A stretch of 32,793 nt of DNA from Acidimicrobiales bacterium (lineage in GTDB: Bacteria > Actinomycetota > Acidimicrobiia > Acidimicrobiales > SZUA-35): positions 1-32,793 of the forward strand of contig JAHEJM010000020.1 of assembly GCA_024638815.1 (NCBI GenBank), written 5' to 3'. Shown piece by piece: positions 1 through 32,793 of the stretch. Positions within the stretch are counted from its first letter, which is position 1. The number at the start of each line of letters is the position of its first letter. The notes under the pieces were generated by a model. It was not told where the DNA came from, ran no database searches, and was given only the letters and a program-made list of their open reading frames with translations. Made by a program: the position numbers and the translations under genes.

Positions 1-1
1 G

Positions 2-478
2 TGGTTGATCGGAGCGCTCAGCCTGGCTTCGGTTGGTTCGATCGCCTTCTTGTGGTTCGTTGCGGTGATCCGGCGTCGCCTCGGTGATCGCGAGGACCGG
101 TTCTTCGCCACCGTGTTCTTCGGTTCTGGAATCGCGTATGTCGCGGTCTGGCTCATCGGCGCCGGCGCTCTGGCCGCTCCTGCGGTGGCCATGGCGCAAC
201 TCGATTCCGCAACGGTCACCCCGGCATCGGCGTCGCTGGCGGGAGGTATCGGCGGGTCGCTGATCCTCGTGGTGGCGCCACGCCTGCAGGCGGTCTTCAT
301 CTTCTCGACCTCGACGGTGATCCTCCGCAGCCGTGTCCTACCCAAATGGCTCGCCTTCGTGGGGTATTTCTGCGGGCTCGCTCTCTTCGTGGTCCCATTG
401 GTCACCCAGCCAGCCGGATTGGTCTTCCCGGCTTGGGTGTTCATCATGAGCGTCGTGCTGATGAGGAGGCGCCCTTGA
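2..478 (+). CDS. Membrane protein, 3' part (start lies left of the window)
   Basis: The reading frame is open from the first base of the window, so the true start is probably further left; a TTG at base 5 is available but has no visible ribosome site. The roughly 158 visible residues are strongly hydrophobic with about four membrane spans and short basic loops such as IRRRLGDRED and the C-terminal LMRRRP. No family is recognised. Its TGA stop overlaps the TTG start of the following SulP remnant, so the two were probably co-transcribed and perhaps worked together in the membrane. Confidence 0.7.
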   Translation, partial: WLIGALSLASVGSIAFLWFVAVIRRRLGDREDRFFATVFFGSGIAYVAVWLIGAGALAAPAVAMAQLDSATVTPASASLAGGIGGSLILVVAPRLQAVFIFSTSTVILRSRVLPKWLAFVGYFCGLALFVVPLVTQPAGLVFPAWVFIMSVVLMRRRP

Positions 479-762
479 CTGGGCTGAGGGTGTCGAGGCA
501 CACCTTCGTTGGCAGCGTGATAGCCGGTCTCGTAATGGCTCTCGTGAGCATCCCGGGGGGGATCGCCAATGGCTTGCTCGCTGGGGTGAATCCAATCTAC
601 GGCGTCTATTCGATGATCGCCGGTACGACGGTGGCGTCGTTCTTCACGAGCTCGGTCATCATGAACGTCGACTCCACCGGCGCGACGGCGTTGGCCACAT
701 TCGACGCTCTCGGCGACGTCGCTCCCGAGGACCAGCTCGGTCACCTCGTGGTGCTGAGCTGT
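475..762 (+). pseudogene. SulP-family anion transporter, truncated after the N-terminus
   Basis: SulP/SLC26 proteins are membrane anion transporters, usually 450-600 residues or more. The start is a TTG at 475, overlapping the upstream stop as TTGA and preceded by a GAGGAGG ribosome site six bases away. The first 95 or so residues read as a SulP N-terminus: an amphipathic lead, then a first span containing IAGLVMALVSIPGGIANG, then PIYGVYSMIAGT, and VDSTGATALATFDAL. Homologous-looking sequence stops near 757, exactly where a direct repeat begins, and the frame then runs through unrelated sequence to a stop at 937-939. This is a broken gene, apparently cut by a rearrangement or insertion. Confidence 0.7.
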
Positions 763-889
763 GGGGCCCGAATATTCGGTCGTGGCGTTGACCTGCGGTT
801 TCGCGTGTGTCAATGCTCGAGTCCTGTTTGTTGGGTTTTGGCCTGTGGGGGCCGGAAATTCGGTCGTGACGTCTTGACCAGCGGAAACG
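756..889. repeat. Two imperfect direct repeats (756-797 and 846-889)
   Basis: Two segments of about 42 bp, 90 bp apart, share most positions. Both contain GTGGGG, then a CCG-rich stretch, ATTCGGTCGTG, a CGT/TGACC block and GCGG. The first copy carries the palindrome CGAATATTCG; the second has GGAAATTCGG at that place. The first copy begins exactly where the SulP gene loses homology, so the pair may be the end of a mobile element or a rearrangement junction. No transposase is visible beside it. Confidence 0.5.
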
Positions 890-1062
890 GCCTCTGTCAG
901 GCTGCTGCGAGGTCCAGCCAGTCGGACTTGGTGGGGTGAGGGTTAAGGGTTGTAATCCCCCCTCCGACGCGAACCCCCACGCTCCGCCGCGTGACGGCGC
1001 ACACGAGCGCCCGGAGCAGAAACGACCACTGGCGTCCGCAGTCGGCCACCTCCGGAGCGCGA

Positions 1063-1434
1063 TCAAAACGACCCTGCACTCGACGGGTCGAGCCTTCGCG
1101 CTGCCCGGCAACACCGGCGCCGCCCCGGGTCACCCAAGGACCGCATTTCGGCTCGGTCGTCTTCGGACAATCTCGGATCAGTCTCGAAGTCGATCACCGG
1201 ATCGTCGTCCCACTGGTTCGACACTGGTGGTGGCGGGCCTGCCGCGCAAGCTGTCGTCCATACTTCGAGCGCTCGTGCCCGCAGGTCGGCGGACCCGGGT
1301 CCGGAGCCGGTGGATGCTCGTTCCAGCAGCTCCCGTTCGGCCAAGGGTAGGGAAGCGTGGATCTCGTCGGCCCACGCCTGTAGATCGGCGTGATGTCGCC
1401 GGCGGTCCTCGGCGGTCGTGCCCGGCTTCCACAC
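1063..1434 (-). CDS. Hypothetical protein, possible remnant
   Basis: This 123-residue frame starts at a GTG (1434). The first 95 residues look coding: helix-rich and charged, with DLQAWADEIHASLPLAEREL and a WDDDPVIDFETDPRLSEDDR segment. After that it turns into an arginine/cysteine-rich tail typical of a wrong frame, suggesting a frameshift near 1140. No family is recognised and no convincing ribosome site is seen. The stretch from 890 to 1500 otherwise holds no supported gene. It sits between the SulP break and the tRNA-derived repeats, so it may be a scrap of a mobile element. Confidence 0.25.
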   Translation of the reverse strand: MWKPGTTAEDRRRHHADLQAWADEIHASLPLAERELLERASTGSGPGSADLRARALEVWTTACAAGPPPPVSNQWDDDPVIDFETDPRLSEDDRAEMRSLGDPGRRRCCRAARRLDPSSAGSF

Positions 1435-1530
1435 CGTGATGACACTACCCGAGGTCGGTGACAGGCTCGGTCCTGTCCCCGCCGCGTCGCCTCCCGAGTG
1501 GTGGCAGGATCGACCGGGGATCTTCTTTTT

Positions 1531-1545
1531 TCAAGGTGAGGGTCG
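1531..1545 (+). repeat. Truncated third copy of the tRNA-Gly 3' segment
   Basis: Fifteen bases, TCAAGGTGAGGGTCG, match the beginning of the 42-bp tRNA-derived repeat at 1723-1764 and, like that copy, follow a CTTTTT run. The match stops after this point, so this is a broken copy, about 190 bp from the full one. Confidence 0.45.
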
Positions 1546-1722
1546 TGGTCTGTCGTTCACCGCGAAAGAGTGGAGTCTGAGGGCCGGGATGTCCATCGTG
1601 TCGGATGGTATATCGGTATACGGTGTGGCTGGACGGGGCCGGACTGGCTGGACGAAATCCGGACAGAACCGCATGAAACGGGGCTCACCGGACGGGCTGG
1701 ACGGTTCCGTGAACCTTTTTGC

Positions 1723-1764
1723 CAAGGTGAGGGTCGCGGGTTCAAATCTCGTCGTCCGCTCCAC
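1723..1764 (+). repeat. tRNA-Gly(GCC) 3'-half, attachment-site-like repeat (left copy)
   Basis: The 42 bases are identical to 27352-27393 in the same orientation. They read as the 3' half of a tRNA-Gly: the GCC anticodon end (GCC at 1721-1723), AAGGTG, the T-arm GCGGG-TTCAAAT-CTCGT, an acceptor strand CGTCCGC, a discriminator T, and an encoded CCA followed by C. The 5' half expected for tRNA-Gly(GCC) is absent: the preceding bases do not pair with the anticodon stem. Tyrosine integrases commonly recombine into tRNA 3' ends, and a broken integrase ends 33 bp to the right, so this is most likely an att site or its scar. Confidence 0.7.
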
Positions 1765-1796
1765 GGGAACTCAAGTCGGAGTTCCGCAACCGCAGG

Positions 1797-2157
1797 TCAG
1801 GCCGGGTCTTCGGACTCGGCTTCTGCCTTTTCACCCCGTCGTCTGTCCATCCTTTGTCCATCTATTCGGACGGTTTTGTCGAGAATCTGACCGATGGTGT
1901 CGGCCGCTGCCTGGTTGCCGCTGTCGACGAAGTGGCTGTAGACGTTCAGGGTGGTCGCCGGTCGGCGTGTCCGAGTCTGCCTGCTACCACCGACACCGGC
2001 ACCCCAGCGGTCAGCATCGTGGTGGCCATGAAGTGCCGTAGATCATGGAGCCGAACACCATCGAGGCCCGCTCGATCGCGCCACCGGGCCCAGCGCTTCG
2101 ACACTCCGTCCTGCCGCCACGGTTCGGACCCGTCCGCCTCGTAGGAGTGCGGTCGAG
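1797..2157 (-). pseudogene. Tyrosine recombinase (integrase) C-terminal remnant
   Basis: This is the catalytic C-terminus of a phage-type integrase. It shows the HDLRH motif (conserved His-x-x-Arg), then AGVPVSVVAGRLGHA with the downstream His, and after a frame change TTLNVYSHFVDSG, which holds the nucleophilic Tyr. The frame break is a one-base deletion near 1964: the second integrase scar at 21.4 kb has GTCGGGCG where this copy has GTCGGCG. The N-terminal two thirds are missing; at about 2157 the sequence switches to a transposase remnant. The C-terminus faces the tRNA-derived repeat, the usual arrangement at an integrated end. It cannot be active. Confidence 0.75.
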
Positions 2158-2160
2158 GTC

Positions 2161-2560
2161 GATGAGTTCGCCGTGGATATGGCGGTGGCCCCAAGTTGGG
2201 TTGTTGGTGGCCATCGCAAAGATGAGTCAACGGGGCTTGGCAGAGTTGCTGGCCGGCCCGGTCGCGGTGGTTGGGTCCAGTGGTGGGCGACGCGGTGCGG
2301 GTGTCAACCCAGGAGCGTCTCTGGGGTCACGAGTCAGCCTTGGCCTGTGGGTGGGGGAGCGCGGCCGTAATCGTCGCCGAGGAGGCTTCGGTGGTCGTTG
2401 AGTTGGGGCTTGTCGATCTGACGGCGCAGGACGGCGAGCTGGTGTCCCAAGACCATGATCTCGAGGTCCATCGAGCGGTCCGATCTGACGGCGAGGCGGG
2501 CGAGGGACGCAACGAGCGGTAAGAAGTTTGGGCCCGGCTGTCCAGTATGGAGGGGCGTTT
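2161..2560 (-). mobile_element. DDE (integrase-core) transposase remnant
   Basis: Joining frames on the minus strand gives a recognisable order: LARLAVRSDRSMDLEIMVLG, HQLAVLRRQIDKPQL, a TPETLLGWHRR-like piece now holding a TGA, and then MATNNPTWGHRHIHGELIDL. The last resembles the NPxWGYRRIHGEL block of insertion-sequence transposases with an rve domain (IS481/IS3-like). Several frameshifts and the stop make it dead. The three acidic catalytic residues would lie beyond the break at about 2160, where the element is fused to the integrase remnant. No terminal inverted repeats were found. Confidence 0.6.
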
Positions 2561-2670
2561 GTGGTCACGGGTCACGACCGAGCATTCGGCCCCTCAGGCG
2601 ATACCGACGCCATCGATACCGCCTTGGCAAACACGACATCGGCAATTGACATCGCCGAGCGCCAAGTTGA

Positions 2671-2802
2671 TCAGCGATCCAGCAGACGGGCGCCGAGCCC
2701 GCTGAGCAGCATGAACATCACCAGCGCCGCAACCAGCAGAACGACGGGGCTCAACAGCGCTTCGACCACCATCTCTTGAATCGGTGTGGTGACGATCTCC
2801 AT
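2671..2802 (-). CDS. Small single-span membrane protein, 43 residues
   Basis: The ATG at 2802 follows GTGGAGAT closely; the ORF ends TGA at 2671. The product has an amphipathic, acidic N-terminus (MEIVTTPIQEMVVEALL), one hydrophobic span (about residues 19-37, VVLLVAALVMFMLLSGLGA) and a short RLLDR tail. It begins 32 bp after the stop of the UPF0104-type gene on the same strand, so it is the last candidate gene of the leftward operon. It resembles small accessory subunits of membrane complexes in size only. The short spacing of the ribosome site lowers confidence. Confidence 0.5.
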   Translation of the reverse strand: MEIVTTPIQEMVVEALLSPVVLLVAALVMFMLLSGLGARLLDR

Positions 2803-2834
2803 ATCTCCACTGTGACAGCGCAGAATGGACGTCT

Positions 2835-3926
2835 CTATCGGGCATCGCCCTGGACCGACCCTGAGAACCCTGACTCGGCATCAGGGGCGTGGCGCCAGCT
2901 GCGATTGGCTCGCCAGTACAGATAGGCCAGCACGCCAAGGGGTATGGGTAGGAAGTAGGTGAGGAACCGGAACATCAGCACGCCGGCCACCACAGCGGCC
3001 CTCTGCGACGCTTCGAGGTCGATGGTGAGGGCGGCCACGTAGCCGAGTTCGACGACGCCAACCCCGCCGGGGGTGATAGGGAGGGCCGAGATGAGGCGGA
3101 CGAAGGCGAAGGCGGCCAGCACCGCAATCCAGCTCACCGTGTCCTGATCAACCCCGACCAAGCGCAGGGCGGTGAGGAGCACGATGGCCAGCGAGAGGTG
3201 GCTGACGAACGATGCGAGGGTCAGCGCCTTCCACCGCGAAGAGACCAGATCAACGGTGTCGGCTCGGAATCGAACCACCGCAGAACCCCAGGTCGTGACA
3301 GGATCGCGGCCAGCGAGCCGACGCAACCGCGAGACGACACGACCGGCCCGGTCACCGATGGCTCGGGCCAGGTGGTCGCTTCGGAGGAGGAGGGCAAAGA
3401 ACACGATGCAGGCAATCAGGGCGGCGACTCCGGTCAGGGCACTCACAACCAGGGCAGTCGACACGCTTCCCTCGATCGCCAGGAGGCAGAGCGTGACCAC
3501 GGGGAACCCGAGTTTCATGAAGTTGTTCCAGATCCCGGAGATAACCACCGAGCGGGCGATCGACGCCGGCGTGAACCCCCACGATCGGCACATTGCGTAG
3601 GTCACCCCCACCCCCACGGCGCCGCCGGCCGGCACCGTGTTGGATATGGCGGTCGAGGCCTGGTTGACGACGGCGGCCCGCGGATAGGAGAGACCGGGGA
3701 GGGCGGCCACCATGACGAACCAGTAGGTGACCAGGTTCCATCCGGCGACGATGAGCAGCAAGGCCACCTCCCACCAGCTCATGGCGACGATGGTTGCCCA
3801 TACGTCGGAGTAGCTGGCGATCCGGGGTAGGACGCCGGCGAAGACGGCCACGACCACCGCCACCGAGAGGGCGATCCGCAACCCGTTCCGGAAAGACCAT
3901 TGCTCAGGCGTGGTCGGCTCGGTCAT
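2835..3926 (-). CDS. UPF0104 / LPG-synthase-TM-type flippase-like membrane protein
   Basis: A 363-residue polytopic protein with about eight spans. Landmarks of the lysylphosphatidylglycerol-synthase TM-region family are NQASTAISNTVPAGGAVGVG near the N-terminal third, a central cytoplasmic loop, and the C-terminal ALPITPGGVGVVELGY block followed by RAAVVAGVLMFRFLTYFLPI. Family members lacking the soluble aminoacyl-transferase domain, as here, are thought to move or handle lipids or lipid-linked intermediates across membranes; the substrate is unknown. The ATG overlaps the stop of the PAP2 gene as ATGA, indicating translational coupling. With a phosphatase directly upstream, a role in flipping or recycling a lipid phosphate is plausible but inferred. 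Confidence 0.85.
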   Translation of the reverse strand: MTEPTTPEQWSFRNGLRIALSVAVVVAVFAGVLPRIASYSDVWATIVAMSWWEVALLLIVAGWNLVTYWFVMVAALPGLSYPRAAVVNQASTAISNTVPAGGAVGVGVTYAMCRSWGFTPASIARSVVISGIWNNFMKLGFPVVTLCLLAIEGSVSTALVVSALTGVAALIACIVFFALLLRSDHLARAIGDRAGRVVSRLRRLAGRDPVTTWGSAVVRFRADTVDLVSSRWKALTLASFVSHLSLAIVLLTALRLVGVDQDTVSWIAVLAAFAFVRLISALPITPGGVGVVELGYVAALTIDLEASQRAAVVAGVLMFRFLTYFLPIPLGVLAYLYWRANRSWRHAPDAESGFSGSVQGDAR

Positions 3927-4519
3927 CGCGACCTCTCCGAGGTCAGGTGGACGGTAGCAGCTCGACCGGCGAGTACGCCGACGGCGGCCCCGCCCACAAC
4001 ATCAAGCGGCAGATGAGCCCCGACATAGATCCGGGCTCCTCCTGTCGTAGCGGCCAAGGCGGCTGCGACGAACCGAGCCCGGGGGGAGAGCCGCGAGGCC
4101 GCGATGATGGCCAGCGTGGTGGCCACCGCGGCGTGACCTGACGGGTAGCCCAGCCCGGACTGCTGATGGCCGCGGATCGAGACCGCGTCGAGATGGCAGG
4201 CCGGCCGACCACGGCCCACCATTGTTTTGATGGCCTTCACCCCGGCCCAGACCGTGATCCCGGCGAGCAGGGCGGCCCGCGCTCTACGGGCTTGGCCCGA
4301 CCGACGGAGCAGGTCCGACACCACAAACACGGCGGCCAGCGACCCGCTCTGCATTACCGCCCAGACCGGAGAGTGGAGCCGGTCGGGGGCACCGTTGATC
4401 AGGCGGAACAGCTGCTCCTCGGGGTCGCTCACCTCTCGGCGGCGCGCTGCGATCGAGCTGGCAATGAGGGCGGCAGCCGCCACCACCGGGATGGCGGGAC
4501 GGACCAGGCCACGCGTCAT
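3923..4519 (-). CDS. PAP2-family membrane phosphatase
   Basis: The 198-residue protein carries all three PAP2 signature motifs: KTMVGRGRP (98-106), YPSGHA (125-130) and ARIYVGAHLPLD (162-173, with the catalytic His and supporting Asp). PAP2 enzymes remove phosphate from lipid phosphates such as undecaprenyl pyrophosphate or phosphatidate at the membrane surface. About five or six spans are visible, with the active site facing outward in typical members. The start chosen is the ATG at 4519, which overlaps the upstream lipoprotein stop as ATGA; the frame is open upstream but that part is an arginine-rich shadow. Its own stop overlaps the next ATG. Unlike the fused PAP2 domain further upstream, this copy keeps the active-site residues. 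Confidence 0.9.
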   Translation of the reverse strand: MTRGLVRPAIPVVAAAALIASSIAARRREVSDPEEQLFRLINGAPDRLHSPVWAVMQSGSLAAVFVVSDLLRRSGQARRARAALLAGITVWAGVKAIKTMVGRGRPACHLDAVSIRGHQQSGLGYPSGHAAVATTLAIIAASRLSPRARFVAAALAATTGGARIYVGAHLPLDVVGGAAVGVLAGRAATVHLTSERSR

Positions 4520-5058
4520 AGCTCCTCGTCGATGAAAGTCTCGCGAATCGACCGATTGATCTCCGAGCGGGGGACGAGTGTCAACCGGGCCTGGAGATCG
4601 ATGGCCAGGGTGGCCGAGACGTCGGGGTCGAAGTCGAACTCCCAACGAACGCAGCCGCCGTCGAAGATGTAGATTCGCTCGCCCAGGAATCCGGGTTGGA
4701 TCCGCCCGATCGCCTCGTACGCCGGGACCCCACTCTGATCGCTCGGGACCAGGACGGCATCGGTGATGTCGCAATGCCGGTCGAAGACGAGCCGGGCCGC
4801 ATCCGTCCCGGCTCGATCCGAGTCCAACCGAACGACGCTACCGTTCTGGTCGACCCTGACGCTGTCGACCTCCCAGCCGTTGGGGAGGGGTTCAAGGCAG
4901 GGAACGAGCTTGGCGGTCGGGACCGACTGGGCGACGATCAGCTCCGATCCCCCGCCGACGCACAAGGGCGGGGGCAGGGCCTGCTCGATGGAGCAGGCAA
5001 CGCCTATTAGCCCAACGACTACGATGAGGGGGATGAGGAGTACACGGTTTGTGGTCAT
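4516..5058 (-). CDS. Putative lipoprotein, 180 residues
   Basis: The N-terminus (MTTNRVLLIPLIVVVGLIGV then Ala-Cys) is a short hydrophobic signal ending in Cys22; the residues before it are a weak lipobox because Gly stands at -3. The mature part is soluble with several cysteines (PLCVGGG, LVPCLEPL, RHCDI, GGCVRWEF) that could form extracytoplasmic disulfides. I do not recognise the fold. The ATG at 5058 overlaps the kinase-fusion stop (ATGA) and its TGA overlaps the PAP2 start, so it lies inside the coupled cassette. It is probably the exported component of this membrane system. Confidence 0.75.
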   Translation of the reverse strand: MTTNRVLLIPLIVVVGLIGVACSIEQALPPPLCVGGGSELIVAQSVPTAKLVPCLEPLPNGWEVDSVRVDQNGSVVRLDSDRAGTDAARLVFDRHCDITDAVLVPSDQSGVPAYEAIGRIQPGFLGERIYIFDGGCVRWEFDFDPDVSATLAIDLQARLTLVPRSEINRSIRETFIDEEL

Positions 5059-6707
5059 AGCAAGCCGATGTCGGAGAGGTTGTCGAGGAAGATCGAGAGT
5101 AGCGAGGCCACGATCAGCGCCACCCAGGCCGTAAGGCCGACTCGCCGGAGCGACCAGCGCTGAATGGCCACGGGCTTTCGGTCCGGGGCAAGACTGCGGA
5201 ACTGGTCGAGCAGGGCTCGACCGTCCCGACGGACCTGAGCTCGCAGCTGCGAGGGCAGCGTTACTCCCCGGGAGGCAGCGAAGGCTTCGGCGATCTCGTC
5301 TTCGCTGAACTGGAGCAACGCCCGCTCGTAGACCAGCTCGGGCGAACTCCCAAGCGCGAGCACCAGCATCATGTTGGCTAGGTCGACGGCCTGCCGCCAG
5401 GGTGAGGGGCGGACCTGGGCGAAGGCCACGTCGATCAGCCGGGGCTTGCCGTTCTGAACCATGACGTTGGCCGGCTTGATGTCGCGATGGGCCAGCCCGA
5501 CCTCCCACAGCCGGGCCACCTCGGCCAGCCCGGCGTCGATCAGCTCGACGGTAACCTCCATCTCGCTGATCTCTTTGGCCCCGGTCAGGAACTCGGTCAC
5601 CAACAGGTATTCCCGCTCGGGTGTGATCTCAATGAGCCCGAGCGGTTCGGTGCAACCGATGCCGGCTCGGCACATTACGTGAAGCATGTAGTCCTCGTGC
5701 TGGACGAGTCGCCGGACGGACGTGAAGTGCTGCTCATCCTCGAGGCGGCCGTAGAGGAGGGTTCGACCGAGCTTGTAGGACCGGTCGGAGCGGAGATGGT
5801 TCCGGGCATACAGCTTGGCGAAGATGTCGGGTCCGTCCCGCTGGCTGATGCGGAGTGGTGTCGACCCTGCCGAGCCCTCGAGTCCGACCGGCCTGATGTC
5901 GGTGGCCACGATGCCAAGCTGTTCTCGCAAGCCGAGCGTGATCGCCTCACCCCGGGCGCCGGTGACGTCGAGGTGAGCGGTCTTGCCGGTCCCATAGGCG
6001 ATGGGGAAGATGCGTTCCGGAGCAGCCACGCGGTAGAGCAGCAGGGTGATGGCAACCCCGGACGTGGCCGCCGATAGGACATCGCTCGGATGGTCGACCC
6101 CGACATACACCTGGGCCAGGCCGAATACCACGACCATGGCAGCCGCAGCAAGGGCCCAGATCCGGCGCCACCGACCCAACGGGGTCAGGGTCAAACCGCC
6201 GGCAACCAGGGCGGTGGTCATCAACGCCACCGGTTGCGACGGTTGAGCGAAGCCCTCCCAGTGGCCGATCTGGGTCACCCCCAGCGGCCGGGGACGGGAC
6301 ATCTCCATTGAGACGACGGTGGAAAGGGCGGCCACCACCGTGAGGGCGGCGATCAACAGCAGCACATGTCGAATGCGTCGGGCGGCCAGACCGCCGATGA
6401 TGATGCACCAACCGATGATGGGTGTGACCCACGACGTGCCGAGGCGGTTGATCCGCTGCATGGTTGGCGTCAGCCAGTCCTTCCGGTTGTCCACGATGGG
6501 ACCGGCGATCCCGAGGTCCCGCTCCGTGATCCAGATCGCCGGTGCGTCCGAGAAGACGATCCAGGCCCAGATGACCGCAAACCCGACAAAGGCCACCAGC
6601 CAGGCGATGGCCGCCCGGTTCAGCTCGTGGGGCAGCGGCGGCGGCTCCCCCGACGGTCGTCGCCGCCGCCCTTGCGGCGATTGACGCTCGGCCACCAGGT
6701 CCGTCAT
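5055..6707 (-). CDS. PAP2-like membrane domain fused to a protein-kinase-like domain
   Basis: The 550-residue protein has three parts. Residues 30-225 are a PAP2-like membrane region, but its active-site motifs are altered: MEMSRPRP (134-141) has Glu where Lys is expected, QPSQPV (155-160) replaces PSGHA, and AQVYVGVDHPSDV (198-210) lacks the usual Arg while keeping His and Asp. Residues 285-510 are kinase-like: a candidate ATP lysine in IFAKLYA (K298), the catalytic loop HRDIKPANV (407-415), and LIDVAF (424-429) where most kinases have DFG. A final span lies near residues 520-535. A likely reading is a membrane sensor with a non-catalytic PAP2 fold and a cytoplasmic kinase. It is coupled on both sides by ATGA overlaps. 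Confidence 0.85.
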   Translation of the reverse strand: MTDLVAERQSPQGRRRRPSGEPPPLPHELNRAAIAWLVAFVGFAVIWAWIVFSDAPAIWITERDLGIAGPIVDNRKDWLTPTMQRINRLGTSWVTPIIGWCIIIGGLAARRIRHVLLLIAALTVVAALSTVVSMEMSRPRPLGVTQIGHWEGFAQPSQPVALMTTALVAGGLTLTPLGRWRRIWALAAAAMVVVFGLAQVYVGVDHPSDVLSAATSGVAITLLLYRVAAPERIFPIAYGTGKTAHLDVTGARGEAITLGLREQLGIVATDIRPVGLEGSAGSTPLRISQRDGPDIFAKLYARNHLRSDRSYKLGRTLLYGRLEDEQHFTSVRRLVQHEDYMLHVMCRAGIGCTEPLGLIEITPEREYLLVTEFLTGAKEISEMEVTVELIDAGLAEVARLWEVGLAHRDIKPANVMVQNGKPRLIDVAFAQVRPSPWRQAVDLANMMLVLALGSSPELVYERALLQFSEDEIAEAFAASRGVTLPSQLRAQVRRDGRALLDQFRSLAPDRKPVAIQRWSLRRVGLTAWVALIVASLLSIFLDNLSDIGLL

Positions 6708-6805
6708 CGGGCCACCGTCCGGGCTCGACGAGCGATCTCGCCGGGCGGTTCCCGGCCCTCCGGCGATACCGGCGGACCACCACGTTCAATCGCTCGGCCG
6801 GTCAT
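6704..6805 (-). CDS. Small leader ORF, 33 residues
   Basis: An ATG at 6805, preceded by a GGTGGGGG stretch, opens a 33-codon frame rich in Arg, Pro and Gly whose TGA overlaps the ATG of the PAP2-kinase gene. The peptide has no hydrophobic span or known motif. It may be a leader that couples translation of the operon, or only an extended 5' leader; the four-base overlap is the sole positive evidence. Confidence 0.35.
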   Translation of the reverse strand: MTGRAIERGGPPVSPEGREPPGEIARRARTVAR

Positions 6806-6826
6806 GGGACCCCCACCGCCTGTTCG

Positions 6827-6842
6827 TGCAATACTACCAGTG
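6827..6842. promoter_or_regulatory. Divergent promoter with overlapping -10 boxes
   Basis: On the plus strand, TGC-AATACT (6827-6835) is an extended -10 placed about seven bases before the GTG at 6842, which has no ribosome site and would be translated leaderless. On the minus strand the same bases read TAGTAT (6836-6831), a good -10 for the leftward operon. Neither direction has a convincing -35. The whole gap between the two coding regions is 36 bp. Confidence 0.45.
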
Positions 6843-7753
6843 TGACAGTAGTGGCCCGGTTCGTGCTGGTCGCCACCGCGGCCGTCATGCTGGTTGCCGG
6901 CTGCGGCCGGGGTGAGGAACCGACCGGCGGGTCCGACGAGGCCGGGGTCAGGGTGGCCAGCTTCGACTTTGCCGAGAGCGAGCTGTTGGCCGAGCTGTAC
7001 GCCCAGGCCTTGGAGTCGGAATCCGTGCCGGTGACCCGCCTCGGCCAGGTCGGCCCCCGCGAGATCGTGGCTCCGGCCATGGAACTCGACCATATCGATG
7101 TCGTGGCCGAGTACCTGGGCACGGCGCTCCAGTATGCCGGTAGCACCGAGCCCAACCCCGACAGCGATTCGGCGTTCGAGGACCTGAATACCCGACTCGC
7201 TCCCAAGGACCTCGTAGCCCTCGCCCTGTCACCGGCCGAGGACAAGAACACCGTGGTGGTGACGGCCGAGGTGGCCGACGCGGGCCGGCTCGAGACCATC
7301 AGCGACCTCCGGTCGGTGGCGGACGGCTGGAAATTCGGCGGGCCGGCCGAGTGTCCCGACCGTCCGTTGTGCCTCGTCGGGTTGGAGAGCGTCTACGGCC
7401 TCCGGTTCTCCGACTTCGTGCCCCAGCGGTCATTGGCCTTCACCTCTGAGGCCCTGCGCCGGGGCGAGATCGATGCCGGGTTGATGTTCACCAGCGCGGC
7501 CGAGTTGGAAGCGAGCGATCTCGTCGAGCTGACCGATGATCTCCAGCTGCAGCCGGCCGAGAACATCGTGCCGGTGGTTCGTACCGAGGTCGTCCAGCAG
7601 TGGGGATCGTCGGTCACCGATCCGCTGGTCGCGGTGTCGGCCGCCCTCACCACAGACGAGCTGCGGGCCATGAATGTCCGGGTCGCCAAGGGAGACCCGG
7701 TTCCCGAAGTGGCGAGCGACTGGTTGCTGCGACACGAGCTGCTCGACCGCTAG
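6842..7753 (+). CDS. OpuAC/ProX-type betaine/choline-binding lipoprotein
   Basis: The 303-residue protein starts at GTG and has a clear lipoprotein signal: MTVVARFVLVATAAVMLVAG, then Cys21. The mature sequence follows the substrate-binding family for quaternary ammonium compounds: VRVASFDFAESELLAELYAQ, RLGQVGPREIVAPAMELDHI, DVVAEYLGTALQY, and later the lobe with RRGEIDAGLMFTS. The family feeds glycine betaine, choline or carnitine to an ABC importer. No permease or ATPase for this class is in the window, so this is an orphan receptor here. It diverges from the PAP2-kinase operon and converges with the MMPL gene: both stops lie in one CTAG, a four-base overlap. Confidence 0.85.
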   Translation: MTVVARFVLVATAAVMLVAGCGRGEEPTGGSDEAGVRVASFDFAESELLAELYAQALESESVPVTRLGQVGPREIVAPAMELDHIDVVAEYLGTALQYAGSTEPNPDSDSAFEDLNTRLAPKDLVALALSPAEDKNTVVVTAEVADAGRLETISDLRSVADGWKFGGPAECPDRPLCLVGLESVYGLRFSDFVPQRSLAFTSEALRRGEIDAGLMFTSAAELEASDLVELTDDLQLQPAENIVPVVRTEVVQQWGSSVTDPLVAVSAALTTDELRAMNVRVAKGDPVPEVASDWLLRHELLDR

Positions 7754-10644
7754 CCTGCCGGGTGGCCGGCTTGGGAATGGATGGCGGTGGCCCGGGAGTG
7801 CGGGTCGTACTCGTCGTGGGCGATTCCGGTCAGATCGAGCAGGTGCTGCCGCTCGGCCCCGGTTCGCCGTCTCGTGACCACCATGAGCACGCTGGGTAGC
7901 ACGAGCAGCGCCACCAGGAGCGAGAACACGATCATGACCGCGGTCAGCGTTCCGAAGGTGACGAAGATCGGCATGGGGGCGAAGGCCATGACGGTGAACC
8001 CGATGATGGACGACATGGCCGAGATGGCGAGGGCTCCGCCCGTTCCCTCGCCGGCCCGCCGGAGGGCGGGGAATCGGCTCGGTTCGTGTTCGAACTCCTC
8101 CCGGAACCTCATCGTGAAGTGAGTCGAGTAGTCGATGCCGACACCGACGGCGATGGCGGCGATGGTGGCGGTGACCACGTTGATCTTGTAGTCGGCCAGG
8201 TACATGAAACCGTAGACCCAGCCGACGACCAGCAGGATGGGTGTAACCGAGGCCAGGCCGTACTTGAGCGAGCGCATGAACACCGAGGCCAGCAGGGTAC
8301 AGAGCAACAGCGCTACCGGCAGGGCCAGCAGCATGGCGTCGGTGAAGGCGGCAAGCGTGTCCTGTCCCACGATCGTCTCACCCGAGACCCGGGCCGATGT
8401 CAGGCCGGCTCCCCCCGGGGAGGCCAGGAGTGAGTCGGCCGCCTCTTCGAGAGCCGATCGGGCGTCGAGAATGACGGCGTCCTCGGTCAGGGTCGGGATG
8501 CCGACCATGACCATGGTGGCGTAGTTGCCGGCCCCATCGGTCCACAGCAGCTCGGTCACGCTGTCGGCCGGGAAGGCGACAAACCCGTCGTCGGTGGTGA
8601 TGCCCTCGCTGAGCGCCAGATCGTAGATGGCAGCGATCTGGTCGGCGCCATCGGGCAGGCCGTCGCCGTCGGCGTCGGTAACCTCGATCCCGGCCGCCGC
8701 AGTCGCCGCCGGCGACGCCACTGCGGTACGGACAACGGTGACGGCGTTGTCGTGGACCGCGATCGCACCGTTCAGGTCCCTCGAGAGGTACGACTCGGCC
8801 GCCTCCGATTCGACCCGATCGAGTTCAGCCACCATCTCGTCGATGGCGACCAGTGCCGCCGGCTGAGTCAGATCGCCCTCGACGTAGACGAGGCCGGTGC
8901 CACCACCGCTGGTGCCACCGAAGTGGGTCTCCAGAAGGCCAAGGCTCTGGATGAAGTCGCTGTCTTCGGCGAAGAAGTCGCTGAAGGTGAACTCCGACTC
9001 GACCCGGGTGAAGCCGACGGCGCCGAGTATCGCCAGACCCACCGTGACGGGAATGGTGACCACCCGCCAGCGGGCCAGGAAGTGAACGACGGTACCGGCG
9101 GCCCGGAACCCGTGCCCGGCGCCCTTGATGACCTGGCCGGTGGGCCTCCCGTCCGCCTTCGCCTTGGCATAGATCCGCCTGGTCCACCGAATCGGTACAT
9201 AGACGAACAGGGGGACGAACACGACCAGCGCAGCGAAGCCGAGGACGGGCATGACAACGCTGAAAGTCACCAGTACGCCGGCGGCGATGGCCATGACGGC
9301 AAAACCGAACTTGTAGGGCAACATGAGGCCGCGATGAAGCGGTGGATCGCCGACCAGGTCCTCCACCCGCAGCTGCCACAGCGGAGCGATGATGCCGAGG
9401 AGGAAGAACCCGATAAGGAGGGCAATGGCGGTGCCGATACCGAACTGAACGATGGCTTGGATACCGGCCACTCCGTTCGAGACGAAGGCTGCAGCCGAGG
9501 AGATGGCGGCCAGAAGAAGAGCGGGGAACACAAGGGTCAGCCCTCGGGGGTAGGAGCGCTCCCGGGTGAGGCCGGCCACCTGTTGCTCCCGGGCCCGGCC
9601 GCTGGCATGGACGAAGAAGTCGACCCCGAAGGCGATCACCGAAATGGGGGCGATGAAGCCGAGGAGCATCCCGCCCTCGAAGCCGAGCAGGGTGAGGATC
9701 GCGTTGTACCACAGCATGGTGATGCTCAGGCCGACGGCCACCAGGGATGCGGCCCAGTAGGACCGCAGCAACGCCCCGACCAGCACCAGGATGAACACGA
9801 CCGACAGCAGGATGAAGGGAGCGGACTCGGCCAGCTGCTCCTCGGAGGTGAGATCGCCGTCGATGGCCACTCCATATGCCCGGTAGGCGGCCTGGTCGCC
9901 CTGCAGCACGGTTTGAACCTGGCGGAGGAACTCCTGGGCCTCGGGTCCGATCGGGCCGCTGTCGCCGGTTCCCCGGCCACCGAGGCCGGTCAGGTCGATG
10001 GCGACGGCCGCACTGAAGGCGGGGGCCTCCCAGATCACGAGCTCCTCGCCCCCCACCTCCCCTAACCGGCTGGTTGCCAGCTGGGAGAGGGTACCTCGGA
10101 GCGGTGTTCCCACCGATCCTTCACCGAGGATGGTGGCCAACGCCCGCTTCACATCGGCATCGGTCGCCGCCTCCAGGCCGCCCGGCAGTTCGGCGTCGAC
10201 CTTGTCGGCCAGCGAGAACACTCCGTCGACCTCCTCACCGAGATCGGGGCGGAACTCGGTGGCGAGATCGGAGCGGAGCTCGGCATCGGCCCGCAACGCG
10301 TCGGAGTTCTGTTTGAACTCGAGCAGCACGTCTCTGGTCAAGGCGTCGGGTTGGGCTCCGTCCTTGGCCTCGACGATGAAGAAGGCCCCGGCAATGGACG
10401 AGGCACTCTGGAACCGCTCGTCGACCAGGTCGAAGGTCTCGTAGATCTCACCGGACGGACTGAAATCGGGCTCCTCGGTCGCCCGGGAAGCGGCCAGGGG
10501 AGCGGCGACGACGGTCAGGATGGCGATGGCGATCGTCACCCACCGGACGTTGTCGCTCAACCGTTCGAACAGCGCAGCGCCCCGGTCACCGCTCCCGTCG
10601 GTTGTCGTCCCTCTGTTCTCGGGGGTTCTGATCTGTGTAGTCAC
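7750..10644 (-). CDS. MMPL/RND-superfamily membrane transporter
   Basis: The 964-residue protein has the two-fold RND layout: span 1 near residues 35-55, a large extracytoplasmic domain, a block of spans (VVFILVLVGALLRSYWAAS, then GFIAPISVIAFGVDFFVHA), and a second half with another soluble domain and closing spans (YKINVVTATIAAIAVGVGID, then YSTHFTMRFREEFE). The paired FGVDFFVHA and VGVGIDYSTHF segments match the family's sterol-sensing-like helices. MMPL proteins export lipids or other hydrophobic compounds. The second soluble domain carries DADGDGLPDGAD, a thrombospondin type 3-like calcium loop. The start is the GTG at 10644, which overlaps the partner gene's TGA as GTGA; the longer open frame upstream is the partner gene's shadow. 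Confidence 0.88.
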   Translation of the reverse strand: MTTQIRTPENRGTTTDGSGDRGAALFERLSDNVRWVTIAIAILTVVAAPLAASRATEEPDFSPSGEIYETFDLVDERFQSASSIAGAFFIVEAKDGAQPDALTRDVLLEFKQNSDALRADAELRSDLATEFRPDLGEEVDGVFSLADKVDAELPGGLEAATDADVKRALATILGEGSVGTPLRGTLSQLATSRLGEVGGEELVIWEAPAFSAAVAIDLTGLGGRGTGDSGPIGPEAQEFLRQVQTVLQGDQAAYRAYGVAIDGDLTSEEQLAESAPFILLSVVFILVLVGALLRSYWAASLVAVGLSITMLWYNAILTLLGFEGGMLLGFIAPISVIAFGVDFFVHASGRAREQQVAGLTRERSYPRGLTLVFPALLLAAISSAAAFVSNGVAGIQAIVQFGIGTAIALLIGFFLLGIIAPLWQLRVEDLVGDPPLHRGLMLPYKFGFAVMAIAAGVLVTFSVVMPVLGFAALVVFVPLFVYVPIRWTRRIYAKAKADGRPTGQVIKGAGHGFRAAGTVVHFLARWRVVTIPVTVGLAILGAVGFTRVESEFTFSDFFAEDSDFIQSLGLLETHFGGTSGGGTGLVYVEGDLTQPAALVAIDEMVAELDRVESEAAESYLSRDLNGAIAVHDNAVTVVRTAVASPAATAAAGIEVTDADGDGLPDGADQIAAIYDLALSEGITTDDGFVAFPADSVTELLWTDGAGNYATMVMVGIPTLTEDAVILDARSALEEAADSLLASPGGAGLTSARVSGETIVGQDTLAAFTDAMLLALPVALLLCTLLASVFMRSLKYGLASVTPILLVVGWVYGFMYLADYKINVVTATIAAIAVGVGIDYSTHFTMRFREEFEHEPSRFPALRRAGEGTGGALAISAMSSIIGFTVMAFAPMPIFVTFGTLTAVMIVFSLLVALLVLPSVLMVVTRRRTGAERQHLLDLTGIAHDEYDPHSRATAIHSQAGHPAG

Positions 10645-10859
10645 CGCTGGCGCTCCTTTGTCGAGGTGTCGAAGCTGACGATCTCGATGCCGAGGTCGCG
10701 CAGCCGGTCGAGCAGGCCGTGGAGGCTGGATTGGTCGACATACCGACCCTCGAGCACGGTGCCCGAGGCGGTTGTCGTCTGGGTCATATCGTCGAACCCA
10801 TCGACGAACGCGTCCCCGAGCCGACCATGGACCACGATTCGGTACGTTCCTTGTCTCAC
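10641..10859 (-). CDS. Small conserved protein paired with the MMPL transporter
   Basis: A 72-residue soluble protein: VRQGTYRIVVHGRLGDAFVD, then GFDDMTQTTTASGTVLEG and QSSLHGLLDRLRDLGIEIVS. Its alternating strands and helix look like a small ACT-like or ferredoxin-like fold, and I recall similar short proteins in actinobacteria, without an assigned function. The start chosen is GTG 10859 because GGAG lies eight bases upstream; an open frame continues further but reads as noise. Its stop overlaps the MMPL start, so it is coupled and may regulate or assist the transporter from the cytoplasm. Confidence 0.7.
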   Translation of the reverse strand: MRQGTYRIVVHGRLGDAFVDGFDDMTQTTTASGTVLEGRYVDQSSLHGLLDRLRDLGIEIVSFDTSTKERQR

Positions 10860-10965
10860 GGCGTCTCCAGTGCTCGATTTCACCTCGTAGCGTCGATCCC
10901 ACCCGGGTGGTACCGCATGACCCCGCACCGAAACAGCCCCGGGGGGTAGGCGGCGAGCCGCTCGC

Positions 10966-10994
10966 TTTACACCGGCGGGCAGTCGGTCTAGCGT
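10966..10994 (+). promoter_or_regulatory. Promoter for the LuxR-family regulator
   Basis: TTTACA at 10966-10971 and TAGCGT at 10989-10994 are separated by 17 bp, a close fit to a housekeeping -35/-10 pair. They lie about 30 bp before the AAAGGAGG ribosome site (11013-11020) and the ATG at 11026. Confidence 0.5.
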
Positions 10995-11025
10995 TTTCGG
11001 TAGATGCCCTCTAAAGGAGGGGTCG

Positions 11026-13266
11026 ATGGCCCACGAACCCCGCCAAACAGATCGGGAGAGACTGCTTACGGCGACCAAGCTCGACCCGCCGGTGGTGCCA
11101 GTCGGCCTCATCGACCGGCCCGGCCTCGTTGGACGCCTGATCGAGCCGACGGCTTCTCTGGTTTTGATCGACGCTCCGGCAGGCTGGGGAAAGACAAGCC
11201 TGATTGCTTCGTGGGCAGCGGCCGAGGGCGAGGCCCGACCGCTGGCCTACCTCCGGCTCGGCCCGGAGGACGATGACCTCGAGTCCTTTTGGGCCTATGT
11301 CGTCGCTGCCGTCTGCAGCGTCGATCAGCGGATGGGCGCTGATATAGACCACATGAACACCCCGACCGGTATCGATCCGGCTCGATCGCTTGTCCCGGCG
11401 ATGATCAACTGCCTTCATGATCACGACGACGCCATCGTGCTCGTGCTGGACGACTACCACGTCGTCACCGACACCCAGATCCATCGGACCGTGGACTACC
11501 TCATCGAAAACCGGCCTCACTGCCTGCAGATCGCCATCGCCACCCGGTCCGACCCTCCGCTGGCCCTCTCCCGTCTGCGGGCTGCAGGGTCATTGATCGA
11601 GGTTCGGGCCGCCGATCTCCGCCTGTCGGTCGTTGAGGCTCAGCAGCTTCTGGCCGAGCGATTCGGGCTGATGATCGAACGTGAACAGGTCGCCGTACTG
11701 TGCGAACGGACCGAGGGTTGGCCGGCCGGAATCCACCTAGCCGGTTTGTCGATGACGTCCGATCCCGACCCGGCCGGCTTCATCACCTCGTTCGCCGGTG
11801 ACGACCGGAACATCGCCGACTACCTCACGAGCGAAGTGCTCCGCCGGCAACCCGAGAAACGGAAGGAGTTCCTGCTCAGGACATCGGTCGTGGACGAGTT
11901 CACCGCCGAGCTTTGTGATCATCTGCTTCAGTCAACCGGTTCCGGCGGGATTCTGGAGGAACTCGAGCACGAGAATCTCTTCCTGGTGGCGCTCGACACC
12001 CGGCGCCAATGGTTCCGTTACCACAACCTTTTCCGTGACTGGCTCCGTCACAATCACCGGGTGGGAGCCGGACACGACGAGATCCGCAGCCTGCATCGGC
12101 GAGCCGCCGACTGGTTGCTGCAATACGATCTGGCGGACCGCGCCGTCGGTCATCTCGTGGCCGCCGGCGACGTGGCCGCGGCTGCGGCCACCATGGAGAG
12201 CCTGCTTCGTGGGCTTCCGCTCGTCAACCATGTTCCGGTCCGGAAGTGGCTGAAGGCCGTTCCCGATGAGATCGCCTCGACTCATCCCGCCGTCTGCATG
12301 GCCCGAGTATCCCTGGCGGTGGCCGTAGGAGACGTTGACGGAGCAGGCTTGTTCGGCGGCCTGCTCAATGAGGCGCTCGACACGATCGACGATTCTCATG
12401 AGATCGAGAAACTCAGTTCACAGGCCAGGGTCTTCCACGCCCTTGTGTCCTCGATCGGGGACGATACTGCGGGAGCGGAACGGCAGCTTCGGGCCATACT
12501 CGACGACGAGGATCCGACCCAGTCGACCCCGGCAGCCTATGCCGAGGGGTTGCTGGGGATGACACTGCTGCGGACCAGCGGAGCTGAAGCCGCACTTCAT
12601 CATCTGAGGGACGGTTCCCTGGCCCGCCGTCGGCTGTCGATCACCGACGGGGGTGTGACGGCCCATCTTGCCGCTGCCTACGGCGGACTGGGCCAGTGGC
12701 GTAGGGCCGAAGAGGTGGCCGACGAGGCGTTTGCCCTTCCGACCCCGAGCGGATCGAGATACCCGGCCACGTTGGCCGCCCACTTCGCCATGGCCCAGGT
12801 TCACCGCCATCGGGGTCGGGACGACGAGGCCCGAGCCGAAGCTCAAGCCGGGCTCGACCTGGCCCGGTCGTGGGTTCAACCGAGTCTCGTATCCTGGGGC
12901 TGCGTCGTGATGGCCGGTGTGGAGCGCAGCCGAGATCGTCGACGCCGGCTCCTGGCCGAAGCGACGAAGCTCTTGGGCCAGTGCGATCGCAACTCCAGCG
13001 TCGGTCGGCAGATCGCGGCGGCCGAGCGGGAGCTGGCCACGTCGTGGCCGGCGGCATCGGGCGAACCGATGGTCGACACGTTGACAAAACGAGAGATCGA
13101 GGTCCTCCGGCTGTTCCGGGGCGACCTGCCGCTTCGGGCCATCGCCGGTGAGTTGTACATCAGCCACAACACTGCCAAGGGACACGCTAGGGCTATCTAT
13201 CAGAAACTGGGCGTGAACTCTCGGGCCGAGGCGGTGTCGGTGGCGGCCGGGGCGGGGCTGATTTAA
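11026..13266 (+). CDS. MalT-like LuxR-family transcriptional regulator with large ATPase
   Basis: The 746-residue protein is a STAND-type activator. It has a Walker A near 50-58 (DAPAGWGKTS), a Walker B near 137-143 (IVLVLDDYHVV), the ATPase helical region with CERTEGWPAGIHLAGLS, a long helical-repeat sensor region (about 340-680), and a C-terminal LuxR helix-turn-helix (about 686-746) with LTKREIEVLRLF and YISHNTAKGHARAIYQKLGV. Such proteins bind ATP and an inducer, oligomerise and activate transcription. The ribosome site AAAGGAGG is near perfect. A PAP2 gene begins three bases after its stop, so both share a transcript. The inducer and targets are unknown; the divergent MMPL pair is the obvious neighbouring candidate target. 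Confidence 0.92.
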   Translation: MAHEPRQTDRERLLTATKLDPPVVPVGLIDRPGLVGRLIEPTASLVLIDAPAGWGKTSLIASWAAAEGEARPLAYLRLGPEDDDLESFWAYVVAAVCSVDQRMGADIDHMNTPTGIDPARSLVPAMINCLHDHDDAIVLVLDDYHVVTDTQIHRTVDYLIENRPHCLQIAIATRSDPPLALSRLRAAGSLIEVRAADLRLSVVEAQQLLAERFGLMIEREQVAVLCERTEGWPAGIHLAGLSMTSDPDPAGFITSFAGDDRNIADYLTSEVLRRQPEKRKEFLLRTSVVDEFTAELCDHLLQSTGSGGILEELEHENLFLVALDTRRQWFRYHNLFRDWLRHNHRVGAGHDEIRSLHRRAADWLLQYDLADRAVGHLVAAGDVAAAAATMESLLRGLPLVNHVPVRKWLKAVPDEIASTHPAVCMARVSLAVAVGDVDGAGLFGGLLNEALDTIDDSHEIEKLSSQARVFHALVSSIGDDTAGAERQLRAILDDEDPTQSTPAAYAEGLLGMTLLRTSGAEAALHHLRDGSLARRRLSITDGGVTAHLAAAYGGLGQWRRAEEVADEAFALPTPSGSRYPATLAAHFAMAQVHRHRGRDDEARAEAQAGLDLARSWVQPSLVSWGCVVMAGVERSRDRRRRLLAEATKLLGQCDRNSSVGRQIAAAERELATSWPAASGEPMVDTLTKREIEVLRLFRGDLPLRAIAGELYISHNTAKGHARAIYQKLGVNSRAEAVSVAAGAGLI

Positions 13267-13269
13267 CCG

Positions 13270-13962
13270 ATGACCGGGCCGTTCGCCACTCGCCGCTCCC
13301 TCCCGACACCTCTCGGTCTGACCATCGTGATCGTCGCCACGGTGGTGGCGGTGGGCTCGTCACTGGTCGCCGTCGATGGACGGGTGCCGGGGTGGGAGGA
13401 GGACGGACTGCGATTCATCAACCGCTGGCCCGACTGGCTCGAACCCGGTGTGTGGGTGCTGCAGCAGGTCGGTGTCCTGTTGGCCCCGCTCGTCGCCGGG
13501 CTGGTGGTGGCACGGTACACCCGCAACTGGTGGCACCTCCTGCCCTTCGCCCTGATCCTGCCACTCAAGTTGGGGATCGAGAAGGCGGTCGTCAAACAGC
13601 TGGTCGACCGGGAACGCCCCTTCGTGTCCGTGGGCCCGGACATCACGGTCCGGGGGCCGGCGTTCGATGGCCCCAGCTTTCCCTCGGGCCACGCCACCAC
13701 GGCGTTCGCCACGGCCGTGCTCCTGTGCGCGTTCCTTCCCCGCCGGTGGTGGCCACTCCCCCTGAGCTGGGCCGCGCTCGTTGGCATTGCCCGCCTGTAC
13801 TACGGAGAACACAACGTGCTCGACGTAGTCGCCGGAGCCGCCATAGGAACCGGGTTCGCCGCAATCCTATGGCTGGTCGTGGTGAACCGGCTCTTCGAGC
13901 GGGAGTCACACTCAGCCCCAACGGCCACCGGTGATCGGGAACAGCCGACATCGAGCCCCTGA
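13270..13962 (+). CDS. PAP2-family membrane phosphatase (rightward copy)
   Basis: The 230-residue protein has an intact PAP2 active site: KQLVDRERP (109-117), FPSGHAT (137-143) and ARLYYGEHNVLD (174-185). About six spans are visible, with a basic N-terminus and a hydrophilic tail. It would dephosphorylate a lipid phosphate at the membrane. It begins three bases after the MalT-like regulator stop without its own clear ribosome site, so translation is probably coupled. This is the third PAP2 fold in 10 kb and the second with complete catalytic residues. Confidence 0.88.
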   Translation: MTGPFATRRSLPTPLGLTIVIVATVVAVGSSLVAVDGRVPGWEEDGLRFINRWPDWLEPGVWVLQQVGVLLAPLVAGLVVARYTRNWWHLLPFALILPLKLGIEKAVVKQLVDRERPFVSVGPDITVRGPAFDGPSFPSGHATTAFATAVLLCAFLPRRWWPLPLSWAALVGIARLYYGEHNVLDVVAGAAIGTGFAAILWLVVVNRLFERESHSAPTATGDREQPTSSP

Positions 13963-13986
13963 TCCGCATGTCGCCCGGCCTCCAGG

Positions 13987-14361
13987 TCAGCCCAGATGTA
14001 GATCTCTGCGGTTGAGCAGGGCGATTGCGGGTAGCACCGGGATTGCGGTTAACGTAGCCAGTGCCGCATGGTGGCCTCACGGCATACCGGTGACCAGCGG
14101 ATTCTCGGTCAGGTAGTAGTAGAAGGGCGACCAGCGAGGCCAGTCGGCCGGCTGCTCGCTCAAAGGGAAGAAGGCGTTCACCAGGTACAGGGCCAGGGCC
14201 AGCCCCATCGAGACATACACCGACGGCGCCACCCGGCCGGTTGCGGCGGACAGGACCAAGGTCACCGCCCCGAACAACAACCCGAGAAGAGTGGCCAGAG
14301 CCGACCCAGCGGCAGCGTTGATTGCGTTCATGCCCAAATCGGAGATCCAGGAGCCACCCAT
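13987..14361 (-). pseudogene. ABC-2-type permease, C-terminal remnant with nonsense codon
   Basis: The frame encodes the last half of an ABC-2 permease: LATLLGLLFGAVTLVLSAAT, then VYVSMGLALALYLVNAF, the SPFYYYLTENPL segment, and after a TGA (14077-14079) GHHAALATLTAIPVLPAIAL with the usual NRRDL ending. In relatives the position of the TGA normally holds Trp, so a TGG-to-TGA change is likely. The first half of the protein is absent upstream of 14361. It faces away from the intact ABC genes to its right and is not part of that transporter. Confidence 0.65.
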
Positions 14362-14534
14362 GACCCCATCCTCACCGGGAGGCAGCGCCGCCTGGACGTA
14401 TCGTGGCCGGCGTTCGCCCCTACGGCCGACGGAATCTGGTGGCCCCCGGCGAAGGATGGGACCTTCGGCTCTTCGGTTCCGCCGTCGGACGAATTAACGA
14501 TAGAACCAAGGCGATCGACGGAGGGCTGAAGGTG

Positions 14535-15314
14535 ATGGCCGGTTTCGCAGGTATCACGACCGAACAGGACAGCGGTCCACAGGCTGCCGGCACCATGGCA
14601 GCGACCGCAACGAGGCTTACGAAGTTGTACGGCGAGGGCAACACCCAGGTCGTGGCCCTCGACGCCGTCGATATCGGCTTCGAGGCCGGCAAGTTGACGG
14701 CCATCATGGGCCCCTCGGGCTCGGGGAAATCGACGCTGCTGCATTGCGTCGCCGGTCTGGACTCGGTGACCGACGGGGAGGTGAGGGTGGGGGACACCCT
14801 GATCTCCGACCTTTCCGACCAGGAGCTGACCCTGCTGCGTCGTGACCGGATGGGCTTCATCTTCCAGGCCTTCAACCTGGTCCCGAACCTGACTGCCGAG
14901 GAGAACATTCTCCTACCCCTGCTCCTCGGGGGTCGTGAGCCCGATCCGGAGTGGCAGAAGCGCGTCATCGACAGTCTGGGCCTCGATGAGCGATTGCATC
15001 ATCGACCCGATGAGCTTTCGGGCGGGCAGCAGCAACGGGTCGCGGTGGCCCGAGCATTGATGAGCCGACCAGCCATCATCTATGCCGACGAGCCGACCGG
15101 AAACCTCGATACCAACAGCGGTCAGGAGGTACTCGGGTTCCTGCGCCGAGCGGTCGATGATTGGGGCCAGACGGTGGTGATGGTCACCCATGATCCTGGG
15201 GCCGCCTCGCATGCTGACCTCGTTGTGTTCCTTCGCGATGGTCAGCTGGTAGGGAGGCTCGAGAAGCCGACGCCTGATCTGGTCCTCGACAGGATCAGGG
15301 CGCTGGAGGCCTGA
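14535..15314 (+). CDS. ABC transporter ATP-binding protein, MacB/LolD-like
   Basis: The 259-residue ATPase powers the permease that follows. It shows Walker A GPSGSGKST (59-67), the Q-loop in FIFQAFNLVPNLT, the signature LSGGQQQRVAVARAL, Walker B IIYADEPTGNLD and the H-loop VTHD. This motif set is typical of the LolD/MacB/FtsE group that works with FtsX-type permeases in lipoprotein, lipid or peptide extrusion. The start at 14535 is preferred because GGAGGG lies nine bases upstream; an internal ATG at 14595 would also give a complete domain but has no ribosome site. The stop is five bases before the permease ATG. Confidence 0.92.
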   Translation: MAGFAGITTEQDSGPQAAGTMAATATRLTKLYGEGNTQVVALDAVDIGFEAGKLTAIMGPSGSGKSTLLHCVAGLDSVTDGEVRVGDTLISDLSDQELTLLRRDRMGFIFQAFNLVPNLTAEENILLPLLLGGREPDPEWQKRVIDSLGLDERLHHRPDELSGGQQQRVAVARALMSRPAIIYADEPTGNLDTNSGQEVLGFLRRAVDDWGQTVVMVTHDPGAASHADLVVFLRDGQLVGRLEKPTPDLVLDRIRALEA

Positions 15315-15319
15315 TCCCC

Positions 15320-17869
15320 ATGAACCCCGTGCTCCTCCTCGGTCGACGTAACCTGGCCAGCAGCCGGCTGCGGGTGGGTCTCACCGGCCTGGCCGTGATG
15401 GCCGGTGTCGCCTTCGTGGTCGCCTCGTTCGTCTTGTCCGACGGCCTGCGGGCAACGTTCAATCAGATCGTCGAGGACGTCAGCGCCGACATCGACGCCA
15501 CCGTCCGGGCAACGGGTGACTTCGCCGAGGTCACCTTCCAGGCTCAGACGATCGACGAGGGCGTGCTCGACATCGTGTCGGCCGTCGACAGCGTCGAGGA
15601 GGCTCTGCCCGCCCTGACCAGTTCGAAGATCGTCCCCATCGACGGCAACGGCGAGGCCATTGAGACGCTCGGCCCACCGATCCTTGCCGCCAACCAACAG
15701 GACTCGCCAACGTCGGCCGTCATGTTGGAGGAGGGCGAGCTGCCCGATGGTCCGGGCGAGTTCGCCATCGATTTCACCTCGGCCGGTACGTACGGGTTCG
15801 AGATCAGCCAGTCCTATGACATCGTCGGGGTCGAGGGCCGCGAACCCTTCACCCTGGTGGGAACCACACGTTTCGGTGAGGACAACGCGCTCGCCGGTGC
15901 CGTGCTCATGACGTTCACCCTCGATGAGGTCCAGCGCCTCGACGGCAACGATGGCAAGATCAACTCGATCGACGTGACGGCCGAGTCCGGCGTCAGTCCA
16001 GATGAGCTGATCGCCGACCTCGAGGCTGCCTTGCCCGCCGGACTGGAGGCAGTGGGTAGCGACGTCATCGTCGATGAGGGCCAGGAGGACTTCGGAGCCA
16101 CCGTCGACATCTTCGGCAACGTCCTTCTGGCGTTCGCTCTCGTGTCGGTGTTCGTGAGCACGTTCATCATCGCCAACACGTTCAACATCCTGCTCGGACA
16201 ACGGATCCGCCAGCTGGCACTCATCCGCGCCCTGGGAGCGAGCAGGAGGCAGGTACTGCTCGCCGCCCTGCTCGAGGCGTTCATCGTCGGCGTGATCGCC
16301 TCGGTCATCGGCCTGGCCGTTGGTGTCGGTCTCGCCTACGGGCTGCGTGCCATCATGAATTCGTTCGGGTTCAACCTGCCCGGTCTCGAGTTGGTGATCT
16401 CGGCCCGCACGATCATGACCGCCCTGGCCGTCGGCATCGGCGTCAGTCTGGCTTCGGCCCTGACACCCTCGCGTCGAGCAGCACGGGTGCCACCGGTGGC
16501 GGCCATGCGCGAAGGCTACCGGTACGGCTCGGGCGAGGGCACGCGGCGCACGATCATCGCCATCATCCTCGCTGTGCCCGGGGTCACCGGGATCGCCGTG
16601 AGCCTGTTCGGCAGCATTGACAGCACGCCGTTGTTGCTGTTGCTCCTCGGCGGGGGCGCGGTGCTCGTTTTCATCTCGGTCACCATGTTCGCGCCGCTGT
16701 TCTCAACCCCCTCGGCCCGCTTTCTCGGCGCACCGCTCGAGCGGCTGCCTTGGCTCGGCATAACCGGCCATATGGCCCGGGAGAACTCCTCCAGCGACAA
16801 CAAGCGCACCGCCCGCACCGCGGCCGGTCTCATGATCGGACTGGCCCTCATCGCCATGGCCACCGTCGTCGCCTCGTCGTTGAAGGACTCGTACCGTAGC
16901 ACCCTCGGTTCAACCCTCACCGCCGACTTCCTCATCAGCCCTCCAAACGGCGGAACGGGCTTCAGCACCGAGCTGGTTGACGCCGTCGCCGCACTCCCGG
17001 AGCTCGACCCCGTCAGCTCGACACGTCTCGGCAACATACGAGTCAACGGCAACGAGCACGATGTCCGGGCCACCGACCTGGCACTGCTGACAAACTTGTG
17101 GGACCTCGAGGTCATTTCGGGCGATCCTGCGACCAACGCCGGCCCCGACGTCGTGTCCATCCACGAGTCCGTGGCCAACGATCTCAACCTGGCCGTCGGT
17201 GACGAGCTCGACATCGAGTTCGCGGCCACCGGGACCAAGACGTTCACGGTGAACGCAATCTACGAGAACGCATTCCTCATCAGCAACTACCTCATCGACA
17301 AGTCGGCCTGGGACCAGAACTTCAGCCTCAACGAGGACATTTCCATCGTCGCCTCGGTGGCCGAGGGCGTCGAGATTGAAGCCGCTGCGTCCGCACTCGA
17401 CGAGCTCAACGCGGCGTTCCCACAACTGAACTTCGAGACGGGGGCCGAATACAGTGATCGCCTCGAGGGCCAGCTCGACTCGCTCGTCATCGTCATCAAC
17501 GTCTTCCTTGGTCTCGCCATCCTCATCGCCTTCCTCGGGATCGCCAACACCATGGCCCTCTCGGTGCTCGAACGGACCCGGGAGATCGGCCTCATGCGAG
17601 CCGTCGGCATGACCCGACGCCAGACGCGTGCGATGATCCGATGGGAAGCCGCAGTCGTGTCGCTCTTCGGTGCCCTGCTCGGGGTGGTCGTTGGTCTCGT
17701 CTTCGGCTGGGTTGCGGTCCAAGCCATCGCCATCGATCAATTCGCCATCCCGGTGTCCTCACTCGTGCTCTACGTACTTGTCGCCACCCTGGCCGGGCTC
17801 ATTGCCGCCTCCTTCCCGGCGCGAAGGGCATCACGGCTCAACGTCCTGGACGCCATCCACCAGCTCTGA
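15320..17869 (+). CDS. ABC transporter permease, two FtsX domains
   Basis: The 849-residue protein has the duplicated FtsX/MacB layout: an N-terminal span (about 18-40), a large periplasmic-type core domain, three spans near 265-390 with IRQLALIRALGASRRQVL, two linker spans, a second core domain, and a last three-span FtsX unit near 725-845 with TREIGLMRAVGMTRRQTRAM and the ending FPARRASRLNVLDAI. With the ATPase directly upstream it forms a complete exporter of the type that extrudes lipoproteins, lipids or peptides using mechanical force rather than a transmembrane channel. No membrane-fusion protein is adjacent. The substrate is unknown. Confidence 0.92.
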   Translation: MNPVLLLGRRNLASSRLRVGLTGLAVMAGVAFVVASFVLSDGLRATFNQIVEDVSADIDATVRATGDFAEVTFQAQTIDEGVLDIVSAVDSVEEALPALTSSKIVPIDGNGEAIETLGPPILAANQQDSPTSAVMLEEGELPDGPGEFAIDFTSAGTYGFEISQSYDIVGVEGREPFTLVGTTRFGEDNALAGAVLMTFTLDEVQRLDGNDGKINSIDVTAESGVSPDELIADLEAALPAGLEAVGSDVIVDEGQEDFGATVDIFGNVLLAFALVSVFVSTFIIANTFNILLGQRIRQLALIRALGASRRQVLLAALLEAFIVGVIASVIGLAVGVGLAYGLRAIMNSFGFNLPGLELVISARTIMTALAVGIGVSLASALTPSRRAARVPPVAAMREGYRYGSGEGTRRTIIAIILAVPGVTGIAVSLFGSIDSTPLLLLLLGGGAVLVFISVTMFAPLFSTPSARFLGAPLERLPWLGITGHMARENSSSDNKRTARTAAGLMIGLALIAMATVVASSLKDSYRSTLGSTLTADFLISPPNGGTGFSTELVDAVAALPELDPVSSTRLGNIRVNGNEHDVRATDLALLTNLWDLEVISGDPATNAGPDVVSIHESVANDLNLAVGDELDIEFAATGTKTFTVNAIYENAFLISNYLIDKSAWDQNFSLNEDISIVASVAEGVEIEAAASALDELNAAFPQLNFETGAEYSDRLEGQLDSLVIVINVFLGLAILIAFLGIANTMALSVLERTREIGLMRAVGMTRRQTRAMIRWEAAVVSLFGALLGVVVGLVFGWVAVQAIAIDQFAIPVSSLVLYVLVATLAGLIAASFPARRASRLNVLDAIHQL

Positions 17870-18083
17870 TCCGCGGGCCGGGTGATGTGTGGGCGCCAAC
17901 CGACGTCCGGCCGGGCCGTGGCCGCCGCCACCGACGGCGATCCAACCGAACCTGTGAGGCCTGCTTCCAGGTCGCCCTGGAACTGGGTGGCCTGATATAC
18001 GCATGATCTCGGTCGGAGTCGGTGGCACCCTCGAAACCACCACGGTGGCTCAGCCAATCCCCGCGGCCTCCACAGTCGGCTGA

Positions 18084-18353
18084 GGGGGTACAGCAGCCGC
18101 ACCGACGTATCGTTTCCAGCCGGCAGGGGAGGAACCGTACTACGACGAGACGTCAGTTGGCGTCGACGAACCTGTCGACGCTATGGGTCGGATCTTCATC
18201 GACTACGACCCAGGAAGGTACAACGGTGTCATCATTCTCGGGCCGACTGTGGATGGATTCGAGGACTTTGACGCACTGCGGCCACGGGGTCGGCCCGTTT
18301 TAGACCGACGTGGGAGGGCAGATGCTCCCAATCCTCGTTGTCGTGGGCCTTGA
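18084..18353 (+). pseudogene. Unidentified coding fragment
   Basis: Between the permease and the next gene, one frame is open from 18084 to a TGA at 18351-18353. It looks coding in its middle: GEEPYYDETSVGVDEP, GRIFIDYDPGRYNGVIILGP and TVDGFEDFD. The only ATG is internal (18183) with no ribosome site, and the end turns arginine-rich, suggesting a frameshift. Family unknown. The rest of 17870-18083 holds nothing I can identify. Confidence 0.3.
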
Positions 18354-18750
18354 CGACGCAATAACACTGGGCACGGGCACGGGTGCACCGCCAGTATTCA
18401 ACGGAGTCGAGCAGGATGTGTTTGCACCTTCGGGCAACGTGTCCGTTGTCGTCCACAACAGTGACGTCCCGGTTCTTGTGTTCGACGTCTCGGCCGCAGC
18501 CAGCGAAGAGGATCTCTTGGCGAAGTGTGCCTCGGGTGAGATTGAGCCCCTTGCCGCCGGGACCGTGAAACAGCGCCCGATCATCAACTCGACCGATAGC
18601 GCAATCAGCCCCAAGGTCAAGTCGCGGGGCGTAGTCACCGACACGACCGGTCAGCACTGGACGCTGCAGGCCTTCATCAAGGTCCGTGGCATCTTTGACG
18701 ATGAGGAGCCGCAAGTGCTCAACGAGTGGATGGAGCTGACTGTTCTGTGA
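18322..18750 (+). CDS. Hypothetical protein, 142 residues
   Basis: An ATG at 18322 follows GGGAGGG; a GTG four codons earlier is the alternative. The product begins MLPILVVVGLDDAITLGTGT, which could be a weak membrane or signal segment, then has beta-rich sequence: SGNVSVVVHNSDVPVLVFDV, TVKQRPIINSTDSAISPKVK and IFDDEEPQVLNEWMELTVL. No family is recognised. It overlaps the end of the preceding fragment in another frame and may be the 3' part of the same ancestral gene. A dispersed 22-bp repeat begins just after its stop. Confidence 0.5.
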   Translation: MLPILVVVGLDDAITLGTGTGAPPVFNGVEQDVFAPSGNVSVVVHNSDVPVLVFDVSAAASEEDLLAKCASGEIEPLAAGTVKQRPIINSTDSAISPKVKSRGVVTDTTGQHWTLQAFIKVRGIFDDEEPQVLNEWMELTVL

Positions 18751-18771
18751 TATTGGCGGGCTGCGACATTC

Positions 18772-18792
18772 TGTCCAAAAACGAGCAGACCC
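18772..18792 (+). repeat. Dispersed repeat, copy A
   Basis: TGTCCAA-AAACGAGCAGACC plus C: 21 bases matching copies at 19843-19864 (reverse) and 20107-20128 (forward) except for one missing G. The bases before it (CGACATTC) also resemble those before the other copies. A diverged partial copy of the flanking GC-rich part is seen near 18930-18945. Confidence 0.5.
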
Positions 18793-18977
18793 CGTCAGCG
18801 TGTGCAACATTGGCGGAGAGTTGTTCGATCCGGTGACTCAGGCCGTCGTTACGTCCAACGGTCAACGGATGTTCACCTGCCGGTTCAACGGCCGGGACCG
18901 GGGTTGATCAAGCCCTGTCAACTTGGATCTGCGCAGTGCGGGGTAGAGAGCAGAGCCTCGTAATTGAGCAGACCCTG

Positions 18978-19006
18978 TTGGCTCAGTCCCGCTGGTTGTG
19001 TAAGGT
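18978..19006 (+). promoter_or_regulatory. Promoter for the secreted protein at 19057
   Basis: TTGGCT (18978-18983) and TAAGGT (19001-19006) are spaced by 17 bp, 50 bp before the ATG. The same -35 hexamer is proposed for the membrane-protein promoter at 31982-32011. Confidence 0.45.
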
Positions 19007-19056
19007 CGTTTCGGCAGCTTTCGCAGGGGGAGCATGAAGGGAAACCAGGAGGGAAT

Positions 19057-19629
19057 ATGTTGAGAAGACTGATGGCGGCTTTCACCGTGATTCTTGTGAT
19101 CGGTGTAGCCGCACCGGCCGGCGCCGAGCCACAGGGGTTCATTGAGGGCGAATTCGAGTACGGGTGGTTTTACGGCACGTTCGACGAGAGTCCCAATGTG
19201 GCTCTGTTCGCCGGGGGCACGCTCGAGGAGTTCTGTTTCGCCGACCCGGGGACCGCGAAGCTTCGCGTGTTCCTGCGCAACGACGGCTCGGTGGATCTGA
19301 AGGTCAATGACAAGGACCAGCCGATCTACCTCTACCTCACGGACTTCAACGACATCCCGGTTTGGCTCGACGCGGTCTGTCCGGGCATCGCGGAAGGCGA
19401 CGCCGCGCCCGAGCCGTTCGCCTCGGGTACGGCCGACACCAAGGTCCGAATCTCGGAAGGCACGGGTGATCGGGTCGAGATCTTCAACTCGGTGAACGGC
19501 AAGGCGACCGGGACCGACGGAACCAACTACAAGGTCCGAGGGACCGCCGACTTCGCCGTCGAGGGCGGTGAGCTGGTGGGCGATCCCCGCGAGTTTGTCG
19601 GCTTCAAGTTGACCGAGATCGGACGCTGA
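19057..19629 (+). CDS. Secreted protein of unknown function
   Basis: The 190-residue product starts at the ATG 19057, just after AGGAGGG (19047-19053); the longer open frame upstream reads as noncoding. Residues 1-23 are a Sec signal peptide (MLRRLMAAFTVILVIGVAAP then AGA), with likely cleavage before EPQG. The mature part is acidic and beta-rich, with two cysteines (EEFCFADP and DAVCPGI) that could pair, and ends in a strand-rich segment TDGTNYKVRGTADFAVEG. No known domain is recognised. It stands alone, with a promoter upstream and a strong hairpin after its stop. Confidence 0.75.
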   Translation: MLRRLMAAFTVILVIGVAAPAGAEPQGFIEGEFEYGWFYGTFDESPNVALFAGGTLEEFCFADPGTAKLRVFLRNDGSVDLKVNDKDQPIYLYLTDFNDIPVWLDAVCPGIAEGDAAPEPFASGTADTKVRISEGTGDRVEIFNSVNGKATGTDGTNYKVRGTADFAVEGGELVGDPREFVGFKLTEIGR

Positions 19630-19640
19630 AACGAATCACG

Positions 19641-19663
19641 GGCCCCGGCTGGCGGGCCGGGCC
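19641..19663 (+). terminator. GC-rich hairpin after the secreted-protein gene
   Basis: GGCCCCGGC and GCCGGGCC pair with one bulged C around a six-base loop, starting 12 bases after the stop codon. There is no T-run, so it may be a weak terminator or an mRNA-end stabiliser. Confidence 0.4.
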
Positions 19664-19695
19664 AGTGCTGAAGTCTCCCGACCGGGTGGCTTGGA

Positions 19696-19809
19696 CTATT
19701 CGTCTGCTTCGATTGGTCGGTCGGCCTCAATTCCGAGGATGAGTTCGGAGATCAGGAGAACGGCGGCGACGATGGCCAGCGCCATGCCGGCCCACAATCC
19801 GATGCTCAT
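19696..19809 (-). CDS. Small single-span membrane protein, 37 residues
   Basis: An ATG at 19809 opens a 37-codon frame: MSIGLWAGMALAIVAAVLLI, then SELILGIEADRPIEADE. It has one span at residues 3-27 and an acidic tail, an N-out/C-in-like layout typical of real micropeptides. No ribosome site is evident. It lies between two secreted-protein genes of opposite orientation. I cannot assign a function. Confidence 0.35.
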   Translation of the reverse strand: MSIGLWAGMALAIVAAVLLISELILGIEADRPIEADE

Positions 19810-19842
19810 GGTGTAGTCGGTCGACTGAACCTGCGCGGAGTG

Positions 19843-20128
19843 GGGTCTGCTCGTTTCTTGGACAAGATGCTGCAAGCTAGCTCACGAGGATGGCGAATCC
19901 GTCGACTTCGTGGACAGAGAGTGATCGCGTCGAGTGTCCTAGGCGCTGATCACGTGATCCGGTCGTAGTGGCGACGCTTCAATTCGGCAACTGATGCACG
20001 TTGGGGGCCAGCAAACAGCTTCTGAAGACGTCAACGATCAAATCTGGTCTCTCATCGTGGCTGCCCTGGCAGTTCCGATCGCGCTGAGCGTGGCCAGATG
20101 CAATTCTGTCCAAGAAACGAGCAGACCC
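19843..20128. repeat. MITE-like unit bounded by perfect 22-bp inverted repeats
   Basis: GGGTCTGCTCGTTTCTTGGA plus CA (19843-19864) is the exact reverse complement of 20107-20128; 242 bp lie between. The interior holds no supported gene but contains a perfect 12-bp palindrome, GATCACGTGATC (19948-19959). Similarity between copies continues slightly inside the 22 bp, so the arms may instead be two copies of a dispersed repeat in opposite orientation. No target duplication is seen. From 20129 to 20495 no gene is supported. Confidence 0.45.
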
Positions 20129-20495
20129 GAACAGGACGGCGAGACTGCCGCCGACCACATCCGGCGGATGGCCCAGCTGATGGCCGAGATCAGTGCACGG
20201 TTCGACAAATCCAATCCCGAACATCTGGATGCAAACGTCGTGGTGAGCTGCGGGTGCCCGGGGCGACCGAACATTCCGGGTCGACCAGCATCACGAACAC
20301 CACTGGCTGGATCGGCATAGAGGGCCGGCCGGCAGGCAGGCCCCACCAGCAGCCGACGCCGCCGACGCAAACGTCACGTCGAGCATGCCGAAGTGGGCTT
20401 GCCTCCGTTGTCGGGCGCCGGATGATCCGCAGTCGGCGTGCCCCGTGCGGGAAACTCGTCGTGCCGACCACTCACTGCCAGTGGTGTGGCCCGTA

Positions 20496-21035
20496 TCAGC
20501 CGGCGGAGAGCGCGGCGCAGAAGTCGTCGAACTCGTTGAAGAACGCCTCGTGTGGGCCGTTGATCGCCACCGGCTCACCGTTTTCATCGAACACGATCCT
20601 GCCGCTGTCGTTGACCAAGACTCCGCCCGCACCGCCATGAACATTCCAGGGGTTCCCGACAACAGCCACACTCAAGGCCGGCGTCTCCGGGGTAGCCCCG
20701 GGCGGCAACTCGACGAAATCGTTCCGGACCCAGCGGTCCGTCAGGACCACGCCTCCCTCCGGATTCGACCAGTGGGTCGTGCCGTTGACGTGGGCCTTGA
20801 GTTGCCTGGTTTCACCGTCCTGATCGAAGAACACCGTCACCCTGACCGACACCTCCTCTTGGAGCCGTACGTCGAAATCGCACGCACTGAACTCGGCCGG
20901 GATCACGAAGTCGACACTGTCGGTGAAGTCTTCGACCACCACCGGTTGATCGGCAGCTGCCGGTGTGGCCATCAAGGCGGTCGCACCAACCGTTGCTGCG
21001 AGCACCCCGATCGTTGTGCGTAGAAATCGTCCCAC
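20496..21035 (-). CDS. Secreted protein of unknown function
   Basis: The 179-residue product starts at GTG 21035 with GGAGGG (21048-21043) upstream; the 410-codon open frame beyond is a shadow. A Sec signal peptide covers residues 1-28 (VGRFLRTTIGVLAATVGATA, then LMATPAAA) with cleavage before DQPVV. The mature domain is beta-rich: FTDSVDFVIPAEFSACDFDV, VRVTVFFDQDGETRQLKAHV, LTDRWVRNDFVELPPG and a C-terminal EAFFNEFDDFCAAL. Two cysteines could pair. I have seen similar secreted actinobacterial proteins of this length but know no function. A promoter and a leader hairpin are visible upstream. Confidence 0.75.
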   Translation of the reverse strand: MGRFLRTTIGVLAATVGATALMATPAAADQPVVVEDFTDSVDFVIPAEFSACDFDVRLQEEVSVRVTVFFDQDGETRQLKAHVNGTTHWSNPEGGVVLTDRWVRNDFVELPPGATPETPALSVAVVGNPWNVHGGAGGVLVNDSGRIVFDENGEPVAINGPHEAFFNEFDDFCAALSAG

Positions 21036-21048
21036 TGTTATTCCCTCC

Positions 21049-21066
21049 TGCCGCCAAAAGCGGCGG
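21049..21066 (-). promoter_or_regulatory. Leader hairpin abutting the ribosome site
   Basis: CCGCC and GGCGG pair around GCTTTT immediately 5' of the GGAGGG ribosome site of the secreted-protein gene. It could stabilise the mRNA or modulate initiation. Confidence 0.35.
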
Positions 21067-21101
21067 TCATTGGCGAAACCCTTCCGGTCGCCGACCCCAC
21101 C

Positions 21102-21130
21102 AGTGTTGTCGTTTCTTGATTCTTGGTCAA
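21102..21130 (-). promoter_or_regulatory. Promoter for the secreted protein ending at 20496
   Basis: On the minus strand TTGACC (21130-21125) and AACACT (21107-21102) are separated by 17 bp, about 67 bp before the GTG start. Confidence 0.45.
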
Positions 21131-21376
21131 AGGGGTTGAAGAGACGGCCCCCAATCCCCACTCGGCTCCAGGATCCTCGTCGACCGGTCGGACCACGGGC
21201 GGGCACGTCGACGGCAGATCCCTCGTTGTCCCATCCCGAGGCGAGCGACATCGGGCCGAACTCCAAGTGTGCGGCCGGCGGTCCCTGCCGGATCCGCACC
21301 CAAAACGGTCCGTGACGCGACGCCAGCGAATCCCATGTCTTGTCGACCGTGGAATCGGTCTCACCCTGTCCATCCT

Positions 21377-21522
21377 TTATCCATCCAATGGGCCGGGTTT
21401 GCCGAGAATCTGGCCGATTGTGGCGGCCGCCGCCTGCTCGCCGCTGTCGACGAAGTGGCTGTAGACGTTCAGGGTGGTCGCCGGTCGGGCGTGTCCGAGC
21501 CTCCCCGCAACCACCGACACCG
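21377..21522 (-). pseudogene. Tyrosine integrase C-terminal scar (second copy)
   Basis: The last 48 codons of an integrase: PVSVVAGRLGHARPATTLNV, then YSHFVDSGEQAAAATIGQIL, with the conserved His and nucleophilic Tyr, ending GKPGPLDG and TAA. It matches the 1.8-2.0 kb remnant closely but lacks that copy's one-base deletion. Similarity ends abruptly near 21522, so all upstream parts, including the HxxR motif, are gone. A 20-bp piece around its stop recurs at 1843-1862 and, diverged, here at 21366-21385. Confidence 0.65.
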
Positions 21523-21983
21523 GCTCCGAAGATCCGGAACCTGCACCATACGACTCTGGACGAGCTCGACTTGACTGATGAGGAGTTGGCCGAGTTCCGC
21601 CGGTCCCAAGCCGGAGTGGTCGCCGCGATCCTTGCCGATCCCGTTCCAAGCGACGACTCGTTCGATCCGTGAGGCATCCGTAACATTGGAGTGGGCACGG
21701 CTGGTCGCTCATTGACTTCACCGAGCACGAAGCGGGCCAGCTGGCTGACGGTGTTCGCAACCCACTGGGATCACTATCCGATTGCCGCTGGCCGGGACGA
21801 CATCCGCTAGCACTTGGCAGTTCTCGCTCTGGCCGCCACCAGCGAGAAGGTCGCGATCGCATTTCACGCCAGGGCACTGCGGCCCGATCGTGTCGTAGTT
21901 GCCAACCCCCGTTCTGGTCCGTCGGCTATGACACTTGCGCTGCTTCTCACCGGGGTGGTCACCGGCCCTTCCTAGGCGGTGGC
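21523..21983. other. Gene-free stretch with one short coding-like fragment
   Basis: On the plus strand a frame without a start codon runs to a TGA at 21670-21672 and reads LHHTTLDELDLTDEELAEFR, then RSQAGVVAAILADP. It looks like the acidic C-terminus of a small soluble protein. From 21673 to 21983 every frame is interrupted and no gene is supported. Confidence 0.35.
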
Positions 21984-24900
21984 TCAGAGTGTGAAGTCCG
22001 ACTCTCCGAACTTGATGCTTTTGCCCACCGTGACACCCTGCTCGGCTACTGGTGCTCCGCCGTCATCCAAGAGGATCAGGGTGTAATCCGCCGTCTTACC
22101 GTTGTGGACGTACTCGGACAGATACCACCCATGAACATCAGTCACCATCGTCTCGAGCAGGCTCCCATCGGCGGCTCTGAGTTCGAGGACCGCGCCGGAG
22201 ACGGGCTCGTCTGCTTCCGAGACCAGCCCGCCGAAGCCCTTGACGTTCTTGAATTCGTTCCGATTCGTTGCGGTTGCGTGGGCCACGTCACCCTCATCTA
22301 TCACCGACACGAAGCCGTGATCAGTTCCATCGAGCACGTGGATTCCGGCCAGGTCAGGATTGATCTCGGGCTCGTTGAAAGCGTCGTCGTCGCTCCGGCT
22401 CCACCCCTTCGTGCCCTTCAGGCCGTGATCGAGGTGCAGTGTGAGGTACTGGAACTCACCGGTAGCTTCCATCGCGACCGTGTAGAAGTCGCCGTATCCG
22501 ACGCTGCCATCGCCGTTGGTGTCGGTGAAGTCGCTCAAGGCGAATCCAGCCGGATGGGCGTCGCCGTCTCCGGCCGGAGCGAAGCAGTGGCCATCGCCAA
22601 CATCCACTGCGCTATTGCTGTGAAGCGGCATGGCTCCTTGGGTGACAAAGGGATAGGGAATCTCCATCTCGATCGCGGCCCCAGCGTCGGCTCTGACGAA
22701 GGTGTTCCAGTAGAACTGACCGGGATTGCTTGCTGCAAGTTTGTAGGAGCCGGGCCAGTTCTTCATGTCGGGCGTGAACACGAGGTCGAAACCATCGATC
22801 ACACACAGCGAGGAGTCGGTCACGTAGCCGTGATCCAGACCGTGGTACGAGCTGCCGTCTTCTGCCTCAACCGGCTGGGTTTGGCCGCTGGCGTCCACCG
22901 CCGTCCCCGTCGCCACTGCGAGGTTGGAGTGATCTCCCGGCTCGGCGACCTCCTCGTAGGTGCACGTGACGTCATCGCCGGCCGCAAGCAAGCCAACCTC
23001 GCAGCTTGCGCCGAATGCGTCGTCGTTCACCGTGAGGTCCACCACGTCGACGTCGCCGACGTTGCTGATCACGTAGGTCCAGGTCACCGTTTCACCTGGA
23101 GCGGCGAGGATCCCGTCGCCCGGCCCGGCGAATTGTGTCGCCGCCTGCTTGTCGATCTCGATCGCGGCATTGACCGGGCCGCATTCGAAGCAGTCGCCGC
23201 GATGGGTCGAGTCCCAGTCCTGGTCGAGCACCTGGGCCGACACGCCGGTGTTGGGCTCGATGCTGAACGGCTCCGATGTCTCGCCTTCTCCCGGGGCGCC
23301 GAAGTCGGCCACCCAATAACCGTCGGTATCGGTTGTCGCCGTCCGGTAGGAGTAGTCTCCGTCTTGCCGATTGGCGTGGACCTCGACCACCACCCCGGTC
23401 GCCGGATCACCGGAGCCGTCGAGCAAGCGCCCCGAGACGGTGTCGTTGTCGCCGTTGATTGCGTCGATGGTGAGATCGAGAACGGTGAGCGTCTTGGTGA
23501 TGTCGCCATCGGTCACCGTCACCTCATGACCCGGCCGAAGCTCGAAGACACCCTCCAGATCGAACCACCAGCCGTGATGGCTCGGGTCGCCCTCGTTGGG
23601 CACCACAGTGGTCGTCAACGGGCCAGGGAAGCCCGGATCATCGATGGTGAGGGTGATCGTGTCTCCGAGCTCCCAGTCCTGGTTGCTCGACCACACCCAA
23701 TGCGGAGTCTCCACCGAGAAGGTCGGGTTCGGCACCCACCACCCGGCAAAGGTGCAGTCACCGTCCGGGTCGCATTGGCCCGAGTTGCCGTTCGAACCGG
23801 GCACCAGATCATGCTCGGCGGTGGTGTTGACGCTCCAAATCCCGGACTCGTGCACCGGTACGGTGTAGTTGATACCGGTGTCGTGAATCCACACATCGAC
23901 ATAGCTGCCTGCGGTCGCCGTGCCCGAGATCATGTCGGTCTCCGGGTCCACACTGGTCACGGCCAGATCGGTGATCCTATGGGACTTGGTCGACTCCCCA
24001 TCGGTCACCTCGACGAGCATCCCCGGCACCAGGTCAAACGCCCCCGAGTCCCAACCCTGACCGAAGTTGCCTTCACCGTCGGTCGGCAACGTCCACGACT
24101 CGGCGCCTATGGTCACGGTCACCGCAGCATCCGCCAACCATTCATGACCCCACAGCTGATTCTGCTGCGAGTCAACGTTGAAGACCGAGTTCGAGATGCG
24201 CCAGGCAATGGTGGTGGCGCTCCCCGCGGGGTCAATCATTGTCGCCCCGCCCTGGCTACCCGGCCTCAGGTCGACCGGGTTCTCCTCGCCGGGCCGTTCT
24301 CCTGGTTGCGAGAAGTCGGCGATCCAGGTGTTCGTCCCATCGGCGACGGGGTAGCGCCAGTTGTCGTCGGCCTTGACCAGAACCTCGGAGCCCGCCGGGG
24401 CGGTGCCGGTGATCGTCTCGGTATCCTCGTCGATGACATCGATGGTGAACGGGATCACCTCCGTGGTGACCTCCACAACCGGGACGCCCTCCTGGCTCGC
24501 CGTCGCCGTGACGACGGCGTTGTCGGGCGCCGTGTAATCGCCCAGCTCGAAGACGACGAGCGTCTCCCACGGCTTGTCCGGGTTGCGGGTGACGATCACC
24601 GGTGCCCCACTGCTCCAGTCGATACCCGCTCCGTTGGCCGGATCGTCGAGCTCGATCACCAGCTCGGATCCCACCGGGAAGCAGACTGCCTCGATGCGAT
24701 CGTTGCCGCGCACAACGATGATGCGCGGGTTGCAGGTGTGCCAGATGGCCTGAACCTGGTCGTTGTCGAAGTCCCACAGATGGGCACGCACCTCGCCGCC
24801 AAGGTAGACATCATCGGCGCCGCCCTCACCGAAATAGCCGATCTCCGATTCGCGCCAGCCGTTGCCGGGATTGGCGAAGTCGGCCTGGTACCGGCCGCCC

Positions 24901-27005
24901 ACCACCGGCACCCAGCGCTCGGTCCACCAGCCATACTCGGCCGTCGCCGTGACCTGTACCTGCCGGGAATGGTCGGGGATGGCCGCGGTGCCGAAGGCCG
25001 TGCTTGGCTGCACCGGGTCGTCCCATGCGGTCACGTTGTCGACCGTCAGCAGCTCGATGTCGAGTGACTTGTCGTCGACAGCATCCACCACCCGGATCGT
25101 CTGCCCGATCTCCACATCCAGGTCGACCTGGAGGTACTCGCCGTTGGTGGCGACCCCGGCGAGGGCAAGGGCGCCGTCGAGGTAGATGTCGACCGGTCCG
25201 GTCCACTGCTCGAGGTGCACCCGGTCGGGATAGAGGTCGTTGCCAACCTCGTCCTGTTCGGCCAGCTCCACGTAGATCCAGGGCGGGACGTGCCACGCAT
25301 GGCTGGTCTCGTCACCATCTGCGTCCCGCTGGTACGCGCCGAGATGGTCACCGGGAATGATGTCGCCCACGCCGGCGAAATCGATCGTCCACTCCCCGGA
25401 AGCAGGATCGGGAAGATCACACAGCTCGAGACCATCGTCGGGTTCGTCGATTCCGCGGGCCCAGGCGCAGACCTCGGCCAACACATCTGCATCAACGGTC
25501 GGATCCACCGTGCCGGTGTAGAAGTCGGCGGCGGGATCGACGGCGGTGACGGCCAGCGTGCTGACCACCAGATCCTTGGTGGTCACGCCGTCGGAGACCG
25601 TGAAGTACTGACCTGCGGCGACGTCGAACTCCGACCAGAACCGATAGCCGGCCTCGGTGTTCAGCCACGGCGTGCCGTACACGGTCATCGTGTCGGTCCA
25701 CAGAAGATCCGCTTTGGTGTCGTCGGCGTAGACCTGGAAGGTCAGGGTCTCTCCGGCCGGCCAGTTGACGGCCCACATCTCCTCGTGGATGACGTCCACG
25801 CCGAAGTAGGGTTCTTGCAGCTGCCAGCCCCGATGAGTCGAGTCGCCGTCGGCGTCGAATATTTGGGCGGCGCCGCCGATGCCGGATTGGATGTTGATCA
25901 CGTCCTGCTCGTGGTCACCGGCCCCTGGCGCGGCGAAGTCGGCGACCCACGCCCCAGTGGCATCGGCGGTGACCGAACGGCTGCCGCAAAGGAACTGCTG
26001 GCAGGCGTTGACCTCGACCTGGGCTCCGGCAACCGCCGTGCCCGACACGACGTCATTGGTTTCGTCGACTGCGGTGATGGTGAGATCGGCGACCAGGAGG
26101 GTCTTGGTGACCTCTACGCCGTCGTCAGCGGTGACGTAGTGTCCCGGCGCGATGGTGAAGCCGAGGTTGTTGATGTTCCAGCCTGCCTCCCAAGGACTGG
26201 GACCCCAGCTGGTGACGGGAGCGGTCGTTTGGTAGAGCGGAATGTCGTCGCTCGGATCCGGATCGTCATCGACGGTGACGGTCACCGTGCGCCCAGGTAC
26301 CCAGCCGTCGTTGACGGACCATACATGGCTCGGGGTCTCGACGGAAAGGGCTGGATCGGGAACCCGCCACGTCCACTGCGTGCTGTCGTCGTCGTTGTCG
26401 GTGTGGTTCGCCTCACCGCTGGTGCCGCGGGTGATGTCGACCGGGTCCCCACCAGGACCGGCCACCGAGAAGTCGGCGCTCCAGGTCCCGCCGGAGACGG
26501 TCTCCTGGCGCCAGTTGCCGACATCGCCCCAGACGGAGACGATGATGGTCGCACCGTCGTCGCCGACTCCCGAGACAACGTCATTGTCCTGGTCCACATC
26601 GGTGACCTCCAGGGACGTCACGACGTGCGTCTTCGTTGTTCCGAGCTGGGTCATGGTGACGATGAAGCCCGGTTCGATCACGAATTCGTCGACAAACGGT
26701 TGAAACTGCACAAAACCCGTGGAGGGATCCCACTCGGCCGGCTCCGCCAGCTTGGTGTCGGTCCAATCAGGATCTGCGGCCGTACCCGGGTCGTCGACCT
26801 CCACGGTGACCTCAACGGCCTCTTCCCAGCCGTAACCATGGATCTCCTGCTCGGCCATCCGCACCGAGAAGTGCTCGTTACCTGTCTGGGCCGATACCGG
26901 CTCGGATCTGATCGCAGCGAGGAACATGAACCAGGTGACGACGGCAAGCGTGGCCACCCCGAACCGTCGGACGCCGGACTTATGGGTCGTCTCTGTTGGC
27001 CACAT
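21984..27005 (-). CDS. Very large secreted protein with seven divergent beta repeats
   Basis: The 1673-residue product starts at ATG 27005 after CTGGAG; a TTG at 27086 is the longer alternative. A signal peptide covers about 1-39, ending PVSA before QTGNE. Residues 40-1170 hold about seven divergent repeats of 150-190 residues, each with a VDxxNDxVSGTAxxG strand pair, a W.ADF.xPG motif, a DxDGDST..W motif and an FSVE...VW...G.TVTVTxDD segment. Next is a DUF11-like domain (VTWTYVISNVGDVDVVDLTV), a calcium-loop-like DTNGDGSVGYGDF, and a C-terminal carboxypeptidase-regulatory-like domain (VSGAVLELRAADGSLLETMV). No LPxTG anchor is present. It is likely a calcium-binding surface or matrix protein; its partner is unknown. 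Confidence 0.8.
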   Translation of the reverse strand: MWPTETTHKSGVRRFGVATLAVVTWFMFLAAIRSEPVSAQTGNEHFSVRMAEQEIHGYGWEEAVEVTVEVDDPGTAADPDWTDTKLAEPAEWDPSTGFVQFQPFVDEFVIEPGFIVTMTQLGTTKTHVVTSLEVTDVDQDNDVVSGVGDDGATIIVSVWGDVGNWRQETVSGGTWSADFSVAGPGGDPVDITRGTSGEANHTDNDDDSTQWTWRVPDPALSVETPSHVWSVNDGWVPGRTVTVTVDDDPDPSDDIPLYQTTAPVTSWGPSPWEAGWNINNLGFTIAPGHYVTADDGVEVTKTLLVADLTITAVDETNDVVSGTAVAGAQVEVNACQQFLCGSRSVTADATGAWVADFAAPGAGDHEQDVINIQSGIGGAAQIFDADGDSTHRGWQLQEPYFGVDVIHEEMWAVNWPAGETLTFQVYADDTKADLLWTDTMTVYGTPWLNTEAGYRFWSEFDVAAGQYFTVSDGVTTKDLVVSTLAVTAVDPAADFYTGTVDPTVDADVLAEVCAWARGIDEPDDGLELCDLPDPASGEWTIDFAGVGDIIPGDHLGAYQRDADGDETSHAWHVPPWIYVELAEQDEVGNDLYPDRVHLEQWTGPVDIYLDGALALAGVATNGEYLQVDLDVEIGQTIRVVDAVDDKSLDIELLTVDNVTAWDDPVQPSTAFGTAAIPDHSRQVQVTATAEYGWWTERWVPVVGGRYQADFANPGNGWRESEIGYFGEGGADDVYLGGEVRAHLWDFDNDQVQAIWHTCNPRIIVVRGNDRIEAVCFPVGSELVIELDDPANGAGIDWSSGAPVIVTRNPDKPWETLVVFELGDYTAPDNAVVTATASQEGVPVVEVTTEVIPFTIDVIDEDTETITGTAPAGSEVLVKADDNWRYPVADGTNTWIADFSQPGERPGEENPVDLRPGSQGGATMIDPAGSATTIAWRISNSVFNVDSQQNQLWGHEWLADAAVTVTIGAESWTLPTDGEGNFGQGWDSGAFDLVPGMLVEVTDGESTKSHRITDLAVTSVDPETDMISGTATAGSYVDVWIHDTGINYTVPVHESGIWSVNTTAEHDLVPGSNGNSGQCDPDGDCTFAGWWVPNPTFSVETPHWVWSSNQDWELGDTITLTIDDPGFPGPLTTTVVPNEGDPSHHGWWFDLEGVFELRPGHEVTVTDGDITKTLTVLDLTIDAINGDNDTVSGRLLDGSGDPATGVVVEVHANRQDGDYSYRTATTDTDGYWVADFGAPGEGETSEPFSIEPNTGVSAQVLDQDWDSTHRGDCFECGPVNAAIEIDKQAATQFAGPGDGILAAPGETVTWTYVISNVGDVDVVDLTVNDDAFGASCEVGLLAAGDDVTCTYEEVAEPGDHSNLAVATGTAVDASGQTQPVEAEDGSSYHGLDHGYVTDSSLCVIDGFDLVFTPDMKNWPGSYKLAASNPGQFYWNTFVRADAGAAIEMEIPYPFVTQGAMPLHSNSAVDVGDGHCFAPAGDGDAHPAGFALSDFTDTNGDGSVGYGDFYTVAMEATGEFQYLTLHLDHGLKGTKGWSRSDDDAFNEPEINPDLAGIHVLDGTDHGFVSVIDEGDVAHATATNRNEFKNVKGFGGLVSEADEPVSGAVLELRAADGSLLETMVTDVHGWYLSEYVHNGKTADYTLILLDDGGAPVAEQGVTVGKSIKFGESDFTL

Positions 27006-27065
27006 TGCCGCTCCAGTCCTATACACCCATCGCGGCAGGGGGTGGCCACACCTGTCACCTCGAAA

Positions 27066-27096
27066 CCCTAATACGGTGTTAGCCAAAGCATTAGGG
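27066..27096 (-). promoter_or_regulatory. Inverted repeat upstream of the large secreted protein
   Basis: CCCTAAT (27066-27072) and ATTAGGG (27090-27096) form a perfect seven-base inverted repeat with a 17-base spacer, 61 bp upstream of the ATG. It could be an operator or a stem-loop in the leader. Confidence 0.3.
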
Positions 27097-27224
27097 ACCT
27101 TCGTCCCCGCAGCTTCGCCATATTTGTCGGTAAATGGACTGAAGTGCTACGCACCGACCGACCATGGTCGGTTACGCATCAGCAGCGAATGTCGTCTCTG
27201 ATCGGCTGTCGAGTCGATCTCACG

Positions 27225-27244
27225 CTGTCCATCCTTTGTCCATC
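27225..27244 (-). repeat. Twenty-base trace of an integrase 3' end
   Basis: CTGTCCATCCTTTGTCCATC is identical to 1843-1862, where it encodes the end of the integrase, and has one mismatch to 21366-21385. Here it lies 107 bp left of the tRNA-derived repeat. The rest of 27097-27488 shows no gene. Confidence 0.5.
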
Positions 27245-27351
27245 GAGTGATGCCTACTTGCTGTGTTCTGCGGTACTCGACGGACACCTTCCGTTGGATC
27301 TACCAGGGGAAACGGTCGATCTCGGTCTGGTCCAACGGCGGGGACTGTTGT

Positions 27352-27393
27352 CAAGGTGAGGGTCGCGGGTTCAAATCTCGTCGTCCGCTCCAC
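27352..27393 (+). repeat. tRNA-Gly(GCC) 3'-half, attachment-site-like repeat (right copy)
   Basis: These 42 bases are identical to 1723-1764 and in the same orientation. The base before the shared core is T (GTCAAGG) rather than C (GCCAAGG), so the anticodon itself is altered, and no 5' half of a tRNA precedes it. This marks the other boundary of a possible 25.6-kb inserted segment, or a second independent scar. Confidence 0.7.
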
Positions 27394-27488
27394 AGTATTC
27401 GCTGCCGCCTGACGCCAGCGCCCGCCCCATGGCGGGGTGATCTTCGGTGATCGGGCCGTGGCGCAGTGTCCCCCGCAGATGCAGGCCC

Positions 27489-27517
27489 TTGTCAGGCATG
27501 CCGTGCCGTAGGATACT
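27489..27517 (+). promoter_or_regulatory. Promoter for the GYD-domain gene
   Basis: TTGTCA (27489-27494) and GATACT (27512-27517) are separated by 17 bp, 42 bp before the ATG. Confidence 0.5.
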
Positions 27518-27559
27518 GAGGTTCAGGCCAACGTCGGAACGACGGCAGAGGGGGAACAG

Positions 27560-27880
27560 ATGGGTAAGTACTTGTTGCGAGCGAACTATGTTGGTGAAGG
27601 AGTGGCAGGGCTTCTCAAGGAGGGTGGCTCGGCTCGGCGTGCTGCCGCCACCGCTGCCGCGGAGTCCGTCGGGGGCTCGATGGAGTGCATGTACTTCGCG
27701 TTTGGCGACACGGACACCTTCGGGATATGCGAGTTCCCGGATGACGCTAGTGCTGCAGCGTTTTCATTGATGATCAACGCAAGCGGTGCGGTGAAGGTCA
27801 CCACCACACCGCTCATGACACCGGAAGACCTGGACCAAGTGACCCAGAAGAACCCTGCGTACCGGCCCCCGGGGGCCTAA
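27560..27880 (+). CDS. GYD-domain protein
   Basis: The 106-residue soluble protein follows the GYD family from end to end: MGKYLLRANYVGEGVAGLLK, then EGGSARRAAATAAAESVGGS, ECMYFAFGDTDTFGICEFPD, ALMTPEDLD-like TPLMTPEDLDQ and the closing YRPPGA. The fold is a small ferredoxin-like dimer related to dimeric alpha-beta-barrel proteins; no enzymatic role is established. It has a GAGGGGGA ribosome site and its own promoter. It is the first intact gene right of the tRNA-derived repeat. Confidence 0.88.
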   Translation: MGKYLLRANYVGEGVAGLLKEGGSARRAAATAAAESVGGSMECMYFAFGDTDTFGICEFPDDASAAAFSLMINASGAVKVTTTPLMTPEDLDQVTQKNPAYRPPGA

Positions 27881-28441
27881 GACCGCACGCCCACAGACTC
27901 ATCCTTCCGTCACCTGGCTTATACCGCCACTTGGCTGTGGCCGGCGCTCTCAGGGACCATTCCGACCTGAGGCGTCCCGGTGCTCACGCCGTTGATCATC
28001 TTTTTGATCCTTCGGTACGCAGCGGTGCCGCAGCCACATGAGGGAGCGGGTTCGGTCTCGACGGGAGGCTGAGATGAAGCGATGCACGACAAAGGCGACT
28101 GGTACCCGTCCTGGAACACACCGTGTGTGTGTGCTGGGACTATAGACGGACCGTCACCGGGTATCTCAACCCGGCCGATGACCGCTACGACCTGACGACA
28201 CGTGTGACCGGCACCGAGGCCGACGGCGACGACGTGGAATTCACCGACGTGTTGAGCAGCTACATGACCACGAGCGCCGAGCCGGCGGAGCCACGGCTGC
28301 TGCTCATCAACCGTGTCGGTGCTGCGTCTTTCGACCCGGTCAACAGCCCGCCCAGCGACATGCGTTGGCGGCACCTGTACCGACACGCCCGGCGCCCGTT
28401 ACACCGAGCGGAGCCGGACTCGATATCAACCGGACTCGATA
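27881..28441. other. Gene-poor stretch with decayed coding sequence
   Basis: A plus-strand frame (28123-28674) contains a coding-like piece near 28150-28330: TVTGYLNPADDRYDLTTRVT, GTEADGDDVEFTDVLSSYMT and EPRLLLINRVG. It then loses sense, with no ribosome site or recognisable family, so I treat it as a remnant. The rest shows no gene. Confidence 0.35.
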
Positions 28442-28445
28442 TCAA
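28414..28445 (+). repeat. Perfect 16-bp tandem duplication
   Basis: CCGGACTCGATATCAA occurs twice in direct succession (28414-28429, 28430-28445), at the 3' end of the YjbR-like remnant. Confidence 0.8.
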
Positions 28446-28614
28446 CATGCGGCCGTCTTCCGGAAGTCCGAATCGTGAAATCGACAGATGGGCTTCTTGT
28501 TGGAGACGCAGCGAAGAAGCCGAGAGCACCAGCGCCGAGAGGTTCGGTCACCTCAGCAAGCGCAAGGGCGATCTCGCGCACCCGCTCGAGCGCGTGAAGA
28601 GCCATGCTCACCAC
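28442..28614 (-). pseudogene. MmcQ/YjbR-family N-terminal remnant
   Basis: Reading from 28614, ALERVREIALALAEVTE matches the opening helix of YjbR-like DNA-binding proteins. After one frame change near 28510 it continues NKKPICRFHDSDFRKTAAC, matching the following KKP..xFHD block, and stops at a TGA next to the 16-bp duplication. The C-terminal two thirds are missing. Confidence 0.5.
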
Positions 28615-28758
28615 TCCTGCGCCGCTGCCAAAGCAGGCCGATCAGCCGGACAACCCGACGAACGGCGGAGCTGAGACTTCCAGTCGGACAACCGCCCTGT
28701 TTCCGGCAATGGTGCTGAACCGGCGTGGCAATCAGCAGCGGCGATCATAAAAATCTGC

Positions 28759-28787
28759 TTGAGATATGGTACGGATTGGACCATACT
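28759..28787 (+). promoter_or_regulatory. Promoter overlapped by a palindromic operator
   Basis: TTGAGA (28759-28764) and CATACT (28782-28787) are 17 bp apart. Between and into the -10 lies TATGGT-N9-ACCATA (28765-28785), a six-base-arm inverted repeat of operator size. It is followed by the AAGGAGGG ribosome site at 28809-28816. A bound repressor would block the promoter. Confidence 0.5.
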
Positions 28788-28822
28788 ATACGTGTTCTTT
28801 GTCAGGGCAAGGAGGGAATCAT

Positions 28823-29305
28823 ATGGCGGAGCGATTCGCAAACTACCGCGGCGGTCACGTGCATGGGCTCGGCCATCACGCCGGCTCCCACGCTGCGAGG
28901 GGGATGAGCCGACGACAATTCGTCACCATGGCGATGGCCGGCGCCGGGATTGCTGGTGCCGGTGTGATCGGGTTGAGCGGGCAGGCTGCGGCCAAGGCGG
29001 GACCGGCTCGGGGTATCCCCAAGCAGCTGCCCAGCTTCTCGCCGATCCTTCAGTCGATTCTCGGGATCGAGGTCCCGTTCATCCTGCCGTTCGAGATCGA
29101 CCCCTTCATCAATCCCGGCCCGCTCGGTGATCCGACAACGTTTGACGACTTCACCGGAACCATGGGGATGGTGGAAGCCGAGGGCGTCAGCGACAACAAC
29201 TCCGAAGGGGTGCCTCGCACGTGGGCCGTAGATGCCCGTTTCTGGGAGGGCCGCTACATCGATCGTGGCGGCCATGTGCGAAACGGCGCCTTCGCCTTCT
29301 TGTGA
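28823..29305 (+). CDS. Tat-exported protein, N-terminal part (frame broken by TGA)
   Basis: The ATG at 28823 has a strong AAGGAGGG site. After a His/Gly-rich lead (HVHGLGHHAGSH) comes a twin-arginine signal: MSRRQFVTMAMAGAGIAGAG, then VIGLSGQAAA, with probable cleavage before KAGP. The Tat route implies export in a folded state, often with a cofactor. The mature part includes PSFSPILQSILGIEVPFILP, VPRTWAVDARFWEGRYIDRG and HVRNGAFAFL, then TGA. The same frame continues open for 167 more codons, so the stop probably interrupts a 327-residue protein. No family is recognised. Confidence 0.7.
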   Translation: MAERFANYRGGHVHGLGHHAGSHAARGMSRRQFVTMAMAGAGIAGAGVIGLSGQAAAKAGPARGIPKQLPSFSPILQSILGIEVPFILPFEIDPFINPGPLGDPTTFDDFTGTMGMVEAEGVSDNNSEGVPRTWAVDARFWEGRYIDRGGHVRNGAFAFL

Positions 29306-29314
29306 CTGGATGTC

Positions 29315-29806
29315 ATGGAGGACCCAAGTTTGGGTCCATTCGATCCCGATCAGGTGCAGATACATGATTTCAACCCGGCGGATCTGAACGATCCCGGCCG
29401 GCCCGACTACTTCATGGACGGGGGCCTGTTCTGGACCGGGGCGATGCCCCGACAGAATGCAAAACTGCGGGGTAACGGCCAAGCCGAGATGCACCTGTCC
29501 CATTACGGGCTCTACGACTTCATCAACGCCCCGAACGCCATCCTTCGCCCGCCGGGCTTCCCGCAAGACCCGGCGGTCGCCAACCTCGATGTCGACTGGA
29601 CACCGACCGGGGTGACCACGGAGGTCAACGCACCGAGGTTGAGCGGTCAGGGCTCGTTCGCCGGAACGTACTACCAGACCGATGTCGAGTTGGAGTGGTC
29701 GGCCAAGAACCTGGCAACCGGCTATGAGTTCAGCACGGCCGGAAGCTCGCGGAACGTGGTCACCTCCCAGTTCTCGGCACGAGTCCGCAACGGGGTCTTC
29801 GCCTGA
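29315..29806 (+). pseudogene. C-terminal part of the Tat-exported protein
   Basis: This 163-codon segment is in the same frame as the preceding gene, three codons after its TGA, and has no ribosome site. It reads FDPDQVQIHDFNPADLNDPG, YFMDGGLFWTGAMPRQNAKL, NLDVDWTPTGVTTEVNAPRL and TDVELEWSAKNLATGYEFS, a beta-rich sequence natural as a continuation. It is expressed only if the TGA is read through or if translation restarts at 29315. Otherwise it is the lost half of a nonsense-mutated gene. A small hairpin CGACG-GGC-CGTCG follows its stop. Confidence 0.55.
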
Positions 29807-29875
29807 TTCCGACGACGGGCCGTCGAACCGGACTTTGTGGGCATGAGCGCGGAATGACTACCCACAGGGGGAACA

Positions 29876-30934
29876 GTGGAACCTGACAAGAAGACGTTGC
29901 ACAAGTTCATTGGTACATTTCTCGAGGACATGGGCGGGACGGCCACGATGGCCATGGTCTGTCTGGGTGACGAGCTTGGCCTGTATGAGGCGATGGATGG
30001 CGCCGGAGCCGTGAGCGCCTCAGGGCTGGCCGACTCCACAGGATGCAACGCTCGGTTGGTAAGAGAGTGGCTCGACCAGCAGGCTTCCGCCGGGTATGTC
30101 GCCTATGACCCGGAGGACGATACGTATCGATTGCCGGCCGAGCAGGCGATGGCCCTGGCCCGGCGCGACTCACCGGTGTTCCTGGCGGCAGGAATACAGA
30201 CGATGGCATCCATGTATCAGGACCTGGACCGGATCGTCGATGTCTTCAGGGGTGACGGTGCAATGCCCTGGGGTGATCACAGTCCGTCGCTGTTTCGGGG
30301 TACGGCCGAGTTCTTCCGACCGAGCTATCAGACCAATCTGGTTGCCGAATGGATTCCCGCGCTCGATGGGGTCGAGAGCAGGCTTGGCGATGGTGGAAAG
30401 ATCGCCGATGTCGGCTGCGGCCACGGCGTGACATCGGTGCTGATGGCACAGGCCTACCCGCAGGCGGAGATCTACGGGTTCGACTACCACCAGCCGTCGA
30501 TCGACTCGGCTCGCGAATCAGCCGGCATTGCCGGCGTGAGTGGCCGTGTGACCTTCCGGGCGGCGACGGCGAAACAGTTCACCGGCGAGTTCGATCTCGT
30601 GTGCTTCTTCGATTGCCTGCACGACATGGGCGATCCGGTCGGGATTGCCCGTCACGCCAGGGACCAGCTTGTCGATGGCGGCACCGTGATGCTCGTGGAG
30701 CCGTTCGCCGACAGTGACAAAGCCACAAATCACGAGCTTCCGACGGCCAAGGTTTCGTATGCGGCGTCGACCTTCATCTGCACGCCCAACTCGTTGTCAC
30801 AAGAAGTCGGGCGGGGAATGGGCGCCCAGGCGGGCGAGCCCGGCATGCGGGCGGTGTTCGACGAGGCGGGCTACAGCCACTTCAGACGGGTTGCCGAGAC
30901 AACCGTGAGTATTGTCTACGAGGCTCGTCCCTGA
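29876..30934 (+). CDS. SAM-dependent methyltransferase with N-terminal winged helix (Rv2258c-like)
   Basis: The 352-residue protein begins at GTG 29876 after CAGGGGGA. Residues 1-95 form a dimerisation/winged-helix-like unit (DELGLYEAM, then SGLADSTGCNARLVREWLDQ and GYVAYD). The Rossmann methyltransferase domain follows: motif I KIADVGCGHGVTSVLMAQAY (near 175-195), the acidic ribose-binding region IYGFDYHQPSID, FDLVCFFDCLHDMGDP, and GGTVMLVEPFAD. This architecture occurs in mycobacterial Rv2258c-type enzymes, whose substrates are largely undefined. It stands alone on the plus strand and ends four bases before the convergent AAC(3) remnant. Confidence 0.88.
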   Translation: MEPDKKTLHKFIGTFLEDMGGTATMAMVCLGDELGLYEAMDGAGAVSASGLADSTGCNARLVREWLDQQASAGYVAYDPEDDTYRLPAEQAMALARRDSPVFLAAGIQTMASMYQDLDRIVDVFRGDGAMPWGDHSPSLFRGTAEFFRPSYQTNLVAEWIPALDGVESRLGDGGKIADVGCGHGVTSVLMAQAYPQAEIYGFDYHQPSIDSARESAGIAGVSGRVTFRAATAKQFTGEFDLVCFFDCLHDMGDPVGIARHARDQLVDGGTVMLVEPFADSDKATNHELPTAKVSYAASTFICTPNSLSQEVGRGMGAQAGEPGMRAVFDEAGYSHFRRVAETTVSIVYEARP

Positions 30935-30937
30935 ACG

Positions 30938-31267
30938 TCAGCCCACGGAGTGTGGGCGACGAGGGCGGCGTAGTCGGGGTGTTCCGTGCCTTCTTTGCTG
31001 GCCACGAGCCATGTCCGACTGCAGTCGCTCCCGCTGTCGTGGATCGTCAGATCGGCAAAGGCCTGCGAAAGCTCGCCCGGTCATCAGCGGGGTCCTGTCG
31101 GGACCGACGGACCGATCGAGTGCGGCGATCACGCCTGCGGCGCCACCCTCCGTCGGTCCGATGGCCCGCAGCGAGGCATGCACCATAACGACCCCGCCTC
31201 GATCGATTCCGAGACTCGCCAAGTCGGCGGCAAGGTCCTCAGCGGTCCAGGATGCCGGTGGCGTCAT
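30938..31267 (-). pseudogene. Aminoglycoside N3-acetyltransferase-like N-terminal remnant
   Basis: The first 55 residues match the AAC(3) family opening: LAADLASLGIDRGGVVMVHA, then SLRAIGPTEGGAAGVIAALD and GPD. The intact family has about 260 residues with the acetyl-CoA site further on. Here the frame turns to arginine-rich noise after LMTGRAF. A neighbouring frame then reads SQAFADLTIHDSG, RTWLVASKEGTEHPDYAALV, AHTPWADV, apparently another gene's C-terminus joined by deletion. No resistance activity is expected. Confidence 0.55.
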
Positions 31268-31276
31268 CTCCCGCGG

Positions 31277-31957
31277 TCACTGCTGGGCGTACCGCATCTC
31301 GCGGCGGTACTTCTTCCAGTCGGACGACCCGGTGGACCACACGACGTCGGTGATGATCTGCCCCATCCCGACAACGATGAGCAGGGCAGTGGTCCACCAC
31401 GGCGCTTCCATGACCAACGCGGGCCCGAGCGCAAAGAACGGGATGAGCTTGGTCAACACTGCGCCCGAGGCGTGCATCCAGGCACGGTGCTTGGCATCCG
31501 CCCGCAAGTACGTCGCGTAGTCGGTCTTCACGCCGGGCTGGGGTCGCTTCATCGAGCCGATGAACCAATGAGTGAACCGGATCCCGAATACCCCACCCAC
31601 GGCCATGTGCGTCAGGCCGTGCGTGGTCATGAGGGTGATACCGGTGCCGATCAGCAGCGCGACCCCGTTGGCAGGCTGATCCAGCGAGTAGGCCCACAGC
31701 ACGACGCCGAAACCGATCACCGTGCCGATCGCCATCAGCGCCGTGCCGAGCGCAGCGGGTACGGTGAACAGCGCCCACGCTTCGAAGGCGCGCCGGTCGA
31801 TCGATCCGATGCGATCGGCGTAGTCGGGTACGAGCCGAGGATCTCGCTTGACGGCCCCGACGGCCTTCCAGAACCCGGTCGGGCCCAGGGCCGCATCGCC
31901 ACGATCGACGGCTTCCTCCGAACTCGTCAAAGCGGATTCGATCTCGTTGCGATTCAA
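31277..31957 (-). CDS. Four-helix membrane protein of unknown function
   Basis: The 226-residue protein starts at ATG 31957 with AAGGAGGTG upstream. A charged cytoplasmic lead (EEAVDRGDAALGPTGFWKAV) precedes about four spans: ALGTALMAIGTVIGFGVVLW, VALLIGTGITLMTTHGLTHM, a span with SGAVLTKLIPFFALGPALVM, and WWTTALLIVVGMGQIITDVV. A HGLTH cluster with another His in FTHWF lies near the membrane and might bind a metal or heme; this is speculative. Its tail is basic (DWKKYRREMRY). It appears monocistronic. Confidence 0.75.
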   Translation of the reverse strand: MNRNEIESALTSSEEAVDRGDAALGPTGFWKAVGAVKRDPRLVPDYADRIGSIDRRAFEAWALFTVPAALGTALMAIGTVIGFGVVLWAYSLDQPANGVALLIGTGITLMTTHGLTHMAVGGVFGIRFTHWFIGSMKRPQPGVKTDYATYLRADAKHRAWMHASGAVLTKLIPFFALGPALVMEAPWWTTALLIVVGMGQIITDVVWSTGSSDWKKYRREMRYAQQ

Positions 31958-31981
31958 GTGGCACCTCCTTGGTGACAGTGA

Positions 31982-32011
31982 AGCGTAGGAAATGAATCAG
32001 ATGGCAGCCAA
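31982..32011 (-). promoter_or_regulatory. Promoter for the membrane protein
   Basis: On the minus strand TTGGCT (32011-32006) and TACGCT (31987-31982) are 18 bp apart, just before the ribosome site. Confidence 0.45.
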
Positions 32012-32379
32012 GACGGGGCACGACCCAGCCACCGGCCTCACCTGTCGGGAACCGCCGAACTGCGTCGCAGCTCGGTCGCACCGTCCGTCGGCGAGTCCCC
32101 GCTGGCAGAATACGGTCGTTTCAACAGACTTCAACGAGAACGCCTCTCCGCCCTCCGAAGGTTGGTCGAACACATAGAGCCGGGCGCCCGGCACGGAATC
32201 GTCGCCAAGGCCTGTCACATCGCCGGTGACCTTTCCAAGATCTCCGACGCGAACCTTGTTTGCGTAGACGATGCGGCGACGAGCTCCCAAGCCGATGGCA
32301 TGACGGCGTGGAAGCCGAACTGGGTGACGGGGCTCCGTCGCCCTGGCTCGGAAGAAGCCGATCCGGGGCGGATGTCTGC
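32012..32379. other. No supported gene
   Basis: A minus-strand segment reads VYANKVRVGDLGKVTGDVTG, LGDDSVPGARLYVFDQPSEG and looks faintly coding, but it has no start, ribosome site or family match. It may be remnant sequence. Confidence 0.3.
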
Positions 32380-32738
32380 GCATCAAGCATCGCCGCCATC
32401 TCTGAGCTGGTCCTATGACGCTCATTGGACGACGGGACAACGGCATCAACGAAGATGAGCGCAGGCACGACGTCGCCGAGGCGAGCTGCGATCAGCGGAA
32501 GCACCGCTTCAGCACCACAGTGACAAACGACGATTGGGTGCTCCAGATCGTCTGCTGCGCTGGCTGCCAGGTCGGCGAAGTGATGCCAGCGTGGTCGCGT
32601 TGTGGTGACAAACCCTGTTGGATCTGGGACATTCGTGCGAATACCGAGATCGTTTGCCTCCTGCCGGACCCTGGACCAACTCGCAGGGCCTACCAGCGGG
32701 CTGTGGACCAGCAGAAGCTCAGGGGCCGTCTGGCGAGG
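32380..32738 (-). pseudogene. Alpha/beta-hydrolase remnant
   Basis: From just below an in-frame TAG (32741-32739) the minus strand reads LLLVHSPLVGPASWSRVRQE, then WHHFADLAASAADDLEHPIV, VCHCGAEAVLPLIAARLG, ALIFVDAVVPSSNERHRTSS and EMAAMLDAQT. This is the order of an alpha/beta hydrolase's first half. The nucleophile elbow, normally GHSGA, is CHCGA, so Cys replaces Ser. There is no usable start codon before the oxyanion segment, and sense is lost after about 32380. The gene is broken, though a Cys-type hydrolase ancestor is possible. The last 55 bases of the window show nothing more. Confidence 0.5.
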
Positions 32739-32793
32739 CTACCTTCCTGAATCGGGAACCGGTGAAGTCGGACGGCCCCACCGCCGGGAACAT

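Follow-up and report, generated by a model that had tools for sequence, protein, structure and literature searches.

The window analysed here, a stretch of 32,793 nt, contains four minus-strand genes, designated K, LP, PAP2 and UPF0104, and, divergent from K, a gene for an OpuAC-type solute-binding lipoprotein (Table 1). A sequence check confirmed the four open reading frames (ORFs) at the positions given by the first-pass annotation, as well as the successive overlaps it had described, all of 4 bp: S33/K (6707–6704), K/LP (5058–5055), LP/PAP2 (4519–4516) and PAP2/UPF0104 (3926–3923). That annotation missed the divergent OpuAC partner and counted as members of the set two small ORFs, S33, within the divergent K-OpuAC promoter region, and M43, downstream of the operon and starting 32 bp past the end of UPF0104. 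Because neither has a positional counterpart in relatives, we rejected both; they are probably not genes and probably lie outside the system. Scans revealed no promoter-like site inside the operon and no sigma-70-type consensus in the divergent region, although this is weak evidence.

Table 1. Features of the K locus (positions in the window).
Feature	Coordinates	Strand	Details and evidence
M43, 43-aa membrane ORF, not conserved	2671..2802	-	best tblastn E 0.075; no positional counterpart
UPF0104 / LPG_synthase_TM flippase-like membrane protein	2835..3926	-	363 aa; PF03706, TIGR00374, K-linked clade
PAP2, putative lipid phosphatase with three catalytic motifs	3923..4519	-	198 aa; Pfam 61 bits
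LP, lipoprotein, extracytoplasmic domain partner of K	4516..5058	-	180 aa; four invariant Cys in alignment; fusion to K, AF2
K, 6-TM PAP2-like pseudophosphatase domain, cytosolic Bud32/RIO-like kinase domain, C-terminal TM	5055..6707	-	550 aa; Pfam PAP2 + Pkinase, 16-row alignment, 55-row residue counts, AF2 model of fused relative
S33, 33-aa ORF, probably not a gene	6704..6805	-	no positional counterpart in relatives
Divergent intergenic (shared promoter) region, OpuAC versus K	6708..6841	.	sequence
OpuAC-type orphan solute-binding lipoprotein, divergent from K	6842..7753	+	303 aa; GTG start, or GTG at 6851; PF04069 131.7 bits
MMPL/HAE3 transporter, lineage-specific neighbour only	7750..10644	-	Pfam MMPL; near K in 7/55 loci

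Inspection by eye of the region downstream of the operon identified the start of a SulP-like transporter gene that then breaks off (480–780) and, on the minus strand, an integrase-like C-terminal fragment (1946–2230), which suggest a decayed mobile element. On the plus strand (13270–17869) the window also contains another PAP2 gene that looks intact, with the ATPase and permease genes of a MacB/FtsX-type ABC system behind it; this ABC pair also adjoins K in the Acidimicrobiia loci L009, L011, L015 and L100.

The signature of PAP2 enzymes is K(X6)RP-PSGH-SR(X5)H(X3)D, and the His of its third motif (C3) is the nucleophile in PgpB (PMC7413402). Both the N-terminal domain of K and the separate PAP2 protein are homologues of these phosphatases, but K lacks the two His residues of an active PAP2 enzyme, whereas the separate protein keeps the motifs. 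The C3 nucleophile was found in none of 55 K proteins, its place being taken by Asp (46 sequences), Glu (5), Asn (3) or Ala (1), and the His of the second motif (C2) is kept in only one of them; in a motif alignment of K with the solved PgpB from B. subtilis, PSGH is replaced by PSRP and H by D. Other positions of the domain are retained, with C1-Arg and C2-Ser each present in 54/55 proteins and C3-Arg in 36/55, and the kinase Lys, HRD, Asn and DFG-Asp are kept in all 55. The complete loss of the nucleophile and the complete retention of the kinase residues indicate that hydrolysis by the PAP2 domain was lost whereas selection has maintained the kinase, and the number of distinct sequences rules out a sequencing error as the origin of the motif loss. 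Bud32, PRPK and RIO were among the foldseek matches of the model of a K relative, so that residues and predicted fold both place K in the Bud32/RIO group of protein-kinase-like proteins. As judged from its sequence, K joins a pseudophosphatase to a Bud32/RIO-like kinase that looks intact. Although inactive, the PgpB variant H207A gains strongly in stability with phosphate (PMC7413402), and binding of phosphate or of a lipid by the K PAP2 domain is therefore conceivable; the Asp replacing the nucleophile could, however, repel phosphate, and this weakens the idea of a lipid-phosphate sensor.

LP is situated beside K in 49 of the 51 distinct loci with room for it, and in 16 of these 49 both are fused, with the LP domain carried on the C-terminal TM of K and the lipobox replaced. 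On a quick tree of K, the fused or split state changed at least four times. The single-chain AF2 model of a natural fusion (L012) comprises six TM helices, the kinase, one TM and the LP domain (mean pLDDT 78.7), and the LP domain alone, also modeled as a single chain, reached a pLDDT of 89.5. We infer that LP supplies the outside domain of K. LP had no family match by sequence in Pfam, NCBIfam or the PDB, and foldseek gave weak similarity to PsbP-like proteins, Apa and RseB, with TM-scores of ~0.4 and no E < 0.001. The LP genes of loci L070, L081, L103 and L116 contain an extra insertion of ~100 residues in the second half of the domain.

The OpuAC proteins linked to K are monophyletic and separate from their same-genome paralogues. 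Several of the latter (e.g., C222 and C158) have ABC permease and ATPase genes next to them, whereas a survey of the K loci found no ProV/ProW-type permease or ATPase recurring beside the K-linked proteins; OpuAC thus has the PF04069 domain of an ABC transporter component but not the neighbouring ProV/ProW genes. The positions of the aromatic cage, which we take from OpuBC/OpuCC and mapped onto OpuAC by alignment only, are occupied in most of 32 K-linked sequences by Y, N, F and E instead of the four aromatics of a quaternary-amine binder. The pocket therefore appears remodelled, and its ligand is probably not plain glycine betaine.

UPF0104 matches PF03706 with 63.7 bits (cut-off 33.4 bits), which places it in the LPG_synthase_TM family, together with the UPF0104-type domains that scramble lipids in MprF (PMC11980842). 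It differs from MprF in consisting of the TM domain only, without a C-terminal aminoacyl-PG synthase domain, and in belonging to its own K-linked clade, which a draft FastTree phylogeny, a few rows of it partial, separates both from paralogues and from the UPF domains that are fused to kinases. The separate PAP2 protein contains KX6RP, PSGH and SRX5HX3D, with A for S in C3, and from these motifs it looks like a working lipid phosphatase; the motifs are complete in 34 of 51 partner PAP2 proteins.

Proteins with a kinase fused to UPF0104 occur in 12 of 149 sampled genomes (~8%, actinobacterial), including that of the window, where an 840-aa product (G000:C114; L002 655–3177, minus strand, also L118) contains a kinase-like region and an LPG_synthase_TM domain. 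This architecture, apparently undescribed, resembles the K locus in joining a kinase and then a flippase, here in one chain, but these proteins are a separate family, with a UPF domain outside the K-linked clade and no LP. One guess, based on model matches that overlap by 18 residues in L104, is that the last TM of K may be a remnant of the first TM of the flippase.

Acidimicrobiia MAGs, one Frankiales MAG and the cultured Blastococcus haudaquaticus encode relatives of K, with up to three copies per genome. K relatives occur in 7/39 genomes of the family searched, 12/248 of the order sample and 26/396 of the phylum sample, a distribution that is patchy but broad, across several actinobacterial groups. 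The surroundings of the K loci were fetched and annotated with models built from the window, leaving 55 K proteins after dereplication at 90% identity; in the locus counts relatives figure as independent loci, short contigs are frequent, and MAGs make up most of the genomes. OpuAC was near K in 33/55 loci (17/24 where flanks are long enough), UPF0104 in 26/55 (13/24) and a separate PAP2 gene in many of the 55. Against a background density of six OpuAC and five UPF genes per 4.7 Mb, the binomial probability of linkage to K by chance is ~1e-28 for OpuAC and ~1e-17 for UPF, with loci treated as independent, which related genomes are not. Neither gene is an obligatory neighbour of K, since OpuAC is absent from some long-flank loci and UPF from about half of them.

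All five families coincide in 14 loci (L073 counted once), arranged in eight or more different ways as to order and orientation. The same families thus recur with K in varying arrangements, which indicates that composition is conserved and order is not. The first-pass annotation had made its proposal depend on conservation of the gene order in other genomes: the gene set is indeed kept over several actinobacterial groups, but its order is shuffled beyond the closest relatives. A search across the K loci for other recurrent neighbours identified no broadly distributed family, its results being limited to transporters of particular lineages and a small number of local genes; the MMPL and MacB/FtsX transporters were discarded as core members for being lineage-specific. 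The closest relative, L005, has its PAP2 gene (5730–6230) broken up over different frames and a short OpuAC, the result of either decay or MAG errors. Locus L116 is a single contig with two divergent K copies, between which there are MMPL, PAP2 and a kinase-flippase fusion.

Transmembrane receptors stimulated by solute-binding proteins (SBPs), Ser/Thr kinases included, are well established (PMC9602780). By analogy, the closest working counterpart of the K locus is GlnH-GlnX-PknG from Corynebacterium and Mycobacterium, where a solute-binding lipoprotein signals to a kinase (PMC9769921, PMC6069109). Both combine an actinobacterial orphan solute-binding lipoprotein with a membrane partner and a Ser/Thr-type kinase; however, PknG is soluble and the helical protein GlnX has four TMs, whereas the kinase of the K locus shares its chain with a dead PAP2 domain and has LP, a flippase relative and a phosphatase as linked partners, and OpuAC belongs to a different SBP family. 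The mycobacterial MviN-FhaA-PknB system, as described in PMC11898655 (Gee 2012), likewise links a lipid flippase with both a kinase-like domain and control of the envelope, but MviN, the lipid II flippase, is of MurJ type with a pseudokinase domain, while K keeps its kinase residues and the flippase is UPF0104. We found no published description of the five-gene set in the open-access literature searched, in agreement with the first-pass annotation; given this scope, the missing description is not proof of novelty. The set looks like an undescribed envelope-sensing switch.

We tentatively propose, by analogy with GlnH-GlnX-PknG, that these genes encode an SBP-gated receptor kinase in a complex that surveys the envelope of the cell and tunes its lipid handling. 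Its functional steps are inferred from the observed gene set, the dead PAP2 domain accompanied by conserved kinase residues, the K-LP fusions and the separate OpuAC and UPF clades. The lipid-anchored orphan OpuAC would capture a soluble envelope ligand and then dock on LP, the extracytoplasmic domain that exists either as a lipoprotein or in fusion with the last TM of K. The pseudo-PAP2 domain, unable to hydrolyse, may read a membrane lipid or act as a scaffold, so that alongside OpuAC-LP it would allow K to integrate two inputs. The Bud32/RIO-like kinase would phosphorylate a cytosolic target, with K itself (at the conserved serine of its N-terminal RRPSGE), the UPF0104 protein or another regulator as candidates. 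As output or feedback, a lipid would cross the membrane via UPF0104 and lose its phosphate to PAP2. The pairing of LP with K, their 16 fusions, the 6TM-kinase-TM-LP layout and the kinase-flippase fusions argue for such a receptor, as do the retained kinase residues next to a lost PAP2 nucleophile and the monophyly, altered pocket and missing ABC neighbours of OpuAC. Likewise, the K-LP fusions and the orphan solute-binding protein favour the single membrane device with a kinase output put forward by the first-pass annotation, whereas the sensing of a lipid phosphate is at most suggested by a PAP2 domain that is dead but keeps C1-Arg and C2-Ser.

It is more doubtful that K represents a new kind of receptor kinase, with its dead lipid phosphatase as a membrane lipid sensor and the SBP-lipoprotein pair as an outside sensor, both integrated by the kinase to control a scramblase-like protein; a dead PAP2 domain acting as sensor would, if true, be unusual. 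By linking a kinase with an SBP, a flippase relative and a lipid phosphatase, this conserved module, which the cultured B. haudaquaticus also has, makes both the stimuli of bacterial Ser/Thr-type kinases and the control of UPF0104 flippases testable.

Against the receptor stand the loci without OpuAC or UPF0104 near K and a kinase substrate that could also be a lipid, as in its main rival. Here PAP2 would dephosphorylate a lipid carrier outside, UPF0104 would return it and K, as a lipid kinase, would rephosphorylate the lipid presented by its 6-TM pseudo-PAP2 domain. We consider this rather unlikely: three of the five members come from lipid-handling families, the dead PAP2 fold keeps C1-Arg and C2-Ser and kinase-UPF fusions exist, but the cycle gives no reason for the orphan solute-binding protein or for an extracytoplasmic LP domain that is nearly universal, and the similarity of the kinase is to protein kinases (Bud32/PRPK/RIO) rather than to known lipid kinases of bacteria.

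An envelope lipid or head-group transporter, in which OpuAC and LP pass a ligand or lipid to UPF0104 under regulation by K and PAP2, and MMPL or MacB-type exporters finish the process, seems improbable. It would fit the weak fold similarities of LP and the presence of MMPL and of an FtsX/MacB permease near K, each in 7/55 loci, but these exporters are lineage-specific and the LP scores are low. Even less probable is an ordinary co-location of unrelated envelope genes kept together by vertical descent: although some loci are close relatives and the MMPL and ABC neighbours fit such descent, the five families are found together again in other orders and orientations, K and LP were repeatedly fused and split, and the spread over the phylum sample is patchy.
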